A DNA stretch of 64,000 nucleotides from Pimelobacter simplex. GTDB taxonomy: Bacteria; Actinomycetota; Actinomycetes; Propionibacteriales; Nocardioidaceae. This document shows positions 1 to 64,000 of the stretch, one piece after another. The stretch lies in contig NZ_CP096276.1 in assembly GCF_024662235.1 (NCBI RefSeq), positions 2,108,001 to 2,172,000 on the forward strand, given 5' to 3'. Made by a program: the position numbers and the translations under genes. Within the stretch, counting starts at the first letter, position 1. Every line of letters starts with the position of its first letter. Below the pieces are notes generated by a model. It was not told the DNA's origin and searched no databases. It saw only the letters and a program-made list of their open reading frames with translations.

Positions 1-567
1 GGGCAGGGCGTACCAGCTCCCGGGCGCCAGGCGCGCGGGCACCAGGAAGTCGCGCGCGCCCTCGGGCGTGCTGCGGGTCAGCGTGGGCGTCTCGACCTCG
101 ACGAAGTCGTGGCCGGCCAGCACGTCGCGCGCGGCCTTGTTGACCCGGCTGCGCAGCCGGATGGCCTGGGCCGGGCCGCTGCGGCGCAGGTCGAGGTAGC
201 GGTGCTTGAGGCGCACCTCCTCGCCGACGTCGACGTGGTCGCTGATCGGGAAGGGCAGCGGCGCGGCGGCGCTGAGCACCTCGACCTCGCTGGCGACGAC
301 CTCGATCGCGCCGGTGGGCAGGTTGGGGTTCTCCCGGCCCTCACCGCGCGCGATGACCTCGCCGGTCACCTTGAGGCAGTACTCCGAGCGCAGGCTGTGG
401 GCGACGGCCTCGTCGCGGATGACGACCTGGACCACGCCGCTGGCCTCGCGCAGGTCGATGAAGGCCACACCGCCGTGATCGCGCCGATTGGCCACCCACC
501 CGGTGAGGGTGACGGTCTGGCCGACGTTCTCGGCGCGGAGGGCGCCGGCGTCATGGGTGCGGATCAC
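1..567 (-). CDS. aspS: Aspartyl-tRNA synthetase, N-terminal part (cut by window edge)
   Basis: About 189 N-terminal residues of a class II synthetase that charges tRNA-Asp in the cytosol. The visible part holds the OB-fold anticodon-binding domain ([20 protein letters not shown] near residues 18-37) and the linker into the catalytic core ([13 protein letters not shown], then [17 protein letters not shown]), all typical of bacterial AspRS. The GTG start at 567 overlaps the hisS stop by four bases (GTGA), so aspS is probably translated by coupling behind hisS, a common bacterial arrangement. The catalytic motifs lie outside, so discrimination between AspRS and the non-discriminating AspRS type cannot be made. 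Confidence 0.93.
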
Positions 568-1931
568 GAGGATTCCCCTTCACAGGTGGTGGTGGTGACG
601 ACCTGCGGTCGCAGGTCCTGGGTAGGAGGCTGCCAGGTCGCGGGGTCCGCCGCGACCTGGTTCCCGGTGCGGATGTCCTTGACCTCGCCCTGGTCCGGGA
701 ACCAGACGTAGGGGATGCCGCGCCGCTCGGCGTGCCGGATCTGCTTGCCGAACTTGGCCGCGCTGGGCGCGACCTCGCACGGGATGCCGCGGGCGCGCAG
801 CGCGGTGGCGACGGCGTCGGCCTCGGCGCGGGTCTCCTCGGCGGTGACCGCGACGACCACGACGCTCGGCACCGAGCGGTCCGCGGTGAGCACGCCGCGC
901 TGGACGAGCGGGACGAGCAGCCGGCTCAGGCCGAGCGAGATGCCCACGCCGGGGTACGTCGTACGGCCGTCGGAGGCGAGGGCGTCGTACCGGCCGCCGG
1001 AGCAGATCGAGCCGAGCGACTCGAAGCCGTCGAGGCGGGTCTCGAAGACCGTGCCGGTGTAGTAGTCCAGACCGCGCGCGATCGACAGGTCGGCCTCGAT
1101 ACGGGTGCCTTCGGTGACGAGCGGCGCGCAGGCGCGGACCAGCGTGGCGAGCTCGTCGAGGCCCTCGTCGAGCAGCTCGCTGGTGACGCCCAGCGCGCGC
1201 ACCTGGCCGACGAAGGAGTCGTCGCTCGCCCGGATGGTCGCGAGGGCGAGCGCCTTGTCGGCCTGGTCCTCGGTGACGCCGGCCTCGGTGAGCAGCAGCT
1301 CGCGCACCTTGGCCGGGTCGAGCTTGTCGAGCTTGTCGACCAGGCGCATGACCTCGTCGATGCCGTGCTCGTCGAGCCCCAGGCCGGCGTAGAAGCCCTG
1401 GATCAGCTTGCGGTTGTTGACCTGGAGCCGGAAGCCGGGCAGGAACGCGAGGCGGCTCAGCGCCTCGAGCATCACCCGGGCGACCTCGACGTCGTGGTGG
1501 AAGGCCAGCGTGTCGCGCCCGACGATGTCGATGTCGGCCTGGGTGAACTCGCGGAACCGGCCCTCCTGGGGCCGCTCGCCGCGCCAGACCTTCTGGATCT
1601 GGTAGCGGCGGAAGGGGAACTCCAGCTTGCCGGCGTTCTCGAGCACGTAGCGCGCGAACGGGACGGTCAGGTCGAAGTGGAGACCGATCCCCTTGTCGCG
1701 ATCACTCGCGCTGCCGTCGTCGGCCGCCTGCAGCCGGCGCAGGACGTAGACCTCCTTGGAGGTGTCGCCCTTGCGCAGGAGCTGGTCGAGCGGCTCCACG
1801 GCGCGGGTCTCGACGTTGCCGAAGCCGTGCAGCTCGAAGGTACGCGCGAGCGTCGCGACGACCTCCTGCTCCACGAAGCGCTGGGCAGGCAGGAACTCGG
1901 GGAATCCGCTGAGCGGAGTGGGCTTGGCCAT
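564..1931 (-). CDS. hisS: Histidyl-tRNA synthetase
   Basis: Class II synthetase of 455 residues that attaches histidine to tRNA-His. Motif 2 is around residues 106-134 ([19 protein letters not shown]), the two histidine-specific boxes are [12 protein letters not shown] (286-297) and SGGRYDAL (311-318), and the last ~100 residues form the HGTP anticodon-binding domain. Length is normal to slightly long for the family. It lies seven bases after the upstream metallo-hydrolase gene and overlaps aspS downstream, so the three genes look like one leftward operon. Confidence 0.97.
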
Positions 1932-1938
1932 GCGGTCG

Positions 1939-2664
1939 TCACAGTCCTCGGGTGACTCGTCCGGCGGTCTCGCCGCCGGTCTCGATCAGGTCGAGCAGGA
2001 AGGGGTTGGTCGCGCGCTCGCGGCCGATGGACGTCTGCTCGCCGTGCCCGGGCAGGACGACGATGTCGTCGGCGAGCGGCAGCACCTTGGCGCTGAGCGA
2101 GCGGAGCATCGCGGCATGGTCGCCGCCGGGCAGGTCGGTCCGGCCGATGGAGCCCTGGAAGAGCAGGTCGCCCGAGAACATCACCTCGGAGATCGGCGGG
2201 CCGTCGGGCTGGTCCCACGGCGTGCGGAAGGTGACCGAGCCGGCGGTGTGCCCCGGCGTGTGGTCGACCACGAAGCTCAGCCCGGCCAGCTCGAGCGCCG
2301 CGCCGTCGGCGAGCTCGGCCACGTCGTCGGGCTCGGTGAACTCGTAGTCGCCGCCGAGCAGCATGCTGGCCGACTCCGGCGAGATCCCGGCCATCGGGTC
2401 GGTGAGCAGGTGCCGGTCGCCGGGATGGATCCACGCGGTGGCGTCGTACGCGCCCGCGACGGGGGTGACCGACCACATGTGGTCGATGTGCCCGTGGGTC
2501 AGCAGCACCGCGACGGGCTTCAGCCGGTGCTCGCGGACCACCTCGGCGACACCTGCTGCGGCGTCCTTGCCGGGGTCGATCACGACGCACTCAGCGCCCG
2601 GTGCCGTGGCCGCGACATAGCAATTGGTGCCCCATGGTCCAGCGGGGAAAGCGGCGATCAGCAC
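1939..2664 (-). CDS. MBL-fold metallo-hydrolase, glyoxalase II-like
   Basis: Cytosolic metallo-beta-lactamase-fold hydrolase of 241 residues. The metal ligands are visible: THGHIDH (56-62), DHTPGHTAGS near 133-142, the bridging Asp in FSGDLLFQGSIGR near 169 and a last His in LPGHGEQ near 209. This is the Zn/Fe site of glyoxalase II-type thioester hydrolases, but the substrate cannot be read from sequence. In many actinobacteria a hydrolase of this type precedes hisS, as here. It is divergent from the DUF349 gene, with only 46 bases between the starts. Confidence 0.85.
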   Translation of the reverse strand: MLIAAFPAGPWGTNCYVAATAPGAECVVIDPGKDAAAGVAEVVREHRLKPVAVLLTHGHIDHMWSVTPVAGAYDATAWIHPGDRHLLTDPMAGISPESASMLLGGDYEFTEPDDVAELADGAALELAGLSFVVDHTPGHTAGSVTFRTPWDQPDGPPISEVMFSGDLLFQGSIGRTDLPGGDHAAMLRSLSAKVLPLADDIVVLPGHGEQTSIGRERATNPFLLDLIETGGETAGRVTRGL

Positions 2665-2710
2665 CGGCCCAGCCTATCGACTGGGTCGGCTTTGATTAGC
2701 ATGGGCCACT

Positions 2711-3949
2711 GTGACTACCTCCGACTGGGGCCGCGTCGGCGACGACGGCACCGTCTACGTGAAGACGACCGACGGCGAACGGGCGGTCGGGCAGATGCCC
2801 GACGCACCGCCCGAGGAGGCTTTGGCCTTCTACACCAAGCGGTACGACAACCTCGCTCTCGAGGTGGACCTGCTCCACCAGAGGGTGCTGACCGGAGTGC
2901 TCTCCCCCGAGGAAGCACAGTCATCGGTCAAGGTCGTCCGCGAGCAGCTCGCCGACATCCACGCGGTCGGCGACCTCGCCGCCCTCGGGCGCAAGCTCGA
3001 CGAGCTCGGCCCGGTGATCGCCACGCAGCGGGATGCCCGCAAGGCCGCCAAGGCCCAGCGCGTCGCCGATGCCCGCGCGGAGAAGGAGCGACTCGCCGCC
3101 GAGGCGGAGAAGATCGCCGGCGGCCGCGACTGGCGCAACGGCGCCAACCGCCTGCGCGAGCTCCTGGAGGAGTGGAAGCAGCTCCCCCGCATCGACAAGG
3201 CCGCCGACGACGAGCTGTGGAAGCGGTTCTCCTCGGCGCGCTCGTCGTACACGAAGGCGCGCAAGGCGCACTTCGCCGAGCAGGACGAGAAGCGCGAGGG
3301 CGCGCGGATCGTGAAGGAGCGCCTGGTCAAGGAGGCCGAGGCGCTGGCCGACTCCACCGAGTGGGGTCCCACCTCGGGCCGCTACCGCGACCTGATGCGC
3401 GACTGGAAGGCCGCGGGCCCCGCCCCCAAGGCCGTCGACGACGAGCTCTGGCGCCGCTTCCGCGGCGCCCAGGACACCTTCTTCGGCAACCGCGACGCCG
3501 CCAACGCCGCCCTCGACTCGGAGTTCGCCGCGAACGCCGAGGTCAAGGAAGGCCTCCTCGTCGAGGCCGAGGCGATCCTGCCCGAGCTGCAGTCCTCCGG
3601 CGACCTCGCCGCCGCCAAGGCCGCCTTCCGCCTCGTCGCGGACAAGTGGGACGAGGCCGGCAAGGTCCCCCGCGACCGGATCAAGGACCTCGAGGGCCGC
3701 ATGCGGGCCGTCGAGAACACCATCCGCCGCGCCGAGGACGACCAGTGGAAGCGCAGCGACCCGGAGAAGTCGGCCCGCGCCGACGACATGGTCTCCAAGC
3801 TCGAGGCCGCCATCACCGAGGCCGAGGCCAAGCTCGACGCCGCGCGGGCGCGCGGTGACGAGAAGAAGGTCCGCGAGCTCGAGGAGAACCTCGAGGGCCG
3901 CCGGTCCTTCCTGGAGATGGCCAAGAAGGCCTCCGCCGAGTTCAGCTGA
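2711..3949 (+). CDS. DUF349 repeat protein
   Basis: Soluble, strongly helical protein of 412 residues without known enzymatic motifs. It has three copies of a roughly 75-residue unit with the signature W..L...W...P...DDELW.RF, near residues 140-200, 217-280 and 295-345 (for example KAADDELWKRFSSA and KAVDDELWRRFRGA). The C-terminus is a charged coiled coil. DUF349 proteins are widespread in actinobacteria; their role is not settled. The GTG start is preceded by no clear ribosome site, but a TAGCAT box (2697-2702) lies eight bases upstream, so a leaderless or nearly leaderless mRNA is possible. Confidence 0.85.
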   Translation: MTTSDWGRVGDDGTVYVKTTDGERAVGQMPDAPPEEALAFYTKRYDNLALEVDLLHQRVLTGVLSPEEAQSSVKVVREQLADIHAVGDLAALGRKLDELGPVIATQRDARKAAKAQRVADARAEKERLAAEAEKIAGGRDWRNGANRLRELLEEWKQLPRIDKAADDELWKRFSSARSSYTKARKAHFAEQDEKREGARIVKERLVKEAEALADSTEWGPTSGRYRDLMRDWKAAGPAPKAVDDELWRRFRGAQDTFFGNRDAANAALDSEFAANAEVKEGLLVEAEAILPELQSSGDLAAAKAAFRLVADKWDEAGKVPRDRIKDLEGRMRAVENTIRRAEDDQWKRSDPEKSARADDMVSKLEAAITEAEAKLDAARARGDEKKVRELEENLEGRRSFLEMAKKASAEFS

Positions 3950-3962
3950 TCTTCCGGCCCCA

Positions 3963-4066
3963 CGAAGTGCGGGGCTTGCTGGCGCGAAGTGCGGGGGTTG
4001 CGGGTGCGAGGTGCGGAGGTTGCTGCGGCAACCGGCGCACGTCGGGCCAGCAACCCCCGCACTTCG
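3963..4066. repeat. Intergenic repeat cluster with inverted copy
   Basis: Between the convergent DUF349 and rel genes there are three head-to-tail copies of a ~20-bp unit at 3963-3982, 3985-4003 and 4007-4025 (period 22; core CGAAGTGCGGGGGTTGC, the third more diverged) and one inverted copy at 4047-4066. The inverted copy can pair with any direct copy to give a hairpin of about 17-20 bp, so the element may act as a bidirectional terminator. There are too few units, and no spacers, for a CRISPR. Confidence 0.75.
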
Positions 4067-4070
4067 CGCG

Positions 4071-6386
4071 TTACTGGGTGACCCGGTAGGCGTCGAAGAC
4101 GCCGGGGACCGTGCGCACGGCCTTGAGCACCGTGTCGAGGTGCTTGGCGTCCGCCATCTCGAACGTGAACCGCGACTTCGCCGTACGGTCGCGCGAGGTG
4201 GTCAGGTTGGCCGACAGGATGTTCACGTGGGCGTCCGAGAGCGCCATCGTGATGTCCGAGAGCAGCCGGGAGCGGTCGAGCGCCTCGACCTGGATGTTGA
4301 CCAGGAAGGTCGACTGGCCGGTGGGCGCCCACTCGACGTCGACGAGCTTCTCGGGCTGGGCCAGGAGGCTGGAGGCGTTGGTGCAGTCCTTGCGGTGCAC
4401 CGAGACTCCCCCGCCCTTGGTGACGAAGCCGAGGATGGCGTCGGGCGGGACCGGGGTGCAGCACTTGGCGAGCTTGACCCAGACGTCGGGCGAGCCGGTG
4501 ACGATGACGCCGGCGTCGCCGCCGGTGGGCCGGTGGGGGCGGCCGCGGCGGCCGGTGATGGTGACGGCTTCGGCGAGGTCCTCCTGGGCACCCTGGTCGC
4601 CGCCGTGCATCTCGATGACCTTGCGTACGACGGCCTGGGCGCTGAGGTTGCTCTCGCCGACGGAGGCGTAGAGCGCGGTGACATCGGCCAGGCGGAAGGC
4701 GTCGGCGACCAGCGAGAGCGAGTCGTGGGAGAGCAGGCGCTTGAGGGGCAGGCCCTCCTTGCGCATCAGCTTGGCGATCTCGTCCTTGCCGCGCTCGATG
4801 GCCTCTTCGCGGCGCTCCTTGGTGAACCACTGGCGGATCTTGGAGCGGGCGCGCGGCGACTTCACGAAGTTCAGCCAGTCGCGCGAGGGACCGGCACCCT
4901 CGGCCTTGGAGGTGAAGACCTCGACCACGTCGCCGTTCTCGAGGGTCGACTCGAGCGGGACGAGGCGGCCGTTGACGCGGGCGCCGATGGTGCGGTTGCC
5001 GACCTCGGTGTGGACGGCGTACGCGAAGTCGACCGGGGTGGAGCCCGACGGCAGCGCGATGACGTCGCCGCGCGGGGTGAAGACGTAGGTCTCGGCCTGG
5101 TTGATCTCGAAGCGCAGCGACTCCAGGAACTCGCCCGGGTCCTCGACCTCGCTCTGCCAGTCGAGGAGCTGGCGTACCCAGCTCATGTCGTCGAGGTCGC
5201 CGGGGCGGTCGGTGTCGTTGCCGGCGCGCCCGTCCTCCTTGTACTTCCAGTGCGCCGCGACGCCGTACTCGGCGCGGCGGTGCATCGCGAAGGTCCGGAT
5301 CTGCATCTCGACCGGCTTGCCCTGCGGGCCGATCACGGTGGTGTGCAGCGACTGGTACATGTTGAACTTCGGCATCGCGACGTAGTCCTTGAACCGGCCC
5401 AGGACCGGGTTCCAGCGCGAGTGCAGGACGCCGAGGACGCCGTAGCAGTCGCGGTCCTCCTCGACGAGGATGCGGATGCCGACCAGGTCGTAGATGTCGG
5501 AGAAGTCGCGGCCCCCGACGATCATCTTCTGGTAGATCGAGTAGTAGTGCTTCGGGCGGCCGGTGACCGTCGCCTTGATCTTGGCCTCGCGCAGGTCCTT
5601 CTCGACCTGGCTGATCACCTCGGCCAGGAACGAGTCGCGCGAGGGCGCCCGCTCGGCCACGAGTCGCACGATCTCGTCGTAGATCTTGGGGTGCAGCGTC
5701 GCGAACGCGAGGTCCTCGAGCTCCCACTTGATGGTGTTCATGCCCAGCCGGTGGGCCAGCGGGGCGTAGATGTCGAGGGTCTCGCGCGCCTTGCGCTCCT
5801 GGGTGGACTGCTTGACGAAGCGCAGCGTGCGCATGTTGTGCAGGCGGTCGGCCAGCTTGATGACCAGGACCCGGATGTCGCGCGACATCGCCACGATCAT
5901 CTTGCGGATCGTCTCGGCGTTGGCCGAGTCGCCGTAGACGACCTTGTCGAGCTTGGTCACGCCGTCGACGAGCAGCGCGACCTCGTCACCGAAGTCGCGA
6001 CGACACTCCTCCAGCGTGTACGGCGTGTCCTCGACCGTGTCGTGCAGCAGCGCCGCCACCAGCGTGGGCTCGGTCATGCCGATGCCCGCGAGGATCGTGG
6101 TCACCGCGAGCGGATGGGTGATGTAGGGATCGCCGCTCTTGCGCTTCTGCTCGGCGTGGAGCCGCTCGGCGGTGACGTACGCGCGCTCCAGCAGCGCCAG
6201 GTCCGCCTTGGGGTGGTTGGCGCGCACCGCGCGGAACAGCGGCTCGAGGACGGGGTTCGAGACCTGGCCCCGGCTGCCCATCCGGGCCAGGCGGGCGCGG
6301 ACGCTGCGACCCGCGGGCGGCTCGGCGCCGGCCGGCGCGGGCGAGGCCCCCGCCACCCTCAACCTGCCGTCGGCACCCTCGTCCAT
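4071..6386 (-). CDS. rel: Bifunctional (p)ppGpp synthetase/hydrolase Rel
   Basis: Long RSH protein of 771 residues that makes and degrades (p)ppGpp in the stringent response. Order of domains: Pro/Ala-rich tail (1-40), HD hydrolase with HDTVED (115-120), synthetase with [20 protein letters not shown] (330-349), TGS near 435-495 ([20 protein letters not shown]), a helical/zinc-finger region with CCTPVPPD, and a C-terminal ACT domain. Both the hydrolase and synthetase signatures are intact, so it should be bifunctional like Mycobacterium Rel. It stands between apt and the DUF349 gene, as in related genomes where rel follows secDF-apt. Confidence 0.96.
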
Positions 6387-6412
6387 GAGGAGAGTCTAGT
6401 TGGGACGGCGTC

Positions 6413-6469
6413 CTGAGGTGCACCGGGCGGCCGGCCCGCGTGGGACGACCGCCCGGCGGAGGACCTCAG
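6413..6469 (-). terminator. Long imperfect hairpin, likely terminator
   Basis: Nested inverted repeats CTGAGGT (6413-6419) / ACCTCAG (6463-6469) and CCGGGCGG (6423-6430) / CCGCCCGG (6449-6456) can fold into one long stem that includes the stop codon of the small secreted-protein gene. No U tract follows, as is usual in high-GC actinobacteria. Confidence 0.5.
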
Positions 6470-6948
6470 TCCTTCCACATGCAGATCATCTCGTCCGAGC
6501 CGCGGATGCAGTAGCCGGGCGTCCAGCCCGTCGTGTGCTGGTAGAGCGGGGTGCAGTGCGGGTCGCAGTGGTAGTTCACGTAGCGCGTCTTGTGGACGTA
6601 CTTGCGGGGCGCGACGATCCGGTACTTCTTGCCGGTCTTCTGCGTCGCCGTCTTCTTGCACAGCGTGTACTGGTCGTAGCGGTTGTAGGAGTTCTTCACG
6701 TAGACGCGGGTCTGGAGCTCACCGGTCGTCGAGCCGGTCGTCTCGGTGTAGAACCAGCTCTTGGTGTCGCTCTCGGACGGCGTCCGGGTCGCGTTGGTCT
6801 TCTCCTGCTTGATGAACCCGGCCTTGGTGCAGGTGCCGAGATAGGTCTCCTTCTGCAGCGGGAGACCGACCGAGTCCGCCTGGGCCTGCGGCGTGGCGAA
6901 CAGCGAGAGTGCGACGACGAGCGCGCACAGCAACGAGAACCTCTTCAT
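6466..6948 (-). CDS. Small secreted Cys-rich protein, unknown function
   Basis: Not recognised as any family. The 160-residue product starts with a clear Sec signal peptide (MKRFSLLCALVVALSLF, cleavage after an AQA motif near residue 25). The mature part is rich in Lys, Tyr and Thr and has six cysteines, two of them in HCDPHC near the end, so it may be a disulfide-bonded or metal-binding extracellular protein. The ATG at 6948 was chosen over an upstream start because GGAGG lies nine bases before it. It is monocistronic between apt and rel, followed by a large hairpin. Confidence 0.75.
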   Translation of the reverse strand: MKRFSLLCALVVALSLFATPQAQADSVGLPLQKETYLGTCTKAGFIKQEKTNATRTPSESDTKSWFYTETTGSTTGELQTRVYVKNSYNRYDQYTLCKKTATQKTGKKYRIVAPRKYVHKTRYVNYHCDPHCTPLYQHTTGWTPGYCIRGSDEMICMWKD

Positions 6949-7024
6949 GACGAAGGACCTCCAGAGGGAGCAGTGTGGGGGGAGCCTCACCCAACTGTCG
7001 CCCTCCGGGCCCTGTCAAGGAGAT

Positions 7025-7582
7025 CTAGACCAGGCTCAGCGCCGTCACCGGTACGTCGGTGAGCTGCTCGCGCCCCGAGAGGAACCCGAGCTCCATCAGC
7101 ACCGCGAACGCCACCGGCTCCGCGCCACAGCGCCGGACCAGCTCGCAGGTCGCCCGGGCGGTGCCGCCGGTGGCGAGCACGTCGTCGATGACCAGGACCC
7201 GCTCCCCCGGCGCGAAGGCGTCCTGGTGCAGCTCGAGCACGGCCTCGCCGTACTCGAGGGCGTAGGCGACCTGGTGGGTCTCGTGGGGCAGCTTGCCGGC
7301 CTTGCGGACCGGGACGAAGCCGACGCCGAGTGCCACCGCGACGGGCGCGGCCAGGATGAACCCGCGCGCCTCCATGCCGACGACCTTGTCGACCACCGGC
7401 CGGCCCGCGTCGTCGCGGCCGAGGTCGGCGAGCGCCGCGACGACGGCCGCGAAGCCCGGTCCGTCGGCCAGGAGCGGCGCGATGTCCTTGAACAGCACGC
7501 CCGGCTCCGGGAAGTCGGGGACGTCCCGGACCAGCCGGGTCAGCGCGTCGACCGCGCGGACCCGGCTGTCGTGGTCGGTCAC
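7025..7582 (-). CDS. apt: Adenine phosphoribosyltransferase
   Basis: Purine-salvage enzyme of 185 residues that converts adenine and PRPP to AMP. The PRPP-binding signature VLVIDDVLATGGTA is intact, along with FKDIAPLL and GMEARGF of type I APRTases. The GTG start at 7582 lies four bases after the secF stop. In many actinobacteria apt stands between secF and rel, as here, so it is probably cotranscribed with yajC-secDF. A longer in-frame reading upstream overlaps secF and is Arg/Ser-rich noise. Confidence 0.93.
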   Translation of the reverse strand: MTDHDSRVRAVDALTRLVRDVPDFPEPGVLFKDIAPLLADGPGFAAVVAALADLGRDDAGRPVVDKVVGMEARGFILAAPVAVALGVGFVPVRKAGKLPHETHQVAYALEYGEAVLELHQDAFAPGERVLVIDDVLATGGTARATCELVRRCGAEPVAFAVLMELGFLSGREQLTDVPVTALSLV

Positions 7583-7586
7583 GCGG

Positions 7587-8873
7587 CTACTTCTTGCCGC
7601 GCTTGGAGCGCGCCTGGCGCACCGGCTGCTTGCGTCCCGAGCTGCCGCTGTCGGTGACCGGACGCGCGGCGGTGGGGACGTTGCGTCCCTTGCCGAGCGG
7701 GTCGGTGGACGCGACGGGGCCGGAGCCGCCCCCACGCCGCTGGGGAGCCGACTCCTCGTCGACGAGCTCGTCGTCGTCCTCGAGCAGCTCGTCGGGCACC
7801 TCCAGGTCGTCGCCGCCACCCCGGCGGCCGACCACGGGGCCCTCGTCGACACCGACCGGGACCGAGGCGTAGCGGTCGGCGAGCGCCCGCTGCTTGGCCT
7901 TGGCCCGGCGGGCCTGGATCTGGACCTCGGACTCCCGCATCTTGAGCTGGACCAGCACGCGCGGGGCGAGCATGACCGAGGAGTAGACACCGACGCCCAT
8001 GCCGACGAACTGCGCGAGCGCGAGGTCCTGCAGCGAGCTGGCGCCCAGCTGGACGGCGCTGACGTAGAGGATCGCGCCGATCGGGATGAGCGCGACGATC
8101 GAGGTGTTGATCGAGCGCACGAGCGTCTGGTTGACCGCGAGGTTGGCCGCGTCGGCGTAGGTCTGGGTGTTCTTGCGCAGGTGGCCGGTGTTCTCCTTGA
8201 CCTTGTCGAAGACGACCACCGTGTCGTACAGCGAGAAGCCGAGGATCGCGAGCAGACCGGTGACCGCCGCCGGCGTGACCTGGAAGCCCGACAGCGCGTA
8301 GACGCCGACGGTCAGCATCACGTCGTGGATCAGCGCGACCAGCGCCGCGACCGACATCCGCCACTCGCGGAAGTAGGCCCAGATGAAGATGACGACCAGG
8401 ATCAGGAAGATCAGGACGCCGGTGGCTGCGCGCTTGGCGACCTCCTGGCCCCAGCTCGGGCCGATGTCCTGGATCGAGATGTCATCGATCTTGACCTGCG
8501 GGAAGACCTTCTGGATGACCGCGGAGACCTCGGCACGCTCGTCCTGGTTGAGGTTCTCGACCTGCGCGGTGAGCGAAGAGTTGCCCTCGGTCGTGACGGT
8601 CGGGTTCTTGGCCGGCTCGATACCGGACTGCGAGATCTCCTCGCGGAGGTCGTCGGCGTTCTTCTGGGTCGCGTTGCCGTTGCCGACGTCGACCGACAGC
8701 GCGGAGCCACCGGTGAACTCGACGCCCATGTTGAGCGGCTTGACGAACAGCACGAGGACGGAGAGCGCGACCACGACGCCGGAGACGGCGTACCAGAGCC
8801 ACGGCTTGCCGACGAAGTCGATCGACTTGCGACCCTGGTACAGGTCGTTGCCGAGACGGGACATCTTGCCCAT
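7587..8873 (-). CDS. secF: Protein translocase subunit SecF
   Basis: Membrane subunit of the SecDF complex, which uses the proton gradient to pull secreted proteins through SecYEG. It has an N-terminal membrane segment (LWYAVSGVVVALSVLVLFV), the extracytoplasmic P-domain starting at FTGGSALSVDV, and a block of five further segments with the conserved GFSLYDTVVVFDKVKEN. The last ~120 residues are a charged, low-complexity cytoplasmic tail rich in Asp, Gly and Arg, common in actinobacterial SecF. It shares one base with the secD stop (TGATG). Confidence 0.96.
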   Translation of the reverse strand: MGKMSRLGNDLYQGRKSIDFVGKPWLWYAVSGVVVALSVLVLFVKPLNMGVEFTGGSALSVDVGNGNATQKNADDLREEISQSGIEPAKNPTVTTEGNSSLTAQVENLNQDERAEVSAVIQKVFPQVKIDDISIQDIGPSWGQEVAKRAATGVLIFLILVVIFIWAYFREWRMSVAALVALIHDVMLTVGVYALSGFQVTPAAVTGLLAILGFSLYDTVVVFDKVKENTGHLRKNTQTYADAANLAVNQTLVRSINTSIVALIPIGAILYVSAVQLGASSLQDLALAQFVGMGVGVYSSVMLAPRVLVQLKMRESEVQIQARRAKAKQRALADRYASVPVGVDEGPVVGRRGGGDDLEVPDELLEDDDELVDEESAPQRRGGGSGPVASTDPLGKGRNVPTAARPVTDSGSSGRKQPVRQARSKRGKK

Positions 8874-10654
8874 CAGGCGTCACCTCCCGCAGCGGCGGTC
8901 CGTCGCGGCGTGGGCACGTCCATGCCGAGGGTCTCCTTGCTGAGGCCGGACAGCTTGTGCCCGGAGTTGAACGCCTTGAACTGCGCGAGCCACGACACCA
9001 TCGGCTTGGTGAACCAGAAGAGCACCGCGAGGTCGATCAGCGTGGTCAGGCCGAGCGCGAAGCCGAAGCCCTTCACCGCGCCGGTGGCGAAGATGTAGAG
9101 CACCACTGCCGAGAGGATCTGGACCGTGTTGGCCGCGACGCGCGTGACGCGCGCCCGGGCCCAGCCGGTCTCGACCGCGACGCGCATGGACTTGCCCTCA
9201 CGCATCTCGTCGCGGATACGTTCGAAGAAGATGACGAACGAGTCCGCGGTGACACCCACCGCGATGATCAGTCCCGCGATGCCGGGCAGGGTCAGCGTGA
9301 AGCCTGCCGTCTTGCTCAGCAGCAGCACGAGCGCGTAGGTGATGCCGGCCGCCACGAAGAGCGAGCTGACCACCACCAGACCGAGGCCGCGGTAGTAGAA
9401 GAGGCAGTAGAGCATGACCAGCGCGAGACCGATCGCGCCGGCGGTGATGCCCGCCGTGAGCTGGTTGCCCGCGAGGGAGGGCCCGATCTCCTCGACCGAG
9501 GTGTTCCCGTCGCTGAACTTGATGGGCAGCGCACCGAACTTGAGGCTGTTGGCCAGGTCGAGCGCGGTCACCTCGGTGAAGTTGCCCTCGATCTGCGAAC
9601 GGCCGTCGGTGATGATGCCGGTCATCCTCGGGTTGGTCAGCACCTGACCGTCGAGGACGACGGCGAACTGCTTGTCCGTGTTGATCAGCGCGCGCGACAC
9701 GGCCTCGAAGTCGGTCGCGGCACCGCTGGTGCCCTTGGGGAACGCCTTGTCCTTGGAGTTGCCCATCCGGAGCGCCACGACCCACTTGACCTGACCCTGG
9801 GGCACCTGGGCGCTCGCGTCGGTCAGCTCCGTGCCCTCGATCACCGAGGCGCTCATCAGGAACTTGAAGGTGGCGCCGTCCTCGGGCTTGGAGCAGGCGA
9901 CCAGCGGCTTGGCCGGGTCGTCCGGCAGGTCCGCGGCCTTGCCCTGGGCGTCGACCAGGATGCCCTCGGGGTTGCAGGTGAAGCTGTTGTACTGCGCGAT
10001 GGCGGCCTGGTCCGGGGCGTCGATCCACGCGAGGGCGGACTTGACGCTGGTCGCCTTGGCGACGTCCTCGGCGGACTGCTCGGCGCCCGGCGTGCCGCTG
10101 GCACCGTCGGTCGGGGTGCCGCTGGGCGCATCGCTCGGCGTGCCGGACGCGCTGTCGGAGGGCGCGGGCGTCTTGTCGTCGTCGGCGGCCAGGTCGAGCG
10201 GCGCGCGGCCCAGGCCCTGGGCCATGCCGGCGGTCGGGTCGGCCGCGGCGCACGGACCGGGCGCCTGGTCGGAGCAGGCGACGAGGCGGAAGCGCAGCTG
10301 CGCCTGGCGCCGGACCGTCTCCTCGAGCTGGTCGCGGTCGGCGGTCTTGCCGGGCACCTCGACGACGATGTTCCGGCCGCCCTGGGTGGCGACCGAGGCC
10401 TCAGCGACACCGGAGCCGTTGACGCGCTGGTCGATGATCCGGCGGGCCTCGTCGAGGTTCTCCTTCGACGGGCTGCCGTCGGCGGAGAGCGTGATCCGGA
10501 TACCGCCCTGGAGGTCGAGACCCAGCGCGGGCTTCCACGCGGTCTCCCCCTTGTCCACGCTGGCCTGGGAGAGCGCGGTCAGGCCGTAGAGGATGGCGAC
10601 CCCGATGAAGAAGACGACCAGGTGACGTCCGGGGTGCGGACGGCGAGACGCCAT
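8873..10654 (-). CDS. secD: Protein translocase subunit SecD
   Basis: Partner of SecF, 593 residues. The first membrane segment is followed by ALGLDLQGGIRITL, the hallmark of the SecD P1 head; the six-segment core carries ITAGAIGLALVMLYCLFYY and VTADSFVIFFERIRDE. Within the periplasmic region (about residues 160-195) there is a Ser/Thr/Pro/Asp/Gly low-complexity insertion with repeated SGTP motifs that looks like a flexible linker. It follows yajC by two bases and is coupled to secF. Confidence 0.96.
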   Translation of the reverse strand: MASRRPHPGRHLVVFFIGVAILYGLTALSQASVDKGETAWKPALGLDLQGGIRITLSADGSPSKENLDEARRIIDQRVNGSGVAEASVATQGGRNIVVEVPGKTADRDQLEETVRRQAQLRFRLVACSDQAPGPCAAADPTAGMAQGLGRAPLDLAADDDKTPAPSDSASGTPSDAPSGTPTDGASGTPGAEQSAEDVAKATSVKSALAWIDAPDQAAIAQYNSFTCNPEGILVDAQGKAADLPDDPAKPLVACSKPEDGATFKFLMSASVIEGTELTDASAQVPQGQVKWVVALRMGNSKDKAFPKGTSGAATDFEAVSRALINTDKQFAVVLDGQVLTNPRMTGIITDGRSQIEGNFTEVTALDLANSLKFGALPIKFSDGNTSVEEIGPSLAGNQLTAGITAGAIGLALVMLYCLFYYRGLGLVVVSSLFVAAGITYALVLLLSKTAGFTLTLPGIAGLIIAVGVTADSFVIFFERIRDEMREGKSMRVAVETGWARARVTRVAANTVQILSAVVLYIFATGAVKGFGFALGLTTLIDLAVLFWFTKPMVSWLAQFKAFNSGHKLSGLSKETLGMDVPTPRRTAAAGGDA

Positions 10655-10656
10655 GC

Positions 10657-10998
10657 TCAGCGCTCCTCGTTGTTGTCGTTGTTGTCGTGGGCGACGGCGT
10701 CGTCGCCGTCGGTGGCCTCGGCGGCCGGTCCCTCGTCCTCGGTACGGCGCACGGACGCGACGGCGCCGCGGACCACGCGGGTGACCACGCCCGGGGCGAT
10801 CTCGACCTCGAAGTGGTCGTCGGCGAGGCCGACGATCGTGCCGAAGATGCCGGAGGTCAGCATGACGTCGTCACCGACGGACAGGCGCGCCTGGAGGGCG
10901 ACGGCCTCCTTGCGCTGACGGGAGGCCGGGCGGACGATGAGCAGCCAGAAGATGGCCGCGATCGCCACGATCGGCAGCAGGGACAGCGCGTCTTTCAC
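10657..10998 (-). CDS. yajC: Preprotein translocase accessory subunit YajC
   Basis: Small single-pass protein (113 residues) that associates with SecDF. It has the membrane segment LLPIVAIAAIFWLLIVRP followed by ASRQRKEAVALQ and the soluble SVGDDVMLTSGIFGTIVGL fold typical of YajC, then an acidic Asn/Asp-rich tail. The GTG at 10998 is preferred because AAGG lies just upstream and the membrane segment begins at once; an upstream extension of 43 residues looks non-coding. Confidence 0.92.
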   Translation of the reverse strand: MKDALSLLPIVAIAAIFWLLIVRPASRQRKEAVALQARLSVGDDVMLTSGIFGTIVGLADDHFEVEIAPGVVTRVVRGAVASVRRTEDEGPAAEATDGDDAVAHDNNDNNEER

Positions 10999-11174
10999 GA
11001 GGAACCTTCGGTTGAGGGGCGTGGTGGCACTCCGCTCCGCGCGGGAGCGGTCGGACCGCGGCAAAGTGTAGCCACGGACCCCCGAGCCCGGAGGATCGGC
11101 GGCCGGATCTGTCGCAAACAGTCGCAAACCGTGGCAAGCCCGCGGTCCTCACCCCCGCGGGGAGGGCGCGCGGC

Positions 11175-12254
11175 TCACTCGTCGAACAGCGTGGCCGCGG
11201 CGTCGTCGTACGGCAGGGGCGGCGGGGTCAGGCCCAGGTGGGTCCACGCCGCGGGGGTGGCGATCCGGCCGCGCGGCGTACGGGCGAGGAAGCCGTTGCG
11301 GACCAGGAACGGCTCGGCGACCTCCTCGACCGTCTCGCGCTCCTCGCCGACGGCGACCGCGAGCGTGGAGACGCCCACCGGTCCCCCGCCGAACCGGCGG
11401 CAGAGCGCGTCGAGCACGGCCCGGTCGAGCCGGTCGAGCCCGAGGGCGTCGACCTCGTAGAGGTCGAGCGCGGCCTGGGCGACGCCGCGGGTGACCACGC
11501 CGTCGGCGCGCACCTGGGCGTAGTCGCGGACCCGGCGCAGCAGCCGGTTGGCGATGCGCGGCGTACCGCGCGAGCGGCTCGCGATCTCGGCGGAGCCCTC
11601 GTCGGTCAGGTCGACGCCCAGCAGGCCGGCGGAGCGGTGCACGATGAGGTCGAGCTCGTGCGGCTCGTAGAACTCCAGGTGCGCGGTGAACCCGAACCGG
11701 TCGCGCAGCGGCCCCGGGAGCAGGCCCGCACGGGTGGTGGCCCCGACCAGGGTGAACGGCGGGATGTCGAGCGGGATCGCCGTGGCGCCGGGCCCCTTGC
11801 CGATGACGACGTCGACCCGGAAGTCCTCCATGGCCAGGTAGAGCATCTCCTCGGCCGGGCGCGACATCCGGTGGATCTCGTCGACGAAGAGCACCTCGCC
11901 CTCGTTGAGCCCCGAGAGGATCGCGGCGAGGTCGCCGGCATGGGTGATCGCCGGACCGCTGGTGACCCGCAGGGGCGCGCTCATCTCGTGGGAGATGATC
12001 ATCGCCAGGGTCGTCTTGCCCAGACCCGGCGGACCGGAGAGCAGCACGTGGTCGGGCGCCCTCCCCCGCCGGCGGGCGGCCTCGAGCACGAGGCCGAGCT
12101 GGTCGCGCACCCGGCTCTGGCCGACGACCTCGTCGAGGCTGCGCGGGCGCAGTGCCGCCTCGACCGCCCGCTCGTCACCCTCCGCCTCGGCGGCGGTCAG
12201 CGAGCGGAGGTGGACCTCCTCGGCCTCGGCGAGCTCGTCCTCGTGGAAGGGCAT
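11175..12254 (-). CDS. ruvB: Holliday junction branch-migration ATPase RuvB
   Basis: AAA+ motor (359 residues) that drives branch migration with RuvA. Visible motifs are Walker [12 protein letters not shown] (about 69-79), Walker [11 protein letters not shown], sensor 1 [18 protein letters not shown], and the C-terminal winged helix with [20 protein letters not shown]. It is the last gene of the ruvC-ruvA-ruvB operon, 11 bases after ruvA. Expression is probably induced by DNA damage through the LexA site upstream of ruvC. Confidence 0.97.
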
Positions 12255-12265
12255 GGCTCAGCCTC

Positions 12266-12862
12266 TCAGGCCTTGGAGAGGCTGCGCAGCGCGGCACGCA
12301 GCAGGGCGCCCACGTCGGGCGCGTCGCCGGCGTCGGGCGCGACGGCGTCGACCGCCTTGTCGGCGTCCTTGGCGTTGTAGCCGAGACCGACCAGGCCCTG
12401 GTGCACCTGGTCGCGCCAGGCGTCGGCCGACGGCCGGGCGCCGGCGACCGGGGCGCCGGTGGGCGCGCCGATGCGGTCCTTGAGCTCGAGGATGATCCGC
12501 TGCGCGCCCTTCTGACCGATGCCGGGGACCTTGGTGAGGGTCTTGACGTCGTCGCCGGCGATCGCCGTACGGACGCCGTCGGGCGAGAGCACCGCGAGGA
12601 TCGCCTGGGCCAGCTTGGGACCGACCCCGGACGCGGTCTGGACGAGCTCGAAGAGGACCTTCTCGTCCTCGTCGGCGAAGCCGTAGAGCGTCAGGGAGTC
12701 CTCGCGGACGATCATGGACGTCGGCAGCGTCGCCTGGGCGCCGGTGCGCAGCTGGGCGAGCGTGCCCGGCGTACACATGAGCTCGAGGCCGACACCACCG
12801 ACCTCGACGACGGCGCTGGTCAGGCTGAGTGCGGCCACCTGGCCACGCACGAAGGCGATCAT
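12266..12862 (-). CDS. ruvA: Holliday junction-binding protein RuvA
   Basis: Protein of 198 residues that binds four-way junctions and loads RuvB. The N-terminal OB fold starts [12 protein letters not shown] and includes [21 protein letters not shown]; two helix-hairpin-helix motifs follow ([13 protein letters not shown] and [16 protein letters not shown]); the C-terminal domain III ([21 protein letters not shown]) contacts RuvB. The ATG at 12862 has GGAGGAG upstream and overlaps the ruvC stop by four bases. Confidence 0.96.
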
Positions 12863-13404
12863 CGGGCTCCTCCGGGGATGCGAGAGCGGGTCGGTCGGGC
12901 GGCGGCGAGCGCGGCGTCGATGCGCGCCTGGCTGCCACCGCGCCAGATGTGGGTGATGGCGAGCGCGAGCGCGTCGGCCGCGTCGGCCGGCTTGGGCATC
13001 GCGTCGAGGCGCAGGATCCGGGTGACCATCATGCCGACCTGGGCCTTGTCGGCGCGGCCGTTGCCGGAGACCGCGGCCTTGACCTCGCTCGGCGTGTGGA
13101 GCGCGACCGGCAGCCCGCGCCGGGCCGCGCACACCATGGCGATGCCGGCGGCCTGGGCGGTGCCCATGATCGTGCTGACGTCGGAGCGGGCGAAGATCCG
13201 CTCGATGGCGACCGCGTCGGGGCGGTACTCGTCGAGCCGGGCGTCGATGCCCTTCTCGATGGTGACCAGGCGCTCGGGGACGGCGAGGTCGGACGACGTC
13301 CGCACGACGCTCACGTCGACGAGGCTCAGCGGCCGCCCGATCGAGCCCTCGACCACGCCGAGGCCGCAGCGGGTCAGCCCCGGGTCGATCCCGAGCACGC
13401 GCAC
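12859..13404 (-). CDS. ruvC: Crossover junction endodeoxyribonuclease RuvC
   Basis: Holliday junction resolvase with an RNase H fold, 181 residues. The catalytic acidic residues are visible: the first Asp in [13 protein letters not shown], Glu in [12 protein letters not shown], and the C-terminal [12 protein letters not shown]. The GTG start at 13404 has AAAGGTG upstream and gives the standard N-terminus. It is the first gene of ruvCAB, with a LexA operator 15 bases before the start codon. Confidence 0.95.
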
Positions 13405-13418
13405 GTCAGCACCTTTCG

Positions 13419-13436
13419 TCCGAACATGTGTTCGGA
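13419..13436 (-). promoter_or_regulatory. LexA operator (SOS box) of ruvCAB
   Basis: The 18-bp site TCCGAACATGTGTTCGGA has two perfect 7-bp half sites (TCCGAAC / GTTCGGA) around four bases. It contains the CGAAC-N4-GTTCG consensus of actinobacterial LexA and lies immediately upstream of ruvC, where repression would block the promoter. That ruvC belongs to the SOS regulon is established for other actinobacteria; here it is inferred from the site. Confidence 0.88.
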
Positions 13437-13493
13437 ACGAAACTACTACCCCTCCGCGCGAGAGCCGACGCCGACACGCGACGCACCGGGCAC

Positions 13494-14261
13494 TCAGTCC
13501 TCGATCTGGTCGAGCACCTCGTCCGGGATGTCGGCGTTGGAGAAGACGTTCTGCACGTCGTCGAGGTCGTCGACCGCGTCGACCAGCTTGAACACCTTGC
13601 CGGCCGCGACCGGGTCGGCGACGGGGATGTCCATGGAGGCGACGAACTGGACCTCGGCGGAGTCGTAGTCGATGCCGGCCTGCTGGAGGGCGGTGCGGAC
13701 GGCGACGACGTCGGTGGCCTCGGACTGGACCTCGAAGCTGTCGCCGTGGTCGTTGACCTCTTCGGCACCGGCGTCGAGGGTGGCCTCGAGGACGTCGTCC
13801 TCGGAGACGTCCTTGCCGTCCTGGGCCTTGGCGACCATGACGACGCCCTTGCGGGTGAACAGGCGCGAGACCGAGCCGGGGTCGGCCATGGTGCCGCCGT
13901 TGCGGGTGACCGCGGTGCGGACCTCCATCGCGGCGCGGTTGCGGTTGTCGGTGAGGCACTCGACGAGGAGTGCGACGCCCTGGGGGCCGTAGACCTCGTA
14001 CATGATCGTCTCGTAGTCGACGCCGCCGCCCTCGAGGCCACCGCCGCGCTTGACCGCGGAGTCGATGTTCTTGTTGGGGACCGACTGCTTCTTGGCCTTC
14101 TGGATGGCGTCGTAGAGGGTCGGGTTGCCCGTCGGGTCGGGGCCGCCCATCTTGGCCGCGATCTCGATGTTCTTGATCAGCTTCGCGAAGAGCTTGCCTC
14201 GCTTGGCGTCGATCGCGGCCTTCTTGTGCTTGGTGGTCGCCCACTTGGAGTGGCCAGACAT
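13494..14261 (-). CDS. yebC: YebC/PmpR family translation or transcription factor
   Basis: 255-residue YebC family protein. It starts with the invariant [20 protein letters not shown], continues with [16 protein letters not shown] and has the acidic [20 protein letters not shown] region. YebC proteins were described as transcription regulators and, more recently, as factors that help ribosomes through proline stretches; which applies here is unknown. ATG at 14261 has GAGGGA upstream. Location before ruvC and after pdxT matches other actinobacteria. Confidence 0.95.
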
Positions 14262-14314
14262 CAGTCCCTCTTCTACGTCGACAGTCCACGGCTGCTCGAA
14301 ACAGCCGATGCAGT

Positions 14315-14911
14315 CTATCCCTGCGCCCGAACCCCGCTGCTCGCCACCATGTCCACGAACAGCCGGTGCACCCGGCCGTCGCCCTCGACCTCGGGGTGGA
14401 AGGACGTCGCCATCAAGTGCCCCTGCCGTACGGCGACCGGGTGTCCCTGAGCCCGGGCGAGCACCTCGACCGACGGGCCGGTCGCCTCCACCCACGGTGC
14501 CCGGATGAAGACCGCGTGCACCGGCGCGTCGAGCCCCTCGAAGGGCAGGTCGGCCTCGAACGAGTCGACCTGGCGGCCGAACGCGTTGCGGCGGACGGTG
14601 ACGTCGAGGCCGCCGATCGTCTCCTGGTCGGCGGTACCGCCCTCGATCCGGTCGGCGAGCAGGATCATCCCGGCGCAGGTGCCGAAGGTCGGCATCCCGC
14701 CCGAGATCCGCTCGCGCAGCGGCTCGAGGAGCTCGAAGGTCCGCGCCAGCTTGGACATCGTCGTCGACTCGCCGCCGGGCAGCACGAGGCCGTCGCAGCG
14801 GGCGAGCTCGGCGGGCCGTCGTACCGGGAAGGCGTCGGCGCCGAGGGCGGTCAGGGTCTGCAGGTGTTCACGGACGTCGCCCTGGAGGGCGAAGACACCG
14901 ATGGCGGGCAC
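14315..14911 (-). CDS. pdxT: Pyridoxal 5'-phosphate synthase glutaminase subunit PdxT
   Basis: Class I glutaminase (198 residues) that supplies ammonia to PdxS for vitamin B6 synthesis. Visible are [13 protein letters not shown] at the N-terminus, LPGGESTTM, the nucleophile elbow [11 protein letters not shown] (catalytic Cys), and the C-terminal [13 protein letters not shown] that supplies the His-Glu pair. GTG start. Its partner pdxS is 3.7 kb upstream, separated by the surface-protein cluster; the last gene of that cluster ends 11 bases before pdxT, so the two may be cotranscribed. Confidence 0.95.
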
Positions 14912-14922
14912 GGCGCAGAACG

Positions 14923-15888
14923 TTACGGCACGACCGTGCAGGTCTTGCTACCGCCGTTCCCCTGGTAGTTCGCCTGGTTGGAGACGGCCGACTGGACGCC
15001 GTTGACGATGGCGACGAGCTTGAAGTTGCCGGCCTCGTTGTTGATCGCGACCGTGGCGCCGGAACGGGCGGTGCCGGGGAACGTCGTGACCCGGGTGCCG
15101 CCGGGGTTGACGCTGTAGACGACCGCGAACGAGTCCGGGTTGCCGGGGCCCCAGGTCCAGTTCAGGTTGTAGGGGCTGCTGCCGTTGGTGGTGGTGCAGG
15201 GCGCGACGAGGACGGGCGCGGCGGGCGGCGCCACCGTGGCCCGGCTCGCGGTCGCGGTAGCGGAGGCCGAGTCGGTCCAGTACGCCGACGTGAAGGCCCA
15301 CGGCACCTGACCCGAGACGCCGAGCGCCCCGCCGAGCGCGAGTGCGGTCGCGACGCCCGCCGGCGCCACGAGCCGGGAGCCGCGCGAGCGCGCCGGACGG
15401 TCACCGCCGCCGGGGCGCGGCCCGAAGCCCAGCCAGAGCAGGCCGAGGACGCCGAGGCCGGTGGCGGCCAGACCGAACGGGCTGGCCGCGAGGTCGAGGA
15501 CGTAGCCCGCGTAGGGCACGCCGGCGACGACACGGTCGGCGGAGGCCACCTGGTAGGTCTGGGCGTCGGTGACGTCGTTGGCGTCGCCCCGCAGGGTCAG
15601 CACGCTCCGCTCGCCCCGGTGCTCGACGGCGAGCACCCGGTGGGTGACCCGGTCGCCGCGGGCGTCGCGGACGCTGACGACGTCGCCGACCGCGATGTCG
15701 GCGGCCGGGACCTCGTGGGCGATGCCGAGCGCGCCCGCGTCGTAGGTGGGGCTCATCGAGCCGGACGTGAACACCAGCGGCGTCACGTCGAGCAGCCGCC
15801 CGGCGAGGAGGGCGAGCAGGCAGAGGGCGCCGAGCACCCCGCCGGTCCACAGGAGCGCTTCGCGGCCGATCCGCAGGGTCTTGGTCAT
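14923..15888 (-). CDS. SipW-type signal peptidase fused to an exported C-terminal domain
   Basis: 321 residues. The first half is an ER-type/SipW signal peptidase I: an N-terminal membrane helix, the nucleophile in [17 protein letters not shown], then VGDVVSVRD and the [10 protein letters not shown] box whose His replaces the bacterial Lys, and a second membrane segment near 150-170. After a basic stretch comes another hydrophobic segment ending [18 protein letters not shown], which resembles the alternate leader found in SipW substrates, and then about 110 residues resembling a fibronectin-like exported domain with two Cys. It overlaps the upstream exported-protein gene by one base. Possibly it matures the neighbouring proteins, or itself. 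Confidence 0.75.
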
Positions 15889-16463
15889 CACGGCACCTGC
15901 GTCGCGGGGAAGGTGAGGGTCAGGTTGGCCTGCGCGCCGGAGGTCACGCTGGCCCCCGACGGCAACCGCACCTCGACGCACATGCTGTGCGCCTGGGTGG
16001 GAGCCAGGGTCGCCCCGGCCGGCTGGTCGAAGCCGTCGAGCGTGGCGTTGGCACCGCCGACGAGCGTGCCGCCGGAGCAGGTCGTGCCGTCGGAGGTACC
16101 GCCGCGGCGCACGGTGACCTGGAGCGCGGCGGCGAGATTGCCGCCACCGACGTCGGTCGCGGCCATCTGGATGCGATAGGAGAAGGACGCCGCGCCCGCG
16201 CTGTTGTTGGTGACCGGGAGGGTCGCCGAGCGGGAGGTCCCGGGCACGATCGCGTTGAGCGGGAACGAGGACCAGGTGTAGGTCTCGGGCTTCACCCGGA
16301 CGTTGGCCGCCAGGTCGATGTGCAGCGCGCCGGTGCTGAAGCTGACCCCGGGCACACTCCCCTGGTCCCGCCAGTACGCCGACGTGGTCACGGCCCCGAC
16401 CCCGACGAGCAGGCCCGCGGAGAGCAGGGCACGGGTGCGGCCGCGCCCGAACCAGCCGGTCAT
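15888..16463 (-). CDS. Exported protein with alternate-type (SipW-dependent) leader
   Basis: 191 residues. The leader GRTRALLSAGLLVGVGAVTT is followed by SAYWRDQGSVPGVSFSTGAL, the pattern seen in TasA/camelysin-like substrates of SipW signal peptidases, where the fold starts right after cleavage with ..STG.L.ID. The mature part is a predicted beta-sandwich with two Cys (TTCSGG and SMCVEV). By analogy it may be a fibre or surface-layer component, but the subfamily is not identified. It overlaps the LPxTG-like gene upstream by four bases. Confidence 0.7.
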   Translation of the reverse strand: MTGWFGRGRTRALLSAGLLVGVGAVTTSAYWRDQGSVPGVSFSTGALHIDLAANVRVKPETYTWSSFPLNAIVPGTSRSATLPVTNNSAGAASFSYRIQMAATDVGGGNLAAALQVTVRRGGTSDGTTCSGGTLVGGANATLDGFDQPAGATLAPTQAHSMCVEVRLPSGASVTSGAQANLTLTFPATQVP

Positions 16464-17125
16464 CGCGCCTCACCCCCGCTGGTCCGGCCGCGGCGGACCA
16501 GCGCCAGGCCGGCGCCGACCAGACCGGCGGCGAGCCAGACCAGTCCGGAGGTCACGCCGGCGCCCGTCCCGGGCAGGCCCTCGCTCTCGCCACCGACCGC
16601 TCCCCCGTCACCGGGACCACCGGCACCCTCGTCGACACCGCCGACGTCGCCGTCCTCGGAGAGCCGGAGCCGGACCCGGAAGGGCACGTCGGAGAGCTGC
16701 TGTGACGTCGACTCCGCGGCGAACCGGGCGCGGACGCTGACCTTGGTCCGGGCTCCACGGGCGACCTCGAGGGCCGTCGCCGCGCGGGTCCGGCCGATGC
16801 CGACCGGTACCCAGGAACCGCCGCCCACCCGGGCCTCGACGGTGAGCGCGTCGGAGGCGAGCAGCGCATCGGGGTCGCCGGCCACGACGTTCACCGTCAG
16901 CACGCCGGCGGAGGGTCCGTCGTTGCGGACCAGGAAGGAGCGGGTCTCGACGTCGCCGGGGACCAGCCGGAGGCCGGGCTCGAACAGCGGTGCGCCGAGG
17001 TCCGCGCTCCAGGAGACGCCGTCGCGGCTGAGCCCGAGCTCGTCGTCGGCATGGGCCGGCGCGGCGGGCACCACCAGCGCGACCGCCGCGACGGCGGCGG
17101 CGACCGGGGCGAGGCGTCGGATCAC
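16460..17125 (-). CDS. Surface protein with LPGTG sorting-like signal
   Basis: 221 residues: a Sec signal peptide (AAAVAAVALVVPAAPAHA), a beta-rich extracellular domain (about 28-165), a Gly/Asp/Glu-rich linker, then LPGTGAG, a hydrophobic segment (LVWLAAGLVGAGLALV) and a basic tail RRGR. That is the architecture of sortase-anchored proteins, though no sortase gene is seen nearby. Alternatively it is simply a single-pass membrane protein. Start and stop overlap both neighbours by four bases, so it is translated as part of the cluster. Confidence 0.7.
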   Translation of the reverse strand: MIRRLAPVAAAVAAVALVVPAAPAHADDELGLSRDGVSWSADLGAPLFEPGLRLVPGDVETRSFLVRNDGPSAGVLTVNVVAGDPDALLASDALTVEARVGGGSWVPVGIGRTRAATALEVARGARTKVSVRARFAAESTSQQLSDVPFRVRLRLSEDGDVGGVDEGAGGPGDGGAVGGESEGLPGTGAGVTSGLVWLAAGLVGAGLALVRRGRTSGGEAR

Positions 17126-17823
17126 GAGGAGGCTCCTGGAGGCGAGGGGCGGAGGAGGTCGAGCAGGACGATGAGGAGCAGGAGGCCGACGAGGACGCCG
17201 CCGGCGGGCAGTGGCGGGGCGGACCCGGTGGTCGCTGCCCCGGCGACGGGCACCCGCACCTCCGGGACGAGCGGCCGGACCTCGGCCTCGTCCGCGGGAC
17301 GCCGCTTGCGGCGGCGATCGCGGACGGCACCGACGAACATGAAGACCGCGTAGCCCACCAGGGCCCCCGACACGACCAGCACGGCGGTCTGCCGCTGGCG
17401 CCCGGTGAGCACGTTGTTGACGTAGCCGAGGTACGGCACGGCGTACCAGAGCCGGCCCCGGACCTGGACCTCGCGCACCGGCGCGGGGTCCGCGGCGCCG
17501 TTGGCATCGCCCCGGGTGGTGAACACCTTCTCGCCGTCGAGCCGGTTGCCGATCGCCGTGACCCGGTGGGTCACGACGGTCGAGCGACCGGACTCGCGCT
17601 GGTAGGTGATCACGTCACCGGCGCGGATGTCGTCGGTCGCGACCGGCTTGACCACCACCAGGGTCCCTGGGGGGAAGTCCGGTCGCATCGAGCCGGTCAT
17701 CACCGTGTACGGCGTCGACCCGCTCACCCGCGGCACCACGACGGCGAGCGCCAGCACGCCCGCGACGAGCAGGATCACCGACCAGGCCAGGACCTGGGTG
17801 ACCCACCCGAGCGCGGAACGCAT
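17122..17823 (-). CDS. sipW: Signal peptidase I, SipW/archaeal type
   Basis: 233 residues with an N-terminal membrane segment (VLAWSVILLVAGVLALAVVV), the catalytic Ser in YTVMTGSMRPDFPPGTLVVV, RAGDVITYQRE and VVTHRVTAIGN with His in the place of the general-base Lys, and TRGDANGAADPAPV. These are the boxes of SipW-like peptidases that process alternate leaders. A second membrane segment (LVVSGALVGYAVFMFVGAV) and a hydrophobic C-terminus make it more membrane-embedded than usual. It most likely cleaves the two alternate-leader proteins of this cluster. The symbol is by analogy only. Confidence 0.82.
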   Translation of the reverse strand: MRSALGWVTQVLAWSVILLVAGVLALAVVVPRVSGSTPYTVMTGSMRPDFPPGTLVVVKPVATDDIRAGDVITYQRESGRSTVVTHRVTAIGNRLDGEKVFTTRGDANGAADPAPVREVQVRGRLWYAVPYLGYVNNVLTGRQRQTAVLVVSGALVGYAVFMFVGAVRDRRRKRRPADEAEVRPLVPEVRVPVAGAATTGSAPPLPAGGVLVGLLLLIVLLDLLRPSPPGASS

Positions 17824-17838
17824 GACGCTCGCGCCGGA

Positions 17839-18417
17839 TCAGTGGTTGTTGTTCTGGGTCAGGGTGACCGTGATGTTGTCGAGCGTGGCGGACTTGAGCT
17901 GCGTGTCGTTGCCGTTGACGCTCGTCGTGCCGTAGGGGAAGTCGATCTTGATCGTGGCGACCAGGTACTTCCCGTTCTGACCCGTGTTCACGGTGCCCGG
18001 GACGGCGACCGGGTTGGTCGCGCCGGCGGCGTCGTCGGCCACGACGTACGTCGCGCTGACCGGGACGGACTCGGTCGTCGCGACGGACTCGAGCGTGCCG
18101 GTGAGCGCCAGCGAGGTCGGCGTGGTCAGCGTCGCCTCGAGGTGGGCGCCGCTCGCGGCGATCTGGAACGAGCAGACCCGGGTCAGGCTGTCACCGGGGA
18201 CCAGGAGCTGGCTGCCGTAGGCGGCCTCCTTGCCGGAGACGCCCTTGTCGAGGATCCAGCCGCCGCAGTTGTCGTTCTCGAGCGACAGGTTGCCGGTCGA
18301 GATCGACGTGCCACCGACGGTGCCGGTGTCGGTCCAGTAGGCCAGCGTGCCCGCGCCGCCCATGAGGAGCACGGCTGCGGCACCGGCCGCGAGCGCACCC
18401 TTCGTCGACTTCTTCAT
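17839..18417 (-). CDS. Alternate-type leader surface protein, TasA-like
   Basis: 192 residues. The leader MKKSTKGALAAGAAAVLLMG, then GAGTLAYWTDTGTVGGTSIS and STGNLSLEND, is diagnostic of the alternate signal-peptide class handled by SipW. The mature region is a beta-rich domain with two Cys and an Asn-rich end. The ATG at 18417 was chosen because GAAGGTGG lies six bases upstream; an in-frame GTG three codons earlier overlaps that site. It is the promoter-proximal gene of the five-gene cluster and probably the most abundant product. Confidence 0.78.
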   Translation of the reverse strand: MKKSTKGALAAGAAAVLLMGGAGTLAYWTDTGTVGGTSISTGNLSLENDNCGGWILDKGVSGKEAAYGSQLLVPGDSLTRVCSFQIAASGAHLEATLTTPTSLALTGTLESVATTESVPVSATYVVADDAAGATNPVAVPGTVNTGQNGKYLVATIKIDFPYGTTSVNGNDTQLKSATLDNITVTLTQNNNH

Positions 18418-18422
18418 GTGTG

Positions 18423-18470
18423 CCACCTTCGGATCGGTGGTCCCGAGCGACCGGAGGAGCCGGTGGCTCC
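18423..18470 (-). promoter_or_regulatory. Two 5'-leader hairpins, one covering the ribosome site
   Basis: In the mRNA sense of the TasA-like gene, GGAGCC-ACC-GGCTCC (18470-18456) is a perfect 6-bp hairpin and CCACC (18440-18436) can pair with GGTGG (18427-18423), which is part of the ribosome site. GTGTG at 18490-18486 can also pair with CACAC at 18422-18418. The layout would allow translational control but matches no riboswitch class known to me. Confidence 0.35.
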
Positions 18471-18553
18471 AGGCCGCCGGCGGTACACACGACCAATGAC
18501 CGAAAGGTGCTGCAGTTACGGATGGGGTGAGGATCCGGGTGAAGTTTTACTTT

Positions 18554-18585
18554 CCGCGGCCGGCCCGGGTGAGGACCGGCCGCGG
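18554..18585 (-). terminator. Inverted repeat after pdxS
   Basis: CCGCGGCCGG (18554-18563) and CCGGCCGCGG (18576-18585) form a perfect 10-bp stem with a 12-base loop, five bases beyond the pdxS stop. On the pdxS strand the stem is followed by AAAGTAAAA rather than U residues, so it is a GC-rich hairpin terminator or an mRNA-stabilising element at best. Confidence 0.45.
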
Positions 18586-18589
18586 CAGG

Positions 18590-19483
18590 TCACCAGCCGC
18601 GCTCGGCGAACTGGATCGAGCGGGCGGGCTCGTCGACGTTGATGCCGACCATCGCCTCACCCAGACCACGCGAGACCTTCGCGACCACATCAGGGTCGTC
18701 GTGGAAGGTCGTGGCCTTCACGATCGCCTCGGCCCGCTGGGCCGGGTTGCCCGACTTGAAGATCCCCGAGCCCACGAACACACCCTCGGCGCCGAGCTGC
18801 ATCATCATCGCCGCGTCCGCCGGGGTCGCGATCCCGCCGGCGGTGAACAGCACCACCGGGAGCTTGCCGGTCCGGGCGACCTCGACCACCAGGTCATAGG
18901 GCGCCTGGAGCTCCTTGGCCGCGACGTACAGCTCGTCCTCGGCCTGTGCGCCGAGGCGGCGGATCTCGGCGCGGATGGTGCGCATGTGGGTCACCGCGTT
19001 CGACACGTCACCGGTACCGGCCTCGCCCTTGGAGCGGATCATCGCCGCGCCCTCGGTGATCCGGCGCAGCGCCTCGCCCAGGTTGGTCGCACCGCACACG
19101 AACGGGACCGTGAAGTTCCACTTGTCGATGTGGTTGGCGTAGTCGGCCGGGGTCAGCACCTCGGACTCGTCGATGTAGTCCACACCCAACGACTGCAGGA
19201 CCTGGGCCTCGGCGAAGTGCCCGATCCGGGCCTTGGCCATCACCGGGATCGAGACCGCCGCGATGATGCCGTCGATCATGTCCGGGTCGCTCATCCGCGA
19301 CACCCCGCCCTGGGCGCGGATGTCGGCCGGGACCCGCTCCAACGCCATCACCGCGACCGCGCCGGCGTCCTCGGCGATCTTGGCCTGCTCAGGGGTGACC
19401 ACGTCCATGATCACACCCCCCTTGAGCATCTCGGCCATGCCGCGCTTGACCCGGGTGGTGCCGTGCTCCTGCTGCTCGCTCAT
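18590..19483 (-). CDS. pdxS: Pyridoxal 5'-phosphate synthase lyase subunit PdxS
   Basis: 297-residue TIM-barrel synthase that makes PLP from ribose 5-phosphate, glyceraldehyde 3-phosphate and ammonia from PdxT. Family hallmarks are [68 protein letters not shown] and KGEAGTGDV. The catalytic Lys residues in IMAKARIG-type and RSKGEAGTG contexts are present. The ATG at 19483 begins [15 protein letters not shown]; a longer upstream reading is Pro/Arg-rich and unlikely. See pdxT for the unusual separation of the pair. Confidence 0.97.
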
Positions 19484-19514
19484 GGCCCTGAGTCTAGGGC
19501 CTCCCGAACGGTGT

Positions 19515-20177
19515 TCAGGAATCGGTCTCGCCCTCGGGGGACGCCGCCGCGGCGGCATCGAGGGCGAGCGCCTGCCGGCGTACCTTCAGGACCCGGAAGA
19601 TCACCGTGTACGTGCTGGCCGCGGCGAGCGCCCAGAGCGTGACGTGCATGAGGATCGGCAGGTCCAGGAGCGCCCCCAGACCGGTCATCACGAGGATCGA
19701 GACGAGGCGGTCGGCGCGCTCGGCGATGCCGCCCTTGGCGTCCATGCCGAGCGACTCGGCGCGGGCCCGGGCGTACGACGTGACCGAGCCCATCACCAGG
19801 CACCACAGGGTCACGCACAGGTAGAGGTAGCTGTCGCCCTGGTTCGCGCCGGTGCCGGCGAAGTAGAGGGCGAGACCGCCGAAGATCGCGCCGTCGCCGA
19901 TCCGGTCGAGCGTGGAGTCCCAGAACGCGCCGAACTTGGAGACCCGGCCCATCTCGCGGGCCATCCGCCCGTCGATCAGGTCGCTGAAGACGAAGGCGGT
20001 GATGAACAGGACGCCGATGAGGAGCTCACCGCGCGGGAAGAAGATCAGCGCGCCGGCGCTGACGCCGAGCGTGCCGACCAGCGTCACCGCGTCGGGGCTG
20101 ATCCCCAGCCGGATGAACAGCCGCACGAACGGGTGCAGGATCGTGCCCGCCCAGAACTCCTTGAAGCGTTCCAACAC
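19515..20177 (-). CDS. pgsA: CDP-alcohol phosphatidyltransferase, likely phosphatidylinositol-phosphate synthase
   Basis: 220-residue integral membrane enzyme. The CDP-alcohol signature D-x2-D-G-x2-A-R-x8-G-x3-D-x3-D is intact as [20 protein letters not shown] followed by WDSTLDR, and there are about six hydrophobic segments. The position between the HIT gene and pdxS is that of the actinobacterial phosphatidylinositol-phosphate synthase. GTG start. The acyltransferase and mannosyltransferase genes that usually follow in mycobacteria are missing here. Confidence 0.9.
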
Positions 20178-20213
20178 GGGTCAGGAACCTACTCGATGGT
20201 CCCGACAGCGGCC

Positions 20214-20747
20214 CTATCGCCAGGCGGCGGCGAGGAGGTCACGGGTCTCGCCGAGCAGCTGGGGCAGCGTCTTGGTCCCGCCGATCACCGTCATGAAGTT
20301 GGCGTCGCCGGACCAGCGCGGCACGACGTGCTGGTGCAGGTGACCCGAGAGCGAGCCGCCGGCCGCTCCCCCGAGGTTGAGCCCGACGTTGAAGGCGTGG
20401 GGCTGGGAGACCTCGCGGATCGTGCGCAGGGCCGCCTTGGTCAGCGCGGTGACCTCGTCGGTCTCGGCGTCGTCGAGGTCGAGGTAGTCGGCGACGTGGC
20501 GGTAGGGCAGCACCATCAGGTGCCCCGGGTTGTAGGGGTAGAGGTTGAGCACGACGTACGCCGTCTCGCCGCGCACCACGACCAGGTCGTCGTCGGTCGA
20601 GGTCGCGGGGTCCCGGGTGATCCGGCAGAACGGGCACGCCGGCCGGGGCTCGACGTGGGCGGGCCGGTCGGCCTCGCCCTCCTCACCGCGCACGTAGGCC
20701 ATCCGGTGCGGCGTCCAGAGCCGCTCGAGGCCGTCGGGGGTGTTCAC
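20214..20747 (-). CDS. HIT family nucleotide hydrolase/phosphorylase
   Basis: 177 residues with the histidine-triad motif GHLHQHVVPRW and an N-terminal CPFCRI zinc-type pair. In Mycobacterium the protein at this position (next to thrS and pgsA) is an Ap4A phosphorylase, so dinucleoside polyphosphate breakdown is a reasonable inference. GTG start overlaps the TetR stop by four bases; it lies 36 bases before pgsA. Confidence 0.88.
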   Translation of the reverse strand: MNTPDGLERLWTPHRMAYVRGEEGEADRPAHVEPRPACPFCRITRDPATSTDDDLVVVRGETAYVVLNLYPYNPGHLMVLPYRHVADYLDLDDAETDEVTALTKAALRTIREVSQPHAFNVGLNLGGAAGGSLSGHLHQHVVPRWSGDANFMTVIGGTKTLPQLLGETRDLLAAAWR

Positions 20748-21469
20748 TCCTCACCTCCGGGCTGGAGCGCCTGGAGCAGGTCCGCGACGGGCAGGTCGGG
20801 CAGGTTGAGCCCGCGCGAGAGCGCCATGCCGTTGATCTGGAGCCAGATCGACTCGGCCAGGATGTTGATGCACGCCTCGATGCCGGGCTGGCGCAGGTCG
20901 CGCTCGAGCCAGCGCCGCACGGCCGCGAAGACCGCGCCGATCATGCCGAAGACCCACGGGTCGAGGGCGGCCTTGTCGTCCTCGCTCAGCTCGACGCCGA
21001 GCGCGGCGACGACGATCGCCATGATCCCCTCGATGCCCTCGGCGACCTGCTCGACGGCCTGGCCCAGCGGACTCGGGCCCCAGCCGGACAGGTCGCGCTC
21101 GGCGAACCAGTAGAGCGTCGGGTGCGCCTCGGCCCACCGCACGAAGCTGCCGACGATGCGGTGGATGATCTGGTCCGGCGTGCCGTCGTAGGACAGCGCG
21201 GGGAGCAGCTCGTTGCCGACGTTCTCGCAGATCTGGCGCTGCACCGCGCGGTCGAGGTCGGAGCGGTCCTCGAAGTGCCGGTAGATGACCGTGCGGCTCA
21301 TGTTCGCCTCGTCGGCGACGGCCTGGACCTGGACGTCCTCACCGGGCGCCTGGCTCTCCAGGACGGCGATCGCCGCGTCGATGATGACCTGGCGGCGCAC
21401 CTGGTTGTGCTCCTGCCAGCGTCGGCGCCGTCCGTCGAGCACCTCGGGGGCGACGTCGTCCGAAGTCAT
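20744..21469 (-). CDS. TetR/AcrR family transcriptional regulator
   Basis: 241 residues. The N-terminal HTH (residues 40-65, VQAVADEANMSRTVIYRHFE) is typical of TetR; the rest is an all-helical ligand-binding and dimerisation domain. ATG at 21469 is preceded by AGAGGG at seven bases; an in-frame TTG two codons earlier is less likely. It is co-directional and coupled to the HIT gene, an arrangement I do not recognise as a known regulon; its targets are unknown. Confidence 0.87.
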   Translation of the reverse strand: MTSDDVAPEVLDGRRRRWQEHNQVRRQVIIDAAIAVLESQAPGEDVQVQAVADEANMSRTVIYRHFEDRSDLDRAVQRQICENVGNELLPALSYDGTPDQIIHRIVGSFVRWAEAHPTLYWFAERDLSGWGPSPLGQAVEQVAEGIEGIMAIVVAALGVELSEDDKAALDPWVFGMIGAVFAAVRRWLERDLRQPGIEACINILAESIWLQINGMALSRGLNLPDLPVADLLQALQPGGEE

Positions 21470-21506
21470 TGGCAAACCCTCTCACGTCCTCCCGGCGACG
21501 CCGGGC

Positions 21507-22505
21507 TCAGGCGAAGCGGTGGAACCAGCGGCCGAGGTCGGCGGCGATCCCGTCACAGGTCACGTTCTGGTCGCGCTGCGCCTCGACCCACTGCCCCAGC
21601 ACCGCGGGGCCGCCCTGGATCGACCAGTCGTCGCCGCAGCGGCGCAGGGCCTCGGCGCGCGAGGTCTGGCCGGCGGCCCGCCACTCGGGCACCCCGCCGA
21701 GGGTGAAGTCGCCGACGACGGTGCGGTAGAGGTGGGGCGTGGAGTAGACGCCGATCCGGAAGCCCGCGTCGACGTAGCCGCGCGCGGCCCCCTCGATCAC
21801 CGCGGCGTTGGCCGTGAGGTCGGTGCTCCACTCGAAGAGCGGCACCGGCTCGACGTCGATCCACACGATCGGGCTGACCAGGCCGACCTGGCCCATCGTG
21901 CCGACGTTGAAGCGGGCCTGCTGGTAGCCGACGTTGCGCAGCCGGCCGAGCTTGGTCGCCGCGTCGAAGGGCCCGTCGGCGCCGTACTCGTCGAGCTGGG
22001 CCTTGCTGGGATAGCTCGACACCGCGTAGACGGAGACGAGGACGTCGTTGTCCTTGACCCAGGCGACCTGGTCCTTCAGGCACGGGTTGGGCGTGAAGCC
22101 GGGGCCGTTGGTGAGCCCGAGGACGACGTACTGCGCGTCGGGCAGGGGCATCGGCAGTCCCTGGCCCTGCTTCTGGGGGATGCCCGTTCCCCGGGGGCAC
22201 TGGGGCCAGCTCACGTCGCCGCCGAGGACGTTGCCGTCGCGCGGTGCGATGGTGCTGCCCGCGCCGCGCTCGGAGGCGAGGTCGCCGGCACGCTCCTCAG
22301 CCATCTTGGCCAGGTCGCCGGCGTCGGTGCCCGGGTCGCCGGCGTCACCGCCGGGCAGCGCGCTGTCGGTGGTCTCGGCCACCGTGGGCGTGGGTGACGG
22401 CGGGCGCGCGGGCGCCGCCGAGTCGTCCCCTCCGCCGCAGCCCGCCAGCACCGCCGTCGCGAGGACGGCGGCGCCGGCGAGCGCAGCGCGGCGCAAGGGG
22501 GTCAC
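21507..22505 (-). CDS. Lipoprotein with glycoside-hydrolase-25-like TIM barrel
   Basis: 332 residues. The leader ends in a lipobox (AVLAGC, Cys at 22), followed by a Gly/Asp/Pro linker. The globular part begins GGDVSWPQCPRGTGIPQ and includes VVLGLTNGPGFTPNPCLKDQ, SPIVWIDVEPVPLFEW and FRIGVYSTPHLYRTVVG, the strand pattern of GH25/DUF1906-type barrels of actinobacteria. The W-I-D-V-E stretch holds the Asp/Glu pair expected of a GH25 active site. Whether it is an active muramidase is unproven. GTG start, four bases after thrS. Confidence 0.75.
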   Translation of the reverse strand: MTPLRRAALAGAAVLATAVLAGCGGGDDSAAPARPPSPTPTVAETTDSALPGGDAGDPGTDAGDLAKMAEERAGDLASERGAGSTIAPRDGNVLGGDVSWPQCPRGTGIPQKQGQGLPMPLPDAQYVVLGLTNGPGFTPNPCLKDQVAWVKDNDVLVSVYAVSSYPSKAQLDEYGADGPFDAATKLGRLRNVGYQQARFNVGTMGQVGLVSPIVWIDVEPVPLFEWSTDLTANAAVIEGAARGYVDAGFRIGVYSTPHLYRTVVGDFTLGGVPEWRAAGQTSRAEALRRCGDDWSIQGGPAVLGQWVEAQRDQNVTCDGIAADLGRWFHRFA

Positions 22506-22508
22506 GCC

Positions 22509-24491
22509 CTAGACCTGCTCGTGGCTCGCCACGGCCGCCACGACGCGCTCGATCGCCTCGGCGATCGGGACGCCGTTGTCCTGGCGGCCGTCGCGGTAGC
22601 GGAAGCTGACCGCGCCCTTGTCCACGTCCTCGCCACCGGCGATGAGCATGAACGGGATCTTCTGCAGCTGGGCGTTGCGGATCTTCTTCTGGAAGCGGTC
22701 GTCGGACTCGTCGACCTCGACCCGGATCCCCCGCGCCTTGAGCTGGTCGGTGATCTCGTAGAGGTAGTCGGTGAAGGTGTCCGCGACGGGGATCCCGACG
22801 ACCTGCACCGGCGCGAGCCACGGAGGGAAGGCGCCGGCGTAGTGCTCGACGAGGACGCCGAGGAAGCGCTCGATCGAGCCGAACTTCGCCGAGTGGATCA
22901 TCACCGGCTGCTGCTTGGAGCCGTCGGGCGAGGTGTACTCCAGGCCGAAGCGCGCGGGCTGGTTGAAGTCGTACTGGACCGTGCCCATCTGCCAGGTGCG
23001 GCCTATGGCGTCCTTGGCCTGGACCGAGATCTTGGGGCCGTAGAACGCCGCGCCGCCCGGGTCGGGCACGAGGTCGAGCCCGGACTCGGCGGCGACCTGC
23101 TCGAGGACCGCGGTCGCGACCGCCCAGTCCTCGTCGCTGCCGACGAACTTGTCGGGCTTGGAGTCGTCGCGGGTCGAGAGCTCGAGGTAGAAGTCGTCGA
23201 GCCCGAAGTCGCGCAGCACGCTGAGCATGAAGTCCAGCAGGTGCTTGACCTCGGCCGGCGCCTGCCCGGGGGTGCAGTAGGAGTGCGAGTCGTCCTGGGC
23301 GAACCCGCGGACCCGGGTCAGGCCGTGGATGACGCCGGACTTCTCGTAGCGGTAGACGCTGCCGAACTCGAACAGGCGCAGCGGCAGCTCGCGGTAGGAG
23401 CGCCCGCGGCTGCTGAAGATCAGGTTGTGCATCGGGCAGTTCATCGCCTTGAGCTGGTAGTTCGCGCCCTCGAACTCCATCGGCGGGAACATCGTGTCGG
23501 CGTAGTACGGCAGGTGCCCCGAGGTGTGGAACACGCCGTCCTTGGTGATGTGCGGCGTGCCGACGTAGGAGAAGCCCTCCTCGATGTGCCGGCGGCGGAC
23601 GTAGTCCTCCATCTCGCGCTTGATCACGCCACCCTTGGGGTGGAAGACCGGCAGGCCCGAGCCGATCTCGTCGGGGAAGCTGAACAGGTCGAGCTCACGG
23701 CCCAGCTTGCGGTGGTCGCGGCGCTCGGCCTCCTCGAGCCGGTGCAGGTGCTCCTCGAGCGCCTCCTTGCTCGGCCAGGCGGTGCCGTAGATGCGCTGGA
23801 GCTGCTTGTTCTTCTCGTCGCCGCGCCAGTAGGCCGCGGCGCTGCGCATCAGCTTGAACGCCGGGATCCGCTTGGTGGTCGGCAGGTGCGGCCCGCGGCA
23901 GAGGTCCTTCCAGGCCACCTCGCCCTTGCGGTTGATGTTGTCGTAGATGGTCAGCTCGCCCGCACCGACCTCGGCGCTCGCGCCCTCGGCCGCGTCGGCG
24001 GCATTGCCCTTGAGGCCGATCAGCTCGAGCTTGTAGGGCTCGTCGGCCAGCTCGACCAGCGCGTCCTCGTCGGTGGTGACCCGGCGCTCGAAGCGCTGGT
24101 TCTCCTTGATGATCTTGCGCATCGCGGACTCGAGCTTGACCAGGTCCTCGGGCACGAACGGGGTCTCGACGTCGAAGTCGTAGTAGAAGCCGTCCTGGAT
24201 CGGCGGGCCGATGCCGAGCTTGGCGTCGGGGAAGACCTGCTGCACGGCCTGGGCGAGCACGTGCGCGGTCGAGTGGCGCAGGATGTCGAGCCCGTCGGGG
24301 CTGTCGATCGCGACCCCCTCGACCTCGTCACCGTCGGCGAGCTCGTAGGACAGGTCCTTGAGCTGGCCGCCGACGCGCGCGGCGATGACGTCGGCGTCGT
24401 CCCGGAACAGCTCCCAGGCCTTCGTGCCCGTGGTGACCGTCGAGTCCTGGCGCGCATCGGCAGACAGAACGGCGACCTTGATCTCGGACAC
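22509..24491 (-). CDS. thrS: Threonyl-tRNA synthetase
   Basis: 660-residue class II synthetase. Domains in order: TGS (about 1-65), editing domain with [16 protein letters not shown], catalytic core with zinc ligands including the Cys in [14 protein letters not shown], motif 2 [20 protein letters not shown], and the C-terminal anticodon domain with [15 protein letters not shown] at 24491 was chosen because AAGGGAG is seven bases upstream and because it gives the normal N-terminus; about 36 residues of an upstream in-frame extension are rejected. Confidence 0.96.
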
Positions 24492-24614
24492 GGAGGTGCT
24501 CCCTTGGGTGGGGTGGATGGGTACGGCCGGCCGGCCGCGTGTCGATCGTACCGAGCGGGCGACCGCCCGTGCGCGGGAGTAAGGGACCGGGCCGTCCACG
24601 GCCGCCGGGATCGC

Positions 24615-25238
24615 TCAGGCCGCGTGGTACGGCTCGACCGACAGGAGCTCGATCGACCGGTTCACGCAGCCCGTCGTCGGGTGGGCGGCGTAGAGCGAGT
24701 GGGTCTCGTTGGGCGGGTAGATCCGCAGCCCGTCGACGGCCACCGGGTCGCAGTCGGCACGGGAGTAGTTCTCGGCCCGGGTCTCGCGCAGCACCTGCAC
24801 GGCGGCCTCCCCCGGCTCGAGCGTCAGCGTCTCGACCTGGTCCTCGTCGACCCGGGTGGCGGGCGCGCCGATCTGGGTGCCGTCGCCGCCCCCGACGTAG
24901 GACACCCCGCCGAAGCCGCCCGTCGTGCAGGTCTGGTCGCTGCTGTTGGTCAGCACCACCTCGGTGTACTGCGAGCCGGCTGCTCCCCCGCCCTCGGCCG
25001 GGCGCACCAGCAACGAGAGCTGGGCCGCCGTGCAGGCCTGGGGGCCGGCCGCCGACTCGCTCGCGCCGGCGCTCATCCGCTCGCTGCTGCCGCTGGCCGG
25101 GGTGCCGGAGCCGGGGGACGTCGTACCGCCTGCGGGGGTGGCGCCGTCCCCGCCGTCGTCGGTTCCGCAGGCGCTGACGACGAGGGCCAGGGTGCACGTC
25201 AGGCCCGCCAGCAGGGCGAGCCGGTAGGAGGACCTCAT
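24615..25238 (-). CDS. DUF4232 lipoprotein
   Basis: 207 residues: lipoprotein signal (LALLAGLTCTLALVVSAC), a Gly/Ser/Thr linker, then a DUF4232 beta-sandwich with CTAAQLSLLVRPAEGGG, YTEVVLTNSSDQTCTTGGFG and a final Cys in TTGCVNRSI. Four Cys in the mature domain may form two disulfides. DUF4232 proteins are common exported proteins in actinobacteria with no established role. It is 123 bases upstream of thrS and probably has its own terminator-free readthrough into it. Confidence 0.82.
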   Translation of the reverse strand: MRSSYRLALLAGLTCTLALVVSACGTDDGGDGATPAGGTTSPGSGTPASGSSERMSAGASESAAGPQACTAAQLSLLVRPAEGGGAAGSQYTEVVLTNSSDQTCTTGGFGGVSYVGGGDGTQIGAPATRVDEDQVETLTLEPGEAAVQVLRETRAENYSRADCDPVAVDGLRIYPPNETHSLYAAHPTTGCVNRSIELLSVEPYHAA

Positions 25239-25279
25239 GTCTCACGACGGTAGCGCGTCCCCCGAGACGCCGTGCGGGT

Positions 25280-26026
25280 TCAGCCGTCGGCCGCGTAGGT
25301 ACCGGGCGTGCTGCCGAACGTACGGCGGAAGACGTCGATGAACGCGCTCGCCGAGGACCAGCCGCACCGGTGCGCGACGGTGGTGACCGGGGTGCCCTCG
25401 GCGAGCAGCACGAGCGCGCGGTGCAGGCGCAGCTGGGTCCGCCACTGCGGGAACGTCATGCCCAGCTCGCTGCGGAAGAGCCGGGAGAGCGTGCGGTCGC
25501 TGGCGCCGACCGCGCGGCCGAGGCCCGCGAGCGTCCGGTCGTCGCCCGGGTCCGCCTGCAGGAGGTCGCAGACCGCGAGCAGCACCGGGTGCGCGGGCAT
25601 CGGCAGGTGCAGGGGCTGCTGCGGCGAGACCCGGAGCTGGTCGAGGAGGACGGCGCGCAACCGGCGGCGCTCCGGGGTGTCCACCTCGGCCTCCTGGGTG
25701 CAGGCCACGATCAGCTCGCGCAGCAGCGGCCCGACGCCGAGCACCGCGGGCGAGGTCAGGCCCAGCGGGTTGACCGTCGTCGGCAGGCCGAGGAAGTGCA
25801 GCTCGACGCGACCGTGGGCGCGGTGCGCGTGGACGGTGCCCGCGGGCACCCAGATCGCGCGGGTGGCGGGAGCGACCCAGGTGCCCCGGTCGGTCGTCAC
25901 GGTGACGACGCCGCGGCCGGCGTACGCGATCTGGTGGTCGTCGTGCCGGTGCGCGTCGATCAGCCCACCCGCTGCGAGCGAACGGGTCACCGTGGGGGCG
26001 ATCGGGGTGTGGCGGATATCCGGCAT
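25280..26026 (-). CDS. AraC family regulator with cupin sensor
   Basis: 248 residues. The N-terminal cupin contains DAHRHDDHQIAYAGRGVVTV and WVAPATRAIWVPAGTVHAHR; the C-terminal AraC domain has two HTH motifs (RTLAGLGRAVGASDRTLSRL and TTVAHRCGWSSASAFIDVFR, then FGSTPGTY). This is the AraC type often divergent from a transporter that it controls. The start at 26026 lies 53 bases from the start of the MFS gene, so the two promoters must overlap and the regulator probably controls the exporter. Confidence 0.88.
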   Translation of the reverse strand: MPDIRHTPIAPTVTRSLAAGGLIDAHRHDDHQIAYAGRGVVTVTTDRGTWVAPATRAIWVPAGTVHAHRAHGRVELHFLGLPTTVNPLGLTSPAVLGVGPLLRELIVACTQEAEVDTPERRRLRAVLLDQLRVSPQQPLHLPMPAHPVLLAVCDLLQADPGDDRTLAGLGRAVGASDRTLSRLFRSELGMTFPQWRTQLRLHRALVLLAEGTPVTTVAHRCGWSSASAFIDVFRRTFGSTPGTYAADG

Positions 26027-26079
26027 CAGGTGGCAGAGTATCGGAAGCGGGCCACGCCCGGAGCGGCCGACGATGGAGC

Positions 26080-27264
26080 GTGAGATCCCCACGAACCATC
26101 GGCCTGCTCGCCCTCGGGCACGCGTGCGTCGACATCTACCAGGGCGCGGTCGCCGCGCTCGTCCCGTTCTTCATCGCCGAGCGCGACTACACCTACGCCG
26201 CGGCGTCGGGCATCGTGCTCGCCGCCTCGCTGCTCTCCTCGATCGCGCAGCCGGTCTTCGGAGCCCTGACCGACCGGTGGGCCCTGCCCTGGCTCGTGCC
26301 GGTCAGCACCTTCGTCGGCGGCCTCGGCATCGCCCTCAGCGGCGTGAGCGGGTCGTACGCCCTCACGCTCGGGTTCGCGGCCGTGTCCGGCATCGGCGTG
26401 GCGGCGTACCACCCGGAGTCGGCGCGGCTGGCCCGGATCGCGAGTGCGGGCAGCCACCGCGCGATGGCGCTGTTCTCGACCGGCGGCAACATCGGCTTCG
26501 CCCTCGCGCCGCTGCTCGTCGCCGCCTTCGTGGCGACGGGCGGGCTGGCGCTGACGCCCTTCCTGGTGCTGCCCGCCCTGGCCGGCATCGCGGTGACGCT
26601 GCCCGTGCTCAGCACGCTGGCCCGGCGGCGCGCGGCCGGGAGCGAGGAGCACCTCCCCACCGGCCCGGACGACGTCGCCTCGTTCGTGCGCCTCTCCCTC
26701 GCCGTGGTCTTCCGCTCGATCGCCTTCGTCGGCCTCAGCACCTTCATCGCGCTGTACGCCGACCAGCGGATCGGCGGCGTCCCCGCAGCCGGCACCGTCG
26801 CCCTGTTCGTGCTCTACGCCGGCGGCATCGTCGGCTCCCTGGTCGGCGGCTCGCTGGCCCACCGCTGGGACCGGGTCACCGTGTCGCGGTGGTCCTACGG
26901 CCTCAGCACGCTCGCGGTCGCCGGCGTCGTCGTGGTGCCGGGCCCACCGATGTACCTGTTCGTCGCGCTGACCTCGATCGGCCTCTACGTGCCGTTCTCG
27001 CTCCAGGTCACGCTCGGGCAGGACTACCTGCCCTCACGGGTCGGCACCGCCAGTGGCATCACGCTCGGCCTGACCGTCAGCATCGGCGGCCTCGCCAGCC
27101 CCGCGATCGGCGCGCTGGCTGACGCCACGAGCCTGCAGGTCGCGCTCGCCCCGCTCGCGCTGATGCCGCTGCTCACCTGGGCGCTCTACCGGACCCTGCA
27201 CGACCCGGCGCCTCCGCAGCAGCCGGCCGCGCCGTCCGCCGAGCTCTCCCCTGCGGCGCCCTAG
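26080..27264 (+). CDS. MFS efflux transporter, fosmidomycin-resistance-like
   Basis: 394 residues with twelve predicted membrane segments. The N-terminus (GLLALGHACVDIYQGAVAAL) with a His in the first segment, plus GVAAYHPESARLA and STGGNIGFALAPLL, resembles the FSR (fosmidomycin resistance) group of MFS drug exporters. The true substrate is unknown. GTG start, close behind a GGAG. It ends at a strong hairpin just before the prophage attachment site. Confidence 0.82.
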   Translation: MRSPRTIGLLALGHACVDIYQGAVAALVPFFIAERDYTYAAASGIVLAASLLSSIAQPVFGALTDRWALPWLVPVSTFVGGLGIALSGVSGSYALTLGFAAVSGIGVAAYHPESARLARIASAGSHRAMALFSTGGNIGFALAPLLVAAFVATGGLALTPFLVLPALAGIAVTLPVLSTLARRRAAGSEEHLPTGPDDVASFVRLSLAVVFRSIAFVGLSTFIALYADQRIGGVPAAGTVALFVLYAGGIVGSLVGGSLAHRWDRVTVSRWSYGLSTLAVAGVVVVPGPPMYLFVALTSIGLYVPFSLQVTLGQDYLPSRVGTASGITLGLTVSIGGLASPAIGALADATSLQVALAPLALMPLLTWALYRTLHDPAPPQQPAAPSAELSPAAP

Positions 27265-27283
27265 CGACCGGCCGCGGAGACGC

Positions 27284-27325
27284 ATCAGGCCCCTGCTCCG
27301 CCTTACGGCGGGCCAGGGGCCTGAT
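27284..27325. terminator. Bidirectional hairpin terminator
   Basis: ATCAGGCCCCTG (27284-27295) pairs with CAGGGGCCTGAT (27314-27325), and CCGCC / GGCGG continues the stem around a short loop. It follows the MFS gene on the + strand and also the tRNA remnant on the - strand, so it would have terminated the original tRNA transcript too. Confidence 0.8.
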
Positions 27326-27331
27326 CTCTCC

Positions 27332-27356
27332 GGTGGGCGATACTGGGTTCGAACCA
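27332..27356 (-). other. attL: Prophage attachment site (tRNA 3'-end remnant)
   Basis: Read on the - strand, this is the 3' end of a tRNA: T-loop GGTTCGAAC, T-stem CCAGT and acceptor strand ATCGCCC plus discriminator A, with no encoded CCA. The 5' part of the tRNA is absent and the sequence stops matching a tRNA right after the T-loop. That is what remains when a phage integrates in a tRNA 3' half. The intact tRNA (predicted 5' end GGGCGAT, possibly tRNA-Val) should lie on the - strand at the right end of the prophage. Confidence 0.8.
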
Positions 27357-27522
27357 TCAGACTTGGTAGTCTCGCCCCATGCGCCCGAACAGGCAGAACA
27401 TGCCTCTGACCTGCATAAACTCAGGCCACCTCGGAGACCGAGCGATACCCAACGATTCCCGTTGGTAGCATGCGGCATAGCAATCTCGTAGCACGTCGAG
27501 GGTTACTGGAAAGGGGCCAGTC

Positions 27523-28788
27523 GTGGCAGGGAAGTCAGGGGCACGAGGCTTCGGCCGTGCACGCAAGCTGCCGTCTGGTCGATGGCAAGCATTCTACGGC
27601 GACCCGCACGGCGCCACGCGGATCTCGCGCACCGGCAAGGCGACACCGGTGCGGCACACCGCACCCACCACCTACGACACCCGCGAAGACGCCGAGGCGT
27701 GGCTGACCGACGAGCGCCGGCTCATCTCGGCGGGGACCTGGGCGCCCCCTGCAGTCCGTCGGGCCGAGCGCGACGCAGCAGCGCGCGCCTCCACGTTCGC
27801 CTCGTTCACCGACTACGCCACGGCATGGATCGAGGAGCGCCGCGTCAAGGGTCGCCCGCTCGCAGCGAAGACCCGCGACCACTACACCGACCTCCTGGGC
27901 CGCTACCTCACCCCGGCCTTCGGGACGTTGCCCATCGACCAGATCACGCCCGAGGTCGTGAGCGAGTGGTACGACGCCTTCAAGCCGGCAGGCAGCCGCA
28001 AGGGCAACCGCGCCAAGGGCAAGGACGCCGGCGCAACGGCCCGGGCCCACACCTACTCGTTCGGCCGGGCCGTGATGAACACCGCCATCAGCGCGCACGG
28101 CCCGCTCGTCGGGCGCGTGAACCCGTTCGCGATCCGCGGCGGTGGCTCCTCCCCCGGTCGTCGACGCGAAGAGTTGGCGACTGCGGAGGAGGTCAAGGTC
28201 ATGCTGGCGACCATCCGCCCCGACTGGCGCGCGCTCATCGAGCTCGGGCTGTGGACCGGCCTGCGCTACGGGGAGATCGTTGGCCTGCGACGTGCCGACA
28301 TCGACCTGACCCGCCGGGTGGTGCGCGTCCGATACTCGATCGCACGAACGAAGAGCGAGGGCGTGATCCAGAAGGGCACTAAGTCCGACGCCGGAGAGCG
28401 CGACCAGCGCATCCCCGCGAACCTGGTCCCGGTCCTCCTCGATCATCTCAAGAACCACGTCGCGAAGGGCCGCACCGCCCTGCTGTTCCCGTCAGCCACT
28501 GGGAAGCACCTGGCGCCGTCGGCGTTCTACGGCAAGCCGCTCAAGTCGGGTGGCAACGGCTGGTACGCCGCACGCGAGGCTGCGGGGCACCCGTCGCTGC
28601 ACTTCCACGACCTGCGGGCAACCGGCGCCACCCTGTTCGCCCAGCAGGGAGCCACTGAAGCCGAGATCATGGCGTGGCTGGGCGACTCGACTCCCCAGGC
28701 AGCACAGCGCTACGTCCGCGCGGCCCGGTCCCGGATGGACATGCTCACCAACAAGATGAGCGAGGTCGCCACCGCGGGAGAGTGGTAG
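27523..28788 (+). CDS. int: Tyrosine recombinase (phage integrase)
   Basis: 421 residues. N-terminal arm-binding domain (about 1-80, WQAFYGDPHG), SAM-like core-binding domain (90-205), and catalytic domain with Arg248 (WTGLRYGE), Lys near 286, HDLR (362-365), Trp385 in place of the second His, and the nucleophile Tyr397 (YVRAAR). GTG at 27523 has AAAGGGG upstream. It adjoins the tRNA-remnant site, which it presumably recognises. The interval 27357-27522 holds no gene but has a hairpin (CCAACG/CGTTGG, 27449-27465) that could be an arm site. Confidence 0.95.
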   Translation: MAGKSGARGFGRARKLPSGRWQAFYGDPHGATRISRTGKATPVRHTAPTTYDTREDAEAWLTDERRLISAGTWAPPAVRRAERDAAARASTFASFTDYATAWIEERRVKGRPLAAKTRDHYTDLLGRYLTPAFGTLPIDQITPEVVSEWYDAFKPAGSRKGNRAKGKDAGATARAHTYSFGRAVMNTAISAHGPLVGRVNPFAIRGGGSSPGRRREELATAEEVKVMLATIRPDWRALIELGLWTGLRYGEIVGLRRADIDLTRRVVRVRYSIARTKSEGVIQKGTKSDAGERDQRIPANLVPVLLDHLKNHVAKGRTALLFPSATGKHLAPSAFYGKPLKSGGNGWYAAREAAGHPSLHFHDLRATGATLFAQQGATEAEIMAWLGDSTPQAAQRYVRAARSRMDMLTNKMSEVATAGEW

Positions 28789-28816
28789 GCCGGAGACGAA
28801 CCTCCGAGGCGGAGAC

Positions 28817-29260
28817 TCAGCCCTGCAAGTCCCAGGTCATCTTGCAGTTGTCGCAGGTCAGGCGGGTGACGTGCCCCTTCTTGGTCACTCCCACGACGGC
28901 GACCGAGGCACCCATGGTCACCATTCCACCCAGCAGCCGCGTTGCCGATAGGCGCTTGTCCTTCTTGAAGTGCCGCACCGTGACGCCTCCCGGCTCCTGA
29001 CAGAACTGGCACACGATCTTCTTCTGGGCCTCGACGCGTTCGTCGGCCGCCTTCATCGCCCGTCCGACAATGCCCCGGTTCTTCGGATCCTGCGCCCTGG
29101 CCGGACTCGCAGCCGCACCGGGCTTCGACCCAGCCGGCTTCCGCTTCTGCTTCTTCCGAAGCTGTCCGGTCCAGGCGTTCCCGTCCCAGTATTGCTCCTT
29201 GTCGCGCAGCGCATTGTGGGGGTACCAGCCTGGCGGCGGCGGAGGTCGATCGTCGTTCAT
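28817..29260 (-). CDS. DUF2510 protein with C-terminal zinc ribbon
   Basis: 147 residues. The N-terminus has the DUF2510 motif PPPPGWYPHN followed by QYWDGNAWTG; then a Lys/Ala linker and a C-terminal treble-clef-like region with CQFCQEPGG and CDNCKMTW plus a hydrophobic turn (LLGGMVTMGASVAVVG). Function unknown. It is convergent with the integrase and transcribed away from the immunity region, so it is a candidate lysogeny-expressed accessory gene. A TATCGT box (29274-29269) eight bases before ATG suggests a leaderless mRNA. The interval 29261-29511 shows no other gene. Confidence 0.65.
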   Translation of the reverse strand: MNDDRPPPPPGWYPHNALRDKEQYWDGNAWTGQLRKKQKRKPAGSKPGAAASPARAQDPKNRGIVGRAMKAADERVEAQKKIVCQFCQEPGGVTVRHFKKDKRLSATRLLGGMVTMGASVAVVGVTKKGHVTRLTCDNCKMTWDLQG

Positions 29261-29511
29261 GCTCGGGCACGATACGCCTGCTCAGAGCCCCCGGCCTGTC
29301 GGTTGGGGAGATCTCAGTCGGCGTCGGGTCGAGTTGCGAACACGTCGCTCGACTCGCCATGCCCCCCACCGCCGTGACCCCTGCCGCCACCGCTGGCCGA
29401 GGGTCATCCCACCTCGACAGACCGAGCCCTCTGACACAACTTGTCGCCAACTGCCCCGACGTGCTGACATGATCGGTAGCGAAACTCCGTCTCGAGGAAG
29501 GCCCGGACCCC

Positions 29512-29922
29512 ATGGCCGAACGCCCCATCGTCAGCGAGAGCGACCTGCAGGTCCTGGACAGCATGGACGCCGTCGAGCTGGGTCAGCGGATCCGGCAGGC
29601 ACGCCGAGCGCGCGGCCTCACGCAGCGCGAGATCGCCGAGCCAGAGTTCTCGGTGCCCTACATCTCCCGGATCGAAGCGGGAGAACGCCGGCCCAGTACC
29701 GCTGCGCTTTCGCACTTCGCCAGCCGGATGGGGATGACGCTCCCGGAGCTGATGCGCCAGGACGGCGAGGTCAACGTCGGGCTGCAGGATGCGCTGGCAC
29801 GACGGGTAGCGATCGCCACCTCTACCTGGCTGCGCTCCCCCTCCGACAAGTCGGCCCACGACGCCATGACCGACGCCGTGGCCCTCTGGGATCTGGCAGT
29901 ATCGGGCAACTCTTGGCGATAA
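29512..29922 (+). CDS. XRE family HTH regulator
   Basis: 136 residues with a Cro/CI-type HTH at about 22-78 (LGQRIRQARRARGLTQREIA, then VPYISRIEAGERRPS and MGMTLPELM). The C-terminal ~50 residues are helical, without a LexA/CI peptidase, so it would not be self-cleaved. GAGGAAGG precedes the ATG. It may be one of the phage regulators, acting on the promoter at 29930-29959 just downstream, which has its own inverted repeat. Confidence 0.85.
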   Translation: MAERPIVSESDLQVLDSMDAVELGQRIRQARRARGLTQREIAEPEFSVPYISRIEAGERRPSTAALSHFASRMGMTLPELMRQDGEVNVGLQDALARRVAIATSTWLRSPSDKSAHDAMTDAVALWDLAVSGNSWR

Positions 29923-29929
29923 TCAAGGG

Positions 29930-29959
29930 CTGACATTTTCTGACAAGTCAGGTCAGAAT
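29930..29959 (+). promoter_or_regulatory. Promoter with overlapping inverted repeat
   Basis: A -35-like CTGACA (29930-29935) and a -10-like CAGAAT (29954-29959) are 18 bases apart, and the ATG of the next gene is six bases after the -10 box, so the mRNA would be leaderless. TTCTGAC (29938-29944) and GTCAGAA (29952-29958) form a perfect 7-bp inverted repeat between and over the boxes, a likely operator. Confidence 0.5.
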
Positions 29960-29965
29960 CATCCC

Positions 29966-30160
29966 ATGATGGAGGGGATGGGGTTGTTCGCCGCCGCGGG
30001 TATCCGCATTGTGCCCGTGGAGGACTTCGCTCCGGGCGCGGTCCTGGTGTCGGAGTTCAAGATCTTGTTGGTTGACACCGACCTCACGACCGAGGAGCGC
30101 CACCGCGTGGCGTGCGAGTTCCTTCCCGCTGCGATAGCGCTCGGCCGGCCGTCGTCCTGA
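29966..30160 (+). CDS. Small protein of the immunity region, unknown
   Basis: 64 residues, not recognised with certainty. The stretch FKILLVDTDLTTEERHRVAC resembles the region that precedes the HExxH helix of ImmA/IrrE peptidases, but the metal-binding His residues are missing, so if related it is a remnant or a non-catalytic short form. The start fits the leaderless promoter directly upstream. Its 3' end overlaps the convergent repressor gene by 77 bases. Confidence 0.5.
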   Translation: MMEGMGLFAAAGIRIVPVEDFAPGAVLVSEFKILLVDTDLTTEERHRVACEFLPAAIALGRPSS

Positions 30161-30452
30161 GCTTGAGATCGCGCTCCTCGCGGCCTCGCTCCTTCGCTGC
30201 GACGCCTTGGAGCTCTGAAATCCAAGCGCGCGGGTCCTTGCCCAGCGCCATGGCAATCCGGACGAGCTGCTCGACATGGACCAACCGAGGCTCCGACGTC
30301 CTGGAGAGCAGGTTGGCCAGCGTGCTTCGAGGAATCCCGGAGTCCTCGGCGAGCATCTGCTGGGTGACCCCCGAGGACTTGTCGAACGCATCCCGAATGA
30401 GCTCGAGAGCGCGCAAGTTGACCGCTCGGCCCGCCTGTTCCTTTTGTCCCAT
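30084..30452 (-). CDS. XRE family phage repressor candidate
   Basis: 122 residues with an HTH in SGVTQQMLAEDSGIPRSTLA and LSRTSEPRLVHVEQLVRIAM, followed by a charged tail. It is divergent from the Cro-like gene over a 78-base interval with three operator boxes, the arrangement of a lysogeny repressor. ATG at 30452 is six bases after a TACTGT -10 box (30464-30459), so the mRNA is probably leaderless; an upstream in-frame ATG lies inside the operator. No self-cleavage domain is present, so induction must work differently from CI/LexA. Confidence 0.8.
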   Translation of the reverse strand: MGQKEQAGRAVNLRALELIRDAFDKSSGVTQQMLAEDSGIPRSTLANLLSRTSEPRLVHVEQLVRIAMALGKDPRAWISELQGVAAKERGREERDLKLRTTAGRALSQREGTRTPRGGAPRS

Positions 30453-30458
30453 GTCGGG

Positions 30459-30546
30459 ACAGTATCCCATTCTGAACATCGAGGGCTAGATCCCTTGCGC
30501 GATGTCCCATTCTGAACTAGCGTTCCCACTGTGTCCCATTCTGAAC
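30459..30546. promoter_or_regulatory. Divergent lysogeny-switch promoters with three operator boxes
   Basis: The box TCCCATTCTGAAC occurs exactly at 30465-30477, 30505-30517 and 30534-30546, always in the same orientation, the last two also sharing the preceding G. Leftward -10 TACTGT (30464-30459) serves the repressor; rightward -35-like TTGCGC (30495-30500) and -10 TAGCGT (30518-30523), 17 apart, serve the Cro-like gene. The third box lies inside codons 2-6 of the Cro-like gene. Same-strand identical boxes in a divergent promoter are best read as sites for the repressor, Cro or both. Confidence 0.8.
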
Positions 30547-30773
30547 TCGACCTTCGTGAGGCAACCGCCGGCGAGGTCCGCGCCGCCAGGGCCAGGAAGC
30601 AGATCTCGCTGGATGTGCTCAGCGAATCGTGCGGGATCGCGAAGTCGACCCTGTCCGCGAAGCTCCGGGGCCTGACCGACTTCACCGTGCCGGAGCTGAT
30701 CGACATCGCGATGGCGCTCGGCGTCTCGGCGGCCGATCTCCTCCCGCCCGCGGCTGCCGAGGACGCCGCATGA
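30531..30773 (+). CDS. Cro-like HTH protein
   Basis: 80 residues, an HTH unit and little else: SLDVLSESCGIAKSTLSAKL and FTVPELIDIAMALGVSAADL. As the first rightward gene opposite the repressor it should play the Cro role or start the early operon. The GTG start has no ribosome site and is seven bases after the -10 box, so it is probably read from a leaderless mRNA. Codons 2-6 (SHSEL) coincide with the third operator box. Confidence 0.8.
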   Translation: MSHSELDLREATAGEVRAARARKQISLDVLSESCGIAKSTLSAKLRGLTDFTVPELIDIAMALGVSAADLLPPAAAEDAA

Positions 30774-30979
30774 GCACGGGCCCTGACAACGCTCGCATCA
30801 GCCTGCAGGACGCAGCCAGCGTCCTCGGCGCCTCGGTGAAGACGGTCCGACGGTGCATCGCGGACGGGTCGCTGCCCGCTGAGCGGATCAAGGGCTCGCA
30901 CCTGATCCGGGTAAAACGATCCGATGTCGAAGCGTTGCTGACGCCGGTGCCGACCGTCGATCGCTCGGGTGCGTCATGA
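30770..30979 (+). CDS. Excisionase-like HTH protein
   Basis: 69 residues with a winged-helix/MerR-like helix-turn-helix: ISLQDAASVLGASVKTVRRC, then IADGSLPAERIKGSHLIRVK. This is the HTH_17 / excisionase family, which bends DNA at attachment sites or acts as a small repressor. It overlaps the Cro-like gene by four bases, so it is made at the switch to lytic growth, as expected of an excisionase. Confidence 0.75.
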   Translation: MSTGPDNARISLQDAASVLGASVKTVRRCIADGSLPAERIKGSHLIRVKRSDVEALLTPVPTVDRSGAS

Positions 30980-31194
30980 ACACGGCTACTCCCCCGCGCC
31001 TGGGTCGCGCGACTTTGCTCGTGTCGGCTGGTGTTGTGCTCGGTGTCGCGGCCACGCGTCGCGCGCGCCGCGTGGTCCGGTTGAAGCAGAAGCAGTACGG
31101 GCTCCACGAGGGCCTGGCGAAGCTCGACGGCCTCGGGGAGCATCTCGATGCTCTCCTAACCCGGCCCGCCCCTGAAGGGCTGGTGGACGCATGA
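30976..31194 (+). CDS. Small membrane-associated phage protein, unknown
   Basis: 72 residues. An N-terminal hydrophobic stretch (ATLLVSAGVVLGVAA) is followed by a very basic RRARRVVRLKQKQ and a helical tail, as in a single-pass protein with positive-inside topology. ATGA overlaps join it to both neighbours. No family recognised. Confidence 0.6.
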   Translation: MNTATPPRLGRATLLVSAGVVLGVAATRRARRVVRLKQKQYGLHEGLAKLDGLGEHLDALLTRPAPEGLVDA

Positions 31195-31580
31195 AGAATC
31201 TCGCGCCCTTCGTGTTCGCCATCGTGCTGCTGGTCGGCTCTTTCGCTCTACTCGCGTACGGGCGGAAGCAGGAGGTCGGAAAGCACGACCGAGACCAGAA
31301 CAGTCAGACCTCCGATCGTCGAGTACAGCGCGACGGACCCCGCGAACCCATGGACGCCGTTGTCGAGCCCAAGGAAGGCGATCAGCCATCCAGCGAGCAG
31401 CGCGACCAGGCCAAGGGCATTGATCCAGCGAGCCAGCGCGATGAGCCGGCGGTTCGGAGCGAACCGCTGCTCGACCGTGAAGGCAAGAAGCAGAACCGGG
31501 ATCGTCTGGGCGATGACCGAGCACTGGGCGGCGCTGAGTTCCATCCGCGCAGCGTAGGCCCGAACAGGACGAACGCATGA
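31191..31580 (+). CDS. Possible membrane-anchored protein, antisense to another candidate gene
   Basis: 129 residues. The N-terminus is a clean membrane helix (LAPFVFAIVLLVGSFALLAY), then a Lys/Asp/Gln/Arg-rich hydrophilic region with no recognisable fold. It is joined by ATGA overlaps at both ends, which supports it as an operon member. Against it, its third codon positions beyond ~31260 are poorer in G/C than neighbours, and the opposite strand encodes a convincing small membrane protein (31248-31544). One of the two, or only the first ~25 codons here, may be real. Confidence 0.4.
   Translation: MKNLAPFVFAIVLLVGSFALLAYGRKQEVGKHDRDQNSQTSDRRVQRDGPREPMDAVVEPKEGDQPSSEQRDQAKGIDPASQRDEPAVRSEPLLDREGKKQNRDRLGDDRALGGAEFHPRSVGPNRTNA
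31248..31544 (-). CDS. Small multi-pass membrane protein, antisense
   Basis: 98 residues with three hydrophobic segments (IAQTIPVLLLAFTVEQ, ALGLVALLAGWLIAFLGL, ALYSTIGGLTVLVSVVLS) and GC-rich third positions, resembling small membrane proteins carried by many actinophages and actinobacterial mobile elements. A TACGCT -10 box (31556-31551) is exactly six bases before the ATG, the same spacing as the repressor promoter, so a leaderless lysogenic transcript against the early operon is plausible. Function unknown; superinfection exclusion is a guess. Confidence 0.55.
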   Translation of the reverse strand: MELSAAQCSVIAQTIPVLLLAFTVEQRFAPNRRLIALARWINALGLVALLAGWLIAFLGLDNGVHGFAGSVALYSTIGGLTVLVSVVLSDLLLPPVRE

Positions 31581-32278
31581 GCGCCCCGATCCCCGCTCTG
31601 CGCGTCCTGGCGGCGGTCGCGAACGGCGCGGTGCTCGTCGGTCGTCCTCACGGTGTCGTGCACGTCCACCACGGCGACCTGACCCGCAGTGGCCGCGCGG
31701 TCCCGGCGGCGTGCCGCCCGGTCTGCGGGATCCGGTCCCGCCGGTTGCGGGTGTTCATCGACGCCACCCAGGTCGGCCGGCTGGTCGGGTTCACGACCAC
31801 CACCGGGGACGACCTCACGATCCTCACCCGCGGCGGTGCCCGGCGTCTGTGCCGCACCTGCACCGCCATGCTCCCGGCCCGTCTGGGGGGCGGGTCGGGA
31901 GCGCTGGTGTCGAGGGAGGACTGGCTGTCGGCGTACGGCGACCTCACCACCGCGGACCTCCTGGTCTCCGCAGCTTGGGCCCGGACGGTCGACGAGACCC
32001 ACCAGGTCCAGTTCGTCGCCCAGATGCTGTTCGGGAGCCGCCACCAGGCGCCCGAGGTGCACACCGCGATCGAGGACCGCCGCAAGGTCCTGGTCGCCGC
32101 GACCCGCACCAGCGAAGAGGTTGCCGCGAACCGGGCGTACCGGGTCGCGGAGGACCACAACCGCCGCCTCATCGCGACCGCGCGGCGCCACCAAGACCTG
32201 GTCGAGCGGGCGCAGCGCAAGCGCCGCCATGGCCGGTACCTGATGCCCCACGAGCGCGAGGCCCTCGCGACCGGCTGA
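31577..32278 (+). CDS. Conserved-looking phage protein, unknown
   Basis: 233 residues. There is a possible zinc site formed by RPVCG (about 48) and RLCRTCTAML (about 90-100), and the C-terminal half is helical and very basic (NRRLIATARRHQDLVERAQR). No family recognised; nucleic-acid binding is possible. It is followed by 106 bases without a gene that hold a 13-bp inverted repeat. Confidence 0.7.
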   Translation: MSAPIPALRVLAAVANGAVLVGRPHGVVHVHHGDLTRSGRAVPAACRPVCGIRSRRLRVFIDATQVGRLVGFTTTTGDDLTILTRGGARRLCRTCTAMLPARLGGGSGALVSREDWLSAYGDLTTADLLVSAAWARTVDETHQVQFVAQMLFGSRHQAPEVHTAIEDRRKVLVAATRTSEEVAANRAYRVAEDHNRRLIATARRHQDLVERAQRKRRHGRYLMPHEREALATG

Positions 32279-32320
32279 GCCCCAGCCCCCCTCCTCACCG
32301 CACGTCCCTGCAAACGCAGC

Positions 32321-32363
32321 GGCGTCTCCGACCCAACGCCTGGCAGCAGCGGTCGGAGACGCC
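32321..32363 (+). terminator. 13-bp inverted repeat between early genes
   Basis: GGCGTCTCCGACC (32321-32333) and GGTCGGAGACGCC (32351-32363) are perfectly complementary around a 17-base loop, 22 bases before the next start codon. It may be a partial terminator or a processing/stability hairpin separating two expression units of the early operon. A DNA-binding site is an alternative. Confidence 0.55.
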
Positions 32364-32384
32364 ACCAACACCAAGGAGTGTCCC

Positions 32385-32618
32385 ATGAACAGCAGGTTCT
32401 TCCGCAGGATACGGCCGGCCAAGCCGAGCCCGCAGCCGGAGTTCGTCCACCAGCACCCGCCGGCGGTGAAGGTCGGCGGCCACAACGGGGACCCGGTCTT
32501 CTACCGCAAGCCGGCCGGGATGACGGCGTACATCGGGCCGGACCCTGCCCGACGCGCTCTCCCGGGAAAGGCCCGGCGCCGCGCCCGGAAGGCCGCCCGG
32601 GCGGGGGCCCGTCGATGA
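32385..32618 (+). CDS. Small basic phage protein, unknown
   Basis: 77 residues, rich in Arg, Lys and Pro (RFFRRIRPAKPSPQ, C-terminal KARRRARKAARAGARR). It has a good ribosome site (AAGGAG) and restarts translation after the hairpin. Nucleic-acid binding is likely from charge alone; no family recognised. Confidence 0.6.
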   Translation: MNSRFFRRIRPAKPSPQPEFVHQHPPAVKVGGHNGDPVFYRKPAGMTAYIGPDPARRALPGKARRRARKAARAGARR

Positions 32619-32863
32619 CCGGGTACCTCGAGAACCTCATCGTCGCTGGCGGCGCTGTGCTCCCGCTGCTGTTGTTCGCCGCCCTGTGCTTCGCGATCGC
32701 GCTGGGGCTCCGCGCCGCCAACGACCGGGACGACGCCCGCGAGGACGTCCGGGACCTGATGCGCCGCAACGCCGAGCTGCGCGCCGAGAACGACCGCCTG
32801 CTCGGCATCGCCCGTCGCCGAGCACCGATCGTGGTCGGCCCGGAGCGGAGGTCGAAGTCGTGA
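32615..32863 (+). CDS. Single-pass membrane protein with coiled coil
   Basis: 82 residues: one membrane segment (GGAVLPLLLFAALCFAIALG) near the N-terminus, then a heptad-rich helix (LMRRNAELRAENDRLLGIA). It could form a small membrane-bound oligomer. ATGA overlap upstream and GTGA overlap downstream. No family recognised. Confidence 0.6.
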   Translation: MTGYLENLIVAGGAVLPLLLFAALCFAIALGLRAANDRDDAREDVRDLMRRNAELRAENDRLLGIARRRAPIVVGPERRSKS

Positions 32864-33060
32864 CCCACCTCGCCTTCGGCTACGGCCGCCTGATCAACCG
32901 GCCGTCCGCCGCGCCTACGCCGGACGACGTCGCCACCGCCGTTCTCACCGCGGCCGTCACCAAGGCGAAGGAGCTCGTGAGGTCCAACCTCGGCGCGGCG
33001 GCCCGCAACGTCCTGAACGACGCCATCCGTACCGCCAACACCGTCCTGGAGGTGGCCTGA
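32860..33060 (+). CDS. Small helical phage protein, unknown
   Basis: 66 residues, mostly helical (AVLTAAVTKAKELVRSNLGA). The GTG start overlaps the preceding stop (GTGA) and the stop lies one base before the next ATG. Nothing more can be inferred. Confidence 0.55.
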   Translation: MTHLAFGYGRLINRPSAAPTPDDVATAVLTAAVTKAKELVRSNLGAAARNVLNDAIRTANTVLEVA

Positions 33061-33061
33061 C

Positions 33062-33427
33062 ATGGCCGATCCCGTGATCACCGGCTGCATCCAGAACACC
33101 CGCGCCGCAGCCCTGGTGCTCGCCCACGCCGAGACGGTCGGGCTGCCGGACCCGATGAGCGTCGCGGTCGCGCGGCAGTACGACAACGAGGTCTCCCGCA
33201 ACGCGCCGCGGATCCGGTTCCAGTTCAAGACGGCCGACGACCTCCAGACGTGGGCCGACTACCTCGGTGCCGAGGTGCGGTCACTCCCGTCGTACGCCTC
33301 CGCTTTCGGTGGGAAGGCGATCGCCAGCGTCTGGCACCACGACGCCGTGACGGAGTGGCTCGACGTCCCCCTCGCGCTCACCGCGGTCACCGAGCACCCC
33401 ATCCGGTCCCTGGCGGTGGTCCCGTGA
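33062..33427 (+). CDS. Phage protein of early operon, unknown
   Basis: 121 residues, mixed alpha/beta, with a conserved-looking FQFKTADDLQTWADYLGAEV centre that recalls small actinophage proteins of unknown role. No membrane segment or metal site. Linked by a GTGA overlap to the next gene. Confidence 0.6.
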   Translation: MADPVITGCIQNTRAAALVLAHAETVGLPDPMSVAVARQYDNEVSRNAPRIRFQFKTADDLQTWADYLGAEVRSLPSYASAFGGKAIASVWHHDAVTEWLDVPLALTAVTEHPIRSLAVVP

Positions 33428-33777
33428 CCAGGGTCGTGATCGACACCCCGATCTCGGAGGAGACCGCCGCCGCGATCGCGACGGGCTGGGCCGAGTACCG
33501 CGCCGCCACCGAGGCCAACGGTCCCAGCGACGAGTGGGACAACCGCGTCATCAACCAGGTCATCCGCCACCTGGTCCGCCAGGGCCGCCCGTTCTCCGCG
33601 AACACCATGCGTCCGCTCCTGCCTGACGTCCGCAAGGCGCTGATCTCCCGCCGACTCATCGACGCCCAGCGCGCCGGCTGGGTCCGCTACGTCGGCGTGA
33701 CCCCCTCAACCCTCAAGTCCACCAAGGCCGCACGCGTGAACGTCTACGCCCCGATCCCTGGAGCCCTCGATGACTGA
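33424..33777 (+). CDS. Phage protein with possible winged helix
   Basis: 117 residues. The C-terminal part (MRPLLPDVRKALISRRLIDA, then RYVGVTPSTLKSTKAARVNV) has the look of a winged-helix domain with a beta hairpin, so DNA binding is possible. It overlaps the ParB-like gene by eight bases. Confidence 0.6.
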   Translation: MTRVVIDTPISEETAAAIATGWAEYRAATEANGPSDEWDNRVINQVIRHLVRQGRPFSANTMRPLLPDVRKALISRRLIDAQRAGWVRYVGVTPSTLKSTKAARVNVYAPIPGALDD

Positions 33778-35212
33778 GCGCATCACGACCGTCCCCCTCG
33801 ACCACGTCCGTCCCCACCCCGACAACCCCCGTCTCAACGCCGTCGCCGACGCCGCACTGGTCGAGTCGATCCGCCTGCACGGCCTGGTCGACCCCGTCCT
33901 CGTCGCGCCCGACCCCGAGGACGAGGACCGGTACGTGCTCCTCGACGGTGCCCGCCGCTACGACGGCCACCGCCAGGCCGCGGCCACCGAGATCCGGGTG
34001 CGAGTCCGCGAGGACCTCGTCACCCAGGCCCAGCAGATCGAAGTCATGGCCATCACCGGCCTGCAGAAGGAACTGCTGTCCCCGGTCGAGGAGGCCCGGG
34101 CCTACGAGCAGCTCCAGCTCATCGGGTACAACGAGGCCGCGATCGCCGCGGCGGTCGGCTACTCCAAGGCCCGGGTGAAGCAGCGCCTGAGGCTCGGCAC
34201 GCTGCCGGAGCACGCCCGGACGTCAGTCCACCTCGGACAGGTCACCCTCAGCGACGTCGAGGCGTTCCACGAGTTCGCCGACGACGCCGAGGCCACCGCC
34301 AAACTCGACGAGGCCCTCGGCACCGACGACTTCACGATGACGGTCAACGCGCTCCGGTCCCGGCGCCAGCGGATCGCCCACAACGCCGACCTGGTGGCCC
34401 AGTTCATCGCCGCCGGCGCCCGGGCGCACGTCAGGGGCGACGGCGCGCTCAACCTCAGCATCCCGTCGTGGGAGGGCACCGAGCTCGCCGAGACAGGACC
34501 CCACCAGGACGCTGGGTGCCTCGGCTACGCCGCGTTCGAGCCGGACTCGTTCCACGAGCCGCGGCTGGTCTGCCTCGAGCCGCGGTCCCACGAGACCACG
34601 CCGTCCGGCGACGGACCGGCGTCGGCGATCAGCGCGCCCGTCGTCGCGACCGAGGGCGACGTCGCGGCCGCCCAGGAGGCCGAGGCCGCCGCCGCGGCCC
34701 GCCGCGCCGCTGAGGCCGAGGCCGCCGAGCAGCAGACGGCCGCCGACCGGGCACGCCTGGACTGGCTCTACGACCACTTCGTCGCCCTGTTCCCCGTGAA
34801 GGGCAACGCCACGCTGGTCTCCACCCTGGCCGGGGTGCTGCCGGGCAGCGTGTGGCACCTCGACGACCGCGCAGTCCTCGACGCGCTGGAGCAGGACGCC
34901 CCGGGCGACTGGCGTGCGTGTGAGCAGGCGGTCCGCTCCGCCCTGGCCGACCTCGCGACCGCGAAGCCGGCCCGGATCCTGCGGGCCTTCGCCCGCATCA
35001 CCGCCGCGCAGGTCGCCGAGTCCCTCACCGACGAGCTCTACGACGACCGCGACCTGGGGGAGCACGCCGCTCAGCTCGCGGGCTGGGACTGGCTCGCCGA
35101 GGCGGGCTACCCGCTGCCGAGCCTCGACCGGGACCGGCACACCGCCCTGCGGGCGCTGGTCGATCGCAAGCGCACCGCAGCCACCGGGGCCGCCGGGGGA
35201 GGCGCGTCGTGA
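33770..35212 (+). CDS. ParB/Srx-fold nuclease-domain protein with HTH
   Basis: 480 residues. Residues 1-95 are a ParB N-terminal domain (VRPHPDNPRLNAVADAALVE, then DGARRYDGHRQA); 105-150 hold the central HTH (YNEAAIAAAVGYSKARVKQR). The remaining ~330 residues are an Ala/Glu-rich linker and a helical domain not seen in chromosomal ParB. ParB folds bind CTP in partition proteins, but phage versions encoded near methyltransferases are often of uncertain role in DNA modification, protection or host takeover. No ParA partner is encoded here, so plasmid-like partition is unlikely. Confidence 0.8.
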   Translation: MTERITTVPLDHVRPHPDNPRLNAVADAALVESIRLHGLVDPVLVAPDPEDEDRYVLLDGARRYDGHRQAAATEIRVRVREDLVTQAQQIEVMAITGLQKELLSPVEEARAYEQLQLIGYNEAAIAAAVGYSKARVKQRLRLGTLPEHARTSVHLGQVTLSDVEAFHEFADDAEATAKLDEALGTDDFTMTVNALRSRRQRIAHNADLVAQFIAAGARAHVRGDGALNLSIPSWEGTELAETGPHQDAGCLGYAAFEPDSFHEPRLVCLEPRSHETTPSGDGPASAISAPVVATEGDVAAAQEAEAAAAARRAAEAEAAEQQTAADRARLDWLYDHFVALFPVKGNATLVSTLAGVLPGSVWHLDDRAVLDALEQDAPGDWRACEQAVRSALADLATAKPARILRAFARITAAQVAESLTDELYDDRDLGEHAAQLAGWDWLAEAGYPLPSLDRDRHTALRALVDRKRTAATGAAGGGAS

Positions 35213-35523
35213 GGGCGACGACCCGCACCCGGGAGTGCAACCGCGGCTGCGGGGCCTCGGTGGTGCTCGCCCGCCGGGTCGACACCAACCGCTGGGTGCC
35301 CTACGAGGCCGGCCCGGTCGACGGCCCCGCCCGCGCCGGGTGCCACGTGCTCGTCAACGACCAGGCGTGGAAGCCCACCGCGCTGGCCGAGCACTTCCAG
35401 GTCCAGTTCGAACTCCCGTCGCTGGAGAAGGCACGCGAGCTCGTCGAGGACTACCCGCACCACCGCCCGCACCTCCACCTCACCACCGACGACACCCGCA
35501 CCCAAGGAGACACCCACCCGTGA
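35209..35523 (+). CDS. Small Cys/His protein, unknown
   Basis: 104 residues. N-terminal CNRGCGASVVLARR and RWVPYEAGPVD suggest a compact metal-binding turn; a His at the centre and Cys in RAGCHVLVND could complete a zinc site. Similar small proteins that recognise short motifs are common in actinophages. Coupled by GTGA overlaps on both sides. Confidence 0.6.
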   Translation: MRATTRTRECNRGCGASVVLARRVDTNRWVPYEAGPVDGPARAGCHVLVNDQAWKPTALAEHFQVQFELPSLEKARELVEDYPHHRPHLHLTTDDTRTQGDTHP

Positions 35524-35906
35524 CCACCCCGCACCAGCGCCCCGCGCTCGACGTCCTCGCCGAGCTGCGCCGCGGCCGCCTCCAGAACGAGCTCACCGAG
35601 GGCCTCCACGCCCTCATCGCCGACTGCACCGACACCGGTCGCAAGGGCGAGATCGTCCTCAAGCTCACCGTCGACCCGAAGAAGGTCGGCGACCACGAGA
35701 CCCCGCGGATCGAGATCTCCGACCAGGTCGTCGTCAAGCGCCCCCGCCGGCTCACCGCCCCCTCCATCTTCTACGTCTCCGACGACGGCAACGCCGTGCG
35801 CAACGACCCCAACCAGGAGGAGCTCGGCGGCCTCCGCGGCCTGCCCGCCGGCGACAGCGACAACGGGTTCCGCGACGGCCGCTCGGCGGCCGCCAACGAC
35901 CGCTGA
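35520..35906 (+). CDS. Phage protein, unknown, helical/beta mix
   Basis: 128 residues; KGEIVLKLTVDPKKVGDHET and PRIEISDQVVVKRPRRLTAP indicate a beta domain after an N-terminal helix, and the tail is Gly/Asp-rich and probably disordered. It immediately precedes the DUF2303 gene, a pairing I have seen described for single-strand-annealing or Gam-like neighbourhoods, but no such activity can be read here. Confidence 0.6.
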   Translation: MTTPHQRPALDVLAELRRGRLQNELTEGLHALIADCTDTGRKGEIVLKLTVDPKKVGDHETPRIEISDQVVVKRPRRLTAPSIFYVSDDGNAVRNDPNQEELGGLRGLPAGDSDNGFRDGRSAAANDR

Positions 35907-35963
35907 CCACCCCGATACGACCAGCAGATCCGACAGCACACCCGAACCAGGAGCCACCTGAAC

Positions 35964-36827
35964 ATGACGAACTACTCCACCCCCGACCACGCCACCGACA
36001 CCGAGGCCGCCGTCCGCGCCGGCATCGCGATCGCCCCGCCCGCCCCGCTCGGCGACAGCGACCGGTTCTTCGTCCAGACCGTCCCGGCCGGCGCGACCAC
36101 CCACGTCCACGACCTCCGTGCTCTCGCCGAGCCGCTCACCGAGTTCCCCTACCGCAAGAAGGGCACCGTCCACGTCCACGACGCCCGCTCGTTCGTGGAG
36201 TACGTCGAGAAGCACCAGCTCAGCGGCACCGAGGTGTGGGCCGACCTCAGCCGCCGAAGCCTCGTCGCCGTCATCAACGCCGGCGAGCAGTCCGACGACG
36301 CCGCCGACGAGGGCGTCGCCGGCCACGGCGACCACCGCGTCGTCCTCGAACTCCTCCACTCCGACGAGTGGAACACCTGGACCGACCGCGACAAGGAGTG
36401 GCTCGACCAGGCGACGTTCGCCGAGCACCTCGAGGACCACGCCATCAACGTCGTCCACCCCGACGCCGCGACCATGCTCGAGATCGCCGCCAGCCTCCAG
36501 GCCACCCGCACCGCCGACATCAAGGCCGGCATCCGGCTCGACAACGGCCAGGTCCAGCTCCGCTACGAGGAGACCGAGACCGCGACCGCCGGCCAGACCG
36601 GCGAGCTCGAGATCCCTACCATCTTCGTGGTCGCTCTCGCGCCCTACGTCGGCGCCGAGCCCGTCGAGGTCGAGGCCCGGTTCCGGTACCGGCTCCGGCA
36701 GGGCAACCTCCTGCTGTCCTACGCCCTGCTCAACCCGGCCGACATCGCCCGCAGCGTCTTCACCGCGATCGTCGACGACGTCCGCGGCGCCGTCACCGCG
36801 CCCGTCCTTCTCGGCCGGCCGGCGTGA
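35964..36827 (+). CDS. DUF2303 (YfdQ-like) phage protein
   Basis: 287 residues. It fits the DUF2303 family in length and in features such as RFFVQTVPAGATTHVHDLRA, the DARSFVEYVEKHQ block, WNTWTDRDKEWLDQATFAEH and ARFRYRLRQGNLLLSYALLN. The family is common in prophage early regions and has no established biochemical role. An unlinked start with AGGAG 8-10 bases upstream suggests it is strongly translated. Confidence 0.82.
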   Translation: MTNYSTPDHATDTEAAVRAGIAIAPPAPLGDSDRFFVQTVPAGATTHVHDLRALAEPLTEFPYRKKGTVHVHDARSFVEYVEKHQLSGTEVWADLSRRSLVAVINAGEQSDDAADEGVAGHGDHRVVLELLHSDEWNTWTDRDKEWLDQATFAEHLEDHAINVVHPDAATMLEIAASLQATRTADIKAGIRLDNGQVQLRYEETETATAGQTGELEIPTIFVVALAPYVGAEPVEVEARFRYRLRQGNLLLSYALLNPADIARSVFTAIVDDVRGAVTAPVLLGRPA

Positions 36828-36851
36828 TCCGACGGCCTCCTCGTCCGCTGG

Positions 36852-36950
36852 GTGCGCGCCAGCCGCGCGGCGCGCCCCCAGCGGGGTTGCGGCTGCCACC
36901 CCTGGTTCCACGACCTCGGCGTCCACGCCCCCGGCGGCAACAGCCCATGA
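36852..36950 (+). CDS. Possible 32-residue Cys/His microprotein
   Basis: A short frame from GTG with GCGCHPWFHDLGVHAPGGNS near its end, where two Cys and three His could bind zinc. Its stop overlaps the ATG of the next gene (ATGA), like nearly every junction in this operon. No ribosome site is visible. It could instead be the remains of a longer protein whose 5' part was lost. Confidence 0.35.
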   Translation: MRASRAARPQRGCGCHPWFHDLGVHAPGGNSP

Positions 36951-37054
36951 GCGCGCTCGACCTCGCCGTGCTCGCCGTCAACGTCCTGCTCATCCTCGGC
37001 CTCGCCATCGCGGCGCGGATCGACACCCGCCCCCGGAAGGGTCCGCTCCCGTGA
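36947..37054 (+). CDS. 35-residue membrane microprotein
   Basis: One membrane segment (LDLAVLAVNVLLILGLAIAA) and a basic tail (RIDTRPRKGPLP). It is bound by ATGA upstream and GTGA downstream overlaps, which makes it likely to be translated in spite of its size. Function unknown. Confidence 0.45.
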   Translation: MSALDLAVLAVNVLLILGLAIAARIDTRPRKGPLP

Positions 37055-38772
37055 CTCCCGTCATCACCCAGTCCCCGTTCCAGACCGCCGAGTGGTCGGC
37101 CCTGGACGCGATGTGGCTGGACTACCTCGGCATCACCCCCATCGACCCGAACCTGCCGGGCCATCAGGTCACGATGCTCGACCTGTTCTGCGGCGCCGGC
37201 GGGTCCAGCTCGGGCGCGCACTCCATCCCCGGGGTGAAGGTCATCATGGCGGCCAACCACTGGCCCCTGGCCGTCGAGACCCACAACACCAACCACCCCG
37301 AGACCGACCACGACTGCGCAGACCTGTCCCAGGTCGACCCCCGCCGCTACCCCCGAACGGACGGCCTCTGGGCGTCCCCGGAGTGCACCAACCACTCCCA
37401 GGCAAAGGGCCGCAAGACCCACGACGAGGCGTCCGAGCGGTCCCGGGCGACGATGTGGGACGTGTGCCGGTTCGCCGAGCACCACCGCTACAAGTTCGTG
37501 ATCGTCGAGAACGTGGTCGACGTCGTGAAGTGGGTCGGCTACCGCGGCTGGATCACCACGATGACCGACCTCGGCTACGACCACAAGGTCGTCTACCTGA
37601 ACTCGATGCACGCCAATCAGGCCGGCCTCCCCGCCCCCCAGTCTCGGGACCGCGTCTACGTCGTGTTCTGGCGCCGCGGCGACCGACGCCCCGACTTCGA
37701 GAAGTGGACCAGCCCCCGCGCTGTCTGCTCGATGCACGGCCGGATCCGGGCCACCCAGGACTGGAAGAAGCCCGACAACGAGTGGGGGCGCTACCGCGCC
37801 CAGTACGTCTACCGCTGTCCCGCCACGGAGTGCGGCCACGAGGTCGTCGACCCGATGTGGCTGCCCGCGCTGTACGCCATCGACCTGTCCATCCCCGGCA
37901 CTCGCATCGGCGACCGGAAGCGCCCCCTCGCCACGAAGACCCGCGCCCGCATCGAAGCAGGCGTCCAGAAGTGGTGGCGCCCCTTCACGCTGGAGGCCGC
38001 GGGCAACACCTTCGAGCGCCGCCCCGGCGTGCGAACCTGGCCCGCCGACCAGGTCCTCACCACCCTGCACACCACCGCCTCCAAGGCGCTGTGCGTGCCG
38101 GTCGAGGGCCGCGACGGGAAGACGGCGCTGCCCGCCCTCGAGCCCATGCGGACCATGACGACCCGCAACGAGACCGGACTGCTGGTCCCCGCCGGCGGCA
38201 CTTGGAACGACGAAGCGACCACGCTCAGCCAGCCCATGCGGACCCGCACTACCCGGGAGACCGAGGCCCTCGTCATCCCGATGCGGAACAACAACACCGT
38301 GAAGTCGGCCGGCGACCCGCTAGACACCGTCGCCGCGAACGGCAACCACCACGGCCTCCTGGTGCCCTACTACGGATCCGCGCGGAGCGCCGCGCCGGTC
38401 ACGGACCCCATGGGCACTCTCACCACGCTCGACCGATACGCCATGGTCACGCGCCACAACGGCGAGGGCGCATGGTCCTCCACCGGGATCGACGACGTCC
38501 TGCGGACCATCACGACTGGCGGCCGCGGCGGCGCGAACCAGTCGCTGACCGAGTGGACCGGGGAGCTCCCCGACATCGACGACTGCCTGTTCCGGATGCT
38601 CGAGCCCCACGAGATCAAGGTCGGCATGGCCTTCTCCCGCTCCTACGTCTTGCTCGGCAACAAGCGCGAGCAGGTCCGGCTCGCCGGGAACGCAGTGACT
38701 CCGCCCGCCGCCCGGGACATCGTCGGGATGATGGTCGAGGCCCTCACCGGAGAGCTGGTGCTGGCCGCATGA
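37051..38772 (+). CDS. C5-cytosine DNA methyltransferase, variant motif IV
   Basis: 573 residues. Motif I is MLDLFCGAGGSSSG (42-55); motif IV carries the catalytic Cys112 in ASPECTNHSQAKGRK rather than the usual PPCQ; motif VI is IVENVVDV (151-158), motif VIII QSRDRVYVVF (197-206), and motif X the C-terminal LAGNAVTPPAARDIVG. Between VIII and X is a target-recognition region of ~320 residues, longer than in simple 5mC enzymes. It probably modifies phage DNA to evade host restriction or in concert with the next two genes. GTGA start; ATGA coupling to the helicase. Confidence 0.87.
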   Translation: MTPVITQSPFQTAEWSALDAMWLDYLGITPIDPNLPGHQVTMLDLFCGAGGSSSGAHSIPGVKVIMAANHWPLAVETHNTNHPETDHDCADLSQVDPRRYPRTDGLWASPECTNHSQAKGRKTHDEASERSRATMWDVCRFAEHHRYKFVIVENVVDVVKWVGYRGWITTMTDLGYDHKVVYLNSMHANQAGLPAPQSRDRVYVVFWRRGDRRPDFEKWTSPRAVCSMHGRIRATQDWKKPDNEWGRYRAQYVYRCPATECGHEVVDPMWLPALYAIDLSIPGTRIGDRKRPLATKTRARIEAGVQKWWRPFTLEAAGNTFERRPGVRTWPADQVLTTLHTTASKALCVPVEGRDGKTALPALEPMRTMTTRNETGLLVPAGGTWNDEATTLSQPMRTRTTRETEALVIPMRNNNTVKSAGDPLDTVAANGNHHGLLVPYYGSARSAAPVTDPMGTLTTLDRYAMVTRHNGEGAWSSTGIDDVLRTITTGGRGGANQSLTEWTGELPDIDDCLFRMLEPHEIKVGMAFSRSYVLLGNKREQVRLAGNAVTPPAARDIVGMMVEALTGELVLAA

Positions 38773-40148
38773 GCACGCCGTACGCCGCGTTCCTGGACGC
38801 GCGCCGCCAGCTGGCCGACCGTGGTGGGTTCGTCCCGACCCACGTGCCGGACCACCTGTTCGACTTCCAGCAGGTGCTCGTCGACTTCGCCGTCCGCCAG
38901 GGCCGCGCCGGGATGTTCGCCGACTGCGGCCTCGGCAAGACGCCGATGTCGCTCGCGTGGGCGCAGAACGTCCACGAGCACACCGGGAAGCCCATCCTCT
39001 TCCTCACCCCGCTTGCCGTCGGCTTCCAGGTCGTCGCAGAGGCGCACCGCTTCGGGTATGACGCCGCGCAGTCCCGCAACGGGAAGGTCGTCGCGCCCGT
39101 CACGGTCACCAACTACGAGCAGCTCGGCAAGTTCGACCACGCCGACTTCGGGGGCGTGGTGTGCGACGAGTCCTCGATCCTCAAGGCCTTCGACGGCACC
39201 ACCCGCGCGCAGGTCACGGAGTTCATGCGCCTCCTGCCGTACCGGCTGCTCTGCACCGCCACAGCCGCGCCGAACGACTACATCGAGCTCGGCACCTCGA
39301 GCGAGGCCCTCGGCGGACTCGGGTACACCGACATGCTGACCCGGTTCTTCACCAACAAGAACCGCACGGTGTCGTCCCGTTCCCGGTTCGCCGCCACCAG
39401 CCGTGACGTCGGCTGGCGCCTCAAGGGCCACGCCGAGGAGCCGTTCTGGCGATGGGTCGCGACCTGGGCGCGCGCGATCCGACGCCCGTCGGACTACGGC
39501 TTCGACGACGGGACGTTCGTGCTGCCCGAGCTGCTCGAGCGCGTCCACATGGTCGACGCCCGCACCTCCCGGCCCGACGCCCTGTTCGACCTCCCGGCCC
39601 GCGGGCTCCGCGAGGAGCGCGAGGAGACACGTCGCTCCATCGCCGAGCGCTGTGAGGCCGCCGCGGCCGCACTCGAAGATGCCGACCACGCCGTCGCCTG
39701 GTGCCACCTCAACGACGAGTCACACCGCCTGACCCGGCTCATCGACGGTGCCGTCGAGGTCGCCGGCGCGGACTCGCCCGGGGTGAAGGAGGAGAAGCTC
39801 GCTGCGTTCACGCGCGGCGAGATCCGCGTCCTGGTCACCAAGCCGTCCATCGGCGCGTGGGGCCTCAACTGGCAGCACGCCCACCGGATGACCTACTTCC
39901 CCTCGCACTCCTACGAGCAGATGTACCAGGCGATCCGACGGCTCTGGCGCTTCGGCCAGACCAGGACGGTCGAGGTCGACGTCATCACCACCGAGGGCTG
40001 CCGCAGCGTGCTCGACAACCTCCACCGCAAGGCCGCCCAGGCCGACGCGATGTTCGCCGCGCTCGTGGCCCACATGAACGACGCGCTCGCGGTGCCCACC
40101 CACTCCTACGACCAACCGATGGAGGTGCCGACGTGGCTGGCTTCCTGA
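38769..40148 (+). CDS. SNF2-like DEAD/DEAH-box helicase
   Basis: 459 residues, superfamily 2. Walker A CGLGKT (53-58), DEAH-box variant DESS (133-136), motif III TATAAPND (163-170), motifs V/VI in TKPSIGAWGLNWQHAHRMTY and YQAIRRLWRFGQTRTVEVDV. Phages carry such helicases in replication/recombination modules; here it is wedged between two methyltransferases, so it may act on modified or hemimodified DNA, similar in layout to helicase-methyltransferase modules of defence systems. Overlaps the next gene by 16 bases. Confidence 0.87.
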   Translation: MSTPYAAFLDARRQLADRGGFVPTHVPDHLFDFQQVLVDFAVRQGRAGMFADCGLGKTPMSLAWAQNVHEHTGKPILFLTPLAVGFQVVAEAHRFGYDAAQSRNGKVVAPVTVTNYEQLGKFDHADFGGVVCDESSILKAFDGTTRAQVTEFMRLLPYRLLCTATAAPNDYIELGTSSEALGGLGYTDMLTRFFTNKNRTVSSRSRFAATSRDVGWRLKGHAEEPFWRWVATWARAIRRPSDYGFDDGTFVLPELLERVHMVDARTSRPDALFDLPARGLREEREETRRSIAERCEAAAAALEDADHAVAWCHLNDESHRLTRLIDGAVEVAGADSPGVKEEKLAAFTRGEIRVLVTKPSIGAWGLNWQHAHRMTYFPSHSYEQMYQAIRRLWRFGQTRTVEVDVITTEGCRSVLDNLHRKAAQADAMFAALVAHMNDALAVPTHSYDQPMEVPTWLAS

Positions 40149-41128
40149 CCCAGCAGGTCACCGACCGCTGGGCGATCTACAACGGCGACAGCATGGACAT
40201 GCTCGCCGGGATCCCTGACGACTCGATTCACGGCTCGATCTACTCCCCGCCGTTCGGCGGTCTCTACCACTACTCCAGCGACGACCGGGACCTGTCGAAC
40301 GCCCGCTCCTACAGCGACTTCTTCGACCAGTACCGGTTCTTCGTCGACGAGCTGCTCCGCGTGACCATCCCCGGCCGGACGGTCGCCGTGCACGCCGCCC
40401 TCGTGCCCTCGGGGAACACTGGCAAGGACGCGTACACCGACTTCCCCGGTGACGTCATCCGCTGCCACCAGGACGCCGGCTGGGGCTTCATCGCCCGACA
40501 CGTGATCTGGAAGGAGCCGCTCGCCGTCCGGCTCCGCACGATGGCGAAGAACCTCGCCCACAAGACCATCGTCGACGACGCGGCCTACGGTGGCGTCGCC
40601 GCACCCGACGAGCTGCTGGTGTTCCGGAAGCCCGGCCCATCGGCAGAGCCGATCACCCACCCGACCGGCCTCTTCGGCGACTACGCCGGCGGCGAGCAGC
40701 CGCCGGAGGACCTCGCGTCCTTCCGCGGATGGGACGGCGACCAGAAGGAGAACCGCTGGTCGCACTGGATCTGGCGCCGCTACGCCTCGTCGGTCTGGGA
40801 CGACGTGCGCATTGACCGGGTGCTGCCCTTCCAGGACGCCCGCGACGAGGACGACGAGAAGCACGTCCACCCGCTCCAGCTCGACGTCATCGAGCGCTAC
40901 ATCGACCTCCGCACGCTGCCCGGCGAGCGGGTCCTCACGCCGTTCATGGGCGTCGGTTCCGAGGTCTACGCAGCGGTCCGAATGGGCCGTTACGGCATCG
41001 GCGCCGAGCTCAAGCCGTCGTACTACGTCCAGGCCGAGCGCAACCTCGCCACCGTCGACGCCCCCGCCGACGAGAACACGCTGCTCGATCTCGTCGCCAC
41101 CACCGATGGCGGGGAGCGACCGGCATGA
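40133..41128 (+). CDS. Amino-group DNA methyltransferase (SPPF type)
   Basis: 331 residues. Motif IV SPPF (38-41) precedes motif I TPFMGVGSEVYAAVRMGR near the C-terminus, the permuted beta-class order shared by N4-cytosine and some N6-adenine methyltransferases. GGAGGTG before the GTG at 40133 decided the start. With the C5 enzyme and helicase it forms a three-gene modification unit. There is no partner restriction enzyme in view, so protection of phage DNA is the simplest role. Confidence 0.87.
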   Translation: MAGFLTQQVTDRWAIYNGDSMDMLAGIPDDSIHGSIYSPPFGGLYHYSSDDRDLSNARSYSDFFDQYRFFVDELLRVTIPGRTVAVHAALVPSGNTGKDAYTDFPGDVIRCHQDAGWGFIARHVIWKEPLAVRLRTMAKNLAHKTIVDDAAYGGVAAPDELLVFRKPGPSAEPITHPTGLFGDYAGGEQPPEDLASFRGWDGDQKENRWSHWIWRRYASSVWDDVRIDRVLPFQDARDEDDEKHVHPLQLDVIERYIDLRTLPGERVLTPFMGVGSEVYAAVRMGRYGIGAELKPSYYVQAERNLATVDAPADENTLLDLVATTDGGERPA

Positions 41129-41553
41129 AGGCCATCACCATCCGCCAGCCTTACGCCGGTGCCGTCGCGCTCGGCTGGAAGCAGCCCGAGAACCGGTCCC
41201 GGATGTTCTCCCACCGCGGCCTCACACTGATCCACGCCGGGCAGCGCCTCGCCGACAACTACCCGATGGTCGAGGCCACGTTCGCCGGCGCCGGCCGGAC
41301 CATCCCGAACCTCGGCGTCACCGGAGACACCGCCTGGGCGTTCGGCGCGATCATCGCGGTCGGTGACCTGTACGCCGCGCACCGCGGCTGCGACGGCTCC
41401 TGTGCCCCTGGGTGGGCGCAGCGCGGCCAGGTCCACCACCTGTTCCGCGACGTGCGGCTGCTGGCCCGGCCGGTGCCGGCGGACGGCCAGCTCGGGCTCT
41501 GGACCCCCGAGCCCAACGTCCTCGCCGCCGTGGAGGAGGCGATGCCCCGATGA
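41125..41553 (+). CDS. ASCH/PUA-like domain protein
   Basis: 142 residues. The N-terminus KAITIRQPYAGAVALGWKQP followed by ENRSRMFSHRG is the ASCH signature (TIRQPWA...ENR), and LWTPEPNVLAAVEE ends the barrel. ASCH domains belong to the PUA-like folds, which bind RNA or modified bases. Proximity to two methyltransferases suggests reading of a modified base, an inference only. ATGA overlaps both neighbours. Confidence 0.75.
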   Translation: MKAITIRQPYAGAVALGWKQPENRSRMFSHRGLTLIHAGQRLADNYPMVEATFAGAGRTIPNLGVTGDTAWAFGAIIAVGDLYAAHRGCDGSCAPGWAQRGQVHHLFRDVRLLARPVPADGQLGLWTPEPNVLAAVEEAMPR

Positions 41554-42062
41554 GCCCCGACGAACGCGCCGCCGAGGCGCTCCCCACGGCCGCCGCGCTG
41601 GTGTGCGCGGTGGCGGACCGCGATCAGGCCGAGGTGCACCGGATCCTGGGCCAGGTCGACGACTGGCCCGCTCTCGCGGTCGTGCTGGCCGGCCACGTGT
41701 CCCCGGACAGCGCCCTCGGGCTGGTCGGCCAGCTGTCGCCGGAGACGAAGGCCGTCACGATCCTGCGCGCCGCGGCGATCCAGTTCGGCACCACGATCGC
41801 CGCGATCCGCTCCGACTCCCGCCAACGGGCCGTGCTCGACGCCCGGGCGGTCGCGATGGCCGCGATGAGGTACGCCGGCCTGTCGTCGAGCTTCGTGGGC
41901 CGCCAGACCAACCGCGACCACAGCACGGTGCTCCACGCCGCCGGCCGAGTCGGGGAGAACCCCGTCCTCCGAAAGGCCGCGCTGACCATGGCTGCGCTCG
42001 TCGCCGAGCGCGGTGCCGAGCTCGGCGACATCGATGACGACCAGCGGGCGGCGGTCGCATGA
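41550..42062 (+). CDS. Stand-alone DnaA domain IV (origin-binding) protein
   Basis: 170 residues. The C-terminal half contains ARAVAMAAMRYAGLSSSFVG and RQTNRDHSTVLHA, the HTH and the RDHSTVLHA signature by which DnaA contacts DnaA boxes. The AAA+ domain is missing; the N-terminal ~80 residues are an unrelated helical domain. It may bind the phage origin or host DnaA boxes, either for replication or to control the host. Directly followed by a probable replication-initiator gene. Confidence 0.75.
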   Translation: MSPDERAAEALPTAAALVCAVADRDQAEVHRILGQVDDWPALAVVLAGHVSPDSALGLVGQLSPETKAVTILRAAAIQFGTTIAAIRSDSRQRAVLDARAVAMAAMRYAGLSSSFVGRQTNRDHSTVLHAAGRVGENPVLRKAALTMAALVAERGAELGDIDDDQRAAVA

Positions 42063-42226
42063 ACCCGATCCCCAAGGTCTCGGTCGCCCCGCACGACGGC
42101 GGCTGGTCCACCTCCTGCCCTGCCCCCGGCTGCGGGTTCGTGTTCTGGCACATCCGCCGCGACGTCGCTGACGCGCAGGCCATCACCCACCAGCAGGACC
42201 ACGTGAAGAAGGGAGGGCGGGCCTGA
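42059..42226 (+). CDS. 55-residue zinc-finger-like protein
   Basis: A short frame, ATGA-coupled upstream and sharing one base with the next start (TGATG). It reads STSCPAPGCGFVFWHIRRDV then ADAQAITHQQDHV: two Cys and two His in a C-x4-C...H-x4-H spacing resembling a C2H2 finger. Probably a small DNA-binding or adaptor protein of the replication module. Confidence 0.6.
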   Translation: MNPIPKVSVAPHDGGWSTSCPAPGCGFVFWHIRRDVADAQAITHQQDHVKKGGRA

Positions 42227-43092
42227 TGGCCTGGTTCAAGGTCGACGACAAGCTCCACGACCACCGCAAGACGCGGAAGGTCCGCCGCTCCCACCCCACG
42301 AAGAAGCGCGACGTCTCCCCGTTCGGGATCTGGGCTCTCGCGGGCTCCTGGTGCGGCAGCAACGACACCGACGGGTTCATCCCGCTCGAGGTCCTCGAGG
42401 AGTGGGACGACGACGCTGAGGAGCTCGCGGCCCGGCTCGTCGCCGCTGGCCTCTGGGTCGACGCCGAGGTCGACGGTGAGCCGGGCTACCGGTTCCACGA
42501 GTACGCCGAGCGGAACCCTGTCAGCGGCGAGGACCCGGCCGACTACGGGCGCCGCGGCAACCACGTCCGATGGCACGAGGCCCGCGGTGTCATCGACCCG
42601 AAATGCCCGTTCTGCTCGCCCCGAATCGGGGGCGATGGTCGGGGCGACTCGGGAGCCGAATCCTCCCGGCCCGGCCCGACCCGACCCGACCCGACCGCTG
42701 CCGCAGGCACCCGACCGGCCGCGGCGGCTGTGGACGGACCTGTGGACAACCACCACGGCAACGTCGCCATCGAGATCCTCGCCGACAAGCTCCGCCAGCA
42801 CACACTGCTCCGCACCCTCCGCACCGACAAGCTCACCACCGACTGGGAGACCCGCATCGTCGCGCTCATCGAGCGCCACGGCGACCAGCGCCTCGTCGAC
42901 GCCGCTCTCGCCGGCCTCCGCCGCGACGACCCGCCCCGCCTGATCCAGGCCTTCGTCGGCGCCTGGGAGGCCATGCCCGAGGCCGGGAAGCGCGTCGCCG
43001 CCGTCCCCGACCCGTCCTGCACCGAGCCCGGACACACCGGCACCACCCGGCACTGCGTGCAGTGCGCCTCCGAACGAAAGGCAGCCCGATGA
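42226..43092 (+). CDS. Replication initiation-type protein
   Basis: 288 residues. The N-terminus MAWFKVDDKLHDHRKTRKVR is the hallmark of a large actinophage family with a winged-helix initiator domain (about 1-100) thought to be the phage replication organiser (O-like). A middle CPFC and the C-terminal CVQC are possible zinc contributors. A disordered Pro/Ala segment separates a helical C-terminal domain. No helicase loader homologue is apparent, but the position after the DnaA-domain gene supports a replication role. Confidence 0.72.
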   Translation: MAWFKVDDKLHDHRKTRKVRRSHPTKKRDVSPFGIWALAGSWCGSNDTDGFIPLEVLEEWDDDAEELAARLVAAGLWVDAEVDGEPGYRFHEYAERNPVSGEDPADYGRRGNHVRWHEARGVIDPKCPFCSPRIGGDGRGDSGAESSRPGPTRPDPTAAAGTRPAAAAVDGPVDNHHGNVAIEILADKLRQHTLLRTLRTDKLTTDWETRIVALIERHGDQRLVDAALAGLRRDDPPRLIQAFVGAWEAMPEAGKRVAAVPDPSCTEPGHTGTTRHCVQCASERKAAR

Positions 43093-43799
43093 CCACCACC
43101 CGCCCGCCGATCTGCTTCATCGACACCGAGACTGACGGCCTGCACCATGGCCGGCAGGCCTGGGAGATCGCGATCATCAAGCGGCACACCGACCCGCAGA
43201 TGCCCGCGGCCCGAGCCGACTTCGTGGCCCCACTCAACGAGTACGACATCTTGCACGTGTTCGTCGACCTGCCGTCGTTGCGGACCGCCGACCCGTACGC
43301 CCTCCGCCTCGGCAGGTTCTGGGACCGCCACCCGGTCGGCCGCGAGCTCTCCGGGAAGACGCCTGTCCCCTCGGACGTCCCGCTGCTGTCGGTCCGCGCC
43401 GCCGCGCGCAGGGTCGCCGCGTTCACCCACGGCACCCACATCGTCGGCGTCAACCCGACCTTCGACACCGAGACCCTGGCGGGTCTGCTCAGGACCGAGG
43501 GCCTGACCCCGCAGTGGGACTACCACCTTGAGGACCTCGTCGCCGAGACCGTCGGCTACCTCCGCGGGTCCCGGGCGACCGCCGCCGCGATCTCCCCGCC
43601 CCAGTTCGCCCAGGGACGTCTTCTGGCTCTCCCCGACGACGTCACCGCCCTGCCGTGGAAGTCCGACCTCCTCGCAGCGGCGGTCGACGTCGAGCCGGCG
43701 CCCGAGCACGAGCGCCACACCGCGCTCGGCGACGCACGGTGGGCGCTCCGCTGGCACGACACCTTGGCCGGCCTTACCTCGCCGGCGGTGACGTCGTGA
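43089..43799 (+). CDS. DEDD-type 3'-5' exonuclease
   Basis: 236 residues. Exo I motif CFIDTETDGL (9-18), Exo II region NPTFDTETLAGLL (about 124-136) and Exo III HTALGDARWAL at ~213-223 match the RNase T/DnaQ family, DEDDh subtype. It may proofread or degrade single strands during phage replication; no polymerase is encoded in view. ATGA and GTGA overlaps link it to its neighbours. Confidence 0.82.
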   Translation: MTTTRPPICFIDTETDGLHHGRQAWEIAIIKRHTDPQMPAARADFVAPLNEYDILHVFVDLPSLRTADPYALRLGRFWDRHPVGRELSGKTPVPSDVPLLSVRAAARRVAAFTHGTHIVGVNPTFDTETLAGLLRTEGLTPQWDYHLEDLVAETVGYLRGSRATAAAISPPQFAQGRLLALPDDVTALPWKSDLLAAAVDVEPAPEHERHTALGDARWALRWHDTLAGLTSPAVTS

Positions 43800-44329
43800 G
43801 CCTGCGCCGTACTGCCCTGCAGCGTCGCAGCGAGCTGCGTCGTACGCCCCTGGTCCGGAAGAAGCCGATGAACCGGGCCCGCGCGGTCCGGACCCAGGTC
43901 GTCAACGCCCGGCGGGACACCGGCCCGTCTCGGGAGCAGCGCGCGATCGTGCTCGACCGGGCACTCGGGTGCTGCGAGATCTGCGGCGCCCTCGTGATCC
44001 AGCCCAGTGGCGGGGTCTGGGAGCCGCAATGGATGCCGGTCCAGCCCTACTCGGTGCATCACCGGTCGGCGCGAGGCATGGGCGGCAGCACGGTGGCGTG
44101 GATCAACTCGCCGGCCAACCTCCTGCTGCTCTGCGGCTCCGGCACGACCGGCTGCCACGGCCACGTCGAGTCCCACCGAGCCGAGGCCTACGAGAACGGC
44201 TGGCTCATCTCCGGTCGCCGCGACCCCGCGACGGTCCCGGTGCTGCTCGCCGGCGGCGACCGGTACCTCCTGACCGCCGACGGCGGCCGAGTCCTCGTCC
44301 CCACCGCAGAAGGAGCTGACCTCGAATGA
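43796..44329 (+). CDS. HNH-type endonuclease
   Basis: 177 residues. An Arg-rich N-terminus, then CCEICGA, VHHRSARGMGGS, SPANLLLLCGSGTTGCHGHVESHR: this is a beta-beta-alpha-metal HNH domain with structural Cys pairs (zinc). In phages such proteins act in replication/recombination or packaging; the early position argues against packaging. Another HNH gene sits next to the terminase at 52141. Confidence 0.8.
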   Translation: MSLRRTALQRRSELRRTPLVRKKPMNRARAVRTQVVNARRDTGPSREQRAIVLDRALGCCEICGALVIQPSGGVWEPQWMPVQPYSVHHRSARGMGGSTVAWINSPANLLLLCGSGTTGCHGHVESHRAEAYENGWLISGRRDPATVPVLLAGGDRYLLTADGGRVLVPTAEGADLE

Positions 44330-44787
44330 GCGTCCTCAACTACACGACCCAGATCGCTGCAGCCAAGACCGTCGGCGAGGTCCAGGCTCTACTTGCCGGG
44401 CACGGTGCGTCGCGGATCGCGGTGGACTACGACGGCGGCGCGCCGGTCGGTGTCACCTTCGCGCTGACCACCGCTCACGGCCCGCGGCTGTTCACGCTCC
44501 CGGTCAACGTCGAAGCCATGCACCGGCTCCTCACCTCTGAGGTGAAGGCCGGCCGACTCCGCGGCGGCAAGTCCCGGACGGTGATGCTCTCCCGCGAGCA
44601 GGCCGAGCGCGTCGCGTGGCGCGTCGTCAAGGACTGGCTGGCCGCACAGCTCGCGCTGGTGCAGACCGAGATGGCGGCCATGGACCAGGTGATGCTGCCG
44701 TACCTCCACACCGACCAGGCCGGCCGAACGCTGTACGCGGCGTACCGCGACCGCGAGAACGTCCTCGCCCTGGAGGCAGGCCAGTGA
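44326..44787 (+). CDS. Phage protein, unknown
   Basis: 153 residues, alpha/beta: RIAVDYDGGAPVGVTFALTT and RLFTLPVNVEAMHRLLTSEV, then a helical region beginning LSREQAERVAWRVVKDWLAA. Proteins of this type are common in actinophage early regions without assigned function. ATGA and GTGA overlaps. Confidence 0.62.
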   Translation: MSVLNYTTQIAAAKTVGEVQALLAGHGASRIAVDYDGGAPVGVTFALTTAHGPRLFTLPVNVEAMHRLLTSEVKAGRLRGGKSRTVMLSREQAERVAWRVVKDWLAAQLALVQTEMAAMDQVMLPYLHTDQAGRTLYAAYRDRENVLALEAGQ

Positions 44788-45242
44788 GCGCCCGGCACGA
44801 CGGCGCGGTCGGCGACGCCCGGAAGCGCGCCGCTGGAATTGCTGCCAGCAACCCGACGGCCCCGGAGCCCACCGGAACCCTGGAAGGCGCTCCTGGGGCC
44901 GATTCTGAGGCCCTGGCGGCACGAGACGCCGACATCGATCAGCTCTGCGAGATCTTCCACGACGCCTACGAGGCCGAAGCGCTCTCCGCCGGCTGGGAGA
45001 CCAACCCCCGCTCGCGGGTCCCCTGGGGCGATGTCCCCGAGCCAAACAAGCAGTGCATGCGCGCCGCAGTCCGCGCGTTCCTCGGGTCCGGCCGGTTCGC
45101 CGACCACGACCACCAGATCGCCGAACGCGCCTGGGACGAGGGGTACGGGTCGGGGCACTCGAACGCGATGCGGCGGATGTCGGACGAGCCCAACGCGCCC
45201 ACGACGCCGAACCCCTACTCCGAGGAGGCCCACCGTGGCTGA
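44784..45242 (+). CDS. Phage protein, unknown, disordered N-terminus
   Basis: 152 residues: a low-complexity N-terminus (1-50) and a helical domain with DIDQLCEIFHDAYEAEALSA and IAERAWDEGYGSGHSNAMRR. No motif of known activity. Its 3' end overlaps the next start, which carries its own GAGGAGG site. Confidence 0.55.
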   Translation: MSARHDGAVGDARKRAAGIAASNPTAPEPTGTLEGAPGADSEALAARDADIDQLCEIFHDAYEAEALSAGWETNPRSRVPWGDVPEPNKQCMRAAVRAFLGSGRFADHDHQIAERAWDEGYGSGHSNAMRRMSDEPNAPTTPNPYSEEAHRG

Positions 45243-45522
45243 ACTCACCGACACCCAGAAGTGCCAGTGCGGTCACGAGCCGCAGTGGCACCACGAGACC
45301 CGAGGCTGCGGCTACCACGGCTTCTCGGAGGACGGCCGCTGCAAGTGCCAGCTCACCAGCAACGAGGCCGTGACCGCCATCGTCCGCGAGCACGTCACCG
45401 CCGCACTCGACGAGATCGAGGCCGTCGTCCGCCACTGGGAGCAGTTCCCGGCCCTGGGTCGAGGAACTGCCGCTTCCGAGATCCGACGCGCCCTCCACCG
45501 AGCCAAGGAGCAGAACCGATGA
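45235..45522 (+). CDS. Cys/His-rich small protein
   Basis: 95 residues. The N-terminal CQCGHEPQWHHETRGCGYHG, then GRCKCQLT, has five Cys and four His and must be a metal-binding knuckle; the rest is one long helix. It resembles the many actinophage microproteins with a C-x-C-G-H pattern. GAGGAGG before GTG. Confidence 0.62.
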   Translation: MAELTDTQKCQCGHEPQWHHETRGCGYHGFSEDGRCKCQLTSNEAVTAIVREHVTAALDEIEAVVRHWEQFPALGRGTAASEIRRALHRAKEQNR

Positions 45523-45737
45523 ACCACACGTGGATGGAGGACGCCGAGCGCGTCTGCGAGGGCAACTACCTCGGCGAGGACGACAACGGCGTCCTCTGGG
45601 TGCAGCGCGACATCTACGTGGGCGACCTCCGGGGCGATGAGTGGGAGCGGTTCAACGCTCGACGCCTCTCCCACCTCTGGACCTACTGGCGCTCTCGCCG
45701 CGCTGGCCGCGTCGTGTGGCTGGAGGTGGTTCGATGA
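45519..45737 (+). CDS. Small phage protein, unknown
   Basis: 72 residues, acidic at the N-terminus and rich in Arg/Trp at the C-terminus (HLWTYWRSRRAGRVVWLEVV). ATGA-coupled on both sides. No family recognised. Confidence 0.55.
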   Translation: MNHTWMEDAERVCEGNYLGEDDNGVLWVQRDIYVGDLRGDEWERFNARRLSHLWTYWRSRRAGRVVWLEVVR

Positions 45738-46159
45738 CCGCCTCGACCGACCTGGACGACACGCTCGCCAACATCCGCGCGAGGGCCGAAGCGGCGACCC
45801 CGGGGCCATGGGAAGCGCGACACGGCGGCTACTCGTGGGTCGCGCTGTACGCGGACGAGGACAAGATCCCCCAAGGTGACTCTCTGCCCTCGTTCGAGCC
45901 CGGCGGATCGGCCACACCTGCCGACGCCGAGTTCATCGCGCACGCCCGGGCCGACGTCGAGCTGCTGCTCAACGTCGTCGCCGAACAGCGGGCCGTCATC
46001 GCGCGGGTGCGGGAGGCCATCGACCGGGAGCACGCCCGCGGCTGCCACTACCGGCATCAGCAAGGCGAGACGGACGAGTGCCGGTCCTGCGCCGCCACTG
46101 CGATCGAGGCCGCGTTCGACGGCGCCGACACCACCACGACCGACGGGAGCGAGGCATGA
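45734..46159 (+). CDS. Phage protein, ATPGPW-type
   Basis: 141 residues with the RAEAATPGPWEARHGGYSWV motif and ADAEFIAHARADVELLLNVV, which I associate with a broad group of phage early proteins of unknown role. A central coiled coil (VVAEQRAVIARVREAIDREH) is followed by a CHYRHQQGE..CRSC metal site. The C-terminus ends with a TTTTDG stretch that recurs in the next gene. Confidence 0.6.
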   Translation: MTASTDLDDTLANIRARAEAATPGPWEARHGGYSWVALYADEDKIPQGDSLPSFEPGGSATPADAEFIAHARADVELLLNVVAEQRAVIARVREAIDREHARGCHYRHQQGETDECRSCAATAIEAAFDGADTTTTDGSEA

Positions 46160-46374
46160 GCGTCCTTCACCCGAGCCACCAGTGGGGCCAGCGTCCGATC
46201 TTCGAACGCGAGGCCCCCGGCAGCAACCGACTCCGTGAGCGCAAGATCCCCTGCTGCCTCCGCTGCCTCGTGGACGGCTATGAGGACGAGCCCGCCGCGT
46301 TCGAACCCTGCCCACGACCGGCCACCACCACGACCGACGGCGCCGCCGTCCCCGAAGGAGACACCCATGCCTGA
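46156..46374 (+). CDS. Small zinc-ribbon-like protein
   Basis: 72 residues. A CCLRCLVDGYED turn and a later Cys-Pro give a possible zinc knuckle; the tail repeats the TTTTDG seen at the end of the previous gene. ATGA overlap upstream, eight-base overlap downstream. Confidence 0.5.
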   Translation: MSVLHPSHQWGQRPIFEREAPGSNRLRERKIPCCLRCLVDGYEDEPAAFEPCPRPATTTTDGAAVPEGDTHA

Positions 46375-46624
46375 GCCCGGCAAGACGACGATCATCAACT
46401 CGCGGGTGCACCGCCCGCCGGCGAGTGCGACGTGGCAGCACGAGCACCGCTGGGGTCCGGCGTTCGGGGACAGCACCACACTGTCCGTCGTCCGGACCGA
46501 CGGCGGACCGATGAGGATCCGCTACGGCAACGAGTCAGTCGAGCTCCGCGCTGAACTGGTCCCGGTGTTCGTCGAGATGGTCGCGGCCGCCGCTGCCTGG
46601 ACCGACGAGCAGGCCGTCCGATGA
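46367..46624 (+). CDS. Small phage protein, unknown
   Basis: 85 residues; beta-rich N-terminus then a helix (LRAELVPVFVEMVAAAAAWT). GAAGGAG precedes the ATG at 46367. Nothing diagnostic. Confidence 0.5.
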   Translation: MPEPGKTTIINSRVHRPPASATWQHEHRWGPAFGDSTTLSVVRTDGGPMRIRYGNESVELRAELVPVFVEMVAAAAAWTDEQAVR

Positions 46625-47172
46625 CCGGCCTGCACATCGCGCTCGCGGCGCTGGTCGACGAGTGGCAGGCGAACTACGACCGGTGGGCAGGCGTGAGTGA
46701 CGGTCCGCGCGTCGGGATCTTCCGGTCGCACGCGAACCGACTCCGCGCGCTGCTGGATGAGCACCCGGCCGACCTGCCCGTGGCGACCGGCAGCACGACG
46801 GCAGACGGCAGCGCGAACGACTGCACCCACGTTTCGGCCTCTGGTGTCGACCGCACCCCGATCGGCCCGGACAAGGTCTGGCGGTGTGACCACTGCGGAC
46901 TGTGCTGGCGACAGGGACCCGGGAACCCGACCGACGACACGCCCGCTCCCGAGCCGTCCGACCGGGCCGGGCTGAGCGAGACCGAGCCCGGTACGCCGCT
47001 CGGTATCGACGGCCACCTCCCCAACGTGCCAGCGGGGCCGGGCGCGCCGTGGTGCTCCTGCGGCTACCGCTGGGACCCGCGTGACCCCGACTCGCTGCTG
47101 GTTGGCGAGCACATCGCCGCGATCGCCGACCACCGCGGTGAGGCCGTCAACGTCCCCGGGGTCCTGCTGTGA
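46621..47172 (+). CDS. Phage protein with two zinc-like motifs
   Basis: 183 residues. Two Cys clusters are visible: WRCDHCGLCWRQGP (about 86-99) and APWCSCGYRWDPRDPD (about 145-160), connected by a disordered linker; the end (LLVGEHIAAIADHRG) is a His-containing helix. No family recognised. Its stop overlaps a GTG (GTGA) at 47169. Confidence 0.55.
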   Translation: MTGLHIALAALVDEWQANYDRWAGVSDGPRVGIFRSHANRLRALLDEHPADLPVATGSTTADGSANDCTHVSASGVDRTPIGPDKVWRCDHCGLCWRQGPGNPTDDTPAPEPSDRAGLSETEPGTPLGIDGHLPNVPAGPGAPWCSCGYRWDPRDPDSLLVGEHIAAIADHRGEAVNVPGVLL

Positions 47173-48009
47173 AGGCCGCCCTCGCGGCCGTGCTCCGCGA
47201 CCACCGACTCGGCCTTGGCCGGCAACTGCGTCGACGCCAAGGGCCAGCCCGGGTGCGAATGGAAGCCGCGACGACCGGTCAGCCGCAACGGCGATCTGTG
47301 GATGCAGCACCGCGAGCACCAGGCCGCGCTCCAGGAGGCCGCCGTCGAGCGCATCCTCGCCGACCGGCTCGCGGTGGCTCGATGCTGCGACGACCACGAC
47401 GGCTGTGACCGTCCCGGCGAGATGGTCTGCTGCGACCGGTGCCCCGGGGTCGCGGTTGTTGATGACGCGACGCTGGCGGAGTGGAGGTCGCTGCTCGAAG
47501 ACGGTCAGTGCCTGTGCTCGTCGGCATCGACGGACTGGCAGGCGCTCGACGACCTGCTCGCCGAGGTCCAGGGTCTGCGCGACCGGCTCGCGGTGGCCGA
47601 GCAGGCGCGGGACGGATGGTCCGAGTCGTCGGCGAACTGGCAGGAGCTGCACGACCAGCAGCACGACGCCCGCCAGGCCGCCGAGCAGGAGGCCGCCACG
47701 CTGCGCGCCAAGGTCGCGGCGGTCGAGGCGCTGGCCGAAGAGTGGGCGCCGCTGTGCACGTCTCCTGAGTCGCACGCGAAGTGCATCCGTCACGCTCCTG
47801 CTCGCGCCCTCGGTGACTCGGCGCAGGTCGTCCAGCGGATCAAGGCGACCGCGCTGGAAGAGGCGGCAGACGCGTGGGACGACCCGGCTTCGGTCGACGA
47901 GCTGGGCGAGCTGGCCGCGCAGAAGTACCGGGCAGGCGGTCCGTCGATGCCCACGATCTGGCTCCGTGAGCGCGCTCGCCGCGTGCGGGACGGCGGCGAC
48001 CATGGCTGA
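47169..48009 (+). pseudogene. Cys-rich coiled-coil protein, probable frameshift near the 5' end
   Basis: The main frame runs from a TTG at 47215 to 48009 (264 residues): WMQHREHQAALQEAAVERIL, a Cys-rich CCDDHDGCDRP..CCDRC cluster, a long coiled coil (LLAEVQGLRDRLAVAEQARD onward) and a helical end. The natural start appears to be the GTG at 47169, which overlaps the upstream stop and encodes VKAALAAVLRDHRLG, a typical N-terminus for this type, but in another frame. One extra or missing base at about 47195-47215 would join them. If the TTG is used, the protein is shorter and may still function. Confidence 0.5.
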
Positions 48010-48160
48010 GCCGACCCACAGCCACATCCCCGGTTGCCACGCCGTCAACTTCGACACGGACACCGGGCGCTACACCGGCACCCGAGCGTTCGACACCGAG
48101 CGTTGCCCCACCTGTGCCGCCGAGAAGGCCGGGCTGGAGAAGGCGGTGGCCGATGCCTGA
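48002..48160 (+). CDS. 52-residue Cys/His microprotein
   Basis: HSHIPGCHAVNFDTDTGRYT, then RAFDTERCPTCAAEK: three Cys and several His fit one zinc site. It overlaps both neighbours by eight bases. Function unknown. Confidence 0.5.
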   Translation: MAEPTHSHIPGCHAVNFDTDTGRYTGTRAFDTERCPTCAAEKAGLEKAVADA

Positions 48161-48548
48161 GCCCGACCCGATCGCCGAACTGCTCGAGCACCTGGCCGAG
48201 CGGCAATGGCGCCGCATGACCCGCAGCAGCACGCCCTGGGACGACCTCAACGAGAGCGACCGGCGCGCATGCCGGGCAATCGTGAAGCCCATCCTCGACG
48301 ACATCGCCGGCCATCCGGCGGCCGAGATCGAGTGGGCCGTCGTAGACCGCGGTCGGACCATCCACATCGAGGGCGCTACCTGCCCGGCTGACGTCCTCGC
48401 CGGGGCGCATGGGCACGGCGCCACCCAGGTCGGTGTCGTCCGGCGACGGGTCTGGCGCACCGACTGGGAGCCCGTCGGCCTCTCCACGACGTCCGTAACC
48501 GACCGCTACGGGAGCGCTGCTCCCACGAAGGAAGTACTCCATGGCTGA
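48153..48548 (+). CDS. Phage protein, unknown
   Basis: 131 residues. N-terminal helix (DPIAELLEHLAERQWRRM), a PWDDLNESDRRACRAIVKPI segment and a beta-rich C-terminus (HGATQVGVVRRRVWRTDWEP). The early helical part recalls small early proteins of actinophages. The stop overlaps the next ATG by eight bases. Confidence 0.52.
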   Translation: MPEPDPIAELLEHLAERQWRRMTRSSTPWDDLNESDRRACRAIVKPILDDIAGHPAAEIEWAVVDRGRTIHIEGATCPADVLAGAHGHGATQVGVVRRRVWRTDWEPVGLSTTSVTDRYGSAAPTKEVLHG

Positions 48549-48816
48549 CCACACCATCCCCGCGCTCGGAACTCCGGAGCGCACCTGGTGGAGGCGTGGC
48601 GCCGCGGCCGAGGCGCAGCTGCGCGAAGCTCCCCGCAAGGCTCTTCCCGGGGATGTTCGGGAGGTCCTCAACTACGCCGACGCGTTGGCGAAGCACCAGC
48701 CCGAGCAGATCTCGACCCCCGGCGCCCTGCTGGTCCGCCAGGTGTACGTCTTCCGATCGACCCTGACGAGAGCCGACCGTCGCGCGATCCGCCGGGCGCT
48801 GCGGGGGAAGCGATGA
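48541..48816 (+). CDS. Small basic helical protein, unknown
   Basis: 91 residues, helical and basic (WWRRGAAAEAQLREAPRKAL; C-terminal RADRRAIRRALRGKR). Possible nucleic-acid binding. ATGA coupling downstream. Confidence 0.52.
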   Translation: MADHTIPALGTPERTWWRRGAAAEAQLREAPRKALPGDVREVLNYADALAKHQPEQISTPGALLVRQVYVFRSTLTRADRRAIRRALRGKR

Positions 48817-49058
48817 GCGATCCCGTGGATAGTTGCCCGCACCCGGAGAAGCACCGGCACGCTACCCAGGCGGCGGCCCTGCTCGCCCAGGCCTCGCTCG
48901 AGCGGTCGCGGGGCATCGACCTCTCCCTGGCCCCGTACCCGTGCGGGGACCACTGGCACCTGGGGCACCGCAAGAAGCGCCGGACGGCGGCACTGCGCCG
49001 GGCGCTGGCTGACGGCCGCCGGAACGCCCGGACCGCACGGAAGGCACGTCCGCGATGA
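48813..49058 (+). CDS. Small phage protein with Cys/His site
   Basis: 81 residues. CPHPEKHRHATQAAALLAQA at the start and YPCGDHWHLGHRKKRR in the middle give two Cys and six His, followed by a basic helix. The YPCGDHWHLGH pattern (C-x3-H-x2-H) is common in phage microproteins related to bacterial zinc ribbons. Function unknown. Confidence 0.58.
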   Translation: MSDPVDSCPHPEKHRHATQAAALLAQASLERSRGIDLSLAPYPCGDHWHLGHRKKRRTAALRRALADGRRNARTARKARPR

Positions 49059-49270
49059 GCGACCTCGACACCTACCTGGACCGTGCGTGCGCCGACGGCC
49101 GGCTCACCGTCGATGACGCCGACGAGGTCCGCCGGTTCGGGGACTTCCTCCGCGCACTCATGGCCGCGGGCGCCCGGCCGGGCAGCCCTGAGTCGATCCG
49201 CGTCTACGCCGAGCACTACCCCGACGACGATCCCCACCACTCCCTCGACGGACGAGAGGCAACCGAGTGA
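49055..49270 (+). CDS. Small acidic phage protein, unknown
   Basis: 71 residues: DTYLDRACADGRLTVDDADE and FGDFLRALMAAGARPGSPES. Acidic and helical. GTGA coupling to the next gene. No family recognised. Confidence 0.52.
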   Translation: MSDLDTYLDRACADGRLTVDDADEVRRFGDFLRALMAAGARPGSPESIRVYAEHYPDDDPHHSLDGREATE

Positions 49271-50541
49271 CCACCACCGCCCAGACCGACAACCCGCTCG
49301 TGAAGGTCGCCCGCGACCTCACCGAGATCGAACGCTGCTACGACGAGGTGCGCGCCCAGGCCATCGCGGCCGGTGACGACCCGGACATCCCCGGTGGCGC
49401 CGCCATGGTCGCCCTCGGGCCAGTCGCCGACCTCGAAGCGTGGGGCCACCTGCAGAGCGCCACCGAGACGTACGCCGACCACCCCGACGACCGAGTCCGC
49501 GGCCGCGTGTACACCAGCGTCGACGACGAGGAAGACGACGAGACCCGCTGGCCACCGCAGCAGCTCATCGGCTACTGGGCCGGAGAGTGGCGCCGGCGCC
49601 GCAGCGAGGACTACCCAGGCCTGGTCCGCACCCTCGCCTCAGACCTGAACTACCTGCGCTCCTCCCTCGGCTGGGCCCAGGAACACGCCACCACCCAGTT
49701 CCCCCGGTTCGCCTACGACGTACGCCGCGCCCGCCTCACCGTCGAGAACATCGTCGCCGAGGGCCGCCGCGCCGACCGGTCCCGCATCGTCTGCGACCGC
49801 GAGCACTGCACGAAGAAGCCGCGCCTGGTCCGCACCTACGCCCCGCGCTACCTCGTCGGCTGGACCTGCGCCACCTGCCACGACCACACCCCGGCCGAGT
49901 ACCGGTGCGAGGACCGCAACCACCCGGTCCCACCCTCCGAGCTCGCCTGCCCGCGCATCGTCGGCTCGAAGCGCACCGCCCACGCCTGCGGCTCCCGAAC
50001 GGCCCCGACCACCACCCCGCCCGCCGCGTGCTTCAACCCGCGCTGCCCGTCGTTCACCCCGCCCGCCGAGGCCCTCGCTAGCGACCCCACCCGGGACGGC
50101 TGGAAGTGCCCAGCCTGCAAGCACCACTACGACCCGACCGAACTCCAGCGCGCCCACGCCCGCATGCTCTGGCGCCCCGAGGCCGACCGCCTCGTCCGCC
50201 TCCAAGAAGCCGTGGCCACCCTCAAGGCCCAGGGACGCGGCGAGCGCACCGTACGCCGCTGGCTCGCCCCTCGGCTCGAGCTCGTCGACCGCTGCACCGA
50301 GTGCGCCGCGCTCTGGCCCACGGAGGAGTACCCGGCCTGCCCCGCCACGCTCCCGCCCGAGGAAGACGGCGGCGAGCCGGTGACGTGCGGCGGCGAGCTG
50401 GCCGAGCGCTGGCACGGCGACGCCGAGGCCGTGGTCGAGGGCTGGTGCGACATCGCGACCCACACCACCTGGCTGTGGTGGCCCGACCTCTGGCGCCTCC
50501 ACCTGACCACCCGCGCGACGCCCCGCAGCCGGGCATCATGA
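49267..50541 (+). CDS. Multi-zinc-ribbon protein with HTH, unknown
   Basis: 424 residues. After a helical N-terminal domain (1-170) there is a series of Cys motifs: CDREHC, CATCHDH, CEDRNH, CFNPRCPS, CPACKHHY, CTECAALW, CPATLP..CGGEL. Between them, LVRLQEAVATLKAQGRGERT and VRRWLAPRLELVD form a helix-turn-helix. A large zinc protein of this type is typical of actinophage early operons and is probably a DNA- or RNA-binding regulator, perhaps of late transcription because it stands at the end of the early operon. No catalytic residues recognised. Confidence 0.62.
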   Translation: MTTTAQTDNPLVKVARDLTEIERCYDEVRAQAIAAGDDPDIPGGAAMVALGPVADLEAWGHLQSATETYADHPDDRVRGRVYTSVDDEEDDETRWPPQQLIGYWAGEWRRRRSEDYPGLVRTLASDLNYLRSSLGWAQEHATTQFPRFAYDVRRARLTVENIVAEGRRADRSRIVCDREHCTKKPRLVRTYAPRYLVGWTCATCHDHTPAEYRCEDRNHPVPPSELACPRIVGSKRTAHACGSRTAPTTTPPAACFNPRCPSFTPPAEALASDPTRDGWKCPACKHHYDPTELQRAHARMLWRPEADRLVRLQEAVATLKAQGRGERTVRRWLAPRLELVDRCTECAALWPTEEYPACPATLPPEEDGGEPVTCGGELAERWHGDAEAVVEGWCDIATHTTWLWWPDLWRLHLTTRATPRSRAS

Positions 50542-51197
50542 CCCCTATGAATCGTCGCCTTGCTGCTGCGCTGGTCGTGATCGCGCTGCTGTGCCTCCTG
50601 CTCTCGGTCGCCCTGCTCGCCGAGGCCGGGCTGGGAGATCGAGGGGCCGTCGTCGCCTCGTGGGTCGAGGCGATGGCCACGGTGCTCGCTCTCGCGGCCG
50701 CAGCCGCGGCGGCTGTCTTCGCCTGGGGCGCCTTCCAGCTTGAGGTCCAGCGCGAGGAACGGTTCACCGAAGACCGCAGGAGGTCCCAGGCCGAACGGTT
50801 CTCCGGCTGGTGTGGCGAGGCAGAGCAGAAGATCGAGATGAATGGGAAGGTCTACTGGGACGGACTCATCGACGTGATCTATCTGCGCAACGCGTCAGAT
50901 CTCCCGATGAACCGCGTCTTCGGCATCGTTCGCACGGCTGACGGGAGCAACTTGGGAAGCCTCGAGATCGGGATGGTCCCTCCGAGCGAGAACCTCAAGA
51001 TCGTCCACCTCACGCAAGAGATCGCCGAGGAGGTGGACGCGGCGAAACGGACCCACGAGCGGCAGTCCGCCGAAGCGGCAAGCACGAGCATCGTCATCCC
51101 GGAGGCGTTCCAACTGCGGGTCGAGCTCTTCTTCACCGACGCAGCCAACCTCAACTGGCGTCGCCTCGCTGACGGAGAGCTCGTCCCGATCACTTAG
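50538..51197 (+). CDS. Membrane protein, unknown (possible accessory gene)
   Basis: 219 residues: two N-terminal membrane segments (LAAALVVIALLCLLLSVALL and MATVLALAAAAAAAVFAWGA), then a cytoplasmic helix and a beta-rich domain (YWDGLIDVIYLRNASDLPMN). Third positions are less GC-rich than in the operon before it, suggesting a more recent gain. It is ATGA-coupled to the preceding gene but convergent with the toxin-like pair (overlap of eight bases). Confidence 0.6.
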   Translation: MTPMNRRLAAALVVIALLCLLLSVALLAEAGLGDRGAVVASWVEAMATVLALAAAAAAAVFAWGAFQLEVQREERFTEDRRRSQAERFSGWCGEAEQKIEMNGKVYWDGLIDVIYLRNASDLPMNRVFGIVRTADGSNLGSLEIGMVPPSENLKIVHLTQEIAEEVDAAKRTHERQSAEAASTSIVIPEAFQLRVELFFTDAANLNWRRLADGELVPIT

Positions 51198-51612
51198 TGA
51201 GCGCCGACCTCGGGATCACGTACTCCCGTCCGACCTTGGTGGCGGGCAGGGTGCGGCGGGCGATCCGGTCGAGCACTGCCTGACGGCTGATGCCTCCGAG
51301 CAATTCGGCGGCCTCGGTGACCGAGACGAGGTCGGGCAGCGTCTCCCAGCCCTCGCGGGCGTCAGCCTCCTCCTCGGTCATCGCCGCGACGGCGAGCGCG
51401 GGCCGGCCGCTCGCCTGTTCGACGGCCGCGATCGCGAGCAGCACGGCCTGGCGGACGTGCTCTGCGGGGAGGGTCACGTCGATCGTGACCCATCCCCGCT
51501 CGGACACGCTCACGGCGGCGTGGAGTTCAGGCAGCTGCTCAAGGAGCTGCTCGGCGCGGTCGGCGGTGGGGTTCTTCTCGGCGATCTCGATGGTGACGGT
51601 GTGCATCTTCAT
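51190..51612 (-). CDS. HTH protein, possible antitoxin partner
   Basis: 140 residues. The C-terminal SVTEAAELLGGISRQAVLDR, then IARRTLPATKVGREYVIPRS, is an excisionase/HTH_17 DNA-binding unit; the N-terminal ~65 residues (HTVTIEIAEKNPTADRAEQL) form a beta-alpha domain of unknown type. It is downstream of the HicA-like gene, the position of HicB, but is not a HicB by sequence. Overlaps the end of the membrane-protein gene by eight bases. The 140-residue start was chosen over a longer basic upstream extension. Confidence 0.65.
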   Translation of the reverse strand: MKMHTVTIEIAEKNPTADRAEQLLEQLPELHAAVSVSERGWVTIDVTLPAEHVRQAVLLAIAAVEQASGRPALAVAAMTEEEADAREGWETLPDLVSVTEAAELLGGISRQAVLDRIARRTLPATKVGREYVIPRSALTK

Positions 51613-51655
51613 GACGTGTTCCGGTCCTCGGGTCTCTCTGGGATGATGGAGGTCC

Positions 51656-51688
51656 GAGGACCGGGGCGATTTCCGCGCCCCGGTCCTC
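51656..51688 (-). terminator. 13-bp hairpin between the HicA-like and HTH genes
   Basis: GAGGACCGGGGCG (51656-51668) and CGCCCCGGTCCTC (51676-51688) are fully complementary around seven bases. It lies in the 86 bases between two co-directional genes and would make expression of the second depend on readthrough or give differential mRNA stability. Confidence 0.6.
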
Positions 51689-51698
51689 TTCTCGTGGC

Positions 51699-51899
51699 CT
51701 AGGGCGGCCACTTGAACCCTGCGCGCTTGACCGCGGCGAGGCCGTTCTTCATCGAACGCCAGTCGCTCGCAGTGCCAGCGAACATGGCCACGAAGCGCCC
51801 GTCGCGATAGACCGCGATGTGGCCCTTCTTGGTGGCCTTCACGTCGAAGCCCTGCTCGCGCAGCGCCTTGACGATCTTCTTCATGTCCTTGTTCACCAT
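51699..51899 (-). CDS. hicA: HicA-like mRNA interferase toxin candidate
   Basis: 66 residues: NKDMKKIVKALREQGFDVKA, then TKKGHIAVYRDGRFVAMFAG and AAVKRAGF. The dsRNA-binding-like HicA fold has exactly this layout, with the catalytic His in a G-x-H-x-x-Y-R context (here KGHIAVYRDG). AAGGGAGGTGAG before the ATG at 51899 decided the start over a longer upstream reading. It lies opposite to the phage operon and so may stabilise the lysogen or act as a defence toxin. Activity is inferred. Confidence 0.68.
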   Translation of the reverse strand: MVNKDMKKIVKALREQGFDVKATKKGHIAVYRDGRFVAMFAGTASDWRSMKNGLAAVKRAGFKWPP

Positions 51900-51930
51900 C
51901 TCACCTCCCTTCTTGGGGTTTAACAAGTAA

Positions 51931-51960
51931 AGGGTAACACATCCCCTTGGCGTTTGGCAA
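51931..51960 (-). promoter_or_regulatory. Promoter of the HicA-like gene
   Basis: On the - strand, TTGCCA (51960-51955) and TACCCT (51936-51931) are separated by 18 bases and lie 31 bases before the ATG, in an AT-rich patch that stands out from its surroundings. This gives an independent leftward transcript within the rightward phage operons. Confidence 0.5.
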
Positions 51961-52140
51961 GGGTCATAAGGCGCCGAGAGCGCGACAGTCACGCCTCGCG
52001 TCCCCGGTCGCCAACACGCCTGGCGAAACCGGCTATGCTTCTGGCACCGAATCCGGCTGCTGCTGCATACTCGGACCGCTACCTCTGGCCCGTGAGCGCT
52101 CTGCTCGACGGGCCTTCGTCATCTCCGGGAGGTGGCCGCT

Positions 52141-52473
52141 GTGGCGAAGCGGGCGTGCCTCGGTCCGGGCCGCGGACAGCGGTGCCCGACGGGCGCACTG
52201 ACCGAGCAGCCACGCTGCCCGGCCTGCTCACGCGTGAAGGACCGAGCTCGGGGTACACGTCAGCAGCGCGGCTACGACGCCGAGCACGACCGGCTTCGCG
52301 CCGAGTACCAGCGCAGGATGGACGCAGGCGAGTCGTTCACCTGTTGGCGGCCCGGCTGCGGCAAGGCGATCGACCCGAAGCACTGGCACCTCGGTCACGA
52401 CGACCACGACCGGAGCCGCCACCGCGGCCCTGAGTGCCCTCCCTGCAACCTCGCGACCTCCGGCCGCTCCTAG
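52141..52473 (+). CDS. HNH endonuclease next to terminase
   Basis: 110 residues. CLGPGRGQRC..CPACSRVKDR is a zinc pair, then GYDAEHDRLRAEYQRRMDAG and a CWRPGCGKAIDPKHWHLGHD / RGPECPPCNLATS HNH core. In cos-type phages such a gene stands directly before the small terminase and works with it in genome cutting. GTG at 52141 was chosen because GGGAGG is eight bases upstream; another in-frame GTG three codons earlier overlaps that site. The interval 52474-52696 has no gene. Confidence 0.82.
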   Translation: MAKRACLGPGRGQRCPTGALTEQPRCPACSRVKDRARGTRQQRGYDAEHDRLRAEYQRRMDAGESFTCWRPGCGKAIDPKHWHLGHDDHDRSRHRGPECPPCNLATSGRS

Positions 52474-52504
52474 CCCCTCCAGCGGGCCGCGAGCGGCCGT
52501 GTGC

Positions 52505-52523
52505 ACCCCCTGGGGGTACCCCC
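52505..52523. other. G/C-run palindrome, candidate packaging site
   Basis: ACCCCCTGGGGGT (52505-52517) is a 13-base palindrome followed at once by another ACCCCC. It lies between the HNH nuclease and the small terminase, the usual place of cos in this phage type. No ends can be assigned from sequence alone. Confidence 0.3.
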
Positions 52524-52696
52524 TCGCCCCCGCGACCGCGGAGGACCGGGGGAGAGGGCTCTGCGAGGTGCGCGGGGTTCAGAACTTTTCGACCCGGCGG
52601 CGCCTGGAAGGGGCGGCTCGCCACCCTTCAGCGGCCCGGCGCGATGCCGGTCGCCGCTCCACCATGCAGCGCGATGCTGCCAAGGAGTGATGCACG

Positions 52697-53311
52697 ATGA
52701 CCAAGGGAGGCGCACGTCCCCGCTCGGGTCCGGCGAAGGACCCCACCTCGCGCACCAGCGAGCGCGCGCGGCGAGCAGCGAAGAAGACCGCGACCGTCGC
52801 AGGGGCCGACGCGGCGAGCTCGTCGCCGGCTGCAGCGATCACCTCGGCCGAGTTCAACCCGCTCGCCCTGCCGGCCTCCGGCCGCGGCGGCCGCGCGCCG
52901 GCCTTCCCCCTGCCCAAGATCGTGCGGTTCGGGTTCGAGGTCGTCGACAACAAGACGGTGAAGGTCGCCGATCGGGCCATCGGCGACGCGTTCCGCAAGC
53001 GGGAGCTCGAGCTGTGGCGCGAGCTGTGGAAGACCCCGCAGGCACTGGCGTGGGAGCGCGAGCCGTGGCGGTGGCCGACGGTCGCGAAGTACTGCCGGAT
53101 CATGGCCTCGACCGAGGCCGAGCCGGACGCGTCCGCCGCGCTCCTCTCCCGCGAGCGCGAGCTGCGCAACGAGTGCGGCCTCTCGCCCGACGGGCTGCGG
53201 ATGAACGGCTGGGCGATCGCGCCCGACGAGTTGGCCGCGAAGCGGTCGTCCAGGGCCGCCGCCAAGGCGCCGGCGAAGAAGGCGGCGCCGGTGCGGCGCC
53301 TCCGCGGCTGA
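52697..53311 (+). CDS. terS: Terminase small subunit
   Basis: 204 residues. After a disordered basic N-terminus (1-60) comes KRELELWRELWKTPQALAWE, WRWPTVAKYCRIMASTEAEP and LLSRERELRNECGLSPDGLR, the pattern of actinophage (P27-like) small terminases that recognise DNA for packaging. It ends in a basic Ala/Lys tail. Twelve bases before the large subunit gene. Confidence 0.78.
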   Translation: MTKGGARPRSGPAKDPTSRTSERARRAAKKTATVAGADAASSSPAAAITSAEFNPLALPASGRGGRAPAFPLPKIVRFGFEVVDNKTVKVADRAIGDAFRKRELELWRELWKTPQALAWEREPWRWPTVAKYCRIMASTEAEPDASAALLSRERELRNECGLSPDGLRMNGWAIAPDELAAKRSSRAAAKAPAKKAAPVRRLRG

Positions 53312-53323
53312 CGGCTCTCGACG

Positions 53324-54532
53324 GTGACACCCACGGCGAAGGACCTGGAGTTCCGGGTCGACTTCCCCACCCTCGGCGACCTGGCGGACGCCTGGATCAC
53401 CCGCCACTGCCGTGTCCCCGACGGCTTCGCGCGGGGCCGTCCGATGAAGCTGGCCGACTGGCAGTTCTGGATCTGCGCCAACCGGTACCGGATCCGCGAG
53501 GACGCCGTCTTCGTCGACCCTGAGGTCATCGGCGAGCTCCTCGAGCGGATCGCGACCGCGCAGTACGACGCCGACGGCGTCCTGGTCGACGCCGACGGCA
53601 TCGCGATCGACGACATCAGCAACGACGACCTGCCGCTGCTCAACCAGGCCTTCTACTACCGGCGCACGCTGACCGTCGCGCCGCAGAAGACCGGCAAGGG
53701 CCCGATGTCGGCGTCGTTCGTCGCGTTCGAGGCGTGCGGGCCTTCGGTGTTCGCCGGCTGGGCCGAAGAGGGCGACGTCTACCGGTGCGCCGACAACGGC
53801 TGCGACTGCGGCTGGGAGTACGAGTACCTGCCCGGCGAGCCGAAGGGCATGCGGCATCCCTCGCCGTTGATCCAGGTCACGGCGTTCAGCGAGGACCAGG
53901 CCGACAACATCTACCGGCCGCTGCGCGGCATGATCCGTCTCGGCCCGCTGCGCAAGCTCCTCGCGGTCCGCGAGGGCTTCATCCGCGTCCTGGGGCTCTC
54001 CGACGACGACGACCTCGACCGCATCGACGTCGTCACGTCCTCGGCGAACTCTCGGCTGGGCAACCCGATCTCCGACTCCGAGCAGGACGAGGTCGGGCTC
54101 TGGTACGTCTCGAACAAGATGCTCGCGGTCGCTGACAACCAGAACCGTGGTGCGGCCGGCATGGGCGGTCGGACCCACGCCACGACGAACGCGTGGGACC
54201 CGGCGATGAACTCCTACGCCCAGCAGCTCTACGAGTCCGGGCAGGGCGACCTGTTCATCTTCTACCGCAACCCCGACCTGGAGCCGTCGCTGCGCGACCG
54301 GGACAACCGGCCGCTGTCGTTCTTGGACAAGGCCAGCCGCCGCAAGGTCCTCGAGTGGGTCTACGCCGGCTCGTGGTGGGTCAACATCGACTCCATCGAG
54401 GCCGAGGCCGTCGCGCTCATCAACAAGGGCGACCCGGCGCAGGCGGAACGGTTCTTCGGCAACCGTCTCGTCCCTGGCGGCGGTACGTGGCTCCCCGACG
54501 GACTGTGGGCCTCGGCGTATGCAGCAGCGTGA
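53324..54532 (+). CDS. terL: Terminase large subunit, ATPase part
   Basis: 402 residues with the packaging ATPase: an adenine-binding LADWQFWICANRYRIRED, Walker A in RTLTVAPQKTGKGPMSASF (about 114-132) and a DEVGLWY stretch, and the C-terminal motif FIFYRNPDLEP. The protein ends WLPDGLWASAYAAA and stops where other terminases continue into the nuclease domain, which is encoded by the next frame. GTG start, 12 bases after terS. So the large subunit is split, or joined by frameshift. Confidence 0.85.
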   Translation: MTPTAKDLEFRVDFPTLGDLADAWITRHCRVPDGFARGRPMKLADWQFWICANRYRIREDAVFVDPEVIGELLERIATAQYDADGVLVDADGIAIDDISNDDLPLLNQAFYYRRTLTVAPQKTGKGPMSASFVAFEACGPSVFAGWAEEGDVYRCADNGCDCGWEYEYLPGEPKGMRHPSPLIQVTAFSEDQADNIYRPLRGMIRLGPLRKLLAVREGFIRVLGLSDDDDLDRIDVVTSSANSRLGNPISDSEQDEVGLWYVSNKMLAVADNQNRGAAGMGGRTHATTNAWDPAMNSYAQQLYESGQGDLFIFYRNPDLEPSLRDRDNRPLSFLDKASRRKVLEWVYAGSWWVNIDSIEAEAVALINKGDPAQAERFFGNRLVPGGGTWLPDGLWASAYAAA

Positions 54533-55151
54533 CCAGGTCTGGCTGCCGAACCCGCCAGACGGCACCGCAGTGTGCGGCGGGTTCGACGGCTCGCTGAACA
54601 ACGACTGGACCTGCATCAAGCTGGAGACCCGCGAGGGACTGCTCTTCACGCCCCGCTACGGCCCCGACCGCCGCCCGGCGATCTGGAACCCAGCGATGTG
54701 GCCCGACCACCAGATCCCGCGCGGCGAGGTCGACGAAGCCTGGGACGAGATCAACCGGCGCTACCGGCTGCTGCGCGTCTACTACGACCCCGGGTTCCAC
54801 GACGAGGACGACTGGACCACCGAGGGCGAGGCCTGGGACGAGAAGCACGGCCCCGACGTCTTCCTGCCCTGGCCCACCAATCAGATCGGTCGCATGTACC
54901 CAGCGCTGCGCCGGTTCGAGGCCGACCTCCGCAACCGCGCCATCACCCAAGACGGGTGCCCGATCACCACTACCCACGTCGGGAACGCCCGAAAGCTCGC
55001 CAAGGGCGAGCGCTACATCCTCGGCAAGCCCTCGCAGGAGCAGAAGATCGACGCCGGCGTCACCTCGGTGATCTGCCACGAGGCCGCCGCCGACATGCGC
55101 GCCGCCGGCTGGCCCGACGCCGAGCTGCCGCCGCTCGTGTTCGGGATGTGA
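54519..55151 (+). CDS. terL: Terminase large subunit, nuclease part
   Basis: 210 residues. VCGGFDGSLNNDWTCIKLET carries the first catalytic Asp of the RNase H-like terminase nuclease; DPGFHDEDDW and THVGNARKLAKGERYILGKP are further family features. It starts with an ATG lacking a ribosome site, 14 bases inside the ATPase gene, in the +1 frame. The ATPase stop GCG-TGA-C could be bypassed by a +1 slip (skipping U) to read GAC-CAG in this frame. Alternatives are reinitiation or a sequencing or mutational frameshift. Confidence 0.82.
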   Translation: MQQRDQVWLPNPPDGTAVCGGFDGSLNNDWTCIKLETREGLLFTPRYGPDRRPAIWNPAMWPDHQIPRGEVDEAWDEINRRYRLLRVYYDPGFHDEDDWTTEGEAWDEKHGPDVFLPWPTNQIGRMYPALRRFEADLRNRAITQDGCPITTTHVGNARKLAKGERYILGKPSQEQKIDAGVTSVICHEAAADMRAAGWPDAELPPLVFGM

Positions 55152-55180
55152 CCACGACCCGACCCCAGGAAGGAGGCGCC

Positions 55181-56671
55181 GTGCCGACCAAGCCGACCGT
55201 CATGCAGTGGACCAAGCGCCTCCTGGCCAAGATCGCCGAGCAGGAGGCGTACGCCGCCCCCTACGAGCGGCGCTACGCCAACGAGCACATCCTGCCGTTC
55301 CTCGCGAAGGAGTACGCCGAGGTCTACCCCGGCCTCGTGGTCGCCTCGGCCGATGGCCGGATCGTCGACAGCGTCGTGACCGGCAGCATGCACTCGATGC
55401 TCGATGTGCCGAAGTCCGGCACGGCCGGCATCGTCGTCGACGCGCTCACCGAGCGGCTCACCCTCGGCGGGCTCACGGCCCCGGACGACAAGGACGCAGG
55501 GAAGAAGCTCGAGGCGGCCTGGGAGGACAACGACCTCGACGTCATGCACCACGAGGGCCACCGCGAGGCTCTCATCGGGTCCCGCGCCTTCGCCTCGGCG
55601 GCCCGCGAGGTTCGCGGTAACCGGGCCGTGGTGGGCATCGAGTCCATGACCCAGGCTGCCGTCAGCCGCTCCCAGTCGGCGCCGTACAACGTGGAGGCAT
55701 ACCTCAAGGTCTGGAAGGACGAGTGGACCGGCGAGAACGTCGGCCTGTTGCGCCTCCCGGGCCTCGACTACGACCTCTTCGAGAGCGACGCAGAGGTCTC
55801 CGATCCAGAAGGATCGGGGGAGGCCTCGCGCTGGCAGGTCAAGGGCGACCCGCGGCCCACACGGCTCGCCGGCGTGCCGGTCGTCGAGCTCGCGCCACGC
55901 TCGCGGCTGCTCAAGGACCCGGTGTCCGAGATCGCGCCCATCGCCTCCCTCGTGGACATCGTCGACCTCGTCGAGGGACTCCTAGTCTTCGCCGGACACT
56001 TCGGCGCCGTTCCGATCCGATACGCCACCGGCCTCGACATCCCCCGCGACCCGAACGACCCGTCCAAGCCACTCCTGGGCCCCGACGGCAAGCCGATGAT
56101 CGGGTTCAAGCCGCGGGCCGACCACTTCTGGGTGAACAGCAACAAGGACGCGAAGTTCGGGCAGCTCGAGCCGGCCGGCCTCGCGTCGTTCGTGACCTGG
56201 GCCGAGCACGCCTCAGCGAAGGTCCGCGCGAAGACCGCGCTCGCCTCGACCTACTTCTCCCTCGACCTCAAGTCCCACATGTCCGCGGAGCTGCTCAAGA
56301 CCGACGAGGCACCGATGGTGCGCCGCGTGCGCCGGATGGGCGAGTACGGCAGCCTCAACCAGGCCTGGCGCCGGCTCGGGCAATGGATCCTCGCCATCGA
56401 GTCGCCCGCCACCCGCACCCGCGTGCGGCCACGGTGGGAAGACCCCGAGACCCGCATCGAGGCGCAGCTGGTCGACCAGTTCACCAAGCTCACCGCCTCC
56501 GGTCTCGGCGTCGCGACTTGTGCCCGAGAGGTCCTTGGCTGGGACCCCGAGACGATCACGGACGCCGTCGCGGAGTACGAGGCGACGCTCGAGCGGCGCC
56601 GCGCAGCCGAGAGCGACCCCATCGAGCGCCTGAGCCGGCAGTTCCTTGGCGATCCCACGCTCGTCGGCTGA
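55181..56671 (+). CDS. Portal protein
   Basis: 496 residues of an SPP1 gp6-type portal, the dodecameric ring through which DNA enters the head. Typical are YANEHILPFLAKEYAEVYPG early, the LRLPGLDYDLFESDAEVSDP middle, and TALASTYFSLDLKSHMSAEL and LGQWILAIES late. The GTG at 55181 is preceded by AAGGAGG; an upstream GTG overlapping the previous stop is possible but weaker. The 3' end overlaps the MuF-like gene by 26 bases. Confidence 0.85.
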   Translation: MPTKPTVMQWTKRLLAKIAEQEAYAAPYERRYANEHILPFLAKEYAEVYPGLVVASADGRIVDSVVTGSMHSMLDVPKSGTAGIVVDALTERLTLGGLTAPDDKDAGKKLEAAWEDNDLDVMHHEGHREALIGSRAFASAAREVRGNRAVVGIESMTQAAVSRSQSAPYNVEAYLKVWKDEWTGENVGLLRLPGLDYDLFESDAEVSDPEGSGEASRWQVKGDPRPTRLAGVPVVELAPRSRLLKDPVSEIAPIASLVDIVDLVEGLLVFAGHFGAVPIRYATGLDIPRDPNDPSKPLLGPDGKPMIGFKPRADHFWVNSNKDAKFGQLEPAGLASFVTWAEHASAKVRAKTALASTYFSLDLKSHMSAELLKTDEAPMVRRVRRMGEYGSLNQAWRRLGQWILAIESPATRTRVRPRWEDPETRIEAQLVDQFTKLTASGLGVATCAREVLGWDPETITDAVAEYEATLERRRAAESDPIERLSRQFLGDPTLVG

Positions 56672-57758
56672 GTACTACCAGCGCCAGCAGCGGCTCCTCG
56701 CGCTGCTGCTCACCGCCGTGCGGCAGGCCTGGCGGCGCATGGACCCCTTGGCGCCCCGGTGGCAAGAGCAGTACGACGAGGACGGCGTCGGCGCCCAACT
56801 GCTGATGCTGGTCGCGGCCGCCCAGGTCGCCGCGGCCCGCGACGCCGACGCCTACATCGCCGCGGTGCTCGCCGAGCTCGACATCGTCACCGGCCCCACG
56901 ACCGGCCTTGTGGTCCCTGCGGCCTTCGCCGGTGTCGCTGGCGACGGGCGCCCAGCGGCCACGCTCCTGGCGTACGCCATCCCCCGCGCTGGTGCCCGGT
57001 TCAACCAGCTCCAGGCGGCTGGGGCCCCGGATATCGGTGACCTGGAGCGACCCGAGTGGGTCTCCGACGCCGTGTGGGAGTCCCTGACCCGCGAACACGA
57101 GGAACGGCTCCGCGACCACCTCGCGCGGGAAGCGGAGCAGTCGGCGCAGCAGGCGCTCGCCGACGCCGGGCGCTGGGTCGAGACCGTCGCCGCGACGATG
57201 GTCATCGACACCGCTCGGGCCGCCGAGTCCGCCGCCACGACTGCGCACCCCGGCGCCACCGGGTACGTCCGGATGCTCAACCCGCCCTCGTGCAGCCGCT
57301 GCGCGGTGCTCGCCGGCAAGTTCTACCGCTGGAACGAGGGCTTCGAGCGACACCCGCTGTGCGACTGCCGCCACATCCCCGCCACCGAGGCGATCGCCGG
57401 AGACCTCACCGTCAACCCGCACACCTACTTCGAGTCCCTCAGCGCCCCCGACCAGGACCGGATCTTCACGGTCGACGGCGCCCGGGCGATCCGCGACGGC
57501 GCCGACATCGGCCAGGTCGTCAACGCCCGCCGTGGGATGGAGAAGGCCCAGGTCTACGGACGCGACGTGCTCATGACCCGCGAGGGCATCACGCGCCGTG
57601 GCCAGTACGGCCGAGCACGCGGCGGATTCGAGAAGCAGCGCGGCCGCCGCTACCAGGCCTCCACGCACGTGCGCCTCATGCCCGAGTCGATCTACGAGGT
57701 CGCCGACGACCACGCCGACGCGATCCGCCTGCTCAAGCTGCACCGCTTCATCACCTGA
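56646..57758 (+). CDS. MuF-like minor head protein
   Basis: 370 residues. The MuF-type core NPPSCSRCAVLAGKFYRWNE then FERHPLCDCRHIP with two CxxC-like pairs is near residues 215-250, after a long helical N-terminus. MuF proteins bind the portal in the head and are needed for assembly. A TTG start inside the portal gene is used because no ATG or GTG occurs in the first 30 codons; reinitiation is likely. Confidence 0.78.
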   Translation: MAIPRSSAEYYQRQQRLLALLLTAVRQAWRRMDPLAPRWQEQYDEDGVGAQLLMLVAAAQVAAARDADAYIAAVLAELDIVTGPTTGLVVPAAFAGVAGDGRPAATLLAYAIPRAGARFNQLQAAGAPDIGDLERPEWVSDAVWESLTREHEERLRDHLAREAEQSAQQALADAGRWVETVAATMVIDTARAAESAATTAHPGATGYVRMLNPPSCSRCAVLAGKFYRWNEGFERHPLCDCRHIPATEAIAGDLTVNPHTYFESLSAPDQDRIFTVDGARAIRDGADIGQVVNARRGMEKAQVYGRDVLMTREGITRRGQYGRARGGFEKQRGRRYQASTHVRLMPESIYEVADDHADAIRLLKLHRFIT

Positions 57759-57833
57759 CTTCCCGCCTCGCGACGAGCGGAAGGCGCCCCGGCTGCGCGC
57801 ACAAGAAGCCGACCACCCCATCCAGGAGACGCG

Positions 57834-58586
57834 ATGTCCCACACCCCGCTCCCGACCCACCCCACGCGCAAGCACCCCCGCACCGGGCTCGCGCTCGAGG
57901 CGGTCGGCTTCCGCCGAAGCGGCGCCCCGATCTGGCCCATCCTCGGCGCCTCGCCCACCGACCCGCCGGCCCCCGTGCGCCCCGAGGGCGTCACCGAGGA
58001 GGAGTGGGCCGCGCTCGGCGACCCCGGCCGCGCCGCGATCGTCCGCGAGCGCGAGGCCCGCCAGACCGCCGAGCGCGAACTGGCCGCCGCCCGCGCCCGC
58101 CCGGCACCGCCCAAGCCGGCCGACCCGCCCAAGGCGACGCCGCCGAAGCCCGCGGACCCGCCGAACCCCTACGCCGGGCCGGACATCGCGGCGATCGTCC
58201 AGCAGGCCGTCGAGGCCGCCGTGAAGCCGTTCGCCGAGCGCGACGCCCAGCGTGACGCCGAGTCCGCCGCGCAGAAGGTCACCGACGCCGTCCTCGAGGC
58301 GACCAAGGACCGGCTCCACGACGCCACGGACGCCCTCACCAACGTCGACCTCACGACGCTCGTCAACGAGCAGGGCGGCGTCGACACCGACAAGCTCAAG
58401 ACCGCGCTCGACGACCTGGTGACCCGGAAGCCCCATCTCGCCAAGCCCGAAGCGCAGCGCATCGCGCCTCCGGGCATTGGAGGTGGCGGTGGATCCGCCG
58501 GCGTCTCGGAGGGCGACAAGGTCAAGGCCGTCCTCGCCGAGATGCACAAGGCCACCGGCGTCCGGCCGCTCTCCACCCCCAGCTGA
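57834..58586 (+). CDS. Head scaffold protein
   Basis: 250 residues, low complexity: Ala/Pro/Glu-rich helices (ERELAAARARPAPPKPADPP), a central predicted coiled coil (AAVKPFAERDAQRDAESAAQ) and a terminal LAEMHKATGVRP helix. This pattern and its position between the MuF-like and capsid genes make it the scaffold. No protease motif is present, so it is not a fused prohead protease. GGAG before the ATG. Confidence 0.75.
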   Translation: MSHTPLPTHPTRKHPRTGLALEAVGFRRSGAPIWPILGASPTDPPAPVRPEGVTEEEWAALGDPGRAAIVREREARQTAERELAAARARPAPPKPADPPKATPPKPADPPNPYAGPDIAAIVQQAVEAAVKPFAERDAQRDAESAAQKVTDAVLEATKDRLHDATDALTNVDLTTLVNEQGGVDTDKLKTALDDLVTRKPHLAKPEAQRIAPPGIGGGGGSAGVSEGDKVKAVLAEMHKATGVRPLSTPS

Positions 58587-58658
58587 CCCCGGCACGGCGT
58601 AGGCGCGAAGCCACGACCACCGGACACCCCATCAGGACACCAACCGAAGGAGATTCCC

Positions 58659-58985
58659 GTGTCCAACTTCGCGCCCAAGCGCACCACCTACAGCACCGCG
58701 GACACCCGCTGGTGCCGCAACCTGCTCAAGGCGAGCACCCGCGGCGTCAGCGTCGCGTTCGCCGACGTCGTCAAGGACGGCACCGGCCTCGTGAAGTCCG
58801 GGTCGCTGGTCGCCGGCAAGGGACTCGTGCTCAACGAGTACGTCCACAAGACCGGCGAGACGCACCTGATCTCCATCGTCGACGGCGGTGACGTGGACCG
58901 GCGCTACCTGCCGGCTGCGCTGACCCTCGCGCAGGAGTCGGCGCTCAAGAACATCAACTTCATCAACGGCACCGTGCCGTCCTGA
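58659..58985 (+). CDS. Head decoration protein
   Basis: 108 residues, beta-rich: DTRWCRNLLKASTRGVSVAF, GSLVAGKGLVLNEYVHKTGE, RYLPAALTLAQESALKNINF. The size and the place before the major capsid gene fit a head decoration (stabilising) protein. Strong AAGGAG before the GTG. Confidence 0.62.
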   Translation: MSNFAPKRTTYSTADTRWCRNLLKASTRGVSVAFADVVKDGTGLVKSGSLVAGKGLVLNEYVHKTGETHLISIVDGGDVDRRYLPAALTLAQESALKNINFINGTVPS

Positions 58986-59008
58986 CCCGAGAGGACCGGA
59001 CAAGCATC

Positions 59009-60040
59009 ATGCAGATCATCGACCTCGTCCCCGACCTGCGACCCACGATCCTCGCGGCTCGCCAGCTCCAGGACGCACGCAACTCGCTCGCGCGGTTCTT
59101 CCCCGTCGTCAACGTCGCCGCGGTGACGTACCGGCTCGGGCGCAAGACCCGCAACGACCAGACCGTCGCCATCCGTGCGTTCGACGCGCCGGCGATCCCG
59201 ATCCTGAAGCAGGGAATCGTCGAGGTCCGTGGCGACCTGCCGGCCGTGACCCCGCTCGTGCCCTTCACCGAGGTCGACCTGAACCAGGAGCTGATCCTGG
59301 CCCAGCAGCTCGCTGGGCAGCAGGTCGACTGGCAGCCCGCGGTCACCTCCGGGGCCGGGCAGGTCGCGGCCACGGTGGACAACACGATGGAGGCCATGCG
59401 TGGCCAGCTCCTCTCGACCGGTGGCATCGCCCTGGTCGCCGAGGACGGCACCACGCACACGGTCGACTTCGGGATCCCCGGCGGGCAGATCATCACCGCC
59501 GGCGCCCCGCTCGACCCGACCAACGGCGCCGCCGTCTGGGCCGCCTACGCCGCCGCGCACCAGGTGTACAAGAACGTCGCCGGCGACAAGGCCGGGGTCG
59601 CGCTGACCACCGACGCGGTGTACATCAAGCTCGTCGCCGCGACGCAGCAGATGTTCCCCTCGGCCCCGGTGGGCATCGACCAGGTCGCGGCGTACGCCGT
59701 CAACCGGGGCCTCCCTGTCCCCGTCACCTACGACCGTCAGATGAAGGACGCGGCCGGCGTCCGGACCCGGTTCTTCGCCGAGGGCACCCTGGTGTTCCTG
59801 CCCAGCAACGACGACCCGATCGGTCGCACCGAGCTCGGCATCACCCAGGAGGCCGTCCAGCAGGTCCAGCGGGTCCAGCTCAACGGGCGCCCGGCTCTGT
59901 CGGCCGCTGAGGTCCCGGGCCTGACCATCGTCACGCTCGGCCGCGACAACCCGGTGCAGCGGGCGGTCAAGGGCGCCGCGGTCGGGATGCCGGTCCTCGG
60001 GGATACCGACGCCATCGTGATCTGGAAGGGACTGGTCTGA
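59009..60040 (+). CDS. Major capsid protein
   Basis: 343 residues, HK97-fold type E: DLVPDLRPTILAARQLQDAR at the start, the E-loop-like VRGDLPAVTPLVPFTEVDLN, GIPGGQIITAGAPLDPTN and IDQVAAYAVNRGLPVPVTYD in the A domain, and DNPVQRAVKGAAVGMPVLGD at the end. Shell of the head, probably the most abundant late protein. One base is shared with the next gene (TGATG). Confidence 0.85.
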   Translation: MQIIDLVPDLRPTILAARQLQDARNSLARFFPVVNVAAVTYRLGRKTRNDQTVAIRAFDAPAIPILKQGIVEVRGDLPAVTPLVPFTEVDLNQELILAQQLAGQQVDWQPAVTSGAGQVAATVDNTMEAMRGQLLSTGGIALVAEDGTTHTVDFGIPGGQIITAGAPLDPTNGAAVWAAYAAAHQVYKNVAGDKAGVALTTDAVYIKLVAATQQMFPSAPVGIDQVAAYAVNRGLPVPVTYDRQMKDAAGVRTRFFAEGTLVFLPSNDDPIGRTELGITQEAVQQVQRVQLNGRPALSAAEVPGLTIVTLGRDNPVQRAVKGAAVGMPVLGDTDAIVIWKGLV

Positions 60041-60519
60041 TGGGCCGCAAGCTGAGCACGACCGCCCTCATCGAGGGTGTCGTCTACGAGGCCGGGACCG
60101 ACGAGTCCGACATCGCTGGCGCCGACAAGGTGAGCGCCGACGTGTGGGCCGGTGAGGGAGACCCTGCCGGGGCGGCCGAGTCGGAGCAGGGGGACGTCGT
60201 CCCGGTGGCCGAGGTCGCCGCGCTGCGCGGGCAGTACGACGCACAGCTCGCCGATCGCGACACCCGGATCGCCGACCTCGAGGAGCAGATCGAGAACCTG
60301 ACGGCTGAGATCGAGCAGCTCAAGGAGACGTCCCCGCCGGCCGACCCGACGGCCGACCCGGCGGCGCCCGTGGACTACTCGAGCCTGGACCTCGACGCCC
60401 TCAAGGCCGAGATCGACCGGCGCAACGAGGGCCGCGCCGACGCGGACCGCATCGGCAAGCGCGGCAGTCAGGAGACCCTCGCGGCCGCCCTGACCGCCGA
60501 CGACGCCGCGAAGGGCTGA
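60040..60519 (+). CDS. Head protein with coiled coil and HeH-like domain
   Basis: 159 residues: a short beta start, a heptad-rich coiled coil (AQLADRDTRIADLEEQIENL) and a C-terminal SLDLDALKAEIDRRNEGRAD then GSQETLAAALTADDAAKG, which matches the HeH/SAP-like helix-extension-helix found in phage head and replication proteins. Probably a head-tail linker accessory or a minor capsid part. Confidence 0.65.
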   Translation: MGRKLSTTALIEGVVYEAGTDESDIAGADKVSADVWAGEGDPAGAAESEQGDVVPVAEVAALRGQYDAQLADRDTRIADLEEQIENLTAEIEQLKETSPPADPTADPAAPVDYSSLDLDALKAEIDRRNEGRADADRIGKRGSQETLAAALTADDAAKG

Positions 60520-60526
60520 CCCCGCG

Positions 60527-60907
60527 ATGGATAACCCGGCAACTCCCGACGACCTCACCGCCCGTGGCTACACCGGCCCGGCGACCACCCGGGTGCAGCA
60601 GACGCGCCTGGACGAGGCATGGCGCGCCCTGCAGCGCGAGCGGGAGTTGCCGGGCCTCGTCGCCCGGATCGATTCCGGGGAGCTCGACGAGGAACTGGTG
60701 GTCGACGTCATCGCCGCCGCTGCGCTCCGTGTCCTCCGCAACCCGGAGGGCACCGAGTCCGAGTCCGGTGCGATCGACGACTATCAGGAGTCGGTCAAGT
60801 ACGCCGACCCCACCCAGGACGTCTACTTCACCGCCGCCGAGATCCGCCGACTTCAGCCCGCCGTCGTCGTCCCGTCCGGCTACGTCGGCTCGATGAAGTA
60901 CTGCTGA
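60527..60907 (+). CDS. Head-tail connector protein (gp6/gp15-like)
   Basis: 126 residues, helical: PDDLTARGYTGPATTRVQQT, ARIDSGELDEELVVDVIAAA, ALRVLRNPEGTESES. This is the pattern of the connector family of actinophages (Gp19/Gp15-like) that sits under the portal. It precedes a DUF6093 gene as in other actinophages. Confidence 0.72.
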   Translation: MDNPATPDDLTARGYTGPATTRVQQTRLDEAWRALQRERELPGLVARIDSGELDEELVVDVIAAAALRVLRNPEGTESESGAIDDYQESVKYADPTQDVYFTAAEIRRLQPAVVVPSGYVGSMKYC

Positions 60908-60909
60908 GC

Positions 60910-61341
60910 ATGCTCGCCGACGGTCTTCCCGAGCGCCTCGAAGCCCGCCTGGAGCGCGGGCGCGCCGCCGCGCGGGCGCGCATGCGGTCGCGGTGCACGG
61001 TCAAGCGGAAGACCGGCGCCACGACCAAGGACTCCGAGGGCTTCACCGTCCCGGTGTGGGCGACCGTGCACACCGACCTCCCGCTCCGGCTCGCCGGCGT
61101 CGCCCGCGGCGCCGCCAGCTCCCGCGCGGCCAAGGTCGGCGGCGCCGAGACCCAGATCCCCGTCCGTGTCGCGAACCTCCCGCACGACACCACCGACCTC
61201 GCAGACGGCGACCTGATCGAGATCGACGTCGGCGAGAACGCCGGGCTGGTGCTCCAGATCGTCGAGGCCACCTGGCAGGACCAGGCCACCGCCCGCCGGA
61301 TCCCCGTGACCGGCACCGAGCGACCCGAGGAGTGGGGCTGA
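60910..61341 (+). CDS. DUF6093 head-closure protein
   Basis: 143 residues. A basic N-terminal helix (LERGRAAARARMRSRCTVKR) then a beta barrel (ADGDLIEIDVGENAGLVLQI). DUF6093 proteins are the actinophage counterpart of head-closure proteins; role inferred from position. One base shared with the next start. Confidence 0.7.
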   Translation: MLADGLPERLEARLERGRAAARARMRSRCTVKRKTGATTKDSEGFTVPVWATVHTDLPLRLAGVARGAASSRAAKVGGAETQIPVRVANLPHDTTDLADGDLIEIDVGENAGLVLQIVEATWQDQATARRIPVTGTERPEEWG

Positions 61342-61745
61342 TGCGGATCAAGGTGACCCACTCCATCGACGACCTGGCCAGCGACCTGCGCCGCATCCCG
61401 GTCCTGGCGTCCCGCGACGTCCGCGCCGCCGTACGCCACGGCACGATGACGGGCAACCTGGTCGCCAAGGAGAACGCGCGCCGGACCGCGGGCCGGCACG
61501 GCAAGCACTACCACCGGGCGTTCTCCTGGGACCAGCCCCGCCAGTCCCTGTTCGGCGGCGCCGGCTGGTCCGGCGAGTATGGCCCCGAGGCCGGGCGCCC
61601 GCAGGGCGACATGTCGTTCGAGGAGGGCTCCCGCAACCAGCCTCCGCACGGCGACCTTGAGAAGTCCCGCGCCGGGGCGATCGGCGTGGTCGCCCAGGAC
61701 GTCCGCAGGTCCATGGACGACTGGTTCTGGCCGGGACGCGGCTGA
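61341..61745 (+). CDS. Tail completion protein (HK97 gp10-like)
   Basis: 134 residues: HSIDDLASDLRRIPVLASRD and ARRTAGRHGKHYHRAFSWDQ, a basic helix-strand pattern as in HK97 gp10 neck proteins. The third protein of the connector series; role is from position and size. Confidence 0.68.
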   Translation: MRIKVTHSIDDLASDLRRIPVLASRDVRAAVRHGTMTGNLVAKENARRTAGRHGKHYHRAFSWDQPRQSLFGGAGWSGEYGPEAGRPQGDMSFEEGSRNQPPHGDLEKSRAGAIGVVAQDVRRSMDDWFWPGRG

Positions 61746-61747
61746 CC

Positions 61748-62182
61748 ATGGCCGGCGTCTCCAGCAACCTCGACCTCCAGCCCATCGCCGACGCGATCAA
61801 GGCGGCGATCCAGGCCGAGCTCCCCGCCCGGGTGACGGTGTACGACACCGACGACATCCCCGGTACCGCCGGCGGCAGCGACCCGTCGGGCGCGGCCCCT
61901 GCGAAGCACGTCGAGATCCACCTCAACCGCGCCGACGCGTTCCCGTCTCGCCGCGGGTCCGGCGTCGTCTCCGTTCCCGACCTGGAGCTGGCCACCCGTT
62001 GCCACGCCGGGTCGATCGCCGACGTCCGCGAGCTGCGCCGTCGCGTCGGGCGTGCTCTCGAGGACCGCGCCTACGGCCTCCTCGACGGAGGGACCGTCGG
62101 CCCGTTCGTGTTCGCGATCGGCGAGCCCGAAGAGGACGACGACACCGGCTGGGTCGGCGTCGACCACTGGACCTTCGCCTGA
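61748..62182 (+). CDS. Tail terminator protein
   Basis: 144 residues, alpha/beta (LQPIADAIKAAIQAELPARV, KHVEIHLNRADAFPSRRGSG, DTGWVGVDHWTF). Size and place between the gp10-like gene and the major tail protein fit the tail terminator that caps the tube. Only two bases after the previous gene. Confidence 0.65.
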   Translation: MAGVSSNLDLQPIADAIKAAIQAELPARVTVYDTDDIPGTAGGSDPSGAAPAKHVEIHLNRADAFPSRRGSGVVSVPDLELATRCHAGSIADVRELRRRVGRALEDRAYGLLDGGTVGPFVFAIGEPEEDDDTGWVGVDHWTFA

Positions 62183-62253
62183 CCGAGCCGCCTGTTCCAG
62201 GCGCACCCCACCACCTCCACCTGTTCCACCGAGCCCGCGAGGGAGACCCCGTC

Positions 62254-62673
62254 ATGCCCCGAACCACCCCGAAGTCCTCGACGCCGCAGGCCGACCCGGA
62301 CGCCACCGACCCGGCGGCCGCCGACTCCACGACCAGCGGCGACCCCGGCACGGAGACCGGCTCCACGCCGCCCGACCCGGCCGCGGACACCCCGCCGGCT
62401 CCCGCGCCGTCGGCCGCCAGCGACAAGGACACGAAGGCGCCCCAGCCCGACGAGCACGGCCGGCACCGGGTCCGAGACCTCGACACCGGCCACGAGCTCA
62501 CCATCCACGCCGCCGCGCTCCCGCACGGCCGCTACCAGGTCCTCGACCAGCTGGCGTCCGACGAGCTCAGCGGCCAGCCGCTGCCGCCGGTCCACGCCGG
62601 CACCCCCGAGTCCCCTGTCGAGCCCACCACCAGCGGCCAGGAGGCCGAGAACAAGGAGAAGCTCGATGCCTGA
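62254..62673 (+). CDS. Disordered tail-region protein
   Basis: 139 residues. The first ~70 are Thr/Pro/Asp/Ala-rich and disordered; the C-terminal RHRVRDLDTGHELTIHAAAL and LPHGRYQVLDQLASDELSGQ is a small ordered unit. It could be an adhesive or regulatory partner of the tail tube. Overlaps the tail-tube gene by eight bases. Confidence 0.55.
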   Translation: MPRTTPKSSTPQADPDATDPAAADSTTSGDPGTETGSTPPDPAADTPPAPAPSAASDKDTKAPQPDEHGRHRVRDLDTGHELTIHAAALPHGRYQVLDQLASDELSGQPLPPVHAGTPESPVEPTTSGQEAENKEKLDA

Positions 62674-63211
62674 GCCGCTTCGCACCGCACCGGCCAAGCT
62701 GTACGGCCGCCGGAACTGGATCTTCGTCCCCACGATCGCTTCGGCGACCCTGGCGCCCACCGTGGCTGAGGCCTCCGGCGCGTCCTCGCTGGACATCACG
62801 AACATCGCGTTCCTCGACGGCGCCCCGAACCCCACCGCGGAGACCGCGCTGGTCGAGATGGAGCGCCGGTTCGGCGACACCCTCGTGTTCGAGGGCATCG
62901 GCGAGACGAAGTACAGCGGCGGGGACATCACCTACGCCTTCGACGCCCAGGGCGTCGCGGCGTCCAACCCGGTCAAGCTCTGGGAGAAGTGGCTCAACGT
63001 CTCCGGCACCGTCACGGGCTTCCTGGTCGACCGGATGAACGTCCCCAAGTCGACGGCGATCGCCGCCGGCCAGTTCGTCCACGTCTACCCCGCCGAGATC
63101 GGTCCGTCGATGCCCGGCGGCAAGGGCGAGGGCCCCACTGCCGAGGGCTCCGCGACCTGCAAGTGGGCGGCCACCGCCCAGCCGGCGTTCAAGGTCGCCG
63201 TCCTGGCCTGA
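62666..63211 (+). CDS. Major tail tube protein
   Basis: 181 residues, beta-rich, with LYGRRNWIFVPTIASATLAP, DTLVFEGIGETKYSGGDITY and MNVPKSTAIAAGQFVHVYPA. The position right before the tail assembly chaperone and a strong terminator identifies it as the tail tube subunit of a siphovirus-type tail (long, non-contractile). Confidence 0.77.
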   Translation: MPEPLRTAPAKLYGRRNWIFVPTIASATLAPTVAEASGASSLDITNIAFLDGAPNPTAETALVEMERRFGDTLVFEGIGETKYSGGDITYAFDAQGVAASNPVKLWEKWLNVSGTVTGFLVDRMNVPKSTAIAAGQFVHVYPAEIGPSMPGGKGEGPTAEGSATCKWAATAQPAFKVAVLA

Positions 63212-63219
63212 CCCAGACC

Positions 63220-63256
63220 CGCAGGCGGGGCGGGTTCGACAGCCGCCCCGCCTGCG
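63220..63256 (+). terminator. 14-bp hairpin after the tail tube gene
   Basis: CGCAGGCGGGGCGG (63220-63233) pairs with CCGCCCCGCCTGCG (63243-63256), loop of nine bases. It should lower transcription of the chaperone and tape measure compared with the tube protein. Three CTGTCGA motifs follow (63268-63298), one able to pair with the loop. Confidence 0.78.
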
Positions 63257-63312
63257 TCCACGTCACCTCTGTCGAACCCCGCTGTCGAAACCCTGTCGAG
63301 AGGAACACCACC

Positions 63313-63894
63313 ATGCCCCGCAAGACCATCCCGATCTACGCCGACGGTGACCTCGACCGGCTCACCGAAGCCCGCCAGGCCGTGGCCGTCGCTGAGCGCC
63401 GCGCGCAGGAGGCCCAGGCACACCCGCGCAGGCTCGGCGACAACGTCGACCCCGACGCCGAAGTCACCGCGGCGCAGGCGGCGTACGACAAGCTCATCGA
63501 CGCCGCGGCCGAGAGCGCCGAGGAGTGGATCGTGGACTCCATCGGCCACGAGGACTGGCGTGAGCTCGTCGCCGCTCATCCGGCGCGGAAGGTCCAGGGG
63601 ACCGGCGACGAGGCGGCAGACGTCACCCACCCCGACGACGAGGAGTGGGGCGTCAACGTCGAGACGTTCCCGAAGGCTCTCCTGATGTGGGTCGACCCTG
63701 AGGACGACGAGCACCGGACTGTGCTCAAGGCCGGTGACATCGAGCTTGTCGGCCTGAGTCGTCGGATCAAGCGGCTCTCGATGGGCCAGTTCGAGACCCT
63801 GTGGGTGACGGCGTTCATGCTGAACACCGCGGGTGTCAACGACCCAAAAGCAACGCGGTTCTCGCCCAGCGTGCCGAGGTCCGACGAGACCTGA
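63313..63894 (+). CDS. Tail assembly chaperone, N-terminal product (gpG-like)
   Basis: 193 residues: LTEARQAVAVAERRAQEAQA, DKLIDAAAESAEEWIVDSIG, WGVNVETFPKALLMWVDPED and MGQFETLWVTAFMLN. In siphoviruses this gene makes two products by -1 frameshifting on the tape measure. Here a slippery CCCAAAA lies at 63843-63849 near the 3' end. GAGAGGA is upstream of the ATG. Confidence 0.75.
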   Translation: MPRKTIPIYADGDLDRLTEARQAVAVAERRAQEAQAHPRRLGDNVDPDAEVTAAQAAYDKLIDAAAESAEEWIVDSIGHEDWRELVAAHPARKVQGTGDEAADVTHPDDEEWGVNVETFPKALLMWVDPEDDEHRTVLKAGDIELVGLSRRIKRLSMGQFETLWVTAFMLNTAGVNDPKATRFSPSVPRSDET

Positions 63895-64000
63895 GGATTG
63901 CTCGTTCGCTGGGCCTGACGTTGGCCCAGTTCGACCGGCTCGGCCCTCGGGAGCGGGACCTCTGGATCCTCGACAACCAACGCCAGAGGACCACCTGCCC
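63843..64000 (+). CDS. Tail assembly chaperone, -1 frameshift extension (gpGT-like, cut by edge)
   Basis: The -1 frame from the heptamer C-CCA-AAA reads PKSNAVLAQRAEVRRDLRIA, then SLGLTLAQFDRLGPRERDLW and remains open to the window end. The RDLRIARSLGL..RERDLW text is typical of the second half of actinophage chaperones. No start codon or ribosome site is in front, so it is made by frameshift only. The rest and the tape measure gene lie beyond the window. Confidence 0.75.

Follow-up and report, generated by a model that had tools for sequence, protein, structure and literature searches.

Three identical operator-like boxes, the third within the cro-like coding region, in a predicted lysogeny switch of a Pimelobacter simplex prophage

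A prophage of Pimelobacter simplex carries, around the divergent starts of two XRE-family genes, three identical copies of a 13-mer that very probably serve as repressor binding sites in an ordinary phage switch. We analyzed a stretch of 64,000 nucleotides (termed the window hereafter), in which the prophage genes include those for integrase (27523), a ParB-like protein (33770), replication initiation (42226), terminase (53324), portal (54572), and major head protein (59009). Judging from all of the evidence described below, we regard the region with good confidence as a CI/Cro-type lysogeny switch of the prophage with quasi-palindromic operators. The initial annotation of this region had proposed a lysogeny switch with three operator boxes, one of them inside the Cro-like coding region, and the proposal appears well founded at the sequence level. 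The genes flanking the boxes, rep and cro, diverge from each other and both encode a Cro/C1-type HTH domain, and the protein lengths given there (122 and 80 residues) were correct (Table 1). An excisionase-like gene of the HTH_17 family directly follows cro, and the same gene order was found in two provirus relatives (L064 and L059).

Table 1. Features of the predicted switch in the window (positions are those of the window; -10, -35, and box assignments are predictions)
Feature	Position	Strand	Description
rep	30084..30452	-	122-aa XRE-family protein, Pfam HTH_3 1.6e-6; probable CI-type repressor
possible fourth half-site	30445..30452	+	TGTCCCAT, left half-box; on the opposite strand it forms the rep start ATGGGACA
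PL -10	30459..30464	-	TACTGT (TANNNT), 6 nt upstream of the rep ATG; predicted
operator box 1	30464..30477	+	14-mer ATCCCATTCTGAAC; abuts the PL -10; present in 8/8 loci
PR -35-like	30495..30500	+	TTGCGC, with a 17-bp spacer to the -10; all 8 loci have a TTG(C/A)-type hexamer with a spacer of 17 or 18 bp
operator box 2	30504..30517	+	GTCCCATTCTGAAC; fills the PR -35/-10 spacer; present in 8/8 loci
PR -10	30518..30523	+	TAGCGT (TANNNT), immediately downstream of box 2 and 7 nt upstream of the GTG; predicted
cro-like	30531..30773	+	80-aa XRE-family protein, GTG start at 30531, Pfam HTH_3 6.2e-7
operator box 3	30533..30546	+	GTCCCATTCTGAAC; from the third base of the cro start codon to the first of codon 6; 7/8 loci, inverted in one
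excisionase-like gene	30770..30979	+	HTH_17 2.3e-10; PHROG excisionase; overlaps the cro stop

As the initial annotation described, the 13-mer TCCCATTCTGAAC occurs three times, identical and always on the forward strand (30465-30477, 30505-30517, and 30534-30546), within a total span of 82 bp. A search of the whole genome (6,263,615 bp in 3 contigs) with zero or one mismatch recovered the three copies in the switch and no others, neither elsewhere in the prophage nor in the rest of the genome; the 13-mer read backwards, used as a control, gave 0 occurrences. Weak copies in the window were not in excess, as seven matches with up to three mismatches (including the three exact ones) compare with 6.35 expected. 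The longest same-strand repeat present in three copies within 100 bp was 13 nt, while three-copy repeats in dinucleotide shuffles of the local 200 bp (n = 3000) reached at most 8 nt, in one of the 3000 shuffles, and those in the other 200-bp segments tiled over the window were of 10 nt or shorter. When a matrix was built without the window sequences, the three boxes of the window scored 24 bits and the next-best site in the 64 kb scored 13.1. The density of relaxed boxes elsewhere (8 in 176,258 bp) gives a chance of about 3e-5 for two or more per 170-bp locus. The GC-rich window does contain other, shorter three-copy repeats (10 and 9 nt), a point in favor of the boxes being functionless products of chance or duplication, but we give that explanation practically no weight, as the boxes are kept across loci whose flanks have diverged and show both a fixed registration with the promoters and a codon bias (see below). 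In the window, an ATG precedes box 2 as well (30502-30518), so that both box 2 and box 3 can be read as M-S-H-S-E-L, though in different frames, 29 bp apart; no ATG stands there in the seven relatives, albeit the Aeromicrobium provirus has a GTG at this position.

The relatives were recovered with an alignment of rep, after single-sequence queries had given none (neither Cro searched in the genome contigs nor rep searched in IMG/VR found a relative). Homologues of rep were detected in at least six of the 215 genomes of the genus, the window genome included, with the best 20 candidates per genome scored, and beyond the genus in one Aeromicrobium genome (L059) and one further provirus (L064). 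The DNA of L059 recurs in IMG/VR as L063, a match in a genome (G380) from a different genus of the same family was taken as the same locus, and L057, L058, L060, and L061 come from genomes counted before. Thus, eight loci were compared: the window, five Nocardioides chromosomes, and the two proviruses. The protein database holds at least 80 rep homologues among the best 8000 candidates scored, and the DNA was compared for the seven loci besides the window. A Bdellovibrionales fragment (L062; 43 residues, 2e-5) was excluded as being too remote, with no box array upstream by eye, and the Cro alignment matched one weak locus in IMG/VR (L084; 33 residues, 2e-6).

Boxes 1 and 2 were found at matching positions in all of the seven other loci and box 3 in six of them, that is, 23 of the 24 boxes expected over the eight loci, although the loci share descent and these counts are not independent events. 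Close relatives with the same genes therefore retain the repeats, all three in six of the seven; the missing box is box 3 of one Nocardioides genome (G064), whose cro (L054, around 10000) has also lost the HTH region, a point against the switch reading. The distance between boxes 1 and 2 is 38-42 bp (46 in G064), and that between boxes 2 and 3 is 28-29 bp in the seven loci having both. The window and L064 each possess three identical 13-mers, but their cores differ (ATTC in the window and AATC in L064), as expected if the sites follow their own repressor; the boxes within one chromosomal locus differ from one another. A DNA pattern of the box array matched six contigs in IMG/VR, one being that of L064, while the other five showed no array (at most one relaxed box in four of them, and none by eye in L085). 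Over the order, the same pattern matched 2 of the 293 genomes, namely the window genome and G264, and missed G064, though sampled, because its box 3 is gone. The relaxed 13-mer was found in 6 of the 215 genomes of the genus and corresponds to box 1 in G025, G051, and G064; the matches in G187 and G218 were taken as chance, with no HTH gene among the nearby ORFs listed (2 and 4, respectively).

In the collection of cultured phages, no relative was found by DNA, nor by protein for rep. Cro matched six records with E-values from 2e-8 to 9e-3, four of which represent two Gordonia phages twice, and the best match was to Mycobacterium phage JustASigh (55% over 56 residues). The latter phage carries repeats of TTTCCCAC 33 bp apart between an annotated immunity repressor gene and an HTH gene (L038, 2380-2600), and these repeats possibly represent a distant version of the same switch.

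The operator-like boxes overlap both of the predicted promoters, box 1 at PL and boxes 2 and 3 at PR. A TANNNT motif stands right behind box 2 in all eight loci, 6-7 nt before the next ATG or GTG (in G064, that of a gene without HTH), and another stands 6-8 nt before the rep start in all eight. The mRNAs of cro and rep are thus both predicted to be leaderless. In Mycobacterium tuberculosis, TANNNT is described as marking 73% of the primary transcription starts, and a quarter of the genes as leaderless (PMC3898074). Box 1 begins with AT, and TA directly follows box 2, in 8/8 loci, because the -10 elements overlap those bases. If the cro mRNA is leaderless, its start codon lies at +1, and any operator at the transcription start must also serve as codons 2-6 of the gene.

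The third copy indeed lies in the coding region of the 80-aa Cro-like protein, where it occupies codons 2-5 and the first base of codon 6. The claim that DNA recognition and protein sequence constrain each other at this site gains support from codon choice. Codon 5 of cro is GAA in all six loci with a forward box 3, while GAA accounts for 129 of the 1985 Glu codons (6.5%) in 94 automatically called ORFs and for 2 of the 25 in their codons 2-6. In the rest of five cro genes, 4 of 28 Glu codons are GAA, which differs from the 5/5 inside the box with p = 5e-4 in Fisher's test, albeit the test ignores shared descent. The choice of GAA inside box 3 points to selection on the DNA. A similar bias was seen at the other start: rep begins with ATG/GTG-GGA-CA in seven of the eight loci, and GGA as codon 2 in 7/8 yields p = 3e-8 against its overall share of Gly codons in the reference ORFs (192/3065; 4/36 in codons 2-6), again ignoring shared descent. 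Twenty-nine rep homologues, the window included, were flagged for residues before M/V-G-Q. Twenty-five of them read as translations of box 1 (11 assigned by pattern and 14 by eye, 8 of the latter for the left half only), and the other four are truncated proteins.

Alternatively, box 3 might be kept for the peptide M-S-(H/Q)-x-E and not as DNA. Indeed, 26 of the 41 Cro homologues in the database, which include the window and three of the counted loci, start with M/V-S-(H/Q)-x-E, and 28 of the 41 have it within 22 residues, with 5 of the 13 misses being N-terminally short. Nevertheless, we consider this alternative very improbable for three reasons. Firstly, the codons themselves fit the box (GAA in 6/6, and TCC in 6/6, the latter being weak since TCC makes up 30% of Ser codons). 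Secondly, the cro gene of G025 (L053, 10053-10262) has lost the HTH region but retains box 3. Thirdly, box 3 is inverted in the Aeromicrobium provirus, so that its Cro begins with MFEMG rather than MSHSE and yet carries the box. Thus, natural variants, namely different cores, one inverted box, and a chromosomal cro that lacks the HTH but has the box, separate the constraint on DNA from that on protein.

The initial annotation had further regarded the boxes as asymmetric sites, unusual for small XRE dimers, and this part is unsupported. An alignment of the 23 boxes gives TGTYYCA-N4-GAAC(A/T), containing the dyad TGTYC-N6-GRACA, and we infer that the boxes are bound by dimers as this imperfect palindrome. 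Among 19 centers examined over the 23 boxes, the box center is the most symmetric, with 49% complementary pairs against 37% at the next, and a column shuffle gives p = 0.027, a generous value since the boxes had been collected with a pattern that already has some symmetry. Within the window, the dyad is poor: three of the seven pairs are complementary in boxes 2 and 3 and two of the seven in box 1. Stronger evidence than this statistic comes from the Aeromicrobium provirus, whose box 2 reads GTCCCATTTGGGAC, forming a 6+6 palindrome, and whose box 3 lies in the reverse orientation; from the aligned sites, the motif is probably better described as an imperfect palindrome. The asymmetric look of the boxes in the window stems from the identity of the three copies, and the type of site need not be asymmetric. 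As a caution for classification, a single locus with identical repeats on one strand gave the impression of asymmetry here, and the dyad became visible only through relatives.

The remaining case for truly asymmetric sites would be a monomer bound in a fixed orientation, as in the cluster A mycobacteriophages (L5 and TipsytheTRex). Such sites, 13 bp in length, are described from actinophages (PMC9283540); in our data, 22 of the 23 boxes share one orientation and the halves of the motif differ. We nevertheless hold this explanation to be unlikely, in view of the inverted box 3 and the perfect-dyad box 2 of the Aeromicrobium provirus and of the boxes being confined to the switch. Boxes 1 and 2, on the same strand, face opposite ways relative to their own promoters, while L5-type sites, when reversed, reportedly lose repression (PMC9283540). 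Moreover, the AlphaFold2 model of Rep (mean pLDDT 90) is predicted to comprise a single HTH domain and a long C-terminal helix (residues 74-108, the end of the helix being less certain). The fold matches to this model span residues 8-89 and barely cover the C-terminal part; cluster A repressors are absent from the best 50 fold matches listed in either of two fold lists, which carries no weight. A stoperator system was rejected, as the sites are not dispersed over the phage genome.

The preferred reading, an ordinary switch with quasi-palindromic operators, leads to the question of which proteins use the boxes. The Rep and Cro families are homologous in a profile comparison (probability 97.9, E-value 3.1e-13, across 74 columns), and the recognition helix starts with (G/E)-(I/M)-x-(R/K)-S-T-L in 8/8 Rep proteins and in all six Cro proteins that retain the HTH. 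Both observations favor a common target, and Rep and Cro probably both use the same boxes. A sequence search of the PDB gave no match for Rep and five for Cro, namely three designed dTor proteins, ClgR, and C.BclI. Within the same type of switch, one protein might be the main binder of the boxes, with the other acting by contact with its partner protein, in the manner of MOR and CI in TP901-1; TP901-1 and phi13 are described as having three CI operators (OR, OL, and OD), and a CI:MOR complex is described for TP901-1 (PMC7250872, PMC8516035). With the homology over 74 columns and the shared start of the recognition helix against it, we regard this variant as doubtful, albeit deserving some consideration.

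The predicted layout suggests how the switch would work. With box 2 inside the PR spacer and box 3 covering the bases transcribed first, repressor dimers on both sites would keep RNA polymerase from loading at PR and from escaping, leaving cro, the excisionase-like gene, and the early genes further downstream switched off. Box 1 is set against the PL -10, and its occupation would limit repressor synthesis, either as auto-repression or as a shut-off by Cro in lytic growth. Cro would compete with the repressor for the same boxes, and any preference of the two proteins among boxes would have to rest on differences beside the shared 13-mer or on cooperativity. The identity of the 13-mers offers no obvious basis for lambda-like graded affinities, which counts against the switch reading.

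Other genes around rep were surveyed as well. A third XRE gene is located in the prophage at 29512-29922 and could be the real repressor instead of the 122-aa protein. Between this gene and a 64-aa ORF, a perfect 7-bp inverted repeat (TTCTGAC-AAGTCAG-GTCAGAA, 29938-29958) was found, possibly a separate operator. The ORF itself (29966-30160, forward strand) overlaps the 3' end of rep and shows a weak match of 27 residues to an ImmA-like protein of L052; it is perhaps a reduced relative of the protease. In an ImmR/ImmA module, the repressor gene would be paired with a gene for an M78/IrrE-like protease. A gene with an HExxH motif adjoins rep in both proviruses (M78 at 3e-10 in L059, above the cut-off, and at 0.0069 in L064, below it).

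In the five Nocardioides relatives, the rep/cro pair resides at one chromosomal locus beside tRNA-Ser(TGA), and an HExxH gene stands next to rep, recognized by sequence in all five (the M78 scan of L052 gave 0.033, below the cut-off). The cassette in L050, L052, and L053 (G051, G264, and G025, respectively) lies at about 8.7-11.2 kb of each, in the order tRNA-Ser(TGA), HExxH ImmA-like gene, rep, the divergent cro, and a gene for a secreted-looking protein. The last protein, of ~165 aa, bears a DWNS motif and belongs to no Pfam family; an ABC ATPase gene comes next in G051 and G025, and the contig of G264 ends there. The secreted-looking family was detected in 21 of the 215 genomes of the genus at an E-value of 1e-8 and is absent from the window genome. 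Eight further loci of this family had no such boxes. By eye, the family stands beside other small HTH-like regulator genes in L092, L093, L096, and L097, with a divergent pair in L092 and L096 and a HELVH protease gene in L093; the family may thus possibly reflect a repeated use of phage-type switches. L050 (N. immobilis) also contains, at 13695-18690, integrase, excisionase-like, probable replication, and FtsK-like genes beside tRNA-Arg (by eye), which likely constitute an integrative element.

In a small midpoint-rooted tree of 20 sequences, the window grouped with four metagenomic sequences with a support of 0.961, apart from the chromosomal copies. Altogether, the sequence comparison suggests that Nocardioides uses phage-type switches as chromosomal regulators. 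A broader reading, in which operators write the N-termini of both regulators and the switch has been domesticated at the Nocardioides locus with the operator layout retained, is tentative, and we place it somewhat short of probable. If its first part is true, the operator would include the rep start ATGGGACA as a half-box and, as a full box, codons 2-6 of cro, and a new immunity specificity would have to rewrite the first residues of the regulators, with box inversion exchanging MSHSE for MFEMG. If the second part is true, the module would have moved between prophages and a fixed locus, where it would control the secreted protein and the ABC transporter.

Among the literature matches listed, we found no usable precedent for an operator inside a cro gene, and no paper on the Nocardioides version of the switch among the open-access ones. 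The rro/tec region of the lactococcal phage r1t reportedly has three operators, one of them within the cro-like gene, albeit its host and sequences are unrelated to those studied here. The OR region of lambda, with operators OR1-3 (PMC4488713), resembles the present switch in having two divergent HTH proteins and three operators between the genes. It differs in that the third box here is inside cro, the core sites are identical, and the mRNAs are predicted to be leaderless; in addition, the 122-aa protein would be too short for a peptidase domain like that of lambda CI. In the immB region of the telomere phage PY54, cI and cro mRNAs are described as leaderless from the AUG and the operator as a 16-bp palindrome (PMC4488713); the mRNAs here are likewise predicted to be leaderless, and the boxes would be imperfect palindromes. 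However, the PY54 Cro is described there as binding one site only, near cI, whereas three boxes flank both promoters here. The CI-MOR system of TP901-1 and phi13 is likewise a small two-gene switch with three CI operators (PMC7250872, PMC8516035), but the proteins differ, and the antirepression in TP901-1 is described as acting via the CI:MOR complex, of which there is no sign here.

Two further systems come from actinophages. The L5-type repressors are described as two-domain monomers on asymmetric sites dispersed over the genome (PMC9283540). The stoperators of cluster A phages (L5/TipsytheTRex) are, like the boxes, short sites in one orientation, whereas the sites here are local and probably quasi-symmetric, and both orientations occur across loci. 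In the immunity cassette of mycobacteriophage BPs, PR and Prep likewise lie between a repressor gene and a divergent Cro-like gene, but BPs has 12-bp palindromic half-sites, extra genomic sites, and an integration-dependent immunity (PMC4557955). The switch, probably of the CI/Cro type, would represent a compact actinobacterial version with the operator, promoter, start codon, and N-terminus superimposed.
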